Source: Thioalkalivibrio sp. XN279 (lineage in GTDB: Bacteria > Pseudomonadota > Gammaproteobacteria > Steroidobacterales > XN24). From it: DNA of 64,000 nt. Where the stretch lies: assembly GCF_011089885.1 (NCBI RefSeq), contig NZ_JAANBD010000027.1, positions 310,001 through 374,000 of the forward strand, in the 5' to 3' direction. Below, in pieces: positions 1 through 64,000 of this stretch. The notes beneath the pieces are model-generated. The model was given only the letters and a program-made list of their open reading frames with translations. It did no database searches and was not told the DNA's origin. Each line of letters begins with the position of its first letter. The first letter of the stretch is position 1. Position numbers and translations under genes: made by a program.

Positions 1-1094
1 AGCACGCCGGAGCCATAGCCGGAGGATGCGGTCACCGCGCAGGCCAGGCCGTCTGCGTCGAGCGCTGAGATGTGCACCGTGGAGGGCGCCGACCCACCGG
101 TGGTCCCGCCGCCGGACGCGGCCCAGCGCAACAGGGCCTCCAGCGCGGCGTCCGCCTCCGGGCCGGTGTGCGTGGACAGCGCCTGCATGCGCTCGAACAC
201 GTCCCGCTGCGCGGCGGCCAGTTGCGCCACGGTGGCGGCGTTCCACTCGCCGCGGGGCTCGGCGCCCATGCGCGACAGCATCGCTGCCAGGGCCGCACCG
301 CCGATGGCGGGCGGCGGCGGCACGGCCACTTCCCAGTCGTCCACTGCGCAATGCAAAGGCTCGCGCCGCGCCACGCGGTAAGCCTGCCGGTCCGCCGCGC
401 CCATCAGGCCGCCGCCGGCGTCGACGCAAGCGGCAATCTCCGCGCCCAGGCGGCCGGTGTAGAACGCCGCCGGGCCCTCGCGGCCGAGCTCCACGAGGGT
501 CTCAGCCAGCCCGGGCACCCGCATCGGGGCGCCGACCGGGAGTAACTCCCCGGCGGCATCGTGGATGACTGCCCCGCTCTCGCGCTGCCAGCCGAAGATC
601 TCGCGGTGGCTGTAGCGCAGCCAGGTACCCGACGCGGCGCCGAGCGGAAAGCCCCGGCGTGCCCGCGCCGCCGCCGGGGCCAGGAGGTCCGGCCATTCCA
701 GCCGGCCCCAGCCGCCCGCAACCTCGCCGAGCGCTGCCACCGCGCCGCCTACGCCCACTGCACCGTAGCCGACAATGGTCCGCATGCCGCCGCCGTAATC
801 GAGGGTAACGGGCCGCCCGGCGGCGCCGAAGCGTTCCGGCGCGCGACCGAGGCCCGGCATGGCGATACCGCCATCGATCACGCAGGGGTGTTCGCCAGGT
901 CGCCAGACGGAAACGAAGGCCCCGGCGTCGAGACCGACAATGCCGATTTCCGTGGCCAGGGCCGCCACGGTGGCGGCAACGGCTGCATCCACCGCGTTAC
1001 CGCCCTGCTCGGCCACCTCGGCTCCGGCGCGGACCGCGATCTCCGAAGGACCTGCAATGCCAACGGCAATCCGCGCTCCGCCCCTCCGACTCAC
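1..1094 (-). CDS. Gamma-glutamyltransferase-like protein, cut by the window edge
   Basis: An open frame of at least 364 codons runs off the left edge without a stop. The N-terminal half carries the family signature of a long QGGNAVDAAVAA-type helix (residues about 24-35). The likely autocatalytic nucleophile is Thr339 in a T-V-H-I-S context, matching the TTHxS site where gamma-glutamyltransferases cleave themselves into large and small subunits. The rest of the small subunit lies outside the window. I chose the GTG start at 1094 because it overlaps the upstream stop as GTGA and no ATG fits. There is no signal peptide, so unlike classical periplasmic Ggt this is predicted to be cytoplasmic. 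The family hydrolyses or transfers gamma-glutamyl groups; the substrate here is unknown. Sure of the superfamily, not of the reaction. Confidence 0.8.
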   Translation of the reverse strand, partial: MSRRGGARIAVGIAGPSEIAVRAGAEVAEQGGNAVDAAVAATVAALATEIGIVGLDAGAFVSVWRPGEHPCVIDGGIAMPGLGRAPERFGAAGRPVTLDYGGGMRTIVGYGAVGVGGAVAALGEVAGGWGRLEWPDLLAPAAARARRGFPLGAASGTWLRYSHREIFGWQRESGAVIHDAAGELLPVGAPMRVPGLAETLVELGREGPAAFYTGRLGAEIAACVDAGGGLMGAADRQAYRVARREPLHCAVDDWEVAVPPPPAIGGAALAAMLSRMGAEPRGEWNAATVAQLAAAQRDVFERMQALSTHTGPEADAALEALLRWAASGGGTTGGSAPSTVHISALDADGLACAVTASSGYGSGV

Positions 1095-1330
1095 TCTTCC
1101 ATCCCGCCCGCGAGGTACTCCATGCAAGCGGAGAAACTGGTCAGCAGGCACCGGTCCGAGGCGGGAATATCCAGGCCCGTCTCGCGACACAGGGCGCTGA
1201 AAAAACGCTCGAGGTCGAGGTCGAACTGCTCGGCCAGCGGCCGCTCCGGGTCGATCGGGCGATCGCCGATGGGACCTGCGGCCTGCGACAAGGCCCTCAG
1301 CACTGCGGTTTCGAGGTCGCGCTCGTTCAT
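1091..1330 (-). CDS. Acyl-carrier-protein-like small protein without the phosphopantetheine serine
   Basis: A 79-residue acidic helical protein. The pattern PLAEQ...FDLD...ALCRETGLDIP...CMEYL follows a family of short proteobacterial acyl carrier proteins. In that family the segment after helix 1 normally reads like LDSMDF, where Ser takes the 4'-phosphopantetheine arm. Here the run goes FDLDLERFF, as if three residues including the Ser were deleted in frame. If so the protein cannot carry an acyl group. A GGAGGAGG ribosome site lies just upstream; ATG codons at 1333 and 1330 are both possible, and 1330 has the better spacing. The stop overlaps the start of the gamma-glutamyltransferase-like gene (GTGA), so the two are translationally coupled. 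The ACP relationship rests on remembered family sequences, not a search. Confidence 0.6.
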   Translation of the reverse strand: MNERDLETAVLRALSQAAGPIGDRPIDPERPLAEQFDLDLERFFSALCRETGLDIPASDRCLLTSFSACMEYLAGGMEE

Positions 1331-1474
1331 CATCCTCCTCCTCCGGCGCATCCGGCTGCGGACTCGCCCGGGACGACTATGCTTGCAGGGTGCCACCCGT
1401 GGACACGCGGCTGCTTGATTCAGGTCAACGCCTGCCGCGACACAGTTTGCCATGTTGGGCACGGGTGCGGACGG

Positions 1475-1502
1475 TTGTAAATTAGCATTTGCTAAATTAC
1501 AA
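1475..1502. promoter_or_regulatory. AT-rich palindrome, probable MarR-type operator
   Basis: The inner element TTAGCA-TT-TGCTAA (1482-1495) is a perfect 6-bp inverted repeat with a 2-bp spacer. Outer arms TTGTAA and TTACAA extend the symmetry to 28 nt with two mismatched pairs. It sits in the divergent gap between the ACP-like gene and the MMPL transporter, in very GC-rich surroundings. The core resembles the SlyA/MarR-class consensus TTAGCAAGCTAA but has a wider spacer. No MarR gene is adjacent, so the regulator is unknown. Confidence 0.55.
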
Positions 1503-1569
1503 TTCCTGGCACTTGACGACACGCCCGACCGGGGCCTGCGTCATCCGCAGCCATGATGGAGAAGCGCTC

Positions 1570-4131
1570 TTGAAACAGGCACTGCTGGAACTGGCCCTGC
1601 ATCGACCGCGCGCGGTCTACGTCTTCGCCCTGCTGCTGACCGTCGTGCTGGGACTGCAGCTCCCCCGCATACAGATCGACACGGATCCGGAGAACATGCT
1701 TCCGGCGGAGCAGGCCGACCGGGTCTTCCACAACGAGGTCAAGGCAGAGATGGCGCTGCACGACGCCATCGTCGTCGGCCTCGTTGAGCCCGACCACCCG
1801 GACGGGATTTACAACCCGGCCGCGCTCGGCGCGCTGCACCGCGCCACCGAGCAGATCCTCGAGCTCGAGGGCGTGGTCGGGCGCGACCTCATGGCCCTCT
1901 CGGTGGCGGACAACATCGACCAGGCCGGTCCGGGCACGGTGCGCTTCGAATGGCTGATGCCCGCACCGCCCGAGACCCGCGAGGCCGCACTTGCGATCCG
2001 CTCGCACGTGGAGCGCCTGCCGCTGCTCAAGGACACACTGGCCTCCGGCGACGGCAAGGCCGCGGCCATCTACGTGCCGATTCGCGACAAGAACGAAAGC
2101 CACCGGCTGTCGCAGGAAATTGCAGACATCACCGCAGCCGCGTCGGCGGAGTTCGGCGCCACGGGTGACTGGCATATCACCGGCCTTCCGGTGGCCGAGG
2201 ACACCTTCGGCTACGAGATGTTCGTGCAGATGGGCATCTCCGCGCCCCTGGCCGGCCTCGCCATCTTCCTGCTGCTGTGGTTCTTCTTCCGCAGCATCCC
2301 GTTGATCGTGGCGCCGATGATCGTCGCCATGGTCACGGTCATCGCCACCATGGGGCTGCTGATCGGCATGGGCTTCACGGTGCACATCATGAGCTCCATG
2401 ATCCCGATCTTCCTCATGCCGATCGCGGTGGTGGACTCGGTGCACATCATGTCCGAGTTCGCCGACCGCTACCGGCCCGGACGACACCAGAACGACACCA
2501 TCCGCGAGGTGGTCGGCCACCTGTTCAAGCCGATGCTGTTCACCTCGGTGACCTCGGCCGTCGGCTTCGCTTCGCTGGCGCTCACGCCGATCCCGCCGGT
2601 GCAGGTGTTCGGCGCCTACGTCGCTTTCGGCATCCTGCTGGCCTTCCTGCTCACCATCGTCTTCATTCCGGCCTGGGTGTCGCGCATGAAGCCCGCCAGC
2701 CTGGAGAAGATGCAGGCCGCCCTTCATTCCACCGAGGGCGACTCCCTGCTGGCGCGTGTCCTGCGCCGCGGCGGCCACGGGGCCCTCAAGCACGGCAAGC
2801 TGGTGCTGGTCGGCTTCGCCGCGGTGTTCGCCATCAGCGTCGCCGGCATCACGCAGATCCAGATCAACGACAACCCCACGCGCTGGTTCAAGGCGGACCA
2901 TCGCATCCGCGTCGCGGACCAGGTGCTCAACGAGCATTTCGCCGGCACCTACGACGCCTGGATAGTGCTCGACCACGTGCAACGGCCGGACGGCGCGCTG
3001 CTGCAGCAGCGCGTGGCCGAGACGCTCGCGGCGGCGCCCGCCGAGGTACGGGAGTTCTGGCGCGGGATCGCGCCGGCAAGCAGCGAGACGCTGGACGGCG
3101 AGCGCCTCACCGCCGTGATCTCGGCGCTCGAGGACCGGCTGTTCGAGGCCGACGGCGACGCGCTCGACGCCCTCGATGCGCTGGTGCGCGACGTCGAGTC
3201 CCTGGCCAGCGAGTCCAACTACTTCCAGCAGCCGGAGGTGCTGCGCTGGGTCGCGGCGCTGCAGGCCGACCTCGCGGCCAGCGGGCTGGTGGGCAAGAGC
3301 AACGCCCTGCCGGACCTGGTGAAGACCGTGAACCGCGAGCTGCGGGGCGGGGACCCGGCCGACTTCAGCATCCCGGACAGCGTCCCCGGCGTGGCCCAGG
3401 CGCTGCTGCAGTTCCAGTCCTCGCACCGGCCGCAGGACCTGTGGCACATGGTCGCGCCCGACTTCAGCCGCGCCGTGGTGTGGCTGCAGCTCACCAGCGG
3501 CGACAACCAGGACATGACCGCCGTGTTGCGCCACGTCGAGGCCTACCTGGAAGAGCACCCGGTCCCGGCAGGCATGGCCCTGCAGTGGGCCGGCAAGACC
3601 TATCTCAACGTGGTGTGGCAGGACGCCATGGTGAAAGGCATGGTGGGCAGCCTGGCGGGCGCCTTCGTCGCCGTGCTGATCATGATGGTGGTGCTGTTCC
3701 GCTCCATCGGCTACGGGCTGCTGGCGATGCTGCCGCTGACCATCACCATCACCTTCATCTACGGCCTCATCGGCTGGGTCGGCAAGGACTACGACATGCC
3801 GATCGCGGTGCTGTCGGCGCTCACGCTCGGCCTGTCGATCGACTTCGCCATCCACTTCATCGAGCGCTCGCGCGAGGCGCTGGCGCAGCAGGGCGACTTC
3901 CGCGCCGCCATGGCCGAAGTGTTCGAGGAGCCGGCACGCGCCATCAGCCGCAACGCCATCGTGATCGCCGTCGGCTTCACGCCGTTGCTCCTGGCGCCGC
4001 TGGTACCCTATATCACCGTCGGCGTGTTCCTGGCGTCGATCATGGCCGTGTCGGCCGTTGTCACGCTGGTGCTGCTGCCGCCCGCCATGCGCCCCTTCGT
4101 GGAGCGGCGCAGTGCGCCGGCCGCGAGCTGA
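1570..4131 (+). CDS. MMPL/RND-family transporter (COG1033 type)
   Basis: An 853-residue inner-membrane protein with RND duplication. Each half has one N-terminal helix, a large periplasmic loop (roughly residues 45-210 and 440-680) and a block of about five helices. Charged residues inside the membrane blocks (VDSVHIM in the first half, LSIDFAIHF in the second) are where the family places its proton relay. The TTG at 1570 is preferred because GGAG lies 8 nt upstream and the product begins MKQALLELALHRP, as is usual here. Upstream in-frame codons would start inside the operator palindrome. Relatives move lipids, hopanoids or other hydrophobic molecules rather than working as tripartite drug pumps. 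The next two genes encode a LolA-like and a barrel protein, suggesting a trans-envelope lipid route (inference). Confidence 0.85.
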   Translation: MKQALLELALHRPRAVYVFALLLTVVLGLQLPRIQIDTDPENMLPAEQADRVFHNEVKAEMALHDAIVVGLVEPDHPDGIYNPAALGALHRATEQILELEGVVGRDLMALSVADNIDQAGPGTVRFEWLMPAPPETREAALAIRSHVERLPLLKDTLASGDGKAAAIYVPIRDKNESHRLSQEIADITAAASAEFGATGDWHITGLPVAEDTFGYEMFVQMGISAPLAGLAIFLLLWFFFRSIPLIVAPMIVAMVTVIATMGLLIGMGFTVHIMSSMIPIFLMPIAVVDSVHIMSEFADRYRPGRHQNDTIREVVGHLFKPMLFTSVTSAVGFASLALTPIPPVQVFGAYVAFGILLAFLLTIVFIPAWVSRMKPASLEKMQAALHSTEGDSLLARVLRRGGHGALKHGKLVLVGFAAVFAISVAGITQIQINDNPTRWFKADHRIRVADQVLNEHFAGTYDAWIVLDHVQRPDGALLQQRVAETLAAAPAEVREFWRGIAPASSETLDGERLTAVISALEDRLFEADGDALDALDALVRDVESLASESNYFQQPEVLRWVAALQADLAASGLVGKSNALPDLVKTVNRELRGGDPADFSIPDSVPGVAQALLQFQSSHRPQDLWHMVAPDFSRAVVWLQLTSGDNQDMTAVLRHVEAYLEEHPVPAGMALQWAGKTYLNVVWQDAMVKGMVGSLAGAFVAVLIMMVVLFRSIGYGLLAMLPLTITITFIYGLIGWVGKDYDMPIAVLSALTLGLSIDFAIHFIERSREALAQQGDFRAAMAEVFEEPARAISRNAIVIAVGFTPLLLAPLVPYITVGVFLASIMAVSAVVTLVLLPPAMRPFVERRSAPAAS

Positions 4132-4163
4132 ACCTGAGGCCCTGAGCCAAGGAGAAACGAGTC

Positions 4164-4970
4164 ATGAAAACCCGCCTGCTTACCAGCATCACGCTGCTTG
4201 CCCTCGCGCTCGGCAATAGCGCTGCCGCCGAGCCGCTGACCGACGTCGACGAGATCGTGGCGCGCGCCAACCTGGCGGCCTATTACGGCGGCGATGACGG
4301 GCGCAGCGAGGCCCGCATGGCCATCGAGGACAACCAGGGCCGCAAGCAGCTGCGCCAGTTCACCATCCTGCGCCGGGACCATGCCGACGGCGGCGACCAG
4401 GACTTCATGGTGTTCTTCTCGCGTCCTTCAGACGTGCGCGGCACGGTGTTTCTCGTCGCCAAGCATGTCGACCGCGACGACGACCGCTGGCTGTACCTGC
4501 CCGGCCTCGACCTGGTGCGTCGCATCAGCGCCGGCGACAAGCGCACCAGTTTCGTCGGCTCGCACTTTTTCTACGAGGATGTCTCCGGCCGCAACCCGGC
4601 CGAGGACGAGCACCGCCTGGTCGAGACCACCGCCGAGCACTACGTGCTGGAAAGCACGCCGAAGGACCCGGCCAGCGTGGAGTTCACGCGTTACGTCACG
4701 CGCATCGACCGCCAGACCTTCCTGCCGATGAAGACCGAGTACTACGACAGCCGCGATCGCGTGTACCGCCTCATGGAAGTGCTCGACGTGGAAGAGATCG
4801 GCGGCTATCCGACGGTGACGCGCTCGCGCATGTCCGAGCCGCTCGACGGCGGCTCCACGCTGATGGAGTTCCGCTACACCGAGTACGACGTCGGCCTGCC
4901 GGCAGACATCTTCTCCGAGCGCTACCTGCGCACCCCGCCGACGGACTGGCTGCGGCGCGGCGGAGAATGA
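4164..4970 (+). CDS. Outer-membrane lipoprotein-sorting (LolA-like) periplasmic protein
   Basis: A 268-residue protein with a signal peptide ending near Ala22 (LALALGNSAAA) and no lipobox Cys, so a soluble periplasmic protein is predicted. The body matches the LolA-like 'outer membrane lipoprotein-sorting protein' family that accompanies COG1033 transporters. Features are a DFMVFFSRPSDVRG strand, a WLYLPGLDLVRRI strand, an SFVGSHFFYEDV segment and a C-terminal YTEYDVGLPADIFSERYL tail. Members adopt a half-barrel able to hold an acyl chain. It follows the transporter by 32 nt and precedes the barrel gene by 4 nt, so one operon is likely. It may shuttle a lipid between inner- and outer-membrane partners (inference). 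It is not the general LolA, which lacks this partner arrangement. Confidence 0.8.
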   Translation: MKTRLLTSITLLALALGNSAAAEPLTDVDEIVARANLAAYYGGDDGRSEARMAIEDNQGRKQLRQFTILRRDHADGGDQDFMVFFSRPSDVRGTVFLVAKHVDRDDDRWLYLPGLDLVRRISAGDKRTSFVGSHFFYEDVSGRNPAEDEHRLVETTAEHYVLESTPKDPASVEFTRYVTRIDRQTFLPMKTEYYDSRDRVYRLMEVLDVEEIGGYPTVTRSRMSEPLDGGSTLMEFRYTEYDVGLPADIFSERYLRTPPTDWLRRGGE

Positions 4971-4974
4971 GGCC

Positions 4975-6288
4975 GTGTCCAGGGCCCTGACCTTCGCCGC
5001 CGCCTGGGCGCTGCTGGCCGTCATGCCGGCAACCGCCTGGGCGGCGGAGTCCGGGGGCGAGCGGGAGGACGACCCCTTCGCCGGCTTCGACGAGGAATGG
5101 GAAGATCCCTGGGCGACGGAGGACCAGGGCCTGCGCTGGAGCGGGTTCGTGGAAGGCGCGCTGGGCGCACGCGACCAGAGTGTCCCGGGGCTGGACCGCC
5201 TCACCCTGGGAGAACTCCGCATCCGCGCCGAAACACGCTACGACCACGGCGATTTCCAGGTCGACTTCAAGGGCGACCTGGCCTGGGACGAGGTGCGCGA
5301 GTCGCTCGACCCGAAGCTGCGCGAGCTGGCGCTGAGTTTCCGTCCCTTCTCCAGCGTCGACGCCAAGCTCGGCCGGCAGGTACTGACCTGGGGCACCGGC
5401 GACCTGCTGTTCCTCAACGACCTGTTCCCGAAGGACTTCATTTCCTTCTTCGCAGGCCGCGACGAGGATTACCTCAAGTTACCGTCCGACACTGCCCGTT
5501 TCAGCATCTTCACCGACCTCGTCAACCTCGACCTCGCCTGGACGCCGCGTTTCCGTCCTGACAATTACCTCTACGGCGAGCGTTTCTCCTTCTGGAACCC
5601 GGCGACCGGCGCCGTGATCGCGCCGCAGCCGGCGCGACGCGCCGACCGGCCCGACACCGGCGAGCTCGCGCTGCGGCTGTTCCGCACCGTGGAGGCCGTG
5701 GAGTACGCGGCCTACGGCTACGTCGGTCGCTGGAAGCAACCGCTGGGCGTGGACGCCGAAGGCATGCCGCGTTTCCCGCGCCTGCGCAGCATCGGCGCCA
5801 GCATGCGCCGTCCCTTCTACCGCGGCCTGTTGAACGCCGAGTTCGCCTGGTACGAGTCGCGCGACGACCGTGACGGCGACGACCCCGCGACGCCGAACTC
5901 GGAGCTGCGTGTCCTGCTCGGCTACGAGCAGGAGCTGGTGCGCAACCTGACGCTCGGCACGCAGTTCTACGCCGAACGCATCCAGCACCACGATCGCCTG
6001 CTCGCCAACTCGCCCGACCCGGAACATGAGCGCGAGCGCTGGCGCACCGTCGCCACGGCGCGCGTCACGCACCGCGCGCTGCAGGACACGCTCACGACCT
6101 CGGTTTTCGTGTTCGTCTCGCCCACCGAGAATGATTACTACCTGCGCCCCTCGGTGTCATGGCGACGGGACGACCAGTGGCTGTTCGCCGGCGGCCTGAA
6201 CCTGTTCGGCGGCAGCGACGACCACACTTTCTTCGGCCAGCTCGAAGACAACACCAACGCCTGGGTGAGGGTGCGTTATCACTACTGA
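4975..6288 (+). CDS. Probable outer-membrane beta-barrel protein of the transporter operon
   Basis: A 437-residue protein starting at GTG 4975, with GGAG and GAGG just upstream and only 4 nt after the previous stop. A signal peptide ends near Ala24 (ATAWAA). An acidic linker (residues about 26-45) leads into alternating hydrophobic and polar strands, and the last residues are VRVRYHY, an aromatic C-terminus as expected of a Bam substrate. Segments such as LGRQVLTWGTGDLLFLNDLFP resemble the DUF1302 group and other uncharacterised barrels found beside COG1033 transporters. With the preceding genes it would complete an inner-membrane, periplasm, outer-membrane path. Barrel prediction is by eye; cargo and direction are unknown. 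Confidence 0.7.
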   Translation: MSRALTFAAAWALLAVMPATAWAAESGGEREDDPFAGFDEEWEDPWATEDQGLRWSGFVEGALGARDQSVPGLDRLTLGELRIRAETRYDHGDFQVDFKGDLAWDEVRESLDPKLRELALSFRPFSSVDAKLGRQVLTWGTGDLLFLNDLFPKDFISFFAGRDEDYLKLPSDTARFSIFTDLVNLDLAWTPRFRPDNYLYGERFSFWNPATGAVIAPQPARRADRPDTGELALRLFRTVEAVEYAAYGYVGRWKQPLGVDAEGMPRFPRLRSIGASMRRPFYRGLLNAEFAWYESRDDRDGDDPATPNSELRVLLGYEQELVRNLTLGTQFYAERIQHHDRLLANSPDPEHERERWRTVATARVTHRALQDTLTTSVFVFVSPTENDYYLRPSVSWRRDDQWLFAGGLNLFGGSDDHTFFGQLEDNTNAWVRVRYHY

Positions 6289-6295
6289 GGGGACG

Positions 6296-7825
6296 ATGGT
6301 CGCGGGATTGCTGCAGCCGGCCGCCTATCCCGGCGGCGTGCAGGAAGTCGAACTTGCAGAGACGCACATCTCCTGGGTCTTCCTGGCCGGCGACTACGCC
6401 TACAAGTTCAAGAAACCGCTGGACCTGGGCTTCCTCGATTTCCGCGACCCCGCACGACGGCTGCATTACTGCCGCGAGGAACTGCGCCTCAACGGCCGCC
6501 TCGCGCCGGACATTTACCTCGACCTGGCCGGGGCCGTGTCCACGGCCGAGGGATGGCGCGTGGTGCCGTGGCGCGAGGGCGCCGAGCCGGCCGTGCGCAT
6601 GCGGCGCTTCCCGCACGAGGCCCGGCTGGACCGGCTGCTGGCGGCCGGGCGGCTGGATGAAGCCGCACTCGAGCCCTTCGCGCGCGCGCTGGCAAAGTTC
6701 CAGCAGGCATTGTCCCCGGCACCCGCCGACGGGGCGCTGGGCACTGCGACGGCAGTGGCGCGCCCTGCCCGCGCCAACTTCGAGGCCATGTCGCGGCAGG
6801 GGCTACCCGCAGAGACGGCGAATAGGCTCGAGCAACTGGAGCACTGGACCGGCGCGCAGGCGGTCGCCCGGGCCACGGCGTTCGAGGCGCGCCTCGCCGG
6901 GGGGTTCGTGCGCGAAGGCCACGGCGACCTGCACCTCGGCAACCTCGTCATGCTCGACGGTCGCATCGTGGCTTTCGACGGCATCGAGTTCGACCCGGCG
7001 TTGCGCTGGATCGACCTGCAGAGCGAAGTGGCGTTCCTGCTCATGGACCTGGAATCGCGCGGACGGCCCGACCTCGGCTGGCGCTTCTACGACGCCTGGC
7101 TGCAGGCGAGCGGCGACTACGAGGGACTCGGCGTGCTGCGCTGGTACCTGGTCTACCGCCACCTGGTGCGCGCCAAGATCGACGGCATCCGGCGCACGCA
7201 GGCGGGCCTCGGCGAGGAGGAAATACAACAGCTGGCGGAACGCCAGGCGCGCCATATCGACCTGGCCGCTGCTCATGCCGCGCCAGGCGCCCCGCGCCTG
7301 CTGCTCATGTACGGCTACTCCGGCTCCGGCAAGAGCCGCCTGGCGCAGCGCCTGGCCCCGCGCCTGCCTGCGGTCGTGGTGCGCTCGGACCTCGAGCGCA
7401 AGCGCCTGCACGGACTCGATCCGCACAGCTCCGCCGCGGCGGCAGTCGGGACGGGGCTGTATGATGCGGCCGCCTCCGCGCAAACCTACGCACGGCTCGA
7501 GGCCGTGGCGCGCACGGCGCTCGCTGCTGGATGGAACATCGTGGTGGACGCGGCGTTTCTCGAGAGCGAGCGGCGCGAAGCCTTTCTCCAGCTTGGGCTG
7601 GACGCGGGCGCCCGCCCCGTCCTGCTCCACTGCGACGCGCCGGCCGAGATATTGCGCGCGCGCGTCGCTGCAAGGCGCGGCGACCCTTCGGACGCCGGCA
7701 CTGAGGTGCTGGAGGCACAGCTGGCACGCCCCGCAGAGACCGGACCGCTCGAGTCGCGCTACCGCGTCCCCGTGGACACGCGGGAAGACCCGGATCTCAG
7801 CGTACTGGTGGCAGCCCTGCGCTGA
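6296..7825 (+). CDS. Bifunctional aminoglycoside-phosphotransferase-like / P-loop kinase protein
   Basis: A 509-residue two-domain protein. Residues about 1-325 form an APH-fold kinase of the COG2187 type, with catalytic loop HGDLHLGN (209-216) and metal-binding Asp228 in AFDGIEF. Residues about 334-509 form a COG0645-type kinase with Walker A GYSGSGKS (340-347). The fusion is widespread but its substrate is not established; it is not a proven resistance enzyme. It begins 7 nt after the barrel gene and is probably co-transcribed. Its 3' end overlaps the convergent membrane protein gene by 29 nt. Both catalytic sites look intact. Confidence 0.85.
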   Translation: MVAGLLQPAAYPGGVQEVELAETHISWVFLAGDYAYKFKKPLDLGFLDFRDPARRLHYCREELRLNGRLAPDIYLDLAGAVSTAEGWRVVPWREGAEPAVRMRRFPHEARLDRLLAAGRLDEAALEPFARALAKFQQALSPAPADGALGTATAVARPARANFEAMSRQGLPAETANRLEQLEHWTGAQAVARATAFEARLAGGFVREGHGDLHLGNLVMLDGRIVAFDGIEFDPALRWIDLQSEVAFLLMDLESRGRPDLGWRFYDAWLQASGDYEGLGVLRWYLVYRHLVRAKIDGIRRTQAGLGEEEIQQLAERQARHIDLAAAHAAPGAPRLLLMYGYSGSGKSRLAQRLAPRLPAVVVRSDLERKRLHGLDPHSSAAAAVGTGLYDAAASAQTYARLEAVARTALAAGWNIVVDAAFLESERREAFLQLGLDAGARPVLLHCDAPAEILRARVAARRGDPSDAGTEVLEAQLARPAETGPLESRYRVPVDTREDPDLSVLVAALR

Positions 7826-8477
7826 TGTGGTAACCGGTGCGGCCCCAGGCAAGCGCGGTGAGGCCGAAGTAGCCGTGCATGAGCAGGGCGAAATTCCAGG
7901 CCGCCATGTTGTCCACGGGCAGCTCGGGGAAGAAGTTCTTGGCGGGCACGTTGACCAGCCCGAGCATGAGCATCGCCGCGCCGAAACCGACCTTGGCCCG
8001 GACCAGGCCGACACCGATGCGGCCTTGCGCGGGTGCGGGCAGCCGGCGCAGGCGGGCGGACAGCAGCAGCTGGGCCAGGGCCGTAAAAGCGAAGTACACC
8101 GTCACGCCGTAGCGCCGCATGAGCTCGTAGGCCTGTCCGTCGGTGCCGAGAAACACCACGTACAGGACGAGGAACAGCGCGCCGACGATGCCGAGGCCGG
8201 CGATCCAGTTGCGGCTGCGGCCGTGCTCGCCCAGCTGGTCCAGCCAGGCCCGCGCCAGGATCCAGTACGCCACCATGACACTCGCGGTCGGCAGCATCAT
8301 GGCGCGGAACAGGTGGATCGACGGGTCGCGCCGCGCCGCGCCGCTGATCGACGTGCAGCCCTCGACAAACGGGAAACAGGTCGGCACCTGGCCGGTAGCG
8401 GCGGAAATGGCGTAGGTGATGACGACCGCGAGGGTCGGCACCGTCCAGCACAGCAAGGCAATCCAGCTCGCCCGCAT
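7797..8477 (-). CDS. Six-helix membrane protein, last gene of the feo operon
   Basis: A 226-residue integral membrane protein. Six hydrophobic segments are visible at about residues 4-28, 55-78, 89-109, 125-143, 158-175 and 188-207. The first periplasmic loop has two Cys (CFPFVEGC). The pattern of this loop followed by HLFRAMMLPTA recalls the Frag1/DRAM/Sfk1 family, but the match is weak. ATG 8477 overlaps the feoC stop as ATGA, so translation is coupled to the ferrous-iron operon. I know of no established Feo component of this kind. Function is unknown; a role in iron uptake or in maturing FeoB is only suggested by position. Confidence 0.7.
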   Translation of the reverse strand: MRASWIALLCWTVPTLAVVITYAISAATGQVPTCFPFVEGCTSISGAARRDPSIHLFRAMMLPTASVMVAYWILARAWLDQLGEHGRSRNWIAGLGIVGALFLVLYVVFLGTDGQAYELMRRYGVTVYFAFTALAQLLLSARLRRLPAPAQGRIGVGLVRAKVGFGAAMLMLGLVNVPAKNFFPELPVDNMAAWNFALLMHGYFGLTALAWGRTGYHISAGLPPVR

Positions 8478-8731
8478 CAGTGCGCCGCGTAGCGTCGCCC
8501 GGCCGCCGTCAGCATCCAGGCGCTGCCCTTGACGCCGGCGCCACAGCTCTCCACGGGGCAGCCCGCGCAGGCATCACCGCATTCCCCGACCCGCTCCAGC
8601 ATGCCGCTGCGCGCCAGCTGCTCCACCATCGCCTCGACCATCGCCGGCGACGTGTCCAGTGCCGCGGCCAGCTCCGCCGTGCTGCCGACGCGCCCTGCGG
8701 CGATGGTCTGCAGCACGCGCTTAAGCACCAC
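8477..8731 (-). CDS. feoC: FeoC-like Fe-S winged-helix protein
   Basis: An 84-residue protein. A short winged helix (residues about 15-48, GSTAELAAALDTSPAMVEAMV) is followed by a loop with four Cys (CGDACAGCPVESC, spacing C-x3-C-x2-C-x4-C), the [Fe-S] ligand loop typical of FeoC. FeoC proteins bind FeoB and are thought to influence its stability or activity in response to iron or oxygen. The gene overlaps the feoB 3' end by 11 nt and its stop overlaps the next start, giving a chain feoA-feoB-feoC-membrane protein. Confidence 0.85.
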   Translation of the reverse strand: MVLKRVLQTIAAGRVGSTAELAAALDTSPAMVEAMVEQLARSGMLERVGECGDACAGCPVESCGAGVKGSAWMLTAAGRRYAAH

Positions 8732-10775
8732 CGCCCCCCAGCCCGAGCAGCAGGGCGCCGCGATACACCAGCAGCCCGAAGAACAGGGCCGAGCCGAGCA
8801 TCAGCGCGGTGCTCGCCAGCGTCCAGCCCCAGCTGCGGGTTTCCACGCGGATGGCGGCCACGGTGGCGACGCAGGGCACGAACAGCATGTTCACCACCAG
8901 GAAGGACAGCGCCGCTGCAGGCGTGATCATCAGCGCCAGCGTCTCGCCCAGGGTCCCGCCGTCACTGCCGAAGATGATGCCCAGCGCGGCGATGGAGTTC
9001 TCCTTGGCGACGAAGGAGGACAGGGTGGCGACGATCAGGCGCCAGTCGAGGCCGAGCACGCTGCCGGCCGGTTCCAGCGCCCGCCCGAACATCGCCAGGT
9101 AGCTGTCGTCCACCGCGTCGCCCGGGTAACTCACCAGCACCCAGATCACCATCGACACCACCACGATCACCGTGGCGGCACGCTTGACGAAGGTCCACAC
9201 GTTGGTGGCCGCGAACACCAGGATGGTGCGCGGGTTGGGCACGTGGTAGAGGGGCATCTCCATGACGAACGCGAGGCGCTCGCGCCGGAACACGAAGCGA
9301 TCCAGCACCACGCCGACCAGGACCAGCACCGCCAGGTTACCCACCACCAGGCCCCAGGCCACCAGCGTAGGCGAGCCGGGGAAGAACAGCGGCACCAGGA
9401 ACGCCAGTACCACCAGGCGCGCGCTGCACGGCACGAAGGGCGTCAGCATGATGGTGAGCAGCCGCGCCGGCCGTGACTCGATCACCCGGCTGCCCATCAC
9501 CGCCGGCACGTTGCAGCCGAAGCCGAGGAACAGCGGCAGGAAGCTCTTGCCGTGCAGCCCGATGCGGTGCATGAAGCGATCCATGACGTAGGCCATGCGG
9601 CTCTGGTAGCCGGTGTCCTCGAGAAAGCCGAGCGCAAGGTAGAACACGAACAGGATCGGCACGAAAGTGACCACGATGCCCGCCCCTGCGAGCAGGCCGT
9701 CGATAACCAGGCCCTGAACCCAGGCCGGCGCGCCGCCCAGCACGGCGCCGAGCCCGGCGGCGGCCCGCGCCACCACGGCCTCTTCCAGCCAGCCCTGCAG
9801 CGGACCGGCCACCGAGAAGGTGACCCAGAAAACCAGGCCGAAAACGGCCAGCAACAGGGCCAGGCCCCAGCCCGGATGCGTGGCGATGCGGTCGAAACGG
9901 TCGGTGAAGCTGACCTGGCCGAGTTTCGGCCGCCGCACTGCCGCCCGCACCATGCGCCCGATCCACTCGTAGCGCGCGCCGGCCACGTCGAGGACGGCGT
10001 CTTCGTGCGCGCGCAAAAGCTCCTGCACCCCCGCCCAGGCCTCCGGAGCCAGCCAGCCCGGGGCGTTCTCGGTGACTTCACGGTCGCCCTCGAGCAGCTT
10101 CAGCGCCGCCCAGCGCTCCGGGATGCCCTGCGGGACAGCGCCTGCCACCAGCCCCCGCACCTGCTCATACACCTCCTGGTGCGCCGGGGCGATCTCCGGG
10201 CGGTCGGGCGCATACTCGCGCCGCCCGTCGGCCACCGCGGCCGCGGCCTCGAGCAATTCCGCCACGCCCTGGTTACGACTCGCCACCATGGGCACGACCG
10301 GCAAGCCCAGCGCCGCCTCGAGCACGTGCGCATCGAACTCGACGCCTTCGCGCCGCGCCACGTCCACCATGTTCACGCCGAGCACCACCGGGATGGGCAG
10401 GAGGAGCAGCTCAGCCAGCAGGTAGAGATTGCGCTCCAGCGCGGCCGCGTCCGCCAGCATGATGATGACGTCGGGGCGCTCGCCGAGGATGAACTCGCGC
10501 GCGATGCGCTCCTCCTCGGAATTGGAGGTGAGGCTGTAAGTGCCCGGCAGGTCGACCACGTGAAACTCGCGGCCCGCGATGCGCGCCGAGCCCTCGCGCC
10601 GTTCCACCGTGCGCCCGGGCCAGTTGCCGACCTCGGCAGTGAGCCCGGTGAGGATGCTGAAAACCGTGGACTTGCCGACGTTCGGCTGCCCGGCGAGCCC
10701 GATCACGAGGCGCCGGGGCAAGGCTCGCGGCGACGCCGCCTGCAGCGGGTCAAGCGCTTGCGGATGGGCATTCAT
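8721..10775 (-). CDS. feoB: Ferrous iron transporter FeoB
   Basis: A 684-residue protein with an N-terminal G domain and a polytopic permease. The GTPase motifs are G1 GQPNVGKS (residues about 29-36), G3 DLPGTYS, G4 NMVD and G5 VASRN. The C-terminal half has two Gate-type membrane repeats, including the sequence GFGCNVPAVMGSR. It imports Fe2+ across the inner membrane. ATG 10775 lies 26 nt inside feoA; the 23 residues before the G domain make it plausible. The protein is somewhat shorter than the enterobacterial form (about 770 aa), mainly in the C-terminal region. Control by Fur through the box at 11115-11133 is likely. Confidence 0.97.
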   Translation of the reverse strand: MNAHPQALDPLQAASPRALPRRLVIGLAGQPNVGKSTVFSILTGLTAEVGNWPGRTVERREGSARIAGREFHVVDLPGTYSLTSNSEEERIAREFILGERPDVIIMLADAAALERNLYLLAELLLLPIPVVLGVNMVDVARREGVEFDAHVLEAALGLPVVPMVASRNQGVAELLEAAAAVADGRREYAPDRPEIAPAHQEVYEQVRGLVAGAVPQGIPERWAALKLLEGDREVTENAPGWLAPEAWAGVQELLRAHEDAVLDVAGARYEWIGRMVRAAVRRPKLGQVSFTDRFDRIATHPGWGLALLLAVFGLVFWVTFSVAGPLQGWLEEAVVARAAAGLGAVLGGAPAWVQGLVIDGLLAGAGIVVTFVPILFVFYLALGFLEDTGYQSRMAYVMDRFMHRIGLHGKSFLPLFLGFGCNVPAVMGSRVIESRPARLLTIMLTPFVPCSARLVVLAFLVPLFFPGSPTLVAWGLVVGNLAVLVLVGVVLDRFVFRRERLAFVMEMPLYHVPNPRTILVFAATNVWTFVKRAATVIVVVSMVIWVLVSYPGDAVDDSYLAMFGRALEPAGSVLGLDWRLIVATLSSFVAKENSIAALGIIFGSDGGTLGETLALMITPAAALSFLVVNMLFVPCVATVAAIRVETRSWGWTLASTALMLGSALFFGLLVYRGALLLGLGGGGA

Positions 10776-11004
10776 ACACGGTCACCAGGCCGGCCTGGCT
10801 GCGCCCCAGCGCGATGCGCGTGTCCCGCACCCGCGCCAGCATGGGCCCGAAACCCCGGTTCTGCAGCACAACGATCTCGGTCCCCGCGGTGAGTCCCATG
10901 GCCGCGAGCCGCGCGGCCAGGTCGCGGCCGCCGGTCACGCGCGCCACGACGCCGCAGAACCCATCCGGCAGGTCGCTGAGGATGAATTCGCTGGAACTGG
11001 TCAT
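10750..11004 (-). CDS. feoA: FeoA, SH3-like protein of ferrous iron uptake
   Basis: An 84-residue cytoplasmic SH3-fold protein with the usual LAAMGLTAGTEIVVLQN core and a C-terminal strand preceded by RIALGRSQAGLVTV. FeoA is needed for FeoB-dependent Fe2+ uptake. It is first in the feo operon, and the feoB start lies inside its last codons. The 164 nt upstream hold a Fur-like box and separate it from a divergent cytochrome gene. Confidence 0.93.
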   Translation of the reverse strand: MTSSSEFILSDLPDGFCGVVARVTGGRDLAARLAAMGLTAGTEIVVLQNRGFGPMLARVRDTRIALGRSQAGLVTVYECPSASA

Positions 11005-11114
11005 GACGGAATCCTGTCGTTACTCTGGCAGCGAAACCACAGCCGGCGGCTGCTGCACAAGGGCTGGAGACCAGTATAGGTGCGCCGCAGCAGTCGTGTG
11101 CATAGGTACTTCTC

Positions 11115-11133
11115 GCAAATGATTCTCAGTCAG
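11115..11133. promoter_or_regulatory. Fur-like box between feoA and a divergent cytochrome gene
   Basis: GCAAATGATTCTCAGTCAG matches the 19-bp Fur consensus GATAATGATAATCATTATC at 11 positions, including the core AATGAT-xx-TCA-xT. It lies 111 nt before feoA and 36 nt before the cytochrome start, so iron could control either or both. Match counted by eye. Confidence 0.5.
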
Positions 11134-11168
11134 ACATTGCCACTCGAACGAGTTCAAGGAGATTCCGG

Positions 11169-11630
11169 ATGCAGCCTCGATTCATGCGCCTGTTGGGCGG
11201 TTCCCTGCTGGGCGCCCTCCTCGTGTTCGCCGTCTCCGCGCCCGCCTGGGCCGACGGCGGCCTCGCCGCGCGGATGCACATCCTGCAAACCCATGCCCAC
11301 AAGCTGCAACTCTCGGTCGCGGCGCGCAACGGCGAGCTGGCCTATTTCTACCTGCATGAGCTCGAGGAGGCCGCGGAGGGCATCATCGCGGAAGTGGCCG
11401 AATACGACGGCTATCCCATCGCCGCACTGACGCGCGAGATGCTGCTGCCGAGCGTCGAATCCCTGGAAGAAGCCGTGAAGGCCGGCGACTGGCCTGACAC
11501 CGACGCCCGCTTCGCCAAGCTGCTCAAGTCCTGCAATGCCTGCCACCTCGTGGCCGGCCACGGCTTCATCCGCATCGCACCGGCCGCAGGCAATCCCTTC
11601 GCCCAGGACTTCTCGCCGCGCCAGGACTGA
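11169..11630 (+). CDS. Periplasmic mono-heme c-type cytochrome
   Basis: A 153-residue protein with a signal peptide (cleavage near APAWA-D, residue 28) and one heme c attachment motif, CNACH, near residue 121. The preceding 90 residues are amphipathic helices and the heme motif is C-terminal. This layout resembles class II (cytochrome c'-like) proteins, though similarity to true cytochrome c' is not clear. Two further His residues follow the motif (LVAGHGF) and could be ligands. It is divergent from feoABC across a Fur-like box. The role is unknown; electron transfer or gas binding are possible. Confidence 0.75.
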   Translation: MQPRFMRLLGGSLLGALLVFAVSAPAWADGGLAARMHILQTHAHKLQLSVAARNGELAYFYLHELEEAAEGIIAEVAEYDGYPIAALTREMLLPSVESLEEAVKAGDWPDTDARFAKLLKSCNACHLVAGHGFIRIAPAAGNPFAQDFSPRQD

Positions 11631-11685
11631 ACCCGCTGACGGCCCAGGGAGCCCGCGACAGCGCCCAGGGTCGGGCGTAGAAATC

Positions 11686-11711
11686 GTATTGACCGGTCGG
11701 CCAGTTAATAC
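11686..11711. promoter_or_regulatory. 26-bp palindrome, probable TetR autoregulatory operator
   Basis: GTATTGACCGGTCGGCCAGTTAATAC agrees with its own reverse complement at 20 of 26 positions. It ends 12 nt before the TetR start codon. TTGACC inside it could also serve as a -35 element, so binding would occlude the promoter. Confidence 0.65.
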
Positions 11712-11723
11712 TATCGTTTCGCC

Positions 11724-12344
11724 ATGAACACCTCCGCGGGCACCCGGGACCCCGACCTCACCCGGGAACGCATCCTCGAGGCCGCGCACAAGCTGTTCGT
11801 GCGCAAGGGCTTCGCCGCCGTCAGCATGCGCGACCTGGCGCATGAATCCGGCGTCACCAAGAGTCTCATCCACCACCATTTCGGCAGCAAGGAAGCCCTC
11901 TGGGAGCTGGTCAAGGAACAGGCCATCGCGGCCTACGCCGAAGGCCAGGTGGCGCAGCTGAAGGCTGCCGAGGCGCCGGATGCCGAGCTGTTGCGCGACA
12001 GCATCGCCCGCTATTTCCATTTCCTGCAGCACAACCCGGAAGTGGTGCGGCTGTTCGCCTGGACCCATCTCGACGCCGACCAGAGCTGCGGCCAGCTGGA
12101 CGCGGAACTGGTGCGCCTGGGCGCAGAGCGCGTGCGCCAGGCGCAGCAGGGCGGCCTGCTGCGCGCCGACGTCAACCCGAGCCACGTGGTGACCATGTTC
12201 GTCAACGGCTGCACGCACTGGTTCCAGGCCCGGGCACACCACTCGCAATGGCCCGGCGTGGGCAGCGACGCCGAATTCCTGGACGACTTTCTCAAGATCG
12301 TCATGGAAGGCCTGTTGCCGCGCCCGGCGGAGGAGGACGCGTGA
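11724..12344 (+). CDS. TetR/AcrR-family transcriptional regulator
   Basis: A 206-residue regulator. The N-terminal helix-turn-helix (residues about 15-60) includes RILEAAHKLFVRKGFAAVS and the recognition helix region VTKSLIHHHFGSKEALW. The C-terminal ligand domain is all-helical. It is first in an operon with an RND adaptor and pump whose starts overlap the preceding stops, so it probably represses the pump through the palindrome just upstream. The inducing ligand cannot be told from sequence. Confidence 0.92.
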   Translation: MNTSAGTRDPDLTRERILEAAHKLFVRKGFAAVSMRDLAHESGVTKSLIHHHFGSKEALWELVKEQAIAAYAEGQVAQLKAAEAPDAELLRDSIARYFHFLQHNPEVVRLFAWTHLDADQSCGQLDAELVRLGAERVRQAQQGGLLRADVNPSHVVTMFVNGCTHWFQARAHHSQWPGVGSDAEFLDDFLKIVMEGLLPRPAEEDA

Positions 12345-13444
12345 ACGCGGCCGCCGCGCGCCGTCGCCACGCCTTCATAGCGGTGTCGGCGCTCTTGCTG
12401 GGCGGCCTGCTCACGGCCTGCGACCCAGCTAAAGACGCCCCGGGCGTGGCGAGCACGGCGGAACATCGCAGCGCGGTGCGCGTGGCCAGCGTCGAACGCG
12501 TCGAGGGCGGCCGCAGCCTGCGCCTGCCGGGCGTGCTGCGGGCCACGCAACGGGCTCAACCCGCCTTCCTGCAACCCGGCTACCTCGCCGAACGCCTGGT
12601 GGCGCGCGGCGACCGCGTCAGCGCCGGACAGCCGCTCGCCACGCTCACCAACCCGGCGCTGGCCCCGGCGTTGAGCGCGGCGCAGGCGCGGGTGCGTGAG
12701 CTCGACGAGCGCCTGGTGCAGCTGGAGGCCGAGTACCAGCGCATGCTGGAACTGAGCCAGCGCGGGCTGGCTTCTGACGACCAGCTCGACCGGGCGCTGG
12801 CGGCGCGCAACTCGACCCGCGCGGCGCGCGAGCAGGCTGTCGCCGGTGTCGCGGAGGCCCGTGAGCAGCTCGGCGAAGCGACCTTGCGCGCACCCTTCGA
12901 CGCCGTGGTCGGCGACCTGCTGGTCGAGCCGGGCGATTTCGTGCAGCCCGGGCAGCCGGTGCTGGTGCTCTCCGGCTCGGGCGCGCTGGAAGTCGAAGTG
13001 AAGTTGCCCGAAGGCCTGTCGGCCGCACTCACCGCCGGAATGCCGGCGCGGGTCAGGGCGCTGGCCTCGGGCGGTGAAGTCGATGCCACTGTGCGGGAGC
13101 TGGGCGTCGCGCGCGACGGACGGCTGGCGCCGGCGGTGCTGGAGCTGGACCCCGCTGCGGCGGCCGCCGCGCAGTGGATCCCTGGACTCTCTGTGCAGGT
13201 CAGTCTCGCGCTTGCGGCGGAACCTGCATTGAGCGTGCCCTTGAGTGCCGTGGTCGACCCCGGCACCGGGCGTACCCGTGTCTATCGCGTGCGCGACGGC
13301 CGCGCCGTCCTCACCCCGGTGCAGGTGGGCCGACCGCTCGGGGCTCGAGTCGAAGTGCGCGGTGAGCTGGCCGCCGGCGACCAGGTCGTCGTCGCCGGCC
13401 ACCAGCAGCTGCTCGACGGCGACCTGCTGAGGGTCCTGCCCTGA
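12341..13444 (+). CDS. RND efflux periplasmic adaptor lipoprotein
   Basis: A 367-residue membrane-fusion protein starting at GTG 12341, overlapping the TetR stop as GTGA with GGAGGA upstream. The signal peptide ends in lipobox LTAC (Cys27), so it is anchored as a lipoprotein. Order: barrel and lipoyl half-motif (residues about 45-100), a helical hairpin (about 105-185, rich in Ala, Glu and Arg), the second lipoyl half (LRAPFDAVVGDLLVEPGDFV), then beta-barrel and membrane-proximal domains. It links the inner-membrane RND pump to an outer-membrane channel. No channel gene is present here, so a TolC-type protein encoded elsewhere must be used. Confidence 0.93.
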   Translation: MNAAAARRRHAFIAVSALLLGGLLTACDPAKDAPGVASTAEHRSAVRVASVERVEGGRSLRLPGVLRATQRAQPAFLQPGYLAERLVARGDRVSAGQPLATLTNPALAPALSAAQARVRELDERLVQLEAEYQRMLELSQRGLASDDQLDRALAARNSTRAAREQAVAGVAEAREQLGEATLRAPFDAVVGDLLVEPGDFVQPGQPVLVLSGSGALEVEVKLPEGLSAALTAGMPARVRALASGGEVDATVRELGVARDGRLAPAVLELDPAAAAAAQWIPGLSVQVSLALAAEPALSVPLSAVVDPGTGRTRVYRVRDGRAVLTPVQVGRPLGARVEVRGELAAGDQVVVAGHQQLLDGDLLRVLP

Positions 13445-16400
13445 ACCTGATCCTCGCCAGCATCGAGCGCCGCCGCCTGGTGCTCGCCATCGTCGTGACG
13501 CTGTCGCTGATCGGCCTGGCGTCGTGGCTGGGCATGAACCGGCAGGAGGACCCGTTCTTCCCCTATCGCTACGCCCAGGTGCTGGTGAGCTGGCCCGGCG
13601 CCGACGCCGACCAGGTAGAACGCCTGGTGCTCAACCCGCTGCAGGAGGAAATCGCCCAGGTCGACGAGGTGAACGAGCTGCGCGGCACGGCGCGCCTGGG
13701 CTTCGCGCAGATCATCGTCGGCATGCACCAGCACGTGTATGACACGGACGAGGTGTGGCAGCGGGTACGCGTGGCCATCGAGCGCGCAGAGCGCAAGTTC
13801 CCGCCGGGTGCGGGGCGGGCGGAACTGTTCGACCGCATGATGGACACGGAAGGCATCGTGCTGGTGGTGACCGGGTCCGAGGACCTGCTGGAGCTCACCG
13901 AGACGGCGCGGGCCCTGCGTCGCGACCTGTTTCGCGTGCCTGACATCGCCCGCATCGAGCTGCTTGCCGATCCCGGCGAGCAACTCGTGCTTAACATCGA
14001 CCCGGCGGCCGCCCAGGCCTGGGGGCTGGACGCGCAGACCCTGGGCGCCCAGCTGGCGGCGCGCAACGTGACCATGCCGGGCGGGGTCCTGAGCCGCGAT
14101 GGCCGCTCGTTCGTGCTGCGGCCACGCGCCGACTTCAGCAGCCTGGAAGAGCTCGCGGCGACACCGGTGCAACTGCCCTCCGGCGACCTGGTGCCGCTGG
14201 GCGAGGTGGCGAACATCGTGCTCGAACCCGCGGAGCCGCCGACCGAGCGCATGTGGTTCAACGGTCGGCCGGCCGTGGGCCTGGGGATCGTCATTCCCGA
14301 GAACCGCCTCAACGCGGTGCGGTTCGGCGCAAGCGTGCGCGCGGTGGTGGACGAAGTGCGCGCGGACTACGCCCCGCTGGAGATCGACGAGATGTTCTAC
14401 CAGCCGCAGTGGGTGGAGGACCGGCTCGCCGAGCTGGCGCGCTCGCTGCTCATGGGCGTGGTGGTCGTGGTGTTCGTCCTGCTCGCCTTCATGGGTCCGC
14501 GCCTCGGCCTGACGGTGGCGGGCCTGCTGCCACTGGTGACGCTGTCCTCGCTGGCCCTGTACGCCATGGGCGGCGGCGTGCTGCACCAGATCGCCGTGGC
14601 CGGGCTGGTGATCGCGCTCGGCATGCTGGTAGACAACGCCATCGTCATGGTCGAGAACCTGCAATGGCACCTCGACCAGGGCCGCGGACGGCGCGAGGCC
14701 GCCATCATGTCCGTGCGCGAGCTGTCCGGCCCGCTCGCAGCAGCCACCGGCACGACGTTGGCCGCGTTCCTGCCGCTGCTCCTGTCGCAGGGCAACACCG
14801 CCGATTTCACGCGCGGAATTCCGATCCTGGTGATGTTGACGCTGGTGGTGAGCTACCTGTACGCGGTGTTCGCCACGCCGGTGATGGCCACGCTGACGCT
14901 GAAGCCGCGCAGCGGCGGCTCCGGCGGACGCATCCAGTCGCTGGGCGCTGCGCTGGGCCGTCTCGCGGTGCGCCGTCCCTGGACCGTGGTCACCGTGGCC
15001 GCCCTGCTGGTCGCCGGCGGCGCGGCCCTGAGCGGCATGCTGCCGCGCGACTTCTTTCCCAGCACGGATCGCAACCAGCTCATTGTCGACCTGCGTTTTC
15101 CCGAGGGCACGGAACTCGAGCACACCGCCCTGCAGGCCAGCGCCCTGGCGGACCAGCTGGCGACCCAGCCGGCCGTCACGGACGTGCACGTTTTCGCCGG
15201 CGCCAGCGGCCCGCGCTTCTACTACAACCTGGTGAAGATCCCCAACTCGCCGCACCTCGGGCGCATTGTCGCCATCACCCGGAGCGAGCGTGACCTGCCC
15301 CAGCTCATGCACTGGGTGCGCGACTACGCCCAGGCGCGCCTGCCGGATGCGCACGTGACCGCCAGCCGCCTTGGCCAGGGCCCGCCGCTCGATGCGCCGG
15401 TCGAGATCCGGGTATTCGCGGAGGAGCCGGAGACCCTCGTGGCCGCGGCCGAGGACATCATGCGCCTGCTGCGCGCCACGCCCGGCGCCATGGACGTGCG
15501 TCATACCCTCGGCACGGGCCTGCCGACGGTGCGCCTCGACATCGACGATGCGGCGGCGGCACGCCTCGGACTCTCACGCAGCGACGTCGCGCGCGCCCTC
15601 GCGGGCGCCACCCTCGGCACCGAGTTCTCGACCTGGCGCGTCCGCCGCGAGCCGTTGCCGATGCTCATCCGGGCGCCGGAGGGCCGCGACTTCCCGGTCG
15701 AGGGCATCGAAGGCCTGCCCCTGCCCCTGCCGCAGGGCGGCTCGGTGCCGCTCGGACACGTGGCCCGCACCAGCCTGGAATGGAAGCCGGCCGTGATCCG
15801 GCAGTGGGACATGCAACGCATGACCGCCGTGCTCGCGGAGACGGCCGAGGGCTATACCTACGACCAGGTGCTGACGGATTTCGAGCCGCGCCTGGCGGCG
15901 CTGGCGCTGCCGCCGGGAGTGCGCATCGTCTACGGCGGCGCCGCGGAGGAAGCGGGCGAGGCCAACTCGGCGCTGTTCCATACGCTGCCGCTCGGCGTGC
16001 TGATGCTGCTGGTGTTCCTGCTCCACCAGTTCAATTCCTTCCGGCTGATGCTGATCGTGCTGGTCACGGTGCCGCTGGCGGTGGTCGGCGTGACGCCGGG
16101 CCTGCTGCTCTCCAACCAGCCCTTCAGCTTCACGGCGATCCTCGGCGTGGTGGCGCTGGTCGGCATCGTGGTGAACAACGCCATCGTGCTCATCGACCTG
16201 GTGAAGCGGCTGGAACTGGAGTACGCGGATTCAGCCGAGGCCGTGATTGCCGCCGTGGCGCGCCGCACGCGACCGATCCTCATGACCACCGCCACCACCA
16301 TCGCCGGCCTGCTGCCCCTGACCTTCACGCGCTCCACGCTGTGGCCGCCGCTGGCGTGGGCGATCATTTCGGGCTTGCTGGCGTCGACCCTGCTGACGCT

Positions 16401-16482
16401 GGTCGTGATCCCGGCGCTGTATCACCTGCTGGTCGGCCGCAAGCGCGCCGCGCCGGCGGCGGAGCCTCAGGGCAGCGCGTAA
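13441..16482 (+). CDS. RND efflux pump inner-membrane subunit (AcrB-like)
   Basis: A polytopic pump of about 1013 residues with the RND layout: TM1, porter domain, TM2-6, TM7, second porter domain, TM8-12. In TM4 the proton-relay motif reads LVDNAIVMVEN: the first Asp of the AcrB pair is kept and the second is Asn, as in many non-AcrB RND pumps. The start is odd. No ATG, GTG or TTG precedes TM1. A CTG at 13441 overlapping the adaptor stop (CTGA), with GAGGG upstream, would give the family N-terminus MNLILASIERRRL. The first conventional start is GTG 13480, 13 codons later, already in TM1. I give the CTG form with modest confidence in the exact start. Substrates unknown. Confidence 0.9.
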   Translation: MNLILASIERRRLVLAIVVTLSLIGLASWLGMNRQEDPFFPYRYAQVLVSWPGADADQVERLVLNPLQEEIAQVDEVNELRGTARLGFAQIIVGMHQHVYDTDEVWQRVRVAIERAERKFPPGAGRAELFDRMMDTEGIVLVVTGSEDLLELTETARALRRDLFRVPDIARIELLADPGEQLVLNIDPAAAQAWGLDAQTLGAQLAARNVTMPGGVLSRDGRSFVLRPRADFSSLEELAATPVQLPSGDLVPLGEVANIVLEPAEPPTERMWFNGRPAVGLGIVIPENRLNAVRFGASVRAVVDEVRADYAPLEIDEMFYQPQWVEDRLAELARSLLMGVVVVVFVLLAFMGPRLGLTVAGLLPLVTLSSLALYAMGGGVLHQIAVAGLVIALGMLVDNAIVMVENLQWHLDQGRGRREAAIMSVRELSGPLAAATGTTLAAFLPLLLSQGNTADFTRGIPILVMLTLVVSYLYAVFATPVMATLTLKPRSGGSGGRIQSLGAALGRLAVRRPWTVVTVAALLVAGGAALSGMLPRDFFPSTDRNQLIVDLRFPEGTELEHTALQASALADQLATQPAVTDVHVFAGASGPRFYYNLVKIPNSPHLGRIVAITRSERDLPQLMHWVRDYAQARLPDAHVTASRLGQGPPLDAPVEIRVFAEEPETLVAAAEDIMRLLRATPGAMDVRHTLGTGLPTVRLDIDDAAAARLGLSRSDVARALAGATLGTEFSTWRVRREPLPMLIRAPEGRDFPVEGIEGLPLPLPQGGSVPLGHVARTSLEWKPAVIRQWDMQRMTAVLAETAEGYTYDQVLTDFEPRLAALALPPGVRIVYGGAAEEAGEANSALFHTLPLGVLMLLVFLLHQFNSFRLMLIVLVTVPLAVVGVTPGLLLSNQPFSFTAILGVVALVGIVVNNAIVLIDLVKRLELEYADSAEAVIAAVARRTRPILMTTATTIAGLLPLTFTRSTLWPPLAWAIISGLLASTLLTLVVIPALYHLLVGRKRAAPAAEPQGSA

Positions 16483-17591
16483 CCCTGCTCGCGGAACAAC
16501 TTCAGGCAGGCCTGCGCGACGCGCGGGTCGTAGCGCGTGCCGGCGCCGGCCTCGATCTCCTCGAGCGCCGCAGCCAGCGGTCGCGGCGGACGATGCGGAC
16601 GCTGGCTGCTCATGGCCTCCACCACGTCCGCCACGGCGATGATGCGCGCCTCGAGCAGGATGCCGTCGCCGCGCAGGCCGTCGGGATAGCCCGAACCGTC
16701 ATAGCGCTCGTGGTGCTGCAACACGATGTCCGCCAGCGGCCAGGAGAAATTGCTCTTGCCGAGTATCTGGGCGCCCTGGCGACTGTGTGTGCGCACGATC
16801 TCCATTTCCATCGGCGTCAGCCGGCTCGGCTTGGACAGCACTTCGGCGGGCAAGGCCAGCTTGCCGACGTCATGCACCAGCGCCGCCACGCGCACCCGGT
16901 CCTGGATCTCCTCGCCGAGCCCCATTTCCGCCGCGATGGCATGCGCGAGATGCGAGACCCGGCGCTCATGCCCGGCGGTGTAAGGATCGCGCATCGAGAC
17001 GATGGTGTTCACCACCTCGATGGTCGCGACCATGTTTTCTTCGAGGAATTGCAGGTGCCGCGCTTCGCGCTCTTCATGGGCCTTGCGCCGGAGCAGGCCC
17101 CAGGCGCTTTCCGCCAGCAGCCGCACTTCCTCCACGTCACGCTCGCCGTAGGGGGTGGGCTTGTTGCCGACGCCGAGCACCATCACCGGCCGGCCCTGCT
17201 CCATCACCGGCACGGCGAGATGCCGGGTCAGCGGCGTATGGCCCTCGGGCAGGCCGCGTCGATAGTCTTCTGCGGACAGCTCGTTGTGCACCACCGGCTC
17301 GCCGCGGCGCACGCAATCGGCCCAGATACCGGCACGGTCGAGCGAATAGTGGCTTTCGGACTGGATGCCGCAGCGGGCCAGGGTGCGCCCCGTCCAGGCG
17401 GCGAGACGGATGCCGCCGCCCTCTTCCACCACGTGCAGGTAGCCGGCGCGGCTGTCGGTGAGCTCCTCGGCAAGCTCGGCCGCACGCAGGCCGACGTTGA
17501 ACTCGTCCAGCCCCGGCGCCTCCTCGTGCAGGATCAGCAGCGCGCTGATGAGCGCGTAGCGATCTGGAGCAGGCACGGCTGGGTCGAGCAT
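16467..17591 (-). CDS. GAF / HD-GYP domain phosphodiesterase
   Basis: A 374-residue soluble protein. Residues about 25-165 form a GAF-like sensor domain. A helical linker (165-190) leads to an HD-GYP domain with HD at 240-241 (LVHDVGKL), HHERYDGSGYP (GYP at 301-303) and VADVVEAM. All metal-binding positions expected of an active cyclic-di-GMP phosphodiesterase appear present, including His208 in TAGHERR. It may lower c-di-GMP in response to a small ligand or redox signal. It converges on the RND pump gene with a 16-nt overlap and stands alone. Confidence 0.9.
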   Translation of the reverse strand: MLDPAVPAPDRYALISALLILHEEAPGLDEFNVGLRAAELAEELTDSRAGYLHVVEEGGGIRLAAWTGRTLARCGIQSESHYSLDRAGIWADCVRRGEPVVHNELSAEDYRRGLPEGHTPLTRHLAVPVMEQGRPVMVLGVGNKPTPYGERDVEEVRLLAESAWGLLRRKAHEEREARHLQFLEENMVATIEVVNTIVSMRDPYTAGHERRVSHLAHAIAAEMGLGEEIQDRVRVAALVHDVGKLALPAEVLSKPSRLTPMEMEIVRTHSRQGAQILGKSNFSWPLADIVLQHHERYDGSGYPDGLRGDGILLEARIIAVADVVEAMSSQRPHRPPRPLAAALEEIEAGAGTRYDPRVAQACLKLFREQGYALP

Positions 17592-17639
17592 GTGTTCCTC
17601 CGCTTGCAGGGCATAGGCCCCGCCCCGCTGGGCATGAGT

Positions 17640-17716
17640 TGGTGGCTACGGGTGGGCTCGAACCACCGACCTCAGCATTATGAGTGCCGCGCTCTGACCG
17701 ACTGAGCTACGTAGCC
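17640..17716 (-). tRNA. tRNA-Met (CAT), elongator type
   Basis: A 77-nt cloverleaf including an encoded CCA. The acceptor stem starts GGCTACG and the anticodon loop is CTCATAA (anticodon CAT). The T arm is GGTGG-TTCGAGC-CCACC. The 5' half is almost identical to Escherichia coli metT, an elongator Met tRNA, and the first pair G-C excludes the initiator form. An Ile-CAT identity by lysidine modification is less likely. Confidence 0.95.
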
Positions 17717-17807
17717 CCTGATTCGCGCCTGGCCGCGCGCGTTCCCGGGAGGGCCCGAAATTCTCCCTGTGCCCCGTGGAACTGTCAAGGCGCGGCGCCG
17801 CCGCGGT

Positions 17808-17821
17808 TTGATTTTTCGCAA
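17808..17821. promoter_or_regulatory. FNR/DNR-like half-conserved box before the NO reductase gene
   Basis: TTGATTTTTCGCAA keeps the left half-site TTGAT exactly and three of five bases of the right half (consensus TTGATxxxxATCAA). It lies 77 nt before the qNOR start, suitable for an activator near -41. An FNR-type regulator is encoded in the same cluster. The second half-site is weak. Confidence 0.4.
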
Positions 17822-17897
17822 GGCGCAGCCCTGCCGCCCCTCGCAGAATCGCTCCAGGGCTCGCGACACCGCGGGCGGGCAAACCGGGAGAAAGTTC

Positions 17898-20183
17898 ATG
17901 TACGACACCAAACGGCTCTGGTGGACGCTGGCAGGCATCCTGCTGGTGTCTTTCGGCATCCTCGGCTTCATGGGCGGCGAGATCTACCGTGCCATGCCGC
18001 CGGTCCCCGAGGCTTTCGTCACCACCGACGGCGAGGTGCTCTACACCCGCGTCGACGTGGAGCGTGGTCGCCAGGTGTGGCAGACCACAGGCGGTCACCA
18101 GCAGGGCTCCATCTGGGGCCACGGCGCGTACGTGGCGCCCGACTGGAGCGCCGACTGGCTGCACCGTGAAGCGGTGGCGTTGCTCGACGTCTACGCCGCG
18201 GCAGCCTTCGGCCTGCCCTACGAGCAGCTCGGCGCGTCCGACCAGGCCGCGCTGCAGAGCCGGCTCAAGGAAGAAATGCGCGCCAACACCTACGACCCCG
18301 CCACCGGCAGCGTGACGGTGTCCCCGGAGCGCGCGGCCGCAATCCGCGCGGTCGCCGCCCACTACGACGGGCTGTTCGGCAACGAGCCGGCGCTGGACGA
18401 GCTGCGCGAGGCCTATGCCATGAAGCAGTTCCCGGTGCCGGACGCAGAGCGCCGCCAGCTGCTCGGCGCCTTCGTGTTCTGGTCCTCCTGGGCCGCGGCC
18501 ACCAACCGCCCCGGCGACGACATCAGCTACACCAACAACTGGCCGCACGAGCAACTCATCGACAACGTGCCGACGGGCGCTGCCTTCATGTGGACTTTCG
18601 TCAGCATCCTGATCCTGCTGGCCGGCGTCGGCGCACTGGCCTGGCACTACGCCGTGATGCACGGCAAGGAGGCACCGCCCGAGGTGCCGCAGGTCGATCC
18701 GCTGCATAACCTCCAGCCGACTCCGTCCATGCGCGCCACCACCAAGTACTTCTGGGTGGTCACCGCGCTGTTCGGCCTGCAGGTCGTGCTCGGCGGCATC
18801 ACGGCCCACTACGCCGTCGAGGGCCAGGGTTTCTATGGCTTCAACCTGTCCGAGGTCCTGCCCTACGTCGTCACCCGCACCTGGCACACCCAGCTGGCCG
18901 TGCTCTGGATCGCCACCGCCTGGCTGGCGACCGGGCTCTACATCGCGCCGGCCATCTCCGGCCACGAGCCGAAGTTCCAGCGCCTCGGCGTCAACTTCCT
19001 CTTCACCTGCCTGCTCATCATCGTGCTCGGCTCCATGGTCGGCCAGTGGCTGGGCGTCATGCAGCAGCTCGGGCTGGACGTGAACTTCTGGTTCGGCCAC
19101 CAGGGCTGGGAGTACGTCGACCTCGGCCGCTTCTGGCAGATCTTCCTCTTCATCGGCCTGATGCTGTGGCTGACGCTGGTCGGCCGCGCGCTGTGGCCGG
19201 CGCTGAAGCAGAAGGACGAGGCACGCCCGCTGGTGATCCTGCTGTTCCTCTCCACCGTCGCCATCGGGCTGTTCTACGGCGCCGGCCTGATGTGGGGCAA
19301 GCACACCCACCTCGCCATCGTCGAGTACTGGCGCTGGTGGGTGGTGCACCTGTGGGTCGAGGGCTTCTTCGAAGTCTTCGCCACGGCCGTAATCGCCTTC
19401 CTGTTCGTCCGCCTCGGGCTGGTGCGGGCGAAGAACGCGGTCACGGCCGTGCTGTTCGCCACCATCGTGTTCCTCACCGGCGGCGTGCTCGGCACTTTCC
19501 ACCACCTTTATTTCACCGGCACGCCGACGGCGGTGCTGGCCATCGGCGCGGCCTTCTCCGCGCTGGAGGTGGTGCCGCTGGTGCTGATCGGCTTCGAGGC
19601 CTACGAGAACTGGAAGGCCTCGCAGCATCGCGGCTGGGTGGCGACCTACAAGTGGCCGATCATGTTCTTCATCGCCGTCGCGTTCTGGAACCTGGTGGGC
19701 GCCGGCCTGTTCGGCTTCCTCATCAACCCGCCGCTGGCGCTGTACTACATGCAGGGGCTGAACACCACGCCGCTGCACGGCCACACCGCCCTGTTCGGCG
19801 TCTACGGCATGCTCGGCATCGGCCTGATGCTGTTCTGCCTGCGCGGGCTCAACTACCGCCGCGTCTGGGATGACAAGCTGCTCAAGGTGTCGTTCTGGTC
19901 GCTGAATCTCGGCCTGGCCGCAATGGCTGTATTCAGCCTGCTGCCGCTGGGGCTGATGCAGGTCTATGCCAGCGTCACCGAGGGCTTCTGGTACGCGCGT
20001 TCGGCCGAGTTCCTGCAGCAGCCGCTGATGCAGACCCTGGTCTGGCTGCGCGTGCCAGGCGACGTCATTTTCAGCGTCGGCGTCGGCGCCCTGGCCCTGT
20101 TCGTGTTCCGGCTGTTCGTCGGGCGACGCGAAGAGGCACCGGTGAAGGCCGGCTCGACTGCCCCTGCCCAGGCAGCCGAGTAA
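17898..20183 (+). CDS. norZ: Quinol-dependent nitric oxide reductase (qNOR)
   Basis: A 761-residue single-subunit NO reductase that reduces 2 NO to N2O with electrons from quinol. The N-terminal TM helix and periplasmic domain (residues about 35-225) resemble a cytochrome-c domain but have no CxxCH, as expected of qNOR. About 13 further helices form the NorB-like core, with conserved His ligands (TWHTQLAVLW and TFHHLYFTG) and the Glu-rich EGFFEVFATA segment near the active site. ATG 17898 follows GGGAGAAAG. A detoxifying rather than full denitrifying role fits the neighbours NnrS, NsrR and FNR and the absence of norC or nitrite reductase genes here. Confidence 0.96.
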   Translation: MYDTKRLWWTLAGILLVSFGILGFMGGEIYRAMPPVPEAFVTTDGEVLYTRVDVERGRQVWQTTGGHQQGSIWGHGAYVAPDWSADWLHREAVALLDVYAAAAFGLPYEQLGASDQAALQSRLKEEMRANTYDPATGSVTVSPERAAAIRAVAAHYDGLFGNEPALDELREAYAMKQFPVPDAERRQLLGAFVFWSSWAAATNRPGDDISYTNNWPHEQLIDNVPTGAAFMWTFVSILILLAGVGALAWHYAVMHGKEAPPEVPQVDPLHNLQPTPSMRATTKYFWVVTALFGLQVVLGGITAHYAVEGQGFYGFNLSEVLPYVVTRTWHTQLAVLWIATAWLATGLYIAPAISGHEPKFQRLGVNFLFTCLLIIVLGSMVGQWLGVMQQLGLDVNFWFGHQGWEYVDLGRFWQIFLFIGLMLWLTLVGRALWPALKQKDEARPLVILLFLSTVAIGLFYGAGLMWGKHTHLAIVEYWRWWVVHLWVEGFFEVFATAVIAFLFVRLGLVRAKNAVTAVLFATIVFLTGGVLGTFHHLYFTGTPTAVLAIGAAFSALEVVPLVLIGFEAYENWKASQHRGWVATYKWPIMFFIAVAFWNLVGAGLFGFLINPPLALYYMQGLNTTPLHGHTALFGVYGMLGIGLMLFCLRGLNYRRVWDDKLLKVSFWSLNLGLAAMAVFSLLPLGLMQVYASVTEGFWYARSAEFLQQPLMQTLVWLRVPGDVIFSVGVGALALFVFRLFVGRREEAPVKAGSTAPAQAAE

Positions 20184-20190
20184 AGCGGTC

Positions 20191-20224
20191 GGGCGGTCCC
20201 GCCACCCCCATGGCGGGACCGCCC
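20191..20224. terminator. Perfect 14-bp hairpin between qNOR and nnrS
   Basis: GGGCGGTCCCGCCA and TGGCGGGACCGCCC pair fully across a six-base loop, 8 nt after the qNOR stop. No T run follows (ACTTTC), so it may cause partial termination or protect the 3' end of the qNOR message rather than act as a full terminator. Confidence 0.6.
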
Positions 20225-20236
20225 ACTTTCAACCTC

Positions 20237-21463
20237 ATGAGCCACCCTCTCGCAACCCGCGCTCGCGACCGCTGGTCCACTTTCTCTGCGGCGCCGCACC
20301 GGCTGTTCTTCGCCACCGGGATCACGTGGCTGCTGGCCTGGTCGGCCTGGTGGACGGCCCTGCTGGGTGCGCGCCTGGGCGGCATTCAGGTCCTCGAGCC
20401 GGGCGTCCCCGCGCTCCTCGTGCACGGCGGCGCCATGCTGTTCGCCGTGTTCACGCCCTTCATGTACGGCTTTCTCTGGACGGTGTTCCCGCGCTGGATG
20501 CCGGCGCCGGAGATATCGCGTGGGGTCACGCTGCTGGTGTTCTGGCTGCTCAACCTGGGCCAAGTGCTCGCGCTGGCCGGCCTGTTGGTATCGACCCGCC
20601 TGCATGCCGCCGGCTGGCTGCTGCTGGCAACATCCATGCTGGCCGCATTCGGCTTGCTGGCGCGGTCGCTGGCACGCGCCAGCTCAGGCGTGCCCCACGC
20701 CTTCGTGGCGCTGGCAGGGCTGGCGGCCGGAGTGGCCGGCGCAGCCCTTTTCACAGTCGCGCTGCTGCGCTGGGACTTCTCGGCCTGGCCCCTGGTCCGG
20801 GCGCTCGGACTGTGGGCCTTCCTGCTGGTGGTGTATTTCGCCGTCTGCCACCGCATGCTGCCCTTCTTCACTTCGCGCGTGGTGCCCGGTTATGTGCGTT
20901 GGCAACCGGCGTGGGTGCTGTACGGCTTCGCCGCCCTGGGCCTTGCCCGTGCCTTGCTCGAACCGTTCGCCGCACTGCGCTGGCTCGCCACGTTGCCCCT
21001 GGCCGGAATCGCCCTGCTGTGCGCCCTCAAGTGGTGGCCGGGCCAGCGCATGGAGAACCGGCTCATGGCCTGCCTGCATTACGCCTTCGGCTGGCTGGCT
21101 GGCGGTCTTGTCCTCGCCGCGGCCGCAGATCTGGGCACAGCGCTCGGGATCGACTGGGTGCCGGCGCGCGCCGGGATGCACATGCTGGGGATGGGGTTCA
21201 TCGGCAGCATGCTGGTCGCCATGGTGACACGCGTGACCCTCGGGCACTCGGGTCGGCCGCTGATGCTTGACGCCTGGGACTGGAGAATCTTCCTTGGCCT
21301 CCAGTTCGCGGTCGCGCTGCGGGTGGCAGGTGAGTTCCTGCCAGGCGCAACCCTGGGCCTGTCCGGCACCGGCGCCCTCCTGTGGACCCTGTGCCTGGGC
21401 GCATGGGCGGCACGCCGGCTGCCCGTCTACTTTCGCCCCCGCGTCGACGGGGCGCCTGGCTGA
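20237..21463 (+). CDS. nnrS: NnrS family heme- and copper-linked membrane protein
   Basis: A 408-residue polytopic protein with about 12 hydrophobic segments and the NnrS signature regions LFFATGITWLLAW near the start, HRMLPFFTSRV, and HMLGMGFIGSMLVAMVTRVTLGHSGRPL. NnrS proteins help cells resist nitrosative stress and are induced with NO reductases; the mechanism is not fully known. An upstream ATG at 20210 lies inside the hairpin and would add nine unconserved residues, so I chose ATG 20237. Between qNOR and a SirB2-like gene in the same direction. Confidence 0.93.
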   Translation: MSHPLATRARDRWSTFSAAPHRLFFATGITWLLAWSAWWTALLGARLGGIQVLEPGVPALLVHGGAMLFAVFTPFMYGFLWTVFPRWMPAPEISRGVTLLVFWLLNLGQVLALAGLLVSTRLHAAGWLLLATSMLAAFGLLARSLARASSGVPHAFVALAGLAAGVAGAALFTVALLRWDFSAWPLVRALGLWAFLLVVYFAVCHRMLPFFTSRVVPGYVRWQPAWVLYGFAALGLARALLEPFAALRWLATLPLAGIALLCALKWWPGQRMENRLMACLHYAFGWLAGGLVLAAAADLGTALGIDWVPARAGMHMLGMGFIGSMLVAMVTRVTLGHSGRPLMLDAWDWRIFLGLQFAVALRVAGEFLPGATLGLSGTGALLWTLCLGAWAARRLPVYFRPRVDGAPG

Positions 21464-21473
21464 GGCGCGTCCA

Positions 21474-21869
21474 GTGCTCTATTACTGGGTCAAGCAGGTC
21501 CACGTCTGGAGCGTGGCGCTGTCGTTCACGCTCTTCCTGCTGCGCGGGGCCTGGGTCCTGGCCGGGCACCAGCTGCCCCACGGGCTGGTGTTGCGCTCGC
21601 TGCCGCACGTCATCGACACCGTATTGCTCACGTCGGCGCTCTGGCTCACCACCATCATCCAGCAATATCCGTTCCAGCAGTCATGGCTGACGACAAAGGT
21701 CTTGTTGCTGCTGTTGTACATCGTGCTCGGCAATGTCGCCCTGCGACGCGCCCGCAGCCAGGCCGGGCGCGTGCTTGCTTTCACCGCGGCTTGCGGCGTC
21801 TTCCTGTTTATCTATTCCGTGGCGCGCCTGCACCACCCCCTCGGCGCCCTGCTCCTGGTACCCGGCTGA
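21474..21869 (+). CDS. SirB2-family small membrane protein
   Basis: A 131-residue protein with four hydrophobic helices. It begins YYWVKQVHVWSVALSFTLFLLRG, typical of SirB2. Conserved features include PHVIDTVLLTSALWL and a C-terminal SVARLHHPLG. GTG 21474 follows the nnrS stop by 10 nt. SirB2 proteins have no settled function; their recurrence beside NO-detoxification genes suggests a redox or heme-related role here. Confidence 0.85.
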   Translation: MLYYWVKQVHVWSVALSFTLFLLRGAWVLAGHQLPHGLVLRSLPHVIDTVLLTSALWLTTIIQQYPFQQSWLTTKVLLLLLYIVLGNVALRRARSQAGRVLAFTAACGVFLFIYSVARLHHPLGALLLVPG

Positions 21870-21916
21870 GCACCATGCGGCGCCGGCGGAAATTACCTAT
21901 TTTGTTCAACCTATTT

Positions 21917-21935
21917 GTTTCATGTAACATGCATC
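21917..21935. promoter_or_regulatory. Candidate NsrR-binding site upstream of nsrR
   Basis: On the minus strand it reads GATGCATGTTACATGAAAC, matching the published NsrR pattern GATGyATTTxAAATrCATC at 14 of 18 informative positions. It is in the AT-rich gap 40 nt before the nsrR start, so autoregulation released by NO is likely. I found no equal site before qNOR. Confidence 0.65.
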
Positions 21936-21974
21936 AATGCCGGCGTGGCGGTGTGTCGCCGGAGGGTGACCGAC

Positions 21975-22409
21975 ATGAGACTGACCTATTTCAGCGACTA
22001 CGCCTTCCGGGTGCTGATCTACCTGGCAGTGCACCCGGAGAGGCGCTGCACCATCCAGGAAATCTCGGATGCCTACGGGATTTCCAAGGCGCACCTGATG
22101 AAGGTGGTGAACACGCTGGCACGGGCGGAGCTGGTGGTCGCGCAGCGCGGCCCCAACGGCGGCCTGGTGCTGGCCAAGCCGGCGGAGACGATCCGTCTCG
22201 GCGACGTCGTGCGCAGGACGGAGGAGGACCTCGGGCTGGTGGAATGTTTCCGCGCCGAGAATACCTGCCGCCTGACGCCCAACTGCGGACTGGCCCCGGC
22301 GCTCGGTCGCGCCCTGGCCGCATTCCTTGCGGAACTCGACAAGCAGACCATCGGCGACATGGTGCACGGCCACGAGCAATCGATCAGTCGCCTGCTGGCG
22401 GTGCCTTAA
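21975..22409 (+). CDS. nsrR: Rrf2-family nitric-oxide-sensing repressor NsrR
   Basis: A 144-residue Rrf2 regulator. The winged helix (residues about 1-60) includes MRLTYFSDYAFRVLIYLA and the recognition segment GISKAHLMKVVNTL. Three Cys, 91, 98 and 104 (C-x6-C-x5-C), and Asp8 match the [4Fe-4S] ligand set known for NsrR. NO destroys the cluster and relieves repression. ATG 21975 agrees with the family N-terminus. The stop overlaps the next start (TAATG), so it is co-translated with the FNR-type regulator. Confidence 0.93.
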   Translation: MRLTYFSDYAFRVLIYLAVHPERRCTIQEISDAYGISKAHLMKVVNTLARAELVVAQRGPNGGLVLAKPAETIRLGDVVRRTEEDLGLVECFRAENTCRLTPNCGLAPALGRALAAFLAELDKQTIGDMVHGHEQSISRLLAVP

Positions 22410-23188
22410 TGAACGCGCTCGACCAGCTGCGCGCACCCGTCGCGCCCGCGCATCCCGCCGTACGCACCGGGGCCGGCAACGGCCACTGCTGCTCCACCTG
22501 CCCGCTACCCGGCCTGTGCGACGACAGCTCCCGGCGCGGGCTGCCGGATGCACTGCTGGAGTCCGTGCTGGAACAGCAGCATCTCCAAGCCGGCGCCACC
22601 TTGTACATGGCGGGCCAGAGACGCAGCTCCATCTGGGTCATTTCCACCGGCGCGCTGAAAAGCTGCGAGCTCGACCTCGAGGGCCGTGAACAGGTGGTCG
22701 GCTTCCACGGCCCGGGCGACGTACTCGGCCTCGAGCGCATCGAGATCAGCGAGCATCGTGGCTTTGCGCTCGCGCTGGAACCCACCAGCGTGTGCCGCAT
22801 CCCGGTCGGCAAGCTGCTCGACCGCCTCACCACCGCACCGGAGCTGTGGCGCGAAGTGTTGCGCATCGCCGGCAGCCAGATCGCCCGGGCGCGGGAGGTT
22901 CACCGCGTGCTGGGGCAGCTGCAGACCGGACAGCGCCTGGCCTGGTTCCTGCTCGAAGGCACCGGTCCGCGACGCGACGCGTGCCAGTGCAGCGGCGCCA
23001 CGGTGATCCAGCTGCCGATGCCCAGGCAGGACATCGCGTCTTATCTCGGCATGACCCTGGAGACGGTCAGCCGCAGCTTCGGCGCGCTGCAGCGGGAAGG
23101 CCTGGTCTCAGTCCAGGGACGCACCGTGCGGCTGCTCGACCCCGCCCGTCTCGCCGAGCGCATCGTGCCGCAGGCCGCGCACGCCTGA
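22409..23188 (+). CDS. FNR-type Crp-family regulator with Fe-S cluster ligands
   Basis: A 259-residue Crp/Fnr protein. The N-terminal Cys28-x2-Cys31-x5-Cys37 plus Cys129 match the four [4Fe-4S] ligands of E. coli FNR (20, 23, 29, 122) in spacing and context, so oxygen and probably NO sensing is predicted. A cNMP-type beta-roll (residues about 45-150), a dimerisation helix and a C-terminal helix-turn-helix (DIASYLGMTLETVSRSF, residues about 210-226) follow. The E-xxSR recognition helix suggests binding to TTGAT half-sites. Its coupling to nsrR puts oxygen and NO sensing in one operon. Confidence 0.92.
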   Translation: MNALDQLRAPVAPAHPAVRTGAGNGHCCSTCPLPGLCDDSSRRGLPDALLESVLEQQHLQAGATLYMAGQRRSSIWVISTGALKSCELDLEGREQVVGFHGPGDVLGLERIEISEHRGFALALEPTSVCRIPVGKLLDRLTTAPELWREVLRIAGSQIARAREVHRVLGQLQTGQRLAWFLLEGTGPRRDACQCSGATVIQLPMPRQDIASYLGMTLETVSRSFGALQREGLVSVQGRTVRLLDPARLAERIVPQAAHA

Positions 23189-23212
23189 AGCTGCGTCCGT
23201 GGCCGGACCGCC

Positions 23213-24304
23213 TCAGACGTTGAAGCGGAAATGCATCACGTCGCCGTCGCGGACGACGTAATCCTTGCCCTCGACGCGCATCTTGCCGGTTTCTTTCGCC
23301 TTCGACTCGCCGCCGCAGGCGATGAAGTCCGCGTAGGCGATGACCTCGGCACGAATGAAGCCGCGCTGGAAGTCCGTGTGTATTTCGCCGGCCGCCTCGG
23401 GGGCGGTGGCGCCGACATGGACGGTCCAGGCGCGGACTTCCTTCGGGCCCACGGTGAAGAAGGTGTGCAGGCCCAGCAGCTTGTAGCCGGCGCGGATGAC
23501 GCGATCGAGACCCGCCTCCTCCAGCCCCAGCTCGGCCAGGAACTCCCCCTTGTCGGCCTCCTCCAGCTGCGCGATCTCCGCCTCCATGGCGGCGCACACG
23601 GCCACGACTTCGGCGCCTTCCGCCGCAGCGATCTCGCGCACGGTGACCAGCTGGGGGTTGTTCGCGAACCCGTCTTCCGCCACGTTGGCGATGTAAAGCG
23701 TCGGCTTGGCCGTGAGCAGGTGCAGCTCGCGCAGCATTTCGCGCTGCGTCTCGTCCAGCGCCATGGAGCGGACCGGGCGCCCCTGGTCGAGGTGATCCGC
23801 CACCCGCGCCAGCAGGTCGCGGCGCGCGAGGTCTTCTTTCTTGCCCGTTTTCGCCGCCTTCACCGCGCGCTCGAGGTGCCGGGTCACGGTGTCGAAGTCC
23901 GCCAACGCCAGCTCGAGGTTGATGACCTCGATGTCGCCGACCGGGTCCACGCGGCCCTCGACGTGGACCACGTCCGGATCTTCGAAGCAGCGCACGACGT
24001 GGGCGATGGCGTCGGTTTCGCGGATGTTGGCGAGAAACTGGTTACCGAGGCCTTCCCCCTTGGACGCGCCCCGCACCAGGCCCGCGATGTCGACGAACTC
24101 GATGGTCGTCGGCAGCACTTTCTGCGGCCTGGCGATGTCCGCCAGCGCCTTGAGGCGTGGATCCGGCACCGGCACCACGCCGACGTTGGGATCGATGGTG
24201 CAGAAGGGATAATTTTCCGCCGCGATACGCGCGCGGGTGAGAGCGTTGAACAGCGTCGACTTGCCGACATTCGGCAGGCCGACGATTCCGACTCGGATGC
24301 CCAT
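23213..24304 (-). CDS. ychF: Ribosome-associated ATPase YchF/OLA1
   Basis: A 363-residue Obg-family protein of standard length. Walker [10 protein letters not shown] (residues about 8-16), switch region [22 protein letters not shown], the altered G4 motif NVAED that makes YchF prefer ATP, a coiled-coil insert (about 130-200) and a C-terminal TGS domain ending [11 protein letters not shown]. It binds ribosomes and affects translation of stress genes. ATG 24304 gives the canonical MGIRVGIVG start. Transcribed after pth with a 4-nt gap, as in many gammaproteobacteria. Confidence 0.97.
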
Positions 24305-24308
24305 GCGC

Positions 24309-24941
24309 TTACTCCGGAACCGTGGGTTTGGCGTCGCCGGCCTTGCTGGGTGTGGCGGCGGCGCGGGTGTGGAGCCGGTGCATGGCAGGCTGCTCGCCAC
24401 GCCCCAGCATGATCGGGATGACGTCGGCAGCCTCGGCCACCGCGTTGCGGATCAGCGACTCGTCTTCCCGGGAAGGCCGCTTGAGCACGTAGTCGATCAC
24501 CTCGGCGCGGTTGCCTGGATGACCGATGCCGAGGCGGAGGCGCCAGAACCCGGCGCCCAGGTGCGCGACCAGGTCCCGCAGGCCGTTGTGCCCGCCGTGA
24601 CCCCCGCCGAGCTTGAGGCGCGCATCCCCCGGCTGAAGGTCCAGGTCGTCGTGCACGACCAGGATCTCCTCGACGGGAACCTTCAGGTAAGACGATGCAG
24701 CCTGCACCGCCTGGCCGCTGCGATTCATGAAGGTCTGCGGCTTGAGCAGCAGCACCTCTACGCCCTCGATGCGGCTGTTCGCCGTCACGGCGTTGAACTT
24801 GCGTTCGGAGCGGAAAGCCCCGCCATGGCGCTGCGCCAGCAGGTCGACCAGCCAGAAGCCCGCGTTGTGCCGGGTGTCCTCGTATTCCGGCCCGGGGTTG
24901 CCGAGCCCGACGATCATGCGGATGCGGGAGTTCGCGCTCAT
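24309..24941 (-). CDS. pth: Peptidyl-tRNA hydrolase
   Basis: A 210-residue enzyme that recycles peptidyl-tRNA dropped from ribosomes. Conserved features are [15 protein letters not shown] with catalytic His25, [21 protein letters not shown] with the active-site Asp, and [10 protein letters not shown]. The C-terminal 15 residues extend past the conserved core. It sits between rplY and ychF, separated from rplY by a hairpin terminator. Confidence 0.97.
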
Positions 24942-24965
24942 GGGTCAATACCGAAAACAGGGCCA

Positions 24966-25002
24966 AAACGCTTCCGGGCCGCGCGACAGGCGGCCCGGAA
25001 GC
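24966..25002 (-). terminator. Intrinsic-type terminator after rplY
   Basis: A 13-bp perfect stem (24970-24982 with 24990-25002), 7-nt loop, followed on the minus strand by GTTTTGG. It begins 23 nt after the rplY stop. The T tract is short, so read-through into pth is possible. Confidence 0.7.
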
Positions 25003-25024
25003 ATTATTCGGCCTCGCCCCGGGA

Positions 25025-25678
25025 TCAGTCCTCCTCGGGCTCTTCGGCTCCGATGGTCGGAACCTCGCCCTCGGGAGTCTCGCCCTCGGTCTCTTCCTCT
25101 TCCTCGCGACGCGGACGATGAATGATCAGCACCGGCTGGTCGAGCATCTCCTCGCCACCGTAGATGGAGACACCCTCGGGCAGCTTGACCTCGCCCAGCG
25201 AGCGGGCGCCTTCCAGCTCCAGGTCGGACACATCCACCTCGATGTATTCCGGCAGGTGCTTCGGCAGGCAGCTGATTTCCAGTTCGTTCATGACGCGCGA
25301 CACGACGCCGCCCGCCTTCACGCCCGGGGCGGTGTTCTCGCCCAGGAAGTGGAACGGCACCGAAACGCGGATCTCCTCGTCCTCCAGCACCCGCTGCAGG
25401 TCCACATGCAGCACCTGGTTCTTGTAGGGGTGACGCTGCACGTCCTTGAGGATGCAGGGCTGGGACTTGTCGCCCGTGGTCACCGTCAGGATGCTCGAGA
25501 AGAACGCGTCATTCTCGAGGTGGTGCATCAGCGCGTTGTGGTTCAGGGACAGTGCCCGCGGATCACGGTGCGCGCCGTACAGGATGGCGGGCACCTTGCC
25601 GTCCCGACGCAGGCGGCGGCTCGCACCCTTGCCCTGGTCAGGCCGGTCTTCGGCAAAAAGCTCGAATTTCTGGCTCAT
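25025..25678 (-). CDS. rplY: 50S ribosomal protein L25 with CTC-type C-terminal extension
   Basis: A 217-residue protein. The N-terminal L25 domain (residues about 1-95) binds 5S rRNA and contains GKGASRRLRRDGKVPAILYG. The C-terminal TL5/CTC domain follows (about 100-190). An acidic tail of about 28 residues rich in Glu and Pro ends the protein. It is the long general-stress form, not the short 94-residue form of E. coli. Downstream of prs, in the usual order. Confidence 0.96.
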   Translation of the reverse strand: MSQKFELFAEDRPDQGKGASRRLRRDGKVPAILYGAHRDPRALSLNHNALMHHLENDAFFSSILTVTTGDKSQPCILKDVQRHPYKNQVLHVDLQRVLEDEEIRVSVPFHFLGENTAPGVKAGGVVSRVMNELEISCLPKHLPEYIEVDVSDLELEGARSLGEVKLPEGVSIYGGEEMLDQPVLIIHRPRREEEEETEGETPEGEVPTIGAEEPEED

Positions 25679-25781
25679 CTGGTTTCTCCGTTAAACAAAA
25701 ATTCCGGCAGCGCGGGCCCGCGACCAGGCTTGCGCGCATGCCGACCCGGCGTCCCGACCCCGGAACGCCGCTCCTGTCGGC

Positions 25782-26720
25782 TCAGTCCACGTAGAGCGAG
25801 CTGACGGATTCCTCGTCGCTGATCCGGCGCATGGTCTCGGCGAGCATCTCCGCCACGCTGAGCTGGCGGATCTTTTCGCTGGCACGCGCCGCCTCGGACA
25901 GCGGAATGGTGTCGGTCACCACCAGGCCGTCGAGGAGCGAATCGTTGATACGTTGCACTGCCGGCCCGGAAAGCACCGGATGCGTGATGTAGGCGTAGAC
26001 TTTCTCCGCGCCATGGTTCTTCAGTGCCGCCACGCCCTGGCACAGCGTCCCGGCGGTATCGATCATGTCGTCGACCAGCAGGCAGGTCTTGCCGCGGACG
26101 TCGCCGATGATATGCATGACCTGCGCCTCGTTCGCGCGCGGGCGACGCTTGTCGATGATCGCCAGGTCGGCGTCGTCGAGCCGCTTGGCCAGGGCCCTGG
26201 CCCGCACCACCCCGCCCACGTCGGGCGAAACCACGATCATGTTCTGGTAGCGCTGCTTCCACGCGTCGTGCAACAGCACCGGCGAGGCGTAGACGTTATC
26301 CACCGGGATGTCGAAGAAGCCCTGGATCTGGTCCGCGTGCAGGTCCACCGTCAGCACGCGGTCGACGCCGGCATGCGTGATCATGTTGGCCACCAGCTTG
26401 GCGGAAATGGCGACGCGCTGGGCGCGCGGACGCCGGTCCTGGCGCGCGTAGCCGTAGTAGGGAATCACAGCGGTGATGCGCGCCGCCGACGCGCGCCGCA
26501 GGGCGTCCACCATGACCAGCAGCTCGAGCAGGTTGTCGTTCACCGGCGGACAGGTCGGCTGCACGATGAACACGTCGCGCCCGCGGACGTTCTCCAGCAC
26601 CTCGGCGGTGACCTCGCCATCGCTGAAGCGCCCCACCTGCAGCCTGCCCAGCGGGAAACCCAGGTGGCGCGCAATACTCTCGGCCAGCTCCCGGTTCGCA
26701 TTACCCGAGAACACCGCCAT
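25782..26720 (-). CDS. prs: Ribose-phosphate pyrophosphokinase
   Basis: A 312-residue enzyme making PRPP from ribose 5-phosphate and ATP. Landmarks are [21 protein letters not shown] (ATP-binding loop), [30 protein letters not shown] and the PRPP-binding [16 protein letters not shown] 26720 gives the usual [13 protein letters not shown] start; a GTG/ATG seven codons upstream is open but not conserved. Between tRNA-Gln and rplY. Confidence 0.97.
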
Positions 26721-26801
26721 GTGACCTGCTTCGTGAACCACGCCTGCCTCCCCTGGAGCGCCTGCCCTATGACTCTTCGGCGCCGCCTGCGCGCCCTGTA
26801 A

Positions 26802-26876
26802 TGGCTGGGGTGGGAGGATTCGAACCTCCGCATGACGGGATCAAAACCCGTTGCCTTACCACTTGGCTACACCCCA
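26802..26876 (-). tRNA. tRNA-Gln (TTG)
   Basis: A 75-nt cloverleaf with encoded CCA. The acceptor stem is TGGGGTG/CACCCCA, the anticodon loop TTTTGAT (anticodon TTG) and the T arm GGAGG-TTCGAAT-CCTCC. It closely follows the E. coli glnU type. It lies between ispE and prs, its common place in gammaproteobacteria. Confidence 0.97.
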
Positions 26877-26913
26877 GTCGCCGATAACCCCGGGCGCCGC
26901 CTGCCGGGTCTCT

Positions 26914-27759
26914 TCAGCCGGCGCGGCACCGTGCCAGCAACGCGCTTTCGCCGACCCCACGCGCCACAAATCCCGTCCAGCGCACCGGCATCGCAGCCAG
27001 CACCGCCTCGGCGGCGGCGGCGGAAGCGAAGCGCGCGAAGACGCAACCGCCGGTTCCGGTCAGCCGGGCGCCGTCGCGAGCCCGAGGCGCCAGCCAGTCC
27101 AGCGCCGCCCCGACCTCCGGGTACAGGCGCCGCACGACCGGCTCGCAATCATTCCGCCCACCGGCCGAAACAAAGCCCTTAATTGTCGTTTTTGGGGTAT
27201 CACGTGTCAATTCAGGGTCGCTGAAGACCCGTGCCGTAGAGACCTCGCAGCCCGGACACAGCACCACGTACCACGCCGGCGGCAGCGCCAGCGGCGTCAG
27301 CTTCTCGCCCACGCCTTCCGCCCAGGCCGTGCGCCCGTGCACGAACACGGGCACGTCGGCGCCGAGTTCCAGCCCCAGCGCGGCGAGACGCTCCTGCGAC
27401 CAGCCGAGCCCCCAGGCGTGGTTCAGCGCCACCAGCGTCGTGGCGGCGTCGGAACTGCCGCCGCCGAGCCCGCCGCCGAGAGGAATGCGCTTCCTGACCC
27501 GTATCTCCGCTCCCTGGCGGCACCCCGCGGCCGCCTGCAGGCGCCGCGCCGCCCGCACCACCAGGTCGGACTCTGCCGGGACGCCGGCAGCCCCCTCCGG
27601 CCTCAGCACGAGGCTGTCCGCACGCGGCTCGACGACGATTTCGTCCCCATAGTCCAGCAGCTGGAAGACGGTCTGCAGCTCGTGATAGCCGTCAGGGCGC
27701 CGGCCGGTCACGTGCAGGAACAGGTTCAGCTTGGCCGGCGCCGGCCACGCCGGGCTCAT
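26914..27759 (-). CDS. ispE: 4-diphosphocytidyl-2-C-methyl-D-erythritol kinase
   Basis: A 281-residue GHMP kinase of the MEP isoprenoid pathway; it phosphorylates the 2-hydroxyl of CDP-ME. The N-terminal PAPAKLNLFLHVTGRRPDGYH holds substrate-binding residues. The ATP loop is PLGGGLGGGSSDAA (residues about 93-106), and LTGTGGCVFA is the third GHMP motif. ATG 27759 overlaps the lolB stop (ATGA), indicating coupling to lolB. Confidence 0.96.
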   Translation of the reverse strand: MSPAWPAPAKLNLFLHVTGRRPDGYHELQTVFQLLDYGDEIVVEPRADSLVLRPEGAAGVPAESDLVVRAARRLQAAAGCRQGAEIRVRKRIPLGGGLGGGSSDAATTLVALNHAWGLGWSQERLAALGLELGADVPVFVHGRTAWAEGVGEKLTPLALPPAWYVVLCPGCEVSTARVFSDPELTRDTPKTTIKGFVSAGGRNDCEPVVRRLYPEVGAALDWLAPRARDGARLTGTGGCVFARFASAAAAEAVLAAMPVRWTGFVARGVGESALLARCRAG

Positions 27760-28412
27760 CTCCGCGCCAGCGTGCCCGCGCCCGGGATGTCCCAGCGGTC
27801 GGTCATCACCCGGATGCGCACGTCCCCGCGCTCCATGTCGAGGCGGCGCGGCAGCAGTAGGCCCTCCGCCTCGCCGTAGCTGTCGTAGCGCACCAGCCAG
27901 CCGGCCTGCTCCATGCTGTCCAGCAGGCCGTCGGCGTCCGGCACCTCGTTCGCCGGCAGGCCCGGGTCGGAGACGCCGAGAATCCAGTAACGCATGCTGT
28001 GCACCGGCAGGCTCCAGCCGAAACGCTCGCTCATTTCCTTTTCCGGGTCGCGCAGCAGGAGCTCGTCGCCGGAGGTCGTCTTCACGCGCAGCTGGTTCGG
28101 GTCGCCGTGGATACGGAATCCGCCGAAGCCGAACGGCCCGCGGAAACGGAAGTCCACGATGTCGTCGTTCTGTTCCCACGACACCGTGCCGCTGTAGCCG
28201 CGCCGACCCGTGTTCAGCGACAGCCGCCCTTCCATGCGGAACTCTTCGATTTCGCGCAGCATATCCCGCCTTTCCAACCAATCCACTCCCGGCGCCTGAG
28301 GTCGCTCTGCCGGTCCTGCACAACCCGCGAACAACGCGGCCAGGACCGGGATTATAAGAAACCGGACGCCCCTGCGGCTAAACGCACGACAGTGTACTGC
28401 AAGGCGCAGCAT
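27756..28412 (-). CDS. lolB: Outer-membrane lipoprotein receptor LolB
   Basis: A 218-residue lipoprotein with signal peptide and lipobox LFAGC (Cys at about 31). The body follows the LolB fold: FRMEGRLSLNTGRRGYSGTVSWEQ, DFRFRGPFGFGGFRIHG, then WILGVSDPGLPA and a basic C-terminus. LolB takes lipoproteins from LolA and inserts them in the outer membrane. Its place beside ispE supports the call over sequence similarity alone, which is usually low in this family. Confidence 0.93.
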   Translation of the reverse strand: MLRLAVHCRAFSRRGVRFLIIPVLAALFAGCAGPAERPQAPGVDWLERRDMLREIEEFRMEGRLSLNTGRRGYSGTVSWEQNDDIVDFRFRGPFGFGGFRIHGDPNQLRVKTTSGDELLLRDPEKEMSERFGWSLPVHSMRYWILGVSDPGLPANEVPDADGLLDSMEQAGWLVRYDSYGEAEGLLLPRRLDMERGDVRIRVMTDRWDIPGAGTLARR

Positions 28413-28415
28413 GAC

Positions 28416-30086
28416 TCAGGGGTCCAGGCGGCCCATGGTGTCGAGGAGAATCCTGCTGCCGGGGAATTCGACCAGCGCCTCCAGCCAGGTGGCGCGCGCA
28501 TCCTCCTTGCGCCCGAGCGTCCACAGGACCTCGCCCAGGTGCGCGGCGATCTCCGGGTCGTTCTGCAGCGTCAGCGCGCGCTCCAGGTAGGGCAGCGAAT
28601 CTACGGGCCGGCCGAGGCGAAACAGCACCCAGCCCATGCTGTCGAGCACGGCGGGGTTCTCCGGGTCCAGCGCCAGGGCGCGGCTGATCAGCTCATAGGC
28701 CTCGTCGTGGCGCTCGGTCAGGTCCGCCAGGGTGTAGCCCAGGGCATTGAGGGCCACGGGATCGTCCGGCCGCAAGCCGACGATGTGCCTGAAATCGGCC
28801 ACCGCAGCATCGACCCGGCCGAGCTCGACCCCGAGCATGGCGCGCGCGTAGCGCAGCCCCACCTCGTCCGGCAGGCGCTCGAGCAATCCGTCGTAGACGG
28901 CGACCGCCTCTTCGGGCCGGCCCAGCCGCGACAGCAGCTCGGCGCGTGCCACGCCGAGCTCGATGGCCGCACCCGGGTTGCGCTGGGCGAACAGCTCCAG
29001 GTGCTGCAGCGCCAGCTCCGGCCGGCCCATGCGGAACATCAGCAGCGCCAGGCGCACCTGTGCAGTGACCAGGTGCTCCCCGGCATCGACGCGCGAATAC
29101 AGGCGCGCCGCCTCCTCGATATTGCCTTCCTGCTCGGCCAGGCCGCCGAGGTAGAACAGCGCGTCGTTGGTGTACTCGCCGTGCTCGAGCAGGGTCATCA
29201 AGGCCGTCCTGGCCTCCGCCGCCCTGCCCGCATGGAATTCGAGGTAACCCAGGGCGCGCAGCGCCTCCGGGTCCGCCGGCGCCTCGTCCAGCAGGGCTTC
29301 CAGCAATGTCCGCGCCTCGTCCGCGCGCTCCGCGTTGATCAGGATGGTGGCGCGCTCCAGGCGCAGCTCGCGGCTTGCCGCAGCCTCGTGGGCCGCCAGC
29401 CAGTCAAGCGCCGCCTGCGCCTCGCCGGCTGCCTCGAGGGTGCGCGCATACAGGAGCGCAGCGTCGATCCAGCCGGGTTCCAGCGCCAGCGCACGCCGGA
29501 CGGCGTCCCGGGCGGCTTCCGTCTGCCCCGTGCTCAACGCCAGGTAGCCCTCGACGTAGGCTGCGCTCGGATCGGCGGGATAATCCGCAGTGACGGCGCT
29601 CATGGCTTCCAGCGCCACGCCCGGGTCACGCGCCTCGCCGGCCAGGGGCAGCAGGGCGATGAAGGCGCGCCCGCCATCGCCGCCGGCGTCACGCAGGCGC
29701 CTGAGACCCGCGGCCGCCGGGCCGGACCGGCCGAGCGCGAGGTTGGCGCGCACCAGGAGGCGCTGGGGATGCAGTGACTCGGACGAGCGGGCGGCCCACA
29801 GCTCCGCCGCTTCCAGGGCCTCCTCCGGCGTGCCGTAGGCCGCGGTGAAGCGGGCCGCGCGTTCCGCCAGCGCGGTGTCCTCGCTCACCCGTGCGGCGCG
29901 CAGGAACTCGGTCGCGGCCAGCGCCGGCTTTTCCCGCTGCAGCGCCAGCTCCCCCATGAAGACGTGGTAGTCCGGCTCGCCGGGGCGGCCGAAATCAGGC
30001 GCGGACTCGTCGGGCGCGGGCGTGCCCGGGCCAGGCCCGGCGCACGCGGCGAGCATCAGCAGCAAAGGTAGGGCAAGCAGTCTCAT
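28416..30086 (-). CDS. TPR-repeat lipoprotein
   Basis: A 556-residue protein with a lipoprotein signal (lipobox LAAC, Cys at about residue 15) and a body made almost wholly of tetratricopeptide-type helical pairs. The clearest repeats are in the C-terminal 200 residues, e.g. PDDPVALNALGYTLADLTERHDEA and PENPAVLDSMGWVLFRLGR. A TPR protein at this point between hemA and lolB is common in gammaproteobacteria. Probably an envelope scaffold; no specific partner can be named. It starts the TPR-lolB-ispE operon, 3 nt before lolB. Confidence 0.9.
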   Translation of the reverse strand: MRLLALPLLLMLAACAGPGPGTPAPDESAPDFGRPGEPDYHVFMGELALQREKPALAATEFLRAARVSEDTALAERAARFTAAYGTPEEALEAAELWAARSSESLHPQRLLVRANLALGRSGPAAAGLRRLRDAGGDGGRAFIALLPLAGEARDPGVALEAMSAVTADYPADPSAAYVEGYLALSTGQTEAARDAVRRALALEPGWIDAALLYARTLEAAGEAQAALDWLAAHEAAASRELRLERATILINAERADEARTLLEALLDEAPADPEALRALGYLEFHAGRAAEARTALMTLLEHGEYTNDALFYLGGLAEQEGNIEEAARLYSRVDAGEHLVTAQVRLALLMFRMGRPELALQHLELFAQRNPGAAIELGVARAELLSRLGRPEEAVAVYDGLLERLPDEVGLRYARAMLGVELGRVDAAVADFRHIVGLRPDDPVALNALGYTLADLTERHDEAYELISRALALDPENPAVLDSMGWVLFRLGRPVDSLPYLERALTLQNDPEIAAHLGEVLWTLGRKEDARATWLEALVEFPGSRILLDTMGRLDP

Positions 30087-30223
30087 GGGGTCTGGCCGGC
30101 TCTCGGAAAGCCACTATACCCCATGAAAACAGAGCTCCGTGAACATGCGTCGCTTGTCACCGCGGTACGGCTTACCGGACAATTACCCGTCATCCCCACC
30201 GGGCGAAAGCGCTTCATAACCTG

Positions 30224-31483
30224 ATGTCCATCAAAGTCCTCGGCGTCAATCATCGCTCGGCACCCGTCGAGATCCGGGAGAAGCTGGCCTTCAACCCGGA
30301 GCGGCTGCCGGTGGCGCTGCAGGAACTCGTGCGGCTGCCGCAGGTGGACGAGATGCTGATCGTCTCCACCTGCAACCGCACCGAGTTCTACGGGCACTGC
30401 GCGGAAAAGGGGCTGGCGCACGTGCGCGAGTGGCTGAACGACTATCACCACCTCGGCGATCGCGCCAACGACTGCCTGTACCAGCTCGAGAACCAGCTGG
30501 CCGTGAGCCATACCTTCACCGTGGCCTGCGGCCTCGACTCCGCCGTGCTCGGGGAACCGCAGATCCTCGGGCAGATGAAAGAGGCTTACCGCATCGCCAC
30601 CGAGGCAGGCAGCGCCGGCCCCATGCTGCATTCGCTGTTCCAGCAGGCGTTTTCGGTCGCCAAGATGGTGCGCACAGATACCGAGATCGGCGCCTCCGCG
30701 GTCTCGGTCGCCTTCGCCGCCGTCAACCTGGCGCGGCAGATCTTCGCCGACTTCTCGCAGCACTCGGCCCTGCTGGTGGGCGCGGGCGAGACCATCGAGC
30801 TGGTGGCGCAGCACCTGTCGGGCCGCGGCATCGGTCGCATCGTTATTGCCAACCGCAGCATCGAGCGCGCCCGCAAGCTGGCCCAGGAACACAAGGGCTT
30901 CGCCATCGAGCTCGGCGAGATCCCCGACCACCTGCCGGCCGCCGACATGGTCATCTGCTCCACCGCGAGCCCCGACCCGCTGATCACCAAGCCGATGGTC
31001 AAGGCCGCCCTGAAAGCACGCAAGCGCAAGCCGATCTTCATGGTCGACCTCGCGGTGCCGCGCGACGTCGAGCCGGCAGTGTCGGAGCTCGAGGACGTCT
31101 ACCTCTACACCGTGGACGACCTGCAGGGCGTGGTGGACGAAAACATCAAGGCGCGCGAGGAAGCGGCGGCGCACGCCCGGCGCCTCATCGACGTCGAGGT
31201 GGTGCGCTTCACGCAGACGCTGAAGACGCGCGATGCGGCGCCGACCATCCGCTCCGTGCGCAGCCGCGCGGAGGAGATCCGCAACGCCGTCAACGCCCAG
31301 GCGCAGCGCATGCTCGAGTCCGGCCGCTCGCCCGCGGAGGTGATGGACTTCCTGTCCAAGACCCTCACCAACAAGCTGATGCACCTGCCCAGCGTCAGCC
31401 TGCGGCGTGCCGGCGAGGAAGGCGACCAGGAGTTGCTCGACGCCGCGCGCCGCCTGTTCGGCCTCGAAGCAGACCAGGAGTGA
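30224..31483 (+). CDS. hemA: Glutamyl-tRNA reductase
   Basis: A 419-residue enzyme that reduces Glu-tRNA to glutamate-1-semialdehyde, the first step of C5 heme synthesis. Catalytic Cys50 lies in [12 protein letters not shown]. The NADPH domain follows ([16 protein letters not shown]) and a C-terminal helical dimerisation domain closes the protein. ATG 30224 gives the conserved [20 protein letters not shown]. Divergent from the TPR lipoprotein gene across 137 nt. Its stop overlaps the prfA start. Confidence 0.97.
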
Positions 31484-32562
31484 AAGACTCCATCGTCAGC
31501 AAGCTGGCGGACCTCGTGGACCGCCACGAGGAAGTGGCGGCGCTGCTGTCGGACGCCGAGACCATCGCCGACCAGGCGCGCTTCCGCGAGCTGTCGCGCG
31601 AGTACGCGCGGCTCGAGCCGGTGGTGCGTGATTACCGGGCCTGGCGCCAGGCCCGCGCCGAACAGGACGCCGCCGCAGAGATGGCGAACGACCGCGACCC
31701 GGAGCTGCGCGCCATGGCCGAGGAGGAACTCGCCGGCCTGGAGACCCGCCTGGAAGACCTCGAGGCCGCGCTGAAGAAGCACCTCGTGCCGCGCGACCCG
31801 CTGGACGACGCCAACATCTTCCTGGAAGTCCGCGCCGGCACGGGCGGCGACGAAGCTGCCATCTTTGCCGGGGACCTGTTCCGCATGTACAGCCGCTATG
31901 CCGAGCGCATGGGCTGGGGCATGGAGATCCTCTCCGCCAGCGAGGGCGAGCACGGCGGCTACCGCGAGATCATCAGCCGCGTGGTCGGCCATGGCGTGTA
32001 TTCGCGCCTCAAGTTCGAGTCCGGCGCGCACCGGGTGCAGCGCGTGCCCGAAACCGAGTCCCAGGGCCGCATCCATACCTCCGCCTGCACCGTGGCCGTG
32101 CTGCCGGAGCCGGAGGCGATGGAGGAGATCGAGATCAACCCGGCGGAACTCAGGGTCGACACCTACCGTGCCTCGGGCGCCGGCGGCCAGCACGTCAACA
32201 AGACCGACTCGGCGGTGCGCCTCACCCACCTGCCCACCGGCATCGTGGTGGAGTGCCAGGACGAGCGCTCGCAGCACAAGAACCGGGCGCGCGCGATGTC
32301 GTTGCTGCAGGCGCGCCTGATGGACGCGGAGCGCAGCCGCCGCGACGCGGCGCAGGCCCAGAGCCGCCGCCTGCAGGTCGGGTCCGGCGACCGCTCCGAG
32401 CGCATCCGCACTTACAATTTTCCCCAGGGACGCGTCACCGACCACCGCGTCAACCTGACGCTGTACCGGCTCGAGGATATCCTTGCGGGCGACCTCGACC
32501 AGGTCATCGGGCCGCTGGCGGACGAATACCAGGCCGACCAGCTGGCCGCCCTGGGCGAGTGA
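31480..32562 (+). CDS. prfA: Peptide chain release factor 1
   Basis: A 360-residue RF1 that reads UAG and UAA stop codons. The GGQ motif is in [17 protein letters not shown], preceded by [23 protein letters not shown] and followed by [19 protein letters not shown] 31480 overlaps the hemA stop (GTGA), giving the standard length. The modifying enzyme gene prmC, normally next, is 3.7 kb away beyond the sulfur cluster. Confidence 0.97.
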
Positions 32563-32581
32563 GCGCACTGGAGGAAGTCGC

Positions 32582-33601
32582 ATGGGAGTGCTACCGAGCG
32601 TACTCGAGGCCATCGGCAACACGCCGTTGATCCGCCTGCGCGGCCCGTCCGAGGAGACCGGCTGCGAGATTCTCGGCAAGGCTGAGTTCATGAACCCGGG
32701 CGGCTCGGTGAAAGACCGCGCCGCGCTCGGCATCGTGCGCGACGCCGAGACCCGCGGACAGCTGCGGCCCGGCGGCGTCATCGTCGAGGGCACCGCCGGC
32801 AACACCGGGATCGGCCTCGCGCTGGTCGGCAATGCGCTGGGCTATCGCACCGTCATCGTCATGCCCGAGACGCAGAGCCAGGAGAAGATCGACACGCTGC
32901 GCGCCTATGGTGCGGAAGTGCGGCTGGTCCCGGCCGTGCCGTACAAGAACCCTGACAACTACGTCCACGTCTCGCAGCGCCTCGCCGCAGAACTCGCGGC
33001 AAGCGAGCCCAGCGGCGCCCTGTGGGCCAACCAGTTCGACAACACCGCCAACTACGCTTTCCACCTCACCACCACCGGGCCGGAGATCTGGCAGCAGACC
33101 GCGGGGCGCATCGACGGCTTCATCTGCGCCGTGGGCACCGGCGGCACCCTCGCCGGCGTCGGCCGCGCGCTCAAGGCGCGGGACATGCGCGTGCAGGTCG
33201 GCCTGGCCGACCCCTGCGGCTCAGCCCTCTACAACCATTTCACCCACGGCGAACTGAAGTCAGAGGGCAACTCCATCACCGAGGGGATCGGCAACGGCCG
33301 GGTGACGAAGAACCTGGCGGAAGCCGTGGTCGATCACGCGTTCCAGGTGCCGGACACGGAGTCGATCCCGCTGGTGTTCCGCCTGCTGCAGGAAGAAGGG
33401 CTGCTGCTGGGCGGCTCCAGCGGCGTCAACGTGGCTGGTGCGATCCGCCTGGCGCATAAGCTCGGGCCAGGCCACACCGTCGTGACCATCCTGTGCGACT
33501 CGGGGCTGCGCTACCGGCAGCGACTGTTCAACCCCGAGTTCCTGGCCTCGAAGGGATTGCCGGTGCCGGCGTTCCTGCGCGACTCGGCAACACGCGCCTA
33601 G
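32582..33601 (+). CDS. Cysteine synthase-type PLP enzyme
   Basis: A 339-residue fold-type II PLP enzyme. PLP lysine Lys44 is in NPGGSVKDRAA, the phosphate loop is GTAGNTGIG, and the pyrimidine-side motif GGSSGVN is near residue 278. Closest in feel to O-acetylserine sulfhydrylases of the CysK group with a longer C-terminus (FNPEFLASKGLP). ATG 32582 follows GGAGGAAG, 20 nt after prfA. Neighbours for cystathionine metabolism suggest a role in cysteine supply or exchange. Distinguishing OAS sulfhydrylase from a cystathionine synthase is not possible from motifs alone. Confidence 0.85.
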   Translation: MGVLPSVLEAIGNTPLIRLRGPSEETGCEILGKAEFMNPGGSVKDRAALGIVRDAETRGQLRPGGVIVEGTAGNTGIGLALVGNALGYRTVIVMPETQSQEKIDTLRAYGAEVRLVPAVPYKNPDNYVHVSQRLAAELAASEPSGALWANQFDNTANYAFHLTTTGPEIWQQTAGRIDGFICAVGTGGTLAGVGRALKARDMRVQVGLADPCGSALYNHFTHGELKSEGNSITEGIGNGRVTKNLAEAVVDHAFQVPDTESIPLVFRLLQEEGLLLGGSSGVNVAGAIRLAHKLGPGHTVVTILCDSGLRYRQRLFNPEFLASKGLPVPAFLRDSATRA

Positions 33602-34770
33602 CCGGTTGCCGCGGCGAGCGCATGCTCCAGGTCGGCCAACAGGTCGGCGCAGTCCTCGACCCCCACCGACAGCCGGATCAGCGTGTCGCTGATGCCCAGG
33701 CGCGCGCGCGTCTCTGGCGGTACCGAGGCGTGGGTCATGATGGCGGGATGGTTCACCAGGCTCTCCACGCCGCCGAGGCTCTCAGCGAGGGTGAACAGGT
33801 GCGTGTTCTCCAGGAAACGGCGCGCCGCATCCAGCCCGCCGGCGATGTCGAAGCTGACGATGCCGCCGCCGCCGGCCATCTGCTGCAGCGCCAGCGCATG
33901 CTGCGGATGCGACTCCAGCCCCGGATAGATCACACGCTCCACGCCGGCGCGCCCCTCCAGCCAGCGCGCGATCTGCAGCGCGTTGGCATTGTGGCGCTCC
34001 ATCCTGAGCGCCAGCGTCTTCACCCCGCGCAGCGCGAGGAAGCTGTCGAAAGGGCCCGCCACGGCGCCGATGGAGTTCTGCAGGAAGGCCAGCTGCTCGG
34101 CCAGGGCCGCGTCGCGCACCGCCACGACGCCGCCGACCACGTCGGAATGGCCGTTCAGGTACTTGGTCGCGGAGTGCATGACGATGTCGGCGCCGAGTTC
34201 CAGCGGCCGCTGACCCCAGGGGCTGGCGAAGGTGTTGTCGACCACCACGAGGGCGCCGCGGGCTCTCGCCGCCGCGCTCACTGCAGCGATGTCCACCAGT
34301 TTCAGCATCGGATTGGTGGGCGTCTCGATCCATACCATGCGCGTGTCGTCGCGCATGGCCGCGTCGAGGCTGTCCGGGTCGGAGAGGTCGGCGTAGCTGA
34401 CCCGCAGCCCGGCCGTGCGCGCCCGCACCCGGTTGAACAGCCGGCCCGTGCCGCCGTAGAGATCGTCCATCGCCACCACGTGGCTGCCGGCATCCAGCAG
34501 TTCGAGCAGCGTGGCGATGGCTGCCATGCCGGAGGCGAAGGCGAAACCGTGGCTGCCGCCCTCGAGGTCCGCCAGGCAGCGCTCCCAGGCCATGCGCGTC
34601 GGGTTCTGGGTGCGCGAGTATTCGTAGCCCTGGTGCACGCCGGGGCTGGACTGGGCGTAGGTCGAGGTGGCGTAGATCGGCTGCATCACGGCGCCCGTGG
34701 CCGGGTCCGGCGACTGGCCGGCATGGATGGCGCGAGTGCCGAAAGCGAGCCCGTCAGTCTTGCTGGTCAT
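33598..34770 (-). CDS. Cystathionine gamma-lyase / gamma-synthase family enzyme
   Basis: A 390-residue fold-type I PLP enzyme of the Cys/Met metabolism family. The PLP lysine is in SATKYLNGHSDVVGG, with substrate-loop YEYSRTQNPTR and ESLGGVESLVNHPAIMTHASVP near the C-terminus. Downstream of cystathionine beta-synthase with a 17-nt overlap, a gamma-lyase role in reverse transsulfuration (homocysteine to cysteine) is favoured. A gamma-synthase role cannot be excluded. Its stop overlaps the stop of the convergent cysteine synthase gene by 4 nt. Confidence 0.88.
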   Translation of the reverse strand: MTSKTDGLAFGTRAIHAGQSPDPATGAVMQPIYATSTYAQSSPGVHQGYEYSRTQNPTRMAWERCLADLEGGSHGFAFASGMAAIATLLELLDAGSHVVAMDDLYGGTGRLFNRVRARTAGLRVSYADLSDPDSLDAAMRDDTRMVWIETPTNPMLKLVDIAAVSAAARARGALVVVDNTFASPWGQRPLELGADIVMHSATKYLNGHSDVVGGVVAVRDAALAEQLAFLQNSIGAVAGPFDSFLALRGVKTLALRMERHNANALQIARWLEGRAGVERVIYPGLESHPQHALALQQMAGGGGIVSFDIAGGLDAARRFLENTHLFTLAESLGGVESLVNHPAIMTHASVPPETRARLGISDTLIRLSVGVEDCADLLADLEHALAAATG

Positions 34771-36148
34771 GGTTGTCGTCCTGGTGCAGTCGGCGCAGGT
34801 AATTGAGCACGTCGGAGCGGGTGATGAGGCCGAGGAAACGCTGCCCGCCGTCCTCGGTGACCGCCGCGTAAGAGTCGCCGTGCAGCAGGGCGACCAGGTT
34901 TTCCAGCGAGGTCGCCTTGTCCACCTTGAGGAAGCTGGTGCGCATGGCGTTGCGCACCTTCTCCGCCATCCGTGGCGGGCGGCCGAAGGTGTAGCGAATG
35001 ATGTCGTCCTCGGTGATGACGCCCACGAGGCGCTCCCCCTCCATCACCGGCAGCTGCGAGAAACCGGCGTTGCGCAGCCGGTTGTGCGCCGTGGTGATGA
35101 TGTCGTCGGCGCCCACCGTGATGGTGGCACGATGCTCGTGCGGCCGGCCGATGAGGTCGCGCAGGTCGCCGTGCTGCGGGCGCTTGATGAAGCCCTGGTC
35201 TTCCATCCAGAAGTCGTTGTAGAGCTTCGACAGGTACTTGTTGCCGGTGTCGCAGGCGAAAGCCACCACCCGCTTTGGCTTGGTCTGCTCACGACAGTAG
35301 CGCAGCGCAGCGGACAGCAGCGTGCCGGAAGATGACCCGGCGAGAACGCCTTCCTTGCGCAGCAGCTCGCGCGCGGCGGAGAACGACTCGGCATCGCTGA
35401 TCGTATAGGCCTTGCCGACCATCGACAGGTCGCAGATATCGGGCACGAAGTCTTCGCCGATACCCTCCACCAGCCAGGGCCCGCCGGGCACGATCTCGCC
35501 GGTCTCGATGTAATGCGCGAGGATGGAGCCCTCCGGGTCCGCCAGCACGAACTCGAGATCCGGCGCAGCCTCGCGGAAGAACTGTGTCATTCCGGAGATG
35601 GTGCCGCTGGAGCCGACGCCGACCACGATCGCGTCGACATCGTGCTCCATTTGCTGCCAGATTTCCGGCGCCGTGGTCAGCTCGTGTGCACGCGGGTTGT
35701 CGGGGTTGCCGAACTGGTTGATGTAGTAGCCGCCACGCTCGCGCGCAATGCTCTGGGCCAGGTCCTGGTAGTACTCCGGGTGGCCCTTGCCGACGTCGGA
35801 GCGGGTCAGCACGATCTCGGCGCCCATGGCGCGCAGGTTGAAGATCTTTTCCTGGCTCATCTTGTCGGGCAGCACCAGCACCAGCTGGTAGCCCTTTTGC
35901 GCCGCAGCCAGCGCCAGGCCGATGCCGGTGTTGCCCGCCGTGGCCTCGACCAGGAGGTCGCCGGGGCGGATGTCGCCGCGCTTCTCGGCTTCCTCGATCA
36001 TGGAGATGCCGATGCGGTCCTTGATCGAGCCGCCCGGGTTGGCCAGCTCCAGCTTGAGGAACAGCCGGCACGGCCCGGTGTCGATGCGGGTGACCTCGAG
36101 CATGGGCGTTTCACCGACCATTTCGAGCACGTTGCGGTAGATTCTCAT
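34754..36148 (-). CDS. Cystathionine beta-synthase with C-terminal CBS pair
   Basis: A 464-residue protein. The catalytic domain (residues about 1-320) has PLP lysine Lys43 in NPGGSIKDRIG, TAGNTGIGLAL, GVGSSGTISGM and GSSSGTLLSAALRY. A tandem CBS module follows (about 335-455), with VGVITEDDIIRYTF in the first and FLGLITRSDVLNYL in the second. It has no N-terminal heme domain, as in other bacterial forms. It condenses serine with homocysteine; the CBS pair may bind adenosyl ligands such as SAM. ATG 36148 has GGAG upstream. Divergent from prmC. Confidence 0.9.
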   Translation of the reverse strand: MRIYRNVLEMVGETPMLEVTRIDTGPCRLFLKLELANPGGSIKDRIGISMIEEAEKRGDIRPGDLLVEATAGNTGIGLALAAAQKGYQLVLVLPDKMSQEKIFNLRAMGAEIVLTRSDVGKGHPEYYQDLAQSIARERGGYYINQFGNPDNPRAHELTTAPEIWQQMEHDVDAIVVGVGSSGTISGMTQFFREAAPDLEFVLADPEGSILAHYIETGEIVPGGPWLVEGIGEDFVPDICDLSMVGKAYTISDAESFSAARELLRKEGVLAGSSSGTLLSAALRYCREQTKPKRVVAFACDTGNKYLSKLYNDFWMEDQGFIKRPQHGDLRDLIGRPHEHRATITVGADDIITTAHNRLRNAGFSQLPVMEGERLVGVITEDDIIRYTFGRPPRMAEKVRNAMRTSFLKVDKATSLENLVALLHGDSYAAVTEDGGQRFLGLITRSDVLNYLRRLHQDDNHDQQD

Positions 36149-36241
36149 GACTCCTCCAGCCGCCGACGGCCGGCGCAGGTGTCGCGCGCCCGGCAAGCTG
36201 CGCGTATTCTACACGCCCCAATTGAGGTCACCGGGCCACTC

Positions 36242-37102
36242 ATGGCTGACAGCGATTACGACCTGTCGATACGGCAATACCTGGAGGACGGCACGGCCAT
36301 CCTGCGCCGCGTCAGCGACAGCCCGCGCCTCGACGCCGAGCTGCTCATGGGGATGGTGTTGCGCAAGCCGCGCAGCTTCCTGCATGCCTGGCCGGAGCAG
36401 CAACTCAGCGAGGAAGAGGCCGCGTGCTACGAGGAGCTGCTGCGCCGGCGTTTCGCCGGGGAGCCGATTGCCTACATGACCGGCATCCGCGAGTTCTGGT
36501 CCATGCCGCTGCGCGTGACGCCGGCCGTGCTGATCCCGCGCCCCGAGACCGAGCTCCTCGTGGAGCGGGCGCTGCTACGCCTGCCGGAGGACGAGGAGAC
36601 ACGCGTGCTCGACCTCGGCGCCGGCTCGGGCGCCGTGTCCCTGGCCATCGCGCGCGAGCGGCCGCGCGCGCAGGTGATCGGCGTCGATATCTCGCTCGCC
36701 GCGCTGGAACTGGCGCGGGGCAATGCCAAGCTGCAGAAAATCGACAACGTCGAATTCCGCGAGAGCGACTGGTTCGACGCGGTGCGGGGAGAGAAATTCA
36801 ACATCGTGGTCGGGAACCCGCCCTACGTGGCGGAAGACGACCCGCACCTCGGGCGCGGCGATGCGCGCTTCGAGCCGAGGCTGGCGCTGGACGCCGGGGT
36901 CGGCGGCATGAACTGCTTCCGTGCCATCCTCGAGCGCGCCCACAACTACATCGTGCGCCAGGGCTGGCTGCTGCTGGAGCACGGCCCGGACCAGCACATG
37001 GCGCTGCGCCGCCTCATGGAGGCGCAGCACTACCATGACATCACCCTGCACAAGGACGCGGCGGGGCGCGACCGCGTCACCGAGTGTCGCTTCGTGGAGT
37101 GA
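36242..37102 (+). CDS. prmC: Release factor glutamine methyltransferase PrmC/HemK or PrmB-like
   Basis: A 286-residue SAM-dependent enzyme that methylates the GGQ glutamine of release factors or a ribosomal protein glutamine. An N-terminal helical domain is followed by PVLIPRPETELLVE-type motif (residues about 97-108), SAM loop LDLGAGSGAVSLAIA (124-138) and catalytic NPPY (192-195). The NPPYVAEDDPHL context fits PrmC. It would normally follow prfA; here the sulfur genes intervene. A MoeB/ThiF-like gene follows by 4 nt, as in other gammaproteobacteria. Confidence 0.88.
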   Translation: MADSDYDLSIRQYLEDGTAILRRVSDSPRLDAELLMGMVLRKPRSFLHAWPEQQLSEEEAACYEELLRRRFAGEPIAYMTGIREFWSMPLRVTPAVLIPRPETELLVERALLRLPEDEETRVLDLGAGSGAVSLAIARERPRAQVIGVDISLAALELARGNAKLQKIDNVEFRESDWFDAVRGEKFNIVVGNPPYVAEDDPHLGRGDARFEPRLALDAGVGGMNCFRAILERAHNYIVRQGWLLLEHGPDQHMALRRLMEAQHYHDITLHKDAAGRDRVTECRFVE

Positions 37103-37106
37103 GCCG

Positions 37107-37847
37107 ATGAGCGCTGAACGCTATGCCCGACACCTGGCGCTGGCGGGTTTCGGCCCGGACGAGCAGGCGCGCCTGCGCGCGGCGACCGCCCTGGTGATCG
37201 GCGCCGGGGGACTCGGCTCGCCGGTGCTGCTCTACCTCGCCGCGGCGGGCATCGGGCGCCTGGTGGTGAGCGACTTCGACACGGTGGACGTGACCAACCT
37301 GCAGCGCCAGGTGCTGTTCACCGGGGCCGACCTCGGCCGGCCCAAGGCAGAGGCGGCCGCCGAGCGCCTCGCCGCGCTCAATCCCGACACCAGGGTGGTG
37401 CCGGTCAATGCGCGCCTCATGGACGACACCCTGCTGGACGCCGTGGCCGCCGCCGACGTGGTGCTGGATTGCTGCGACAATTTCGGCACCCGCTTCGCCC
37501 TGAACCGCGCCTGCGTCAGCGCGCGCAAGCCGCTGGTGTCCGGGGCCGCGATCCGCTTCGAGGGCCAGCTGGCGGTGTTCCGCCTCGACCGGCCCGGCGG
37601 GCCCTGCTATCGCTGCCTGTGGCAGGAGGAGGCGGAGGGCCTCGAAAACTGCCGCGGCAACGGCGTGCTGGGCCCGGTGCCGGGGGTCATCGGCAGCCTC
37701 ATGGCCGTCGAGGCCCTCAAGATCGCCAGCGGCTGCGCACCTGCGGCGAGCGGGAAACTTTTGCTGTACGACGCCATCGAAAACGACTGGCGTACATTGA
37801 AGCTGGAACGTGATCCGGCGTGTCCGGTGTGTGGAGCAGGTGCATGA
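37107..37847 (+). CDS. MoeB/ThiF/HesA-family E1-like adenylyltransferase
   Basis: A 246-residue protein. The ATP-binding loop is GAGGLGSPVLLYLAAAG (residues about 31-47), with DFDTVDVTNLQRQ and the adenylation Asp in LDCCDNFGTRF. Two CxxC pairs (CYRC and C-terminal CPVC) should hold zinc. It activates the C-terminal Gly-Gly of a ubiquitin-like sulfur carrier (MoaD, ThiS or similar). Which carrier is used cannot be told from sequence. The stop overlaps the start of the S9 peptidase (ATGA). Confidence 0.9.
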   Translation: MSAERYARHLALAGFGPDEQARLRAATALVIGAGGLGSPVLLYLAAAGIGRLVVSDFDTVDVTNLQRQVLFTGADLGRPKAEAAAERLAALNPDTRVVPVNARLMDDTLLDAVAAADVVLDCCDNFGTRFALNRACVSARKPLVSGAAIRFEGQLAVFRLDRPGGPCYRCLWQEEAEGLENCRGNGVLGPVPGVIGSLMAVEALKIASGCAPAASGKLLLYDAIENDWRTLKLERDPACPVCGAGA

Positions 37848-39937
37848 AAAAGGCAACCGCGATCGCGCTGTGCGGCGCGCTGGCGATGACAGGAAACGCA
37901 ATGGCTGCAGACGATCCCTTCCTCTGGCTCGAGGAGGTCGAGAGCGAGCGCGCCCTGGACTGGGCCCGGGCACAGAACCAGCGCGCGCAGGCGCGCCTCG
38001 AAGCGCACCCGGCATTCGAGTCCATTCACGAGCGCGCCCTGGAGATCCTCAACTCGGACGACCGCATCGCCATGCCCGCGTTGCGCGGCGGCATGGTCTA
38101 TAACTTCTGGCGTGACGCCGAGCACGTGCGCGGCCTGTGGCGCCGCACCGCGCTCGACAGCTACCGCGGCGAGTCCCCGGCGTGGGAGGTCTTGCTGGAC
38201 CTCGACAAGCTCGCGGCGGCCGAGGACCGGAACTGGGTCTGGGCCGGCTCGAGCTGTCGCTATCCGGACTACGACCGTTGCCTGGTCGGGCTCTCCGTCG
38301 GCGGCGCCGACGCCGCCGTGCAGCGCGAATTCGACCTGGAAAAAGGGGAGTTCGTCGCCGACGGCTTCGTCCTGCCGGAGTCCAAGAGCAACATCGGCTG
38401 GAGAGACCGCGACTCGGTCTTTCTCGGCCCGGCGTTCACCGACGAGCAGATGACCACCTCGGGCTACCCGCGGCTGGTACAGGTCTGGCGCCGCGGGACA
38501 CCCATGGCGGAAGCCGAGACGCTGTTCGCCGGCGCACGCGACGACGTCGGCACCTTCGGCTCGCGCTACTGGGACGGCGACGCGTACTACGATTTCATCA
38601 TCCGGGTGCCCGACACCTTCTCGCGCATCTACCACCTCGTGATCGGCGACGAAATCCGCGAGCTGAATGCGCCCCGCGACGCCGACATCGCCGGCGTCCT
38701 CGACGGCCAGCTGCTGCTGCAGCTGAAATCCGACTGGCAGGTGGGCGCAGCGGTTTTCCCCCAGGGCGCGCTGGTGGCGGGCCCGGTGGCGAGCTTCATG
38801 GGCGACACGCCGGAGATTGCGCTGGTGCATGCGCCGGATGCGCGCTCGTCGATCACCGCCGTGTACAAGACCGAGGGCGTGGTGCTGGTCTCCGTGCTGG
38901 ACAACGTCATCGGCCGCCTGTTGCGCTTCACCCATGACGAAAACGGTTGGCACGGGAAAAATCTCGAGGTCCCCGGCCTGGGCAACGTGGAAGTGGTCAC
39001 GACCGATGACCGCTCGGACCGCTTTTTCTACACCTACACCGGTTTCCTCAGCCCGACCACGTTGTACGAGGCGGATGCGGCAAGCGGCCAGGGCAGGCAG
39101 GCGCGCGTCGAACCATCGTGGTTCGACGCCACGGGAATGCGGGTGGCGCAATACGAGGCGGTGTCAGCCGACGGCGAGAAGATCCCCTACTTCGTGGTCA
39201 CGCCGCCCGGCTTCGAGGCCGACGGCGACAACCCGACCCTGGTTTTCGCTTACGGCGGCTTCGAAGTGCCCTACCTGCCCAGCTACTCGGGCATTACGGG
39301 TTCCGCGTGGCTGGAGCGTGGCGGCGTGTACGTGCTGGCCAACATTCGCGGCGGCGGCGAGTTCGGCCCGCGCTGGCACCAGGCGGCGCTGAAGGAGAAA
39401 CGGCAACGCGCATTCGACGACCTGATCGCTGTGGCCGAAGACCTCGTCGAGCGCAAGATCACTGCGCCCGAGCACCTCGGCATCCTCGGCGGCAGCAACG
39501 GCGGCCTGCTGACGGGCGCGGTGATGGTGCAGCGGCCGGACCTGTTCAACGCCGTGGTCTCGCTGGTCCCCCTGCTCGACATGCAGCGCTACCACCTGCT
39601 GCTGGCCGGCGCCAGCTGGATGGGCGAGTACGGCAATCCAGACGATCCCGAGCAATGGGCCTACATCAGCCGTTATTCGCCCTACCAGAACGTCTCCGCC
39701 GAGGCCGAATACCCCGTCGCCTTCTTCGCCACGTCGACTCGGGACGACCGCGTCCATCCCGGTCATGCGCGCAAGATGGTGGCGAAAATGCTCGACCAGG
39801 GTCACGAGGTGCTCTACTACGAAAACATCGAGGGCGGCCATGGCGCGGCGGCCAACCTGCAGCAGCGCGCTTACCTCAACGCGTTGATTTACGCCTACCT
39901 GCTGGAGCGGCTGGCGCCGCCGGAAACGTCCGAATAG
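37844..39937 (+). CDS. Prolyl oligopeptidase family serine peptidase, exported
   Basis: A 697-residue S9A peptidase with a Sec signal peptide (cleavage after ...GNAMA, residue about 22). A beta-propeller (about 70-420) gates a C-terminal alpha/beta-hydrolase domain. The catalytic Ser551 is in GGSNGG, the Asp in STRDDRVHPGH and the His in EGGHGA. It should cut short proline-containing peptides in the periplasm. ATG 37844 overlaps the E1-like gene stop and gives the signal peptide; an earlier in-frame GTG would spoil it. Confidence 0.92.
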   Translation: MKKATAIALCGALAMTGNAMAADDPFLWLEEVESERALDWARAQNQRAQARLEAHPAFESIHERALEILNSDDRIAMPALRGGMVYNFWRDAEHVRGLWRRTALDSYRGESPAWEVLLDLDKLAAAEDRNWVWAGSSCRYPDYDRCLVGLSVGGADAAVQREFDLEKGEFVADGFVLPESKSNIGWRDRDSVFLGPAFTDEQMTTSGYPRLVQVWRRGTPMAEAETLFAGARDDVGTFGSRYWDGDAYYDFIIRVPDTFSRIYHLVIGDEIRELNAPRDADIAGVLDGQLLLQLKSDWQVGAAVFPQGALVAGPVASFMGDTPEIALVHAPDARSSITAVYKTEGVVLVSVLDNVIGRLLRFTHDENGWHGKNLEVPGLGNVEVVTTDDRSDRFFYTYTGFLSPTTLYEADAASGQGRQARVEPSWFDATGMRVAQYEAVSADGEKIPYFVVTPPGFEADGDNPTLVFAYGGFEVPYLPSYSGITGSAWLERGGVYVLANIRGGGEFGPRWHQAALKEKRQRAFDDLIAVAEDLVERKITAPEHLGILGGSNGGLLTGAVMVQRPDLFNAVVSLVPLLDMQRYHLLLAGASWMGEYGNPDDPEQWAYISRYSPYQNVSAEAEYPVAFFATSTRDDRVHPGHARKMVAKMLDQGHEVLYYENIEGGHGAAANLQQRAYLNALIYAYLLERLAPPETSE

Positions 39938-39939
39938 AT

Positions 39940-39977
39940 TGCTCGGGCGCGCGGCCTGGCGGCGGTGCGCCCGAGCA
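39940..39977. terminator. Hairpin between convergent genes
   Basis: TGCTCGGGCGC pairs with GCGCCCGAGCA (11 bp) around a 16-nt GC-rich loop, immediately after the S9 peptidase stop and 8 nt before the aminotransferase stop. No T tract is present, so its strength is uncertain. It could serve both strands. Confidence 0.5.
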
Positions 39978-39984
39978 GCACAGG

Positions 39985-41217
39985 CTAGGACGCCTTGGCC
40001 ACCGACCAGTCGTGCAACAGGTCCTCGATGCGGCTGAAGACCTCGCCGATCACCGCAGGCTCGGGCAGCGTCGTGATGCGGAAGTGGTTGTTATAGCGGG
40101 TGTTGAAGCTCACCCCCGGCGCCACCAGCACGTGCTTGTGCTCGAGCAGCTGGTAGGCGAAGCGCTCGTCGTCGAAGTCCGGTAACTCGTCGGTGCATAT
40201 GCGCGGGAAGGCGTACATGGCGCCGTCGGGCGTGACCAGGTCGATGAACTTGCTGCCCGCCGCACCGTCGATCACCGCCTGGCGTGATTCGTACAACCGC
40301 CCGCCGGGGCTGACCAGGTCGCGGATGCTCTGGTAGCCGCCGATGGCCGTCTGCACCGCCCACTGCCCCGGCACATTCGCGCACAGGCGCAGCGCCGACA
40401 GCAGCTCGACCGACTCGAGGTAGCGGTCGGCGGTGTCCCGGCTGCCCGAGAACACCACCCAGCCGACGCGGTAGCCGCAGGCGCGATAGACCTTGGACAG
40501 GCCGGAGAAGGTGCCGCACAGGGTGTCCTGCACCAGCGTCGCCATGGGCACGTGCTCGGCGCCGTCGTAGGTCATGGCGTCGTAGATCTCGTCGCTGAAC
40601 ACCACCAGCCGGTGGCGCTCGGCCACGCGCGCCAGCGACTCGAGCAGCGCGCGCGGATAGACGCGGCCGGTGGGGTTGTTCGGGTTGATCACCACCAGCG
40701 CACGGGTGCGCGGCGTGACCAGGCGCTCGACCTCCTCGGGGTCCGGCAGGAAACCGTTTTCCGGCCGGCAGGGGTAGTGCACGGCGCGGGCGCCGTTGAG
40801 CACCGTCGCGGCGGTCCACAGCGGGTAGTCCGGGCTGGGGATCAGCACCTCGTCGCCGTCGTTGACCAGCGCGCGCAGGGTCAGGTCGATCAGCTCGCTG
40901 ACGCCGTTGCCGATGAACACGTCCTCGGCCGTGACGCCGACGACGCCGCGACTCTGCTGCTGCATCACCACGGCCTCGCGCGCCGGGAAAATGCCTTTCT
41001 GGTGGCAGTAGGGCTCGCTGGCCTGCAGGTTCTCGATCATCGCCAGGCGCATGGTCTCCGGGGTGCGGAAACCGAACAGCCCGGGATTGCCGATGTTCAG
41101 CGCGATGATCTCGTAACCCATGCGCTCGAGCTCCAGGGCACGCCGCGCAAGGCGGCCGCGGATCTCGTACTTGACGCCGGTGAGGGCCCGGCTGGGCTCG
41201 ACGATTTCGGGAGTCAT
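39985..41217 (-). CDS. Alanine-type class I aminotransferase
   Basis: A 410-residue PLP aminotransferase. The PLP lysine is in FSGLSKVYRACGYRVGW, with NPNNPTGRVYP (residues about 180-190) and the C-terminal FRITTLPE. It looks like the AlaA/YfbQ group (glutamate-pyruvate transaminase). The start lies 12 nt after the metH stop, so it may be the last gene of the methionine operon. That placement would suit an aminotransferase acting on 2-oxo acids of the methionine pathway, but no specificity residue proves this. Confidence 0.88.
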   Translation of the reverse strand: MTPEIVEPSRALTGVKYEIRGRLARRALELERMGYEIIALNIGNPGLFGFRTPETMRLAMIENLQASEPYCHQKGIFPAREAVVMQQQSRGVVGVTAEDVFIGNGVSELIDLTLRALVNDGDEVLIPSPDYPLWTAATVLNGARAVHYPCRPENGFLPDPEEVERLVTPRTRALVVINPNNPTGRVYPRALLESLARVAERHRLVVFSDEIYDAMTYDGAEHVPMATLVQDTLCGTFSGLSKVYRACGYRVGWVVFSGSRDTADRYLESVELLSALRLCANVPGQWAVQTAIGGYQSIRDLVSPGGRLYESRQAVIDGAAGSKFIDLVTPDGAMYAFPRICTDELPDFDDERFAYQLLEHKHVLVAPGVSFNTRYNNHFRITTLPEPAVIGEVFSRIEDLLHDWSVAKAS

Positions 41218-41229
41218 GGCGCCATTAAA

Positions 41230-45826
<4,597 letters not shown>

Positions 45827-46744
45827 TCAGGCGGCCGCGACGCGCTGGGCGCCGGGCCGGCGGACAATGGACACGAGCAGCGGCCACGGGCTCGCGGGCA
45901 GTTGCTCGACGACTTCCTGGCGCAGTCCGGCTCGCACGCACCACGTCGCGAGCCGGTCCTGGTCCAGCGGGATCGCGGCGCCGGACGAGGCAGGCGTGGC
46001 GCCTGCGCCGGTGAGGTACTCGACCAGCAGCAGGCGACCGCCGGGACGCAGGACGCGAGCGGCCTCGCGCAACACCTCGTCCGGCTGCTCCGCCTGGTAC
46101 AGCACCTGGTCGATGGTGACGGTGTCGAAACTCGCGTCGGCGAAGCGCAGCTGGTACATGTTGCCCTGGCGCACGGAGAGGTGGTCGAGGCCGGCCGCGT
46201 GCAGGTTGCTGCGCGCCAGCACCAGCATTTCGCGCGAGATGTCGATGCCGACCGCCGAATCTGCATTCACGCCCAGCAGCCGCAGCATGCGGCCGGTGCC
46301 GGTGCCGATGTCCAGCAGCTCGCCCAGGTGCTCCCCCGCCATCAGGTCGATGATGCGCGCGTCCACGCCGGCCGGGGTCGGCGTCGCTGCATCCATCGCG
46401 CGCCCGCGCAACTGCTCCGCGCGGCGCGCCAGCACCCGGTCGAGGCGCTCGCGGTCGAGCCGCAGCGCGGCATCGCTTGCCGGCACCAGCCGCAACAGCG
46501 CGCGCGCCACTTCCGCGCCGGGGCCGCCGAGCGGGACGCGGTAGTACACCCAGTTCTGCTCGCGAAAGCGGTCCAGCAATCCCGCCCCGCACAGCACCTT
46601 GAGGTGCCGCGAGACGCGCGGCTGGCTCTGCCCCAGCACCTCGGTAAGCTCGGTCACGGTAAGCTCGCCGCGGGCGCAGAGCGCAAGCAGGCGCAACCGG
46701 CTGGGATCGGCCAGGGCCTTGAAGGCCTCCAGCACCGGCTGCAT
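45827..46744 (-). CDS. ArsR-family regulator fused to a SAM-dependent methyltransferase
   Basis: A 305-residue protein. An N-terminal ArsR winged helix (residues about 1-90: ALADPSRLRLLALCARGELTVTELTEVLGQSQPRVSRHLKVL) is followed by a class I methyltransferase domain (about 135-285) with SAM loop LLDIGTGTGRMLRLLG. The ArsR part shows no obvious metal Cys motif. It heads the metF-metH operon, so it probably represses methionine synthesis in response to SAM or SAH, as SahR-type ArsR proteins do. The methyltransferase domain may act as ligand sensor. Start is either 46744 or 46768 (eight more residues); neither has a clear ribosome site. Confidence 0.88.
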   Translation of the reverse strand: MQPVLEAFKALADPSRLRLLALCARGELTVTELTEVLGQSQPRVSRHLKVLCGAGLLDRFREQNWVYYRVPLGGPGAEVARALLRLVPASDAALRLDRERLDRVLARRAEQLRGRAMDAATPTPAGVDARIIDLMAGEHLGELLDIGTGTGRMLRLLGVNADSAVGIDISREMLVLARSNLHAAGLDHLSVRQGNMYQLRFADASFDTVTIDQVLYQAEQPDEVLREAARVLRPGGRLLLVEYLTGAGATPASSGAAIPLDQDRLATWCVRAGLRQEVVEQLPASPWPLLVSIVRRPGAQRVAAA

Positions 46745-46777
46745 GGATGAGCTTGCGACGGAAATCATGGTGTGCGC

Positions 46778-46797
46778 ATATAAACATATCGTTATAT
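46778..46797. promoter_or_regulatory. Shared palindromic operator of the methionine operon and thioesterase gene
   Basis: ATATAAACATATCGTTATAT matches its reverse complement at 16 of 20 positions (arms ATATAA and TTATAT, centre ATAT). It lies about 10 nt from the start codons on both sides. Its AT-rich bases could also supply -10 elements for both directions, so a bound repressor would block both promoters. Confidence 0.65.
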
Positions 46798-46807
46798 AGG
46801 CTTCAAC

Positions 46808-47290
46808 ATGCTCGACGAGAACTCGGCCCGCGAATGGCGGCAGCGGCTGCAGGCGCTGTGGTCGCAACGCATCCCCCTGGCGCAGGCCATGCAGGTGGAA
46901 ATCCGCCGGCTGGACCGCGCCGGGTTGCTGCTTGCCGCGCCCCTGGCGCCAAACCGCAACCACGTCGGCACGGCCTTCGGCGGCAGCCTCCAGGGGCTCG
47001 CCACCCTCGCGGGCTGGGCGGTGACCCTCGTCGCCGCAGCAGGCCACGGCGCCCCCAGGGTGGTCATCCGCGAGTGCCGCATGCGCTTCCTGGCGCCGGT
47101 GGAAGGCGAGTTGATCGCCACCGCTGCCTGGCCGGAGGCCGAGACAGTGGCGGCCTTCCGCAACCGGCTGGCCACAGAGGGACGTGCCCGGCTCATGGTG
47201 GCGGTCGACATCGGCACGTCGGGGGAAAGCGCGGCGGCGCGCTTTTCAGGGGAGTTCGTGGCCCGCGTCGAACCGCCCGCCGCCGGCTAG
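46808..47290 (+). CDS. Thioesterase of the YiiD C-terminal (hotdog) family
   Basis: A 160-residue hotdog-fold protein: IPLAQAMQVEI at the front, AAPLAPNRNHVGTAFGGSLQGLATLAGWA as the central helix with the usual N-x3-G-x2-F-GGS pattern, then VIRECRMRFLAPVEG. Members are putative acyl-CoA thioesterases. It is divergent from the ArsR-methyltransferase gene across a shared palindrome and converges on hslO with a 4-nt overlap. No ribosome site is seen; the message may be leaderless. Substrate unknown. Confidence 0.85.
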   Translation: MLDENSAREWRQRLQALWSQRIPLAQAMQVEIRRLDRAGLLLAAPLAPNRNHVGTAFGGSLQGLATLAGWAVTLVAAAGHGAPRVVIRECRMRFLAPVEGELIATAAWPEAETVAAFRNRLATEGRARLMVAVDIGTSGESAAARFSGEFVARVEPPAAG

Positions 47291-48185
47291 TGCAAGCGGT
47301 CTGACTGCGGCGGCACGGCGTCCTGGTCGGCCAGCAGCCGCGCCACGTCGACCCGGTCGAGCTCGTAGGCGGCGTTGCAGAATTCGCAGCGCACCTCGAT
47401 CCGTCCCTCTCCGGCGAGCAGCTCGTCCAGCTCGTCCCGGCCGAGCAGGCGCAGGGCGGATTCCACGCGGTCGCGGGTGCAGCTGCAGCGGAAACTGACC
47501 GCGCGCTCATCGGCCAGCCGCAGGTCGTCTTCGTGGAACAGGCGTCGCAGCAGCTGGCGCGGCTCCAGGCCGAGCAGCTCTTCCGCGGTCAGCGTGTCGC
47601 CCAGCAGCCCGACGCGCTGCCAGCCGTCTGCATCGCCGTCCGTGTCTTCCTCGGCGCGGCTCTCGCCGACGGGAAGCTGCTGCAACAGCATCCCGGCCGC
47701 CCCGCTGCCGTCCGCGGCCAGCCAGAGCCGGGTCGGCAGCTGCTCGGACTGCGCAAAATACCCGTCCAGGCAGCTGGCGAGGGTGTCGGTGTCGGCCAGC
47801 ACGATGCCCTGGTAGCGCTCGCGACCGGACCGGCGCTCGATGGTGATGGCGAGGCGGCCGTGGCCGGTGAGCTCGGCCAGCGAGCCCTGCGGGTCGTCGC
47901 CCTCCCACTTGGCCAGCCCGCGCACGGCAAGATCGCTGCTGCACTGGACCACCAGCAGGCTCAGGACGCCTTCGCCCTGGATCTGCATGGTCAGGAGGCC
48001 GTCGAACTTCAGCGTCGAGGCCAGCAGCACGCAGGCCGCCATGGCCTCGCCCAAGAGGCTGCGCACGGCCGGCGGGTATTCCTGGCGTGCCAGCACCTCG
48101 CGCCAGCTGTCCTCGAGCCGCACCAGCTGGCCGCGGACCGGGAAGTCCTCGAACATGAAGCGCCGCAGCGCGTCGCCGCCGCTCA

Positions 48186-48186
<1 letters not shown>
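47287..48186 (-). CDS. hslO: Redox-regulated chaperone Hsp33
   Basis: A 299-residue holdase activated by oxidation. The N-terminal domain includes SLLGEAMAACVLLASTLKFDG. The C-terminal redox switch has zinc cysteines C-S-C (about 234, 236) and C-E-F-C (about 267, 270). ATG 48186 overlaps the gatB stop by 1 nt (ATGA), so the chaperone is co-translated with the amidotransferase genes. All four switch Cys are present. Confidence 0.96.
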
Positions 48187-49619
<1,433 letters not shown>

Positions 49620-49630
49620 GTGCTCGTTCC

Positions 49631-51088
<1,458 letters not shown>

Positions 51089-51105
51089 AGATCCGCGCTC
51101 CCTGC

Positions 51106-51393
51106 TTACTCGATGACCTTGGGGACCAGGTACAGCCCGGCCTCGACGGCCTGGGCGTTCTGCTGGTAGAGGTCGCGCTGGTCGCTTTCCGTCACGACGT
51201 CCTGGCGCAGGGGCTGCGTCATGTTGAGCGGGTGCGCCATGGGCGTCACGCCCTCGGTATCGGCGCGTTCCAGCTGCTGTACGAAATCGATGATCCGGGA
51301 CAGGTTGTCGACATAGGTGGGCACTTCCTCGCCGGAGATGCCCAGCCTGGCGAGGTGCGCAATGGACTCGACCTCGTCGCGGCTCAACTTCAT
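51106..51393 (-). CDS. gatC: Asp-tRNA(Asn)/Glu-tRNA(Gln) amidotransferase subunit C
   Basis: A 95-residue subunit that clasps GatA and GatB together. The sequence [19 protein letters not shown] opens it and [19 protein letters not shown] lies mid-chain. ATG 51393 gives the conserved MKLSRDEV start; the longer form from 51417 adds eight unconserved residues. First gene of gatC-gatA-gatB-hslO, divergent from mreB. Confidence 0.95.
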
Positions 51394-51442
51394 GCGGGTC
51401 TCCTGAAAGCTCTGCACAGGTGTGCGGGCAAGTCGTCAATGA

Positions 51443-52606
<1,164 letters not shown>

Positions 52607-52667
52607 GGCGCTGGCCAAGGCCCCACGCAGCAGTCCACAATAGGCCGCGGTCAGCCCAGAGCCTGCC

Positions 52668-53645
52668 GTGAGCCCTTTCACCCCGTCCGACAACAAGCCG
52701 CTGTTCGACCGCGGGCCCTCGCTGGGCACCCGCGCGGTGCTGCTCGTGGTGTTGTCCGTGGCGCTGATGTTCCTCGACCACCGCGAAGGCCACATGGACT
52801 CCGTGCGGCGCGCGCTCTCGGTGGCCGTCTACCCCATTCGCGTGCTGGTCGACATGCCCTCGGCAGCGTTCCTCTGGGCGCGCGAATCCCTGGCGGAGCG
52901 CGCCCGGCTGCTGGAGGAAAACAGCTCGCTGCGCGCGGAGAGCCTGCGCCAGCGGGTCCACCTGCAGCAGATGGTCGCGCTCGAGGCCGAGAACGCGCGG
53001 CTGCGGGCGCTGATGGATTCCCCCGCCAAGCTCGCTGATCGTGTCCAGGTGGCCGAGATCCTCGCGGTGGACCTCGATCCCTACCGGCATCGCATCGCCA
53101 TCAACCGCGGCGAGTACGCCGGCGTCTACGCCGGCCAGGCGCTGGTGGATGCAGACGGTATCGTGGGCCAGGTCATACGGGTCGACCCGCTCGGCGCCGA
53201 GGCCATCCTGATCAGCGACCCGAGCCACGCCACGCCCGTGGAACTGATCCGCAACGGGCTGCGCACTGTAGCGCTCGGCGTCGGCGACGTGAGCCGCGTC
53301 GAGCTCCCCTTCCTGCCCAACAGCGCCGACGTGCGCGTCGGCGACCTGCTGGTCTCCTCCGGCCTGGGCGATGCCTTCCCGCACGGCTACCCGGTGGCCC
53401 GCGTGACCCGGGTCGAGCGGCGGCCCGGCGAATCCTTCGCCCGCATCGAGGCGGAACCGACGGCAGCACTGAACCGCAGCCGGCAGGTGCTGTTGCTGTG
53501 GGAAGGCGGCGAAGCAGAGCCCCTCGCCGTACCCGCCGATACGGCCGAGGATGAAGCCGCCACCGCGGCCGACACCGAGCCCGATACGGAGGCCGAGACC
53601 ACGGCGGAGCCGTCCGGCACAGCGCCGCGCGGGGATAACCCGTGA
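52668..53645 (+). CDS. mreC: Rod shape-determining protein MreC
   Basis: A 325-residue single-pass protein. The TM helix is at about residues 22-38, with a periplasmic coiled coil (about 80-115) and a beta domain (120-275). The last 50 residues are a low-complexity acidic tail of Glu, Ala, Thr and Asp. MreC activates PBP2-RodA. GTG start at 52668; the 3' end overlaps mreD by 4 nt. Confidence 0.95.
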   Translation: MSPFTPSDNKPLFDRGPSLGTRAVLLVVLSVALMFLDHREGHMDSVRRALSVAVYPIRVLVDMPSAAFLWARESLAERARLLEENSSLRAESLRQRVHLQQMVALEAENARLRALMDSPAKLADRVQVAEILAVDLDPYRHRIAINRGEYAGVYAGQALVDADGIVGQVIRVDPLGAEAILISDPSHATPVELIRNGLRTVALGVGDVSRVELPFLPNSADVRVGDLLVSSGLGDAFPHGYPVARVTRVERRPGESFARIEAEPTAALNRSRQVLLLWEGGEAEPLAVPADTAEDEAATAADTEPDTEAETTAEPSGTAPRGDNP

Positions 53646-54133
53646 GCCCGGCCGGACGCGTGCGGCACTGGCCGGTGATGATTTCGCTGCTGGTGGCGAT
53701 GTCGCTGGAAGTCGCGCCGCTGCCGGCCGAACTGGCCGCCTGGCGCCCGCCTTGGCTGGCGCTGGTGGCGATCTACTGGGTGCTGGCCTATCCGCGGCGC
53801 TACGGCCTCGCGCTGGCGTGGGTCGCCGGCCTGGTGCTCGACGTCCTCAAGGGCGGCGTGCTCGGGCAGCATGCGCTGGCGATGACGGCCGCGGTCTGGA
53901 TCACGCTGTACTTTCACCTGCGGCTGCGCGTGTTTCCGCCCTGGCAGCAGGCCATGGCCGTGACCGCGATGGTGCTGGCGCACCAGTTCCTGGTGTTCTG
54001 GGTCGACGGCGTGGCCGGGGACGCCGTGCTGGGCTGGCAGCGACTGACGCCGGTCGCGGCGGCGGCGATCGCCTGGCCGTTGCTCACTGCCATCCTCGAT
54101 CGCCTGCGCTTCCAGCTGCGCATGCAGGCATGA
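53642..54133 (+). CDS. mreD: Rod shape-determining protein MreD
   Basis: A 163-residue integral membrane protein with about five helices, partner of MreC in the elongasome. GTG 53642 overlaps the mreC stop (GTGA) and its own stop overlaps mrdA (ATGA). Sequence conservation is low in this family; position and topology make the call. Confidence 0.93.
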   Translation: MSPAGRVRHWPVMISLLVAMSLEVAPLPAELAAWRPPWLALVAIYWVLAYPRRYGLALAWVAGLVLDVLKGGVLGQHALAMTAAVWITLYFHLRLRVFPPWQQAMAVTAMVLAHQFLVFWVDGVAGDAVLGWQRLTPVAAAAIAWPLLTAILDRLRFQLRMQA

Positions 54134-55986
54134 GTATCGACCGCCTCAAGGACCATTGGCGCGAACAGCGCATGTTCCTCGGCCGGATCATCGCCGCGGG
54201 GGTGATCGTCACGCTGCTCGCCGGCTTGCTCATGTACCGGCTGGTCGACCTGCAGGTGGTGCACTTCGAGCATTTCAGCCGCCTTTCGCAAGGCAACCGC
54301 GTGCGGCTCGAGCCGGTGCCGCCGGTGCGCGGGCTGCTGTTCGACCGCGCCGGCCGTGCGCTGGCCGAGAACCAGCCCGTGTACCAGCTGGAACTCGTGC
54401 CCGAGCAGGTGAAGGACCTCCAGGCCACGCTGGACGGCCTGGTCGAGCTGGACCTGGTGCGCAGCGAGGACCTGCCGCGCATTCACAACCAGGTCAGGAG
54501 CCAGCGGCGCTTCGAGCCCGCCATCCTGCGCGCCCGGCTGAGCGACGAGGAGGCGGCCCGCTTCGCCGTGCACCGCCCGCGCTTCACCGGCGTGGACATC
54601 CAGGCCAGGCTGGCGCGCCGCTACCCGCTCGGCGCAGTCGCTGCCCACGCCGTAGGCTATGTCGGCGCCATCAGCGAGCAGGACCTGAAAAGACTGGACA
54701 CCGCGAATTACGCCGGCACCGCGCAGACCGGCAAGGTGGGTGCCGAGCGCGCCTGGGAGGACCTGCTGCACGGCACCACGGGGTTCCGGCAGGTGCTGGT
54801 GAACGCCCAGGGGCGCGCGCTGCAGGAACTCGAGCGCAACGACGCCGTGCCGGGACGCAACGTCTACCTCACGCTCGACCTGGAACTGCAGGCGGCGGCG
54901 GAGGAAGCGCTGGGCGAGCGGCGCGGCGCGGTGGTGGCGCTCGACCCGCGCAACGGCCATGTCCTGGCGTTCGCCAGCATGCCCGGCTACGACCCCAACC
55001 TGTTCAGCATGGGCATCCCGGCGCCCTTGTACCGCGCGCTGCAGGACGACATCGACCAGCCCATGTTCAACCGCGCGCTGCGCGGCCAGTACCCGCCGGG
55101 CTCCACCATCAAGCCGATCCTGGCGCTCGCCGGCCTGCACTACGGCGTCACCACGCCGCTGGACACGGTGTGGTGCCCCGGCTGGTTCAGCCTGCCGAAC
55201 CACTCGCACCGCTACCGCGACTGGAAGCGCGAGGGACACGGCTCGATCGACCTCGAGGACTCGGTCGCCCAGTCCTGCGACGTCTACTACTACCGCCTCG
55301 CCGTGACGCTCGGCATCGACCGCATGCACGAGTTCCTCGCACTGTTCGGCCTCGGCGCGGAGACGGGGATCGACATCCCCGGCGAACGGGCCGGGCTCTT
55401 GCCGTCGCGCGACTGGAAGCGCAGCGCCTTCAGTCGCCCGCAGGACCAGGTCTGGTTCCCCGGCGAAACCGTGATCACCGGCATCGGCCAGGGCTACATG
55501 CTCGCGACGCCCATGCAGCTGGCACAGGCCACCGCCATCCTGGCCAACCGCGGGCAGGGTTTTCGCCCCACCCTGCTGGCCGCGGTGGAGGAGCCGCTGA
55601 GCGGCGCGCGCGAGGAATTCGCTCCCGAGCCCCTGCCGCCGCTCCAGCTGGCGCCGGCGCAGGTCGAGGAAGCCATCGATGCCATGGTCGCCGTGGTGCA
55701 CGGCGCTCGCGGCACGGCGCGCGCCATCGGCGTCGACTCCCCGTGGACCATCGCCGGCAAGACCGGCACGGCGCAGGTGGTCGGGATCGCCCAGGGCGAA
55801 AAATACGACGAAGACAAGGTCGAGGAGCGGCATCGGCCGCACGCCCTGTTCGTCGCGTTCGCCCCGGCGGAGAATCCACGCATTGCCATCGCGGTGCTGG
55901 TGGAGAACGGTGCCAGCGGCAGCGCCGCGGCGGCGCCGATCGCACGCACGCTGATCGACAACTGGCTCGGCAGGGAGGGCGACTGA
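54130..55986 (+). CDS. mrdA: Peptidoglycan transpeptidase PBP2
   Basis: A 618-residue class B penicillin-binding protein. One TM helix (about 20-40), a pedestal domain (PVRGLLFDRAGRALAENQP), and a transpeptidase domain with the catalytic Ser in PPGSTIKP, then SCD, then KTGTAQV. It cross-links lateral wall peptidoglycan with RodA. Starts by ATGA overlap with mreD. Confidence 0.97.
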   Translation: MSIDRLKDHWREQRMFLGRIIAAGVIVTLLAGLLMYRLVDLQVVHFEHFSRLSQGNRVRLEPVPPVRGLLFDRAGRALAENQPVYQLELVPEQVKDLQATLDGLVELDLVRSEDLPRIHNQVRSQRRFEPAILRARLSDEEAARFAVHRPRFTGVDIQARLARRYPLGAVAAHAVGYVGAISEQDLKRLDTANYAGTAQTGKVGAERAWEDLLHGTTGFRQVLVNAQGRALQELERNDAVPGRNVYLTLDLELQAAAEEALGERRGAVVALDPRNGHVLAFASMPGYDPNLFSMGIPAPLYRALQDDIDQPMFNRALRGQYPPGSTIKPILALAGLHYGVTTPLDTVWCPGWFSLPNHSHRYRDWKREGHGSIDLEDSVAQSCDVYYYRLAVTLGIDRMHEFLALFGLGAETGIDIPGERAGLLPSRDWKRSAFSRPQDQVWFPGETVITGIGQGYMLATPMQLAQATAILANRGQGFRPTLLAAVEEPLSGAREEFAPEPLPPLQLAPAQVEEAIDAMVAVVHGARGTARAIGVDSPWTIAGKTGTAQVVGIAQGEKYDEDKVEERHRPHALFVAFAPAENPRIAIAVLVENGASGSAAAAPIARTLIDNWLGREGD

Positions 55987-55987
55987 C

Positions 55988-57121
55988 GTGGCCGTGTCTT
56001 CATCGGTTTTCGGTGACAAGCAGTCGCTCGGGCTCGGCGCCCGCATCATGGCCGCGCTCAAGCTCGACGCGCCGCTGCTCACGGGGCTGCTCGCGGTAAC
56101 GGCCTTCGGCCTGGTGGTGTTGTGGAGCGCCGGCGGCCAGGACCAGGGGTTGCTCGTGCGCCAGCTGGTGCGCCTTGGCGTCGCCTTCGGCGTCATGCTC
56201 GTCATCGCCCAGCTGCCGCCGAAGATCCTGCGCCTGTGGGCACCGTGGATGTTCGTCATCGGGCTAGGACTGCTGTTCGCCGTGCTGTTCTTCGGCGATA
56301 TGGGCAAGGGCGCGCAGCGCTGGCTGGACCTCGGCGTGGTGCGCTTCCAGCCCTCGGAGATGATGAAACTGGCGGTGCCGATGATGGCGGCGTGGTACCT
56401 GCACGACCGGCCGCTGCCGCCGCGGTTTCTGGAACTGTGCGTGCTGCTGCTGATGGTGGTGGTGCCGGCGTTCCTGATCGCGCGCCAGCCCGACCTGGGC
56501 ACGGCCCTGCTGGTGGCCAGCTCGGGCATCCTGGTGGTCCTGCTCGGCGGGCTGCGCGTGCGCATGATCGTGCTGCTCGGCGCCCTGGGCGCCGCGCTCG
56601 CACCAGTGCTGTGGTATTTCATGCACGATTACCAGCGCCGCCGGGTGCTGACCTTCCTGCAGCCCGAGTCGGACCCGCTCGGGGCCGGCTACCACATCAT
56701 CCAGTCCAAGATCGCCATCGGCTCGGGCGGCCTGTTCGGCAAGGGCTGGGGCAACGGCAGCCAGGCGCAGCTGGAGTTCCTCCCCGAGCGCTCGACGGAT
56801 TTCATCTTCGCGGTGCTGGGCGAGGAGTTCGGGCTCATCGGCCTGGCGCTGCTCATCGCGGCCTACCTGTTCATCATCGGCCGCGGCCTCTACATCGCCC
56901 TGCAGGCCCAGGACACTTTCGGCCGCCTGCTCGCCGGCAGCATCAGCCTGACCTTTTTCGTCTACGTGTTCGTCAACACGGGCATGGTGACGGGCCTGCT
57001 GCCGGTGGTCGGCGTGCCGCTGCCGCTGGTGAGCTACGGCGGCACGTCCATGGTGACCCTCATGGCGGGTTTCGGTATGCTCATGTCCGTCCAAGGCCAC
57101 CGGAACTTGCTCGCCAGGTGA
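55988..57121 (+). CDS. mrdB: SEDS peptidoglycan glycosyltransferase RodA
   Basis: A 377-residue polytopic protein with about ten helices. Conserved SEDS segments are DMGKGAQRWLDLG, RFQPSEMMKLAVPM, RQPDLGTALLV and a C-terminal PLVSYGGTSMV. It polymerises lipid II alongside PBP2. GTG 55988 is 1 nt after mrdA. Its stop overlaps the mltB start (GTGA). Confidence 0.97.
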   Translation: MAVSSSVFGDKQSLGLGARIMAALKLDAPLLTGLLAVTAFGLVVLWSAGGQDQGLLVRQLVRLGVAFGVMLVIAQLPPKILRLWAPWMFVIGLGLLFAVLFFGDMGKGAQRWLDLGVVRFQPSEMMKLAVPMMAAWYLHDRPLPPRFLELCVLLLMVVVPAFLIARQPDLGTALLVASSGILVVLLGGLRVRMIVLLGALGAALAPVLWYFMHDYQRRRVLTFLQPESDPLGAGYHIIQSKIAIGSGGLFGKGWGNGSQAQLEFLPERSTDFIFAVLGEEFGLIGLALLIAAYLFIIGRGLYIALQAQDTFGRLLAGSISLTFFVYVFVNTGMVTGLLPVVGVPLPLVSYGGTSMVTLMAGFGMLMSVQGHRNLLAR

Positions 57122-58137
57122 ACCGTTTACTGCAACTCTTTTGCTGCGTCGGCCTGGCGGCCGGCCTCGGGCCCGCGGCGGCGTCCGCGGAGCAGCCGCT
57201 CGACCTGGCGCGCGACGACGTGCGCGCCTTCATCGAGGGTGCGCAGGAGCGCCATGGCCTGGAGCCCGACGCAGTGCGCGCCGTGCTGGGCCTCGCCCGC
57301 ATCCAGCCGCCCATCATCGAGGCCATCAGCCGCCCGGCGGAACGCGTGCGGCCGTGGCACGAGTACCGCAAGATCTTCATCACCGAGGAGCGGATCGCCG
57401 CGGGCGCCGAGTTCTGGCGCCAGCACCGCGACCAGCTCGAACGCGTGGCCGCGGAGTCCGGCGTGCCGGAGGAAATGCTGGTCGGGATCATCGGCGTAGA
57501 GACCTACTACGGTCGCATCCTGGGCCGCTACCGCGTGCTGGACGCACTCGCCACGCTGGCTTTCGAGTACCCGCCGCGCAGCGCATTCTTCAGCAAGGAA
57601 CTGGAGCAGTTCATCCTGCTGGCGAGCGAGCAGGGGCTCGAGATCGACGGCCCGGTCGGCTCCTACGCCGGCGCCATGGGCCTGCCGCAGTTCATTCCCT
57701 CCAGTTACCGCGCCTACGCCGTGGACGGCAACGGCGACGGGCGCGTGGACCTGTGGGAGAGCAAGGAAGACATCCTCGCCAGCGTCGCCAACTACTTCCG
57801 CGTGCATGGCTGGCGTCCCGGGGAGCCGGTCGTCGCACCGGCCGTGCCGGGCGGCAGCGACCCGGCGCCGCTGGCGCACCAGGGCCTGTCGGCGAACACG
57901 ACCGTGGGCGCACTGTGGCAGGCCGGCATCGGCCTGGCCGGCCCCGCCCCGGCAGATCCCGACGCCGCTGCGGGATTGTTCGCGCAGGAGCGCGAGGACG
58001 GCACCGCGTACTGGGCTGGCTTCCACAATTTCTACGTCATCACGCGCTACAACCGCAGCCTGATGTACGCCCTGGCCGTGCACGAGCTCGGCCAGGCCGT
58101 GCGCAGCCGCGTCGAGGCCGGCGTCGATGCCGGCTAG
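57118..58137 (+). CDS. mltB: Lytic murein transglycosylase B
   Basis: A 339-residue family-3 lytic transglycosylase. The catalytic Glu is in GIIGVETYYGR, followed by MGLPQFIPSSYRAYAVDGNGDG and FYVITRYNRSLMYALAV. The N-terminus MNRLLQLFCCVGLAAGLGPAAASA is a signal peptide; two Cys lie at positions 9-10 but the lipobox is poor, so periplasmic or lipoprotein status is uncertain. It cuts glycan strands to 1,6-anhydro ends. GTG 57118. Confidence 0.93.
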   Translation: MNRLLQLFCCVGLAAGLGPAAASAEQPLDLARDDVRAFIEGAQERHGLEPDAVRAVLGLARIQPPIIEAISRPAERVRPWHEYRKIFITEERIAAGAEFWRQHRDQLERVAAESGVPEEMLVGIIGVETYYGRILGRYRVLDALATLAFEYPPRSAFFSKELEQFILLASEQGLEIDGPVGSYAGAMGLPQFIPSSYRAYAVDGNGDGRVDLWESKEDILASVANYFRVHGWRPGEPVVAPAVPGGSDPAPLAHQGLSANTTVGALWQAGIGLAGPAPADPDAAAGLFAQEREDGTAYWAGFHNFYVITRYNRSLMYALAVHELGQAVRSRVEAGVDAG

Positions 58138-58948
58138 CCGCGGCGTGCGCCGTCGCGGCGCACTCGCCGGCCTGCTCGTCCTGGCCGCGGCGCTGGGCGG
58201 TTGCGGCACGACCCCCGTGGACCAGGACGCGGCGCCGGCGCGACCCCGCGACGTCAGCGGGGTTCCGGACGCCGTGCCGCGTGCAGAGCCGCGCAGCGCG
58301 CGTGGCAACCCGCCCGTCTACGAGGTCATGGGACGGCGCTACTACGTCATGAAGGACGCTGCAGGCCACCGCGAGCGCGGCGTCGCGAGCTGGTACGGCA
58401 CCAAGTTCCACGGCCGCCTGACCTCCAGCGGCGAGCCCTACGACATGTACGCCATGACGGCGGCACACAAGACGCTGCCGCTGCCGAGCTACGTGCGCGT
58501 CACCCACGTGCACAACGGCCGCAGCGTCATCGTGCGCGTCAACGACCGCGGCCCCTTCGTCGGCGACCGCATCATCGACCTGTCCTACGCCGCCGCGGTG
58601 CGCCTCGGCATGCACAACGACGGCACCGCGCTGGTGGACATCGAGGTGATCGGTCCCGAGGCGGGCACCACTGCCGCCGTGGCCCCGCCGCGGGAAGCCG
58701 CGCCCGCGGAAGCGGAGCCGGTGTGGCTGCAGGTGGGCGCCTTCTCTGATGCCGGCAATGCCGCCCGGCTCCAGGCCCGGCTCGCCGAGCAGGGCATCGA
58801 CGAGGTGGTTACGCATCACGAAAGGAGCCTGCGCCGCACCGTCTACCGCGTGCGCATCGGCCCGCTCGCCACCGTGGACGAGATCGAGCGCATGCTCGCG
58901 GCCGTGCGCGCGCTGGGCATCGATGACGCGCACCTGTCCTCGGACTGA
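58127..58948 (+). CDS. rlpA: RlpA septal-ring lytic transglycosylase lipoprotein
   Basis: A 273-residue lipoprotein with lipobox LGGC (Cys at about 26). A double-psi beta-barrel (about 85-175) has GVASWYGTKFHGRLTSSGE and catalytic Asp in VNDRGPF. A C-terminal SPOR domain (about 200-270, WLQVGAFSDAGNAARL) binds denuded glycan. It overlaps mltB by 11 nt. Confidence 0.95.
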   Translation: MPASRGVRRRGALAGLLVLAAALGGCGTTPVDQDAAPARPRDVSGVPDAVPRAEPRSARGNPPVYEVMGRRYYVMKDAAGHRERGVASWYGTKFHGRLTSSGEPYDMYAMTAAHKTLPLPSYVRVTHVHNGRSVIVRVNDRGPFVGDRIIDLSYAAAVRLGMHNDGTALVDIEVIGPEAGTTAAVAPPREAAPAEAEPVWLQVGAFSDAGNAARLQARLAEQGIDEVVTHHERSLRRTVYRVRIGPLATVDEIERMLAAVRALGIDDAHLSSD

Positions 58949-58973
58949 CCCTCGCGGCCGGACGGTGTAAGAT
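58945..58973 (+). promoter_or_regulatory. Candidate promoter before dacA
   Basis: CTGACC (58945-58950), 17-bp spacer and TAAGAT (58968-58973). Each box matches four of six consensus bases. It would allow dacA and the following genes to be expressed apart from mre-mrd. Confidence 0.4.
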
Positions 58974-59024
58974 TTCCGTCCATTCCCCCCACAACCCGCC
59001 GGCAACCGGCCGCCAAAGGATTCC

Positions 59025-60182
59025 ATGCGCCTGATCACCGCCCTCTGCCTCGCCCTGCCCCTCCTGCTCGCCCCGCTGCATGCCTCCGCGCAAGCCGAAC
59101 CGGCCATGCTGCCGCCGGTGCCCGCGGCCCCCGCAGTGGCGGCCCGGGCCCACATCCTGGTGGATTTCAACTCGGGCGCGGTACTCGCGGAGAACGCCGC
59201 GGACGAGCGCATGGACCCGGCCAGCATCACCAAGCTGATGACCGCCTACGCGGTATTCAGCGAGCTGCGCAAGGGAGAGATGGCGCTGGACGACATGGTG
59301 ACGGTGAGCGAGCGCGCCTGGCGCACCGGCGGCTCGCGCATGTTCATCGAGGTCGGCACGCGCGTGCGCATCGACCAGCTGATCCGCGGCATGATCATCC
59401 AGTCCGGCAACGACGCCTCGGTGGCCCTCGCGGAGCATACCGCGGGCACCGAAGCGGCCTTCGCCCAGCTCATGAACGAGTACGCACGGCGCCTCGGCAT
59501 GCGCAACACCAACTTCCGCAATGCCACAGGCTTGCCCGCGGAGGACCACTACAGCTCCGCGCGCGACATCGCGCTGCTGGCGGCGGCCATCATCCGCGAG
59601 TTCCCCGAGTTCTACTCGCTGTATTCGGAGCGCGAGTACACCTACAACGAGATCACGCAGCGCAATCGCAACAAGATGCTGTGGCGCGATCCCAGCGTCG
59701 ACGGCATCAAGACCGGCATGACCGACGCCGCGGGCTATTGCCTGGTCTCCTCCGCCGAGCGCGGCGACATGCGCCTGATCTCGGTCTTGCTCGGCACCAG
59801 CAGCGACAAGGCGAGGGCCGATGCCACCCAGGCCTTGCTGAACTGGGGCTTCCGCTTCTTCGAGAGTCACCGCGTTTACGCCGCGGGCGAGCCCGTCACC
59901 ACCGCGCGGCTGTGGAAAGGCGAGGTCGAGGAGCTGCCCCTGGGCCTGCAGCAAGCCCTGTGGGTCACGCTGCCGCGCGGCCGCTACGAGCTCATCGAGG
60001 CCACGATGGAGCTGCAGACGCCCCTGGTCGCACCGGTGGCCCCGGACGACGCGGTCGGACGGCTGCGGCTGACGCTCGAGGGAGAGTCCCTCGCCGACCT
60101 GCAGCTTTACCCCCTCGCGCACGTCGCCGAAGGCGGCCTGTTGCGGCGCGCCCTCCACTCGGTCCAGCTCTGGTTCGAATGA
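59025..60182 (+). CDS. dacA: D-alanyl-D-alanine carboxypeptidase (PBP5/6 type)
   Basis: A 385-residue low-molecular-weight PBP. Signal peptide to about residue 22. SxxK is Ser67-I-T-Lys70, SxN is Ser127-G-N and KTG begins at Lys229. A beta-rich C-terminal domain ends in an amphipathic helix (LLRRALHSVQLWF) for membrane attachment. It trims the terminal D-Ala of stem peptides. It follows rlpA by 76 nt. Confidence 0.96.
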   Translation: MRLITALCLALPLLLAPLHASAQAEPAMLPPVPAAPAVAARAHILVDFNSGAVLAENAADERMDPASITKLMTAYAVFSELRKGEMALDDMVTVSERAWRTGGSRMFIEVGTRVRIDQLIRGMIIQSGNDASVALAEHTAGTEAAFAQLMNEYARRLGMRNTNFRNATGLPAEDHYSSARDIALLAAAIIREFPEFYSLYSEREYTYNEITQRNRNKMLWRDPSVDGIKTGMTDAAGYCLVSSAERGDMRLISVLLGTSSDKARADATQALLNWGFRFFESHRVYAAGEPVTTARLWKGEVEELPLGLQQALWVTLPRGRYELIEATMELQTPLVAPVAPDDAVGRLRLTLEGESLADLQLYPLAHVAEGGLLRRALHSVQLWFE

Positions 60183-60442
60183 GCGACGACACGCTGCTCG
60201 AGTTCCCCTGCGACTTCCCGCTCAAGGTGATGGGCCGGAAGGCCGATGACTTCGCGACCCTGGTGACCGGACTGGTGGAGAGCCATGCCGGCCCGGGTCC
60301 CGACCTGCGCGTCAGCGAACGCCTCAGCCGGGATGGCAACTTCGTCGCCCTCACCGTGGTCGTGCGCGCACAAAGCAAGTCCCAGCTGGACGCCATCTAC
60401 GCCGAGCTCAGCGCGCACGAGCGCGTGCTGATGGTGCTGTGA
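60179..60442 (+). CDS. ybeD: YbeD/DUF493 family protein
   Basis: An 87-residue ferredoxin-like fold protein. [14 protein letters not shown] at the front and [18 protein letters not shown] at the end are typical. It lies between dacA and lipB with overlaps at both sides (ATGA and TGATG), its conserved place. No enzymatic role is established; an allosteric or lipoylation-linked role has been proposed from gene order. Confidence 0.94.
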
Positions 60443-61077
60443 TGCAGGCGCCGGTGGTGCGGCGGCTCGGCATGGTCGATTACGAGCCGACCTGGCGCCG
60501 CATGCAGGCGCTGGCGGATACCCGCGGGCCCGACCAGCCGGACGAGATCTGGCTCCTGCAGCATCCCCCGGTGTTCACGCTGGGCCTGAACGGCAGCCGG
60601 GCGCACCTGCTGGCGCCGGGCGAGATCCCGGTGGTGCAGGTCGATCGCGGCGGCCAGGTGACTTATCACGGCCCGGGGCAGCTGGTGGTCTACCCGCTGC
60701 TCGACCTCGGTCGCAGCGGGCTGGGCGTCAGGGCGCTGGTGTGCGCTCTGGAGCGCGCCGTGATCCGCTGCGTCGGCGCCTACGGCATAGAGGCGCGCGG
60801 CGACCGCGCAGCACCGGGCGTGTACGTCGGCGAAAAAAAACTTGCGAGCATCGGCCTGCGCATCCGGCGCAACTGCAGCTACCACGGGCTGGCGCTGAAC
60901 GTGGACATGGACCTCGAGCCTTTCCGGCGCATCAACCCCTGCGGCTTCAGCGGCCTGGAGGTGACCCAGCTGGCCGATCTCGGGGTCGCAGTGCCGTTCG
61001 ACACCGTGGCCGACGACCTCGAGCAGGCCCTGCTGGCCGAGCTTCAGGATTCCGCCAGCCTGGCCTGCAGCGCGTAA
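60442..61077 (+). CDS. lipB: Lipoyl(octanoyl) transferase
   Basis: A 211-residue enzyme moving octanoyl groups from ACP to lipoyl domains. Conserved [21 protein letters not shown], catalytic Lys in GEKKLASIG and catalytic Cys in [11 protein letters not shown] 60442 is preferred; GTG one codon earlier is possible. lipA is not next to it: the 3' end overlaps the convergent murU by 34 nt. Confidence 0.96.
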
Positions 61078-61709
61078 AGCCGCTCGGGCGTACCGACGTC
61101 GAGCCAGGCCCCCTCGTGCAGCACCCCGCTCACCTTGCCCCGGGCCGCCGCTTCCTGCAGCAAGGGCGCCAGCGGGAAACGACCGGGGCTGCAGTCCGCA
61201 AACAGCTCGGGATGCAGCAGGGCGATGCCGCCATAGGTATGGCGCAGCTCCCCGCCCGGCACGACCCTGCCCTGCTCGAGCGCGAAATCGCCGCCCGGGT
61301 TGTGCGGCGGATTCGGCACCAGCAGCAGCTGGGCCAGCATGCCGTGTTCCAGTTGCAACGCCGACGGCGACCACTCGCACCACACGTCGCCGTTGACCAG
61401 CAGGAAAGGCTCCGGGCCGAGCAGCGGGAGCGCCTGGAAGATGCCCCCGCCGGTGTCGAGCGCCGGCCAGGGTTCGGGAGAATAAGTGATGTCGACACCC
61501 CAGCGGCTGCCGTCGCCCAGCGCTGCGCGCAGCACCTCGCCCAGCCAGGCGCAATTCATCACCACCTCACGGCATCCTGCCGCCGCGAGAATGCGCAGCT
61601 GGTGGCCGACCAGCGGCTCGCCGCCCACCGGCAGCAGGGGCTTCGGCATGCGGTCGGTGAGTGGGCGCATCCTCTCGCCGCGGCCGGCCGCGAGCACCAT
61701 CGCTTTCAA
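61044..61709 (-). CDS. murU: MurU-like N-acetylmuramate-1-phosphate uridylyltransferase
   Basis: A 221-residue nucleotidyltransferase with [25 protein letters not shown] (NTP loop), [11 protein letters not shown] (metal Asp) and LDVGTPERL. Placement divergent from lptD matches the Pseudomonas murU locus, where MurU recycles cell-wall MurNAc as UDP-MurNAc. There the sugar kinase gene amgK lies between lptD and murU; here that place is empty. General sugar-1-P nucleotidyltransferase is the fallback call. Confidence 0.85.
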
Positions 61710-61797
61710 GCTATTTCCCCCGTCGGCCGTCCAGCCGCGATAATGGAATCCTGCGGCGAAAGTATGCCATGTTAGCCAGTCTCACCCGGACAGCCTG

Positions 61798-63966
61798 ATG
61801 CCCCGTCTCCTGGCCTTTCTAGCGATTCTCATGGGCAGCGCGCCGCTCGGCGCCGCGCCTGTGTGCCCGGTGCCGGAGCCGGTGGAGTTCGAGCCGCTGG
61901 ACAAATCGACCCCGATCGAAGTCTCGGCCGACCGGGCCGAATTGAACACGGCGGGCGATTCGGTTTTCAGCGGCGGCGTGGTGGTGCAACGAGGCAACCA
62001 GCGACTCGAGACCGAAGGCGCCACCTGGAACCGGGCCGAGGGCCGGGTCCTGGCGGTCGACGGCGCGCGCTTCACGCAGCCTGGCCTCGAGGTCGAGACC
62101 GACCGGCTGGAGTACCTTCCCGGCGAAGGCACGGCCATCCTGACAGGGAACCGTTACCGGCTCCCTGCCCGGCCGGCGAGCGGCGGTGCGGACACCATCC
62201 GGGCACGCGGCAACGGCCGCATCCGCATGGATGACGTGACGTACACCACCTGCCCGGGGGACGACCCTGACTGGCTGCTGAGCATCGGCGAGCTGAAACT
62301 CGACACCAGCGACGAGATCGGCGAAGCCGACAACGTCACTTTGCGCTTCTTCGGCGCACCCGTCGCCTACCTGCCCTACCTGTCCTTTCCGCTGTCGAAC
62401 CGCCGCAAGACCGGGTTCCTGGTGCCGGAATTCGGCCAGTCCACGCGCAACGGCCTGGAGATCAGCGCACCCTTCTACTTCAACCTGGCACCGAACTACG
62501 ACCACCTCCTCACGCCGGTGTTCCTGTCGGACCGCGGCCTCAAGCTCGACAACCATTTCCGCTACCTGAGGCCGGAGAGCCGGGGCGCGATCAGGCTGGA
62601 CTACCTGCATCGCGACAGCGAGGTGCCGGAGCAGAGTCCCCGGGTCTGGTTCAACCTGTCGCACCTGACACGGCTCGATAATGGCTGGCGCTTCACGGCC
62701 GAGCTCGAGGACGTCTCAGACACCGATTATTTCCAGAATCTGGGCGAGTCCCCGGCGGTCACCAGCCGCACCCACGTCGAACGGCGCCTTCAGGTGGACT
62801 ACGCCGGCCCGACCTGGCGCATCACCGCGCGGGCGCAGAACTTCCGTACGCTCGACCTGGACATCCCGGAGGACGAGCGCCCCTATGCACGCATGCCGCA
62901 GCTGGTCGCCGACGGCCTGTGGCTGGACGGGCCGCTCGGGATGGACTTGCGGCTGCGCTCAGAGGCCGCCGGCTTCACGCGCGGCGTGGGGCCCGAGGGC
63001 GCGCGCGCGATGCTGGAACCCGAAATCAGCCTGCCGGTCGAGGCCCCGGGGTTCTTTTTTACCCCTGCCGCGCGTTTGCGCATGGTGCAGTACGCCCTCA
63101 GCGGCGAGACCCCCGGGGCGGACGATGCGCCCGGATACGTCGCGCCCATCCTGAGCGTGGACTCCGGCCTGCGCTTTGAACGCCCCTTGTCGTCGGGGCG
63201 ATTCGTACAGACCCTGGAACCGCGCGTCCTCTACGCCTACATACCGTTCCGCGACCAGGAGGACCAGCCACTGTTCGACAGCGGCCGCCCCGACTTCAAC
63301 TACGTGCAGCTGTTCCGGCCCAACCGCTATCTCGGCGCCGACCGTCTCGGCGACACCAACCAGCTCAGCTTCGGCGTCACCACCCGCCTGCTCGAAACCG
63401 GGTCGGGCCGCGAGTTCCTCACTGCCGCCATCGGCAAGGCGTGGTACTTCGAGGACCCGCGCGTGACGCTGCCGGGCGAAAGCCTGCAGACTGCAGGCAG
63501 TTCGCCCATCGTGCTCGAGCTCGGCCTCGGCCTGTTCAACAACTGGAACGCCGATATCGGCTACCAGTGGGACAACGTCAGCGACACCACGCGGCTGGCG
63601 CAGTTCCGGCTGCAGTACCAGCCCGCGCCCAACCGCGTGGTCAACCTCGCCTATCGCTACCGGCCGGACCTGCTGGAAGACATCGCCTTCTCCATGGGCT
63701 GGCCGCTGTCGGACCGCTGGAGCTTCGTCACCGCGCTGGAATACTCCCTGCGCGACAAGACCACCGTGGACCAGGTCCTCGGCGTGCAATACGAGAGCTG
63801 CTGCTGGGCCATACGCTTCGCGGCCACCGAGCAGGTCAGCCGTCGCGACGGCAGCACCGATAACGCCATTCGCCTGCAGGTCGAGTTCAAGGGCCTCGGC
63901 GGCCAGAGTGCAAGGCGCCGCTACGAGAGTGATATCCTAGGCTACTCCGCCTACGACCAACCCTAA
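61798..63966 (+). CDS. lptD: LPS-assembly outer-membrane protein LptD
   Basis: A 722-residue protein. Signal peptide (to about residue 19), N-terminal beta-jellyroll (about 40-190) and a large C-terminal barrel. Four cysteines (CPVPEP near the N-terminus, TTCPGDD in the jellyroll, SCCWA near the end) are placed as in LptD, where disulfides join the jellyroll to the barrel. It inserts lipopolysaccharide in the outer leaflet with LptE. The stop is 4 nt before the next gene. Confidence 0.97.
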   Translation: MPRLLAFLAILMGSAPLGAAPVCPVPEPVEFEPLDKSTPIEVSADRAELNTAGDSVFSGGVVVQRGNQRLETEGATWNRAEGRVLAVDGARFTQPGLEVETDRLEYLPGEGTAILTGNRYRLPARPASGGADTIRARGNGRIRMDDVTYTTCPGDDPDWLLSIGELKLDTSDEIGEADNVTLRFFGAPVAYLPYLSFPLSNRRKTGFLVPEFGQSTRNGLEISAPFYFNLAPNYDHLLTPVFLSDRGLKLDNHFRYLRPESRGAIRLDYLHRDSEVPEQSPRVWFNLSHLTRLDNGWRFTAELEDVSDTDYFQNLGESPAVTSRTHVERRLQVDYAGPTWRITARAQNFRTLDLDIPEDERPYARMPQLVADGLWLDGPLGMDLRLRSEAAGFTRGVGPEGARAMLEPEISLPVEAPGFFFTPAARLRMVQYALSGETPGADDAPGYVAPILSVDSGLRFERPLSSGRFVQTLEPRVLYAYIPFRDQEDQPLFDSGRPDFNYVQLFRPNRYLGADRLGDTNQLSFGVTTRLLETGSGREFLTAAIGKAWYFEDPRVTLPGESLQTAGSSPIVLELGLGLFNNWNADIGYQWDNVSDTTRLAQFRLQYQPAPNRVVNLAYRYRPDLLEDIAFSMGWPLSDRWSFVTALEYSLRDKTTVDQVLGVQYESCCWAIRFAATEQVSRRDGSTDNAIRLQVEFKGLGGQSARRRYESDILGYSAYDQP

Positions 63967-63970
63967 TTCT

Positions 63971-64000
63971 ATGCGACTGGATTTATTGCGATTTATCCTG
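63971..64000 (+). CDS. First codons of a gene after lptD, probably surA
   Basis: ATG 63971 opens a frame of ten codons (MRLDLLRFIL) before the window ends. The short hydrophobic start could be a signal peptide. surA follows lptD in most gammaproteobacteria, so that is the best guess; the sequence itself proves nothing beyond a start. Confidence 0.45.
   Translation, partial: MRLDLLRFIL

Follow-up and report, generated by a model that had tools for sequence, protein, structure and literature searches.

What might three adjacent genes, whose products together are predicted to span the bacterial envelope, move across it, and under whose control? The genes occupy positions 1570-6288 of the 64-kb stretch of DNA analysed here (the window), lie on the same strand with gaps of 32 and 4 bp, and are preceded by a short inverted repeat:

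1478..1499, no strand assigned: 22-bp inverted repeat TAAATTAGCATTTGCTAAATTA, 9 of 11 pairs matching, proposed operator of a BigR/SqrR-type ArsR
1570..4131, plus strand: MMPL/HAE3-like RND inner-membrane protein (the pump), 853 aa, TTG start, 12 TM segments
4164..4970, plus strand: predicted periplasmic LolA-like carrier, 268 aa, ATG start, PF17131
4975..6288, plus strand: predicted outer-membrane beta-barrel protein, 437 aa, GTG start, 18 long strands, DUF1302-related

An SD-like GGAGAAG is visible by eye just 5' of TTG1570. The module is flanked upstream by genes for a small protein without a Pfam match and a transpeptidase, and downstream by a gene for an AAA_33 protein. The initial annotation had described one protein per envelope layer, in order and with short spacing, and the gaps, families and predicted folds bear this out. 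We propose that the module is a proton-driven trans-envelope exporter of hydrophobic compounds whose ortholog group takes part in how bacteria respond to persulfides (reactive sulfur species), a reading to which we give a probability of roughly 0.6.

The pump matched PF03176 (MMPL) in Pfam at 106.8 bits and TIGR00921 (HAE3) at 185.4 bits (1.4e-54), the latter under the curated cut-off of 351.9. Membership of the hopanoid transporter family HpnN was rejected, the score being 82.8 bits against a cut-off of 751.85. Hydropathy averaged over 84 aligned pumps gave 12 TM segments and two large loops, and D289 (end of TM4) and D758 (TM10) are conserved among the 84 aligned sequences. From the family and these aspartates we infer that the RND protein would use the proton gradient to take its cargo from the inner membrane or from its outer face.

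The second protein has a signal-like N-terminus (by eye) and matched PF17131 (LolA_like) at 190.6 bits and DUF1329 at 37.9 bits. A LolA fold is predicted from its AlphaFold2 model (pLDDT 84.5), which in fold comparison gave Z scores of 24.9 with PDB 9tp6, 24.0 with 4z48 and 22.6 with 3bk5, and of about 9-12 with classical LolA chains. Its database name is 'outer membrane lipoprotein-sorting protein'. That name and the fold would suit a specialised lipoprotein-sorting (Lol-like) path, which we nevertheless hold to be highly improbable, since its partner genes encode a pump of the RND family and a barrel resembling porins, not LolB or LolCDE; with these partners, classical Lol membership was not adopted.

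For the third protein, structure prediction yielded the barrel that had been proposed from the sequence, with 18 long strands (counted from the element list) and a pLDDT of 86.7. The model gave Z 22.0 with AlgE (4azl) and Z 20.7-21.9 with OprD/Occ porins; only this fold comparison placed the barrel, as a PDB sequence search found no relative (best E 0.19). DUF1302 was matched at 18.7 bits in Pfam, below the cut-off of 23.2; among 59 aligned orthologs, 42 match it at E<=0.01. The C-terminus is aromatic. Judging by the two folds, the LolA-fold protein would carry the shielded cargo through the periplasm, and the 18-stranded barrel would let it out at the outer membrane or past it.

The grouping of the three families held up in a survey of their co-occurrence. 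Among the best-scoring 80 of at least 518 confirmed relatives, which are the ortholog loci studied here, the order pump, LolA-like protein, barrel was constant wherever the sequence extended, and in one Fusobacterium all three genes lie together in a different order. Because the order recurs across ortholog loci and the trio is also found together in this Fusobacterium, the grouping is not due to chance. Cultured marine bacteria that carry the module include Bowmanella, Neptuniibacter, Amphritea and Ferrimonas balearica.

To characterise the neighbourhoods, we scored five sulfur markers, namely a BigR/SqrR-like dithiol ArsR, a YgaP-type membrane protein, sulfide:quinone reductase (SQR), persulfide dioxygenase (PDO) and rhodanese, whose identities were verified on one or two representatives each (the SQR of L073, for example, matched the sulfide-quinone reductase 3sz0 at 1.5e-158). 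SQR and YgaP-like genes belong to BigR/SqrR/HlyU/YgaV-type regulons. At least one marker lay in the available flanks of 73 of the 80 best-scoring loci (within 3 kb in 71), which are not independent draws because they are a best-scoring subset that includes near-duplicates (L075/L076); the remaining 7 had no marker above threshold. ArsR was present at 55 of these loci, the YgaP-type protein at 56, SQR at 21, PDO at 10 and rhodanese at 9, and when only loci with at least 3 kb on both sides were counted, 48 of 56 bore a marker. By comparison, markers were found at 0 of 15 paralog loci, a control hand-chosen at one per genome from 34 paralog matches, 13 of the 15 having an MMPL match in the sequence around them. 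Six ortholog neighbourhoods from class-sample genomes comprised three clearly with markers, one with a weak ArsR only and two with none.

The placement of these genes was close and varied. In 18 of the 21 SQR-bearing loci, SQR is co-directional with the pump and precedes it by 0-16 bp, and in the other three it lies 2.1-2.2 kb downstream. PDO is directly 5' of the pump in L129 and L130, and L131 has a divergent ArsR followed by SQR-pump-LolA-barrel-YgaP (L129 and L038 are apparently one genome, as are L131 and L076); ArsR, SQR and YgaP recur around the same three genes in several different arrangements. Both cysteines are present in 54 of 58 ArsR proteins, a dithiol pair of the kind termed persulfide-sensing in PMC7315123. 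The frequent position of the module beside genes for sensing and detoxifying reactive sulfur suggests that, under sulfur stress, it would take a hydrophobic molecule, such as an oily sulfur compound, across the cell envelope.

The same neighbourhoods bear on the view that the module exports a lipid or hopanoid-like compound and so remodels the outer membrane into a barrier, with the persulfide regulator acting only as a switch under sulfur stress and sulfur not the cargo. LolA folds bind acyl chains, as in the Lol system; the HpnN model is among the curated relatives of the pump, whose best PDB sequence matches are 5khn and the HpnN chain 6wu0, and the Pfam scan of the module included Patched and sterol-sensing domain matches. 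However, none of the 9 neighbour clusters identified by Pfam (of 45 printed) is a lipid-biosynthesis family, and SQR directly 5' of the pump suits a sulfur product better; we find this reading doubtful. The initial annotation's RND-driven route for a hydrophobic compound is in part supported, by its anatomy, its conservation and the experimentally studied relative AmeABCD (below), with no evidence singling out a lipid.

The reactive-sulfur gene link and a BigR-type operator-like site were the strongest lead, and the earlier reading had missed both. The inverted repeat lies 71-92 bp before the pump start and matches sites upstream of ortholog pumps and of BigR-like arsR genes. None of 100 dinucleotide shuffles of the window contained a match to it, and its 14-base core is present just once in 3.1 Mb. 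The pattern AWTTAGN6CTAAWT (<=2 mismatches) precedes the MMPL gene in 41 of 73 loci among the best 80 of at least 518, against 5.9% of shuffles, a count that is partly circular because the pattern was read from palindrome-scan sites and the window. Cleaner tests come from the arsR upstream regions and further class-sample loci: upstream of BigR-like arsR genes the pattern was present in 7 of 9 cases versus 2.5% of shuffles. By eye, an inverted repeat precedes the pump at equal spacing in the window and G002 and with a longer spacer in G001. A first strict automatic palindrome scan had recovered the site in some loci only; at <=1 mismatch the genome as a whole showed no enrichment of the pattern, with 2 sites against 3 for its reversed control, and the gap between ArsR and PDO in the source genome holds only a 2-mismatch site. 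We infer that the repeat may be the operator of a BigR/SqrR-type ArsR repressor, whose two sensing cysteines would lead to its release from the pump-upstream site as persulfides rise.

In the source genome itself the candidate regulator is distant. The whole 64-kb window is free of matches to SQR, PDO, rhodanese and YgaP, the sole ArsR match in the window is 40 kb from the module, and an ArsR-dioxygenase pair lies about 56 kb from it. The source-genome ArsR matches HlyU (4k2e), BigR (3pqj) and ArsR (6o8k) and scored 107.7 bits with the NCBIfam BigR model, below the cut-off of 155; a dithiol ArsR of the BigR/HlyU/SqrR group, a trait of BigR/SqrR regulons, is present both in this genome and at ortholog loci. 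An SQR of the ortholog-locus type had no match in the source genome, in a search run without a positive control. Across the class, the phylogenetic profile went against our expectation that PDO would be common among module carriers: PDO (E<=1e-60) is found in 26 of 185 genomes and in 1 of 7 module carriers, the lone one being the source genome. A BigR-like ArsR (E<=1e-20) occurs in 3 of the 7 carriers and in 19 of the 185 genomes overall.

These observations leave some room for a module of general efflux or envelope function that has sulfur genes as neighbours through stress-island clustering, without a functional tie. Such clustering would account for the window module having no adjacent marker, for the ortholog loci and class-sample neighbourhoods that lack one, for PDO not tracking the module, and for the recurrence of neighbours without a sulfur tie (GGDEF, universal-stress and other proteins). 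We consider it unlikely, given the marker-free paralog loci, the several arrangements of ArsR, SQR and YgaP around the same genes, and the recurrence of an inverted repeat ahead of the pump in the window, G002 and G001.

On our best reading, the module would export a hydrophobic compound, perhaps of zero-valent sulfur, across the envelope under persulfide control. The cargo that we favour would be S8 or long or organic polysulfanes arising from sulfide or persulfide oxidation, the main alternative being protective export of a lipid or another hydrophobe. None of the three window proteins contains cysteine; Cys-free MMPL proteins make up 45 of 86 orthologs versus 1 of 17 paralogs, and Cys-free LolA-like proteins 89 of 89 versus 6 of 18. 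More tentatively, and with odds well short of even, the set may be a dedicated machine for elemental or polysulfane sulfur, in which hydrophobic zero-valent sulfur formed by SQR at the membrane would be extracted by the RND pump, ferried by the Cys-free LolA-fold carrier and delivered outside by the Cys-free 18-stranded barrel, under a persulfide-sensing repressor. Such a conserved set, with its persulfide-type repressor and, in 18 of the 80 loci, SQR directly ahead of the pump, would make the crossing of the Gram-negative envelope by hydrophobic zero-valent sulfur testable, and would link function-unassigned LolA-like and DUF1302-like proteins to a class of physiological substrate.

The regulon link does not fix the cargo, and the direction may also be inward, with hydrophobic matter such as elemental sulfur, alkanes or fatty esters being taken up from the surroundings as far as the periplasm or the inner membrane. 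Among RND relatives, those of the NPC1 type carry sterol inward. In Thalassolituus oleivorans on n-C28 alkane, TOL_3187 was up 42-fold, and TOL_3188 was seen on this alkane only (PMC6304351), and growth on Tween 20 requires PP_0765/0766 of Pseudomonas putida (PMC10866462), which could mean uptake. Repression by a persulfide sensor beside SQR and PDO would fit removal better than uptake, and the AmeABCD data favour export (PMC6394551); import is thus quite unlikely in our view.

How, then, does the proposed exporter compare with known systems? Lol, Lpt and Mla are trans-envelope routes for hydrophobic cargo whose motor and outer-membrane partner differ from those of the module. The parallel drawn to them by the initial annotation is one of analogy only, the LolA fold being common to Lol and the second protein, and the barrel being AlgE/OprD-like in fold. 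HpnN shares the HAE3/MMPL architecture of the pump and, according to PMC6394551, works without associated periplasmic or outer-membrane proteins. Searches of the open-licence PMC literature yielded no paper joining the three families with sulfide or persulfide genes; the word RND occurs in neither of two papers on LolA3, and MMPL and RND are both absent from the main text of the paper on BigR of A. baumannii (PMC7315123). The BigR/SqrR/HlyU/YgaV regulons likewise combine a dithiol ArsR repressor with a persulfide dioxygenase (PMC7315123).

The absence of a firmly defined substrate, noted initially, has to be qualified, since relatives are tied to monoterpenes, growth on a long-chain alkane and use of Tween 20. 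TOL_3187/TOL_3188, tied to growth on long-chain alkane, likewise have MMPL and LolA-like domains and an adjacent porin-like protein, but TOL_3187 joins the two domains in one chain and is n-C28 alkane-induced (PMC6304351). PP_0765/PP_0766 are a DUF1302 barrel and a DUF1329 protein, also functionally linked to PP_2018/PP_2019, a periplasmic protein and a transporter called a multidrug efflux transporter; there, the locus number of the pump gene is far from those of the barrel pair, and the link is to growth on Tween 20 (PMC10866462). The closest description of the architecture is AmeABCD of Castellaniella defragrans, in which an HAE3 RND pump, a DUF1329 LolA-superfamily protein and a DUF1302 outer-membrane protein are co-encoded as a proposed exporter of hydrophobic compounds, export being supported by growth and Nile Red data (PMC6394551). 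The module also has an HAE3/MMPL pump with 12 TM segments and two large, putatively periplasmic loops, a LolA-superfamily protein and a predicted barrel. We do not file it as AmeABCD itself because the fourth protein of that system, AmeC (COG4447), is not encoded among the genes flanking the window module; its main LolA-type match is moreover PF17131 and not DUF1329. Whereas AmeABCD lies in a monoterpene island, this ortholog group is found with persulfide-response genes: the architecture is already known (PMC6394551), and what is new is its reactive-sulfur context.

The three genes that the initial annotation had placed at 1570-6288 were all confirmed, on a common strand and tightly packed, with an inverted repeat upstream:

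1478-1499: inverted repeat TAAATTAGCATTTGCTAAATTA upstream of the pump gene, a candidate operator by sequence match
1570-4131, plus strand: pump, an MMPL-family RND protein
4164-4970, plus strand: carrier, PF17131 LolA_like (190.6 bits)
4975-6288, plus strand: barrel, a predicted outer-membrane protein with a weak DUF1302 match (18.7 bits; cut-off 23.2)

The pump matched MMPL at 106.8 bits, and its closest curated subfamily was HAE3 (185.4 bits, under the cut-off of that subfamily). Across 84 aligned sequences, window included, 12 TM segments were predicted, and the acidic residues D289 (end of TM4) and D758 (TM10) were conserved. DUF1302 was detected at E≤0.01 in 42 of 59 aligned barrel orthologs. 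Two long open frames lying opposite or overlapping the pump gene (1492-3855 minus, 787 aa; 2277-4145 plus, 622 aa) are most likely by-products of high G+C.

Structure prediction with AlphaFold2, using an alignment of 52 LolA-like sequences (pLDDT 84.5), indicated that the carrier has a LolA fold. Its best solved match was LolA3 of Porphyromonas gingivalis (9tp6, Z 24.9, rmsd 2.5, 226 aligned), followed by the DUF1329 protein 4z48 (Z 24.0) and 3bk5 (Z 22.6), and classical LolA chains scored Z about 9-12. The earlier proposal that the third protein is a barrel also held, as its AlphaFold2 model (alignment of 59, pLDDT 86.7) displayed 18 long strands by our count and resembled AlgE (4azl, Z 22.0, rmsd 3.9, 307 aligned) and OprD/Occ porins (Z 20.7-21.9).

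Genome contigs were scanned with the LolA-like alignment, and the best 80 of at least 518 confirmed relatives were taken as ortholog loci. In these 80, tblastn recovered the gene order pump-carrier-barrel; the barrel match was absent only in L063 and L067 and the pump match only in L035, in each of which the sequence stops less than 200 bp from the carrier on the side of the missing match. Some other loci of the 80 are also cut by a contig end. The carrier ortholog (≥62% identity) occurred in 6 of the 59 same-order genomes searched and the barrel ortholog in 7 of 185 class-sample genomes, own genome included in both counts, with a diverged barrel match in one more. A plasmid of Ilyobacter polytropus (Fusobacteriota) carries the set as carrier-barrel-pump, with 48, 37 and 44% identity, respectively; this module (pILYOP01, L114/L165) adjoins SelD, YedF and DUF3343 genes, which may link it to selenium in addition to sulfur. 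On the 23.9-kb plasmid p1 of Pseudoalteromonas rhizosphaerae (NZ_CP118497.1, L115), a related MMPL and LolA-like pair directly adjoins the gamma-mobile-trio recombinase gene GmtY, with GmtX further on, suggesting that a module of this kind may travel as mobile-element cargo. In two same-order genomes (L025 in G014, L027 in G026), the MMPL and LolA-like parts are fused in single frames of 1079 and 1077 aa, as in TOL_3187. Module matches of equal identities under Simkaniaceae and Woeseiaceae records (L075, L076) probably stem from a binning error in a public entry.

Among clusters of frames neighbouring the 80 ortholog loci, an ArsR regulator ranked first. Other recurrent neighbours were a YgaP-type TM protein, a flavoprotein, a metallo-beta-lactamase-fold protein and a rhodanese, and also GGDEF, universal-stress, exonuclease/endonuclease/phosphatase-family and DUF5610 proteins without a sulfur tie (9 of 45 listed clusters identified; none of the 45 holds a window frame). 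The nearest NCBIfam equivalog of the ArsR was BigR (L071, 94.4 bits; own-genome copy, 107.7; cut-off 155), and the nearest PDB chains of the own-genome copy were HlyU, BigR and ArsR 6o8k, which we take to be SqrR. The L073 flavoprotein is a sulfide:quinone reductase (SQR; PDB 3sz0 at 1.5e-158). The metallo-beta-lactamase-fold protein matched the dioxygenase part of the Blh model (L106, 373.6 bits; own copy, 394.1; cut-off 625) and PDB 9g8t, 4efz and 4ysk, the last presumably a persulfide dioxygenase (PDO).

A tblastn census with representatives of these five markers across all 80 loci, the best of at least 518, found ArsR in 55, YgaP-TM in 56, SQR in 21, PDO in 10 and rhodanese in 9. At least one marker was present in 73 of 80 loci (within 3 kb in 71), and in 48 of the 56 with 3 kb or more of flank on each side. 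No marker exceeded the threshold in L045, L047, L068, L079, L092, L105 and L109, the last having a divergent ArsR-like frame below it. By the same census, a marker was absent from all 15 same-order loci that carry LolA-like paralogs (13 of these loci have an MMPL match); one (L143) had an ArsR below threshold. SQR was co-directional with the pump and 0-16 bp ahead of it in 18 of 21 SQR-bearing loci. Among six class-sample ortholog neighbourhoods, own genome left out, L147 had ArsR and SQR; L149 SQR, ArsR and YgaP; L152 ArsR, YgaP and a weak rhodanese; and L148 a weak ArsR only. No markers were found in L150, which has less than 200 bp upstream, or L151, and PDO did not track the module across the 185 class-sample genomes.

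Near the window module itself there were no markers, and no SQR of the neighbourhood type was found in the own genome. The only match within the window, 40 kb off, was an ArsR-like stretch (46496-46723 minus; 40.6% to the genome's BigR-like protein). It lies in a 472-aa frame for which Pfam gave no match at 1e-5. The contig of the window also carries, some 56 kb away from the module, a BigR-like ArsR gene divergent from PDO, and both congeners retain this pair on the module-bearing contig.

In the 300 bp before the pump, the putative BigR-type operator pattern AWTTAGN6CTAAWT occurred at ≤2 mismatches in 41 of the 73 loci that could be used (5.9% of shuffles) and at ≤1 mismatch in 14 of 73 (0.6% of shuffles). 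Three of the loci without a marker gene (L047, L079 and L105) also have it. By eye, one genus relative (G002) has a repeat spaced as in the window and another (G001) has one with a longer spacer. Of nine regions upstream of BigR-like arsR genes, seven had the pattern at ≤2 mismatches (against 2.5% of shuffles), including TGTAAATTAGGGAAATCTTAATTACA in L161; of the other two, one had a site at 3 mismatches and one had none within 3. Six of the nine came from class-sample genomes without a barrel ortholog. The own-genome ArsR-PDO gap holds a 2-mismatch site. At ≤1 mismatch, the pattern was not enriched in whole-genome counts. A dithiol pair was present in 54 of 58 ArsR sequences, a feature that PMC7315123 describes as persulfide-sensing.

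Within the aligned regions, cysteine was absent from the carrier in 89/89 orthologs versus 6/18 paralogs and from the pump in 45/86 versus 1/17; 80/81 barrel matches, orthologs only, also lacked it. This depletion is suggestive of a thiol-reactive cargo, and lineage differences could contribute.

Other genes surround the module. A frame for a 550-aa gamma-glutamyltranspeptidase (PF01019 at 240 bits; minus strand, 1 to about 1190, extending past the window, L124:9539-11191) is directed away from it. Members of this family use glutathione as a substrate, and a connection of the neighbour to persulfides is possible but uncertain. Between it and the inverted repeat, one small gene (1091-1342 minus) encodes an acidic protein, acyl carrier protein-like by eye, with no Pfam match, whose start region looks conserved by eye in congeners L127 and L128. 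Downstream, 7 bp past the barrel gene, starts a gene (6296-7825 plus) whose 509-aa product has an AAA_33 domain at its C-terminus; it may be co-transcribed with the module. A few kb away, TetR regulator, HlyD-type adaptor and AcrB-type RND pump genes (11724-16482 plus) look like an ordinary efflux operon.

Collectively, the most economical reading of these sequence data is that the module exports a hydrophobic compound and is induced by persulfide. Persulfide would abolish ArsR binding and switch on the module, which is predicted to carry the compound outward. The position of SQR, ahead of the pump, points to the SQR product, or a hydrophobic follow-up product of it, as a possible cargo. By analogy, export is favoured because deletion of AmeABCD, the monoterpene-linked RND system of Castellaniella defragrans, lowered monoterpene tolerance and raised Nile Red accumulation, according to PMC6394551. 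AmeABCD combines an RND pump, a LolA-type carrier and a DUF1302-type barrel, and TOL_3187/3188 and PP_0765/0766 are comparable. The pump-carrier-barrel kind is already known, and its putative persulfide-regulon branch, of which we found no description in the open-licence literature, would be a new variant.
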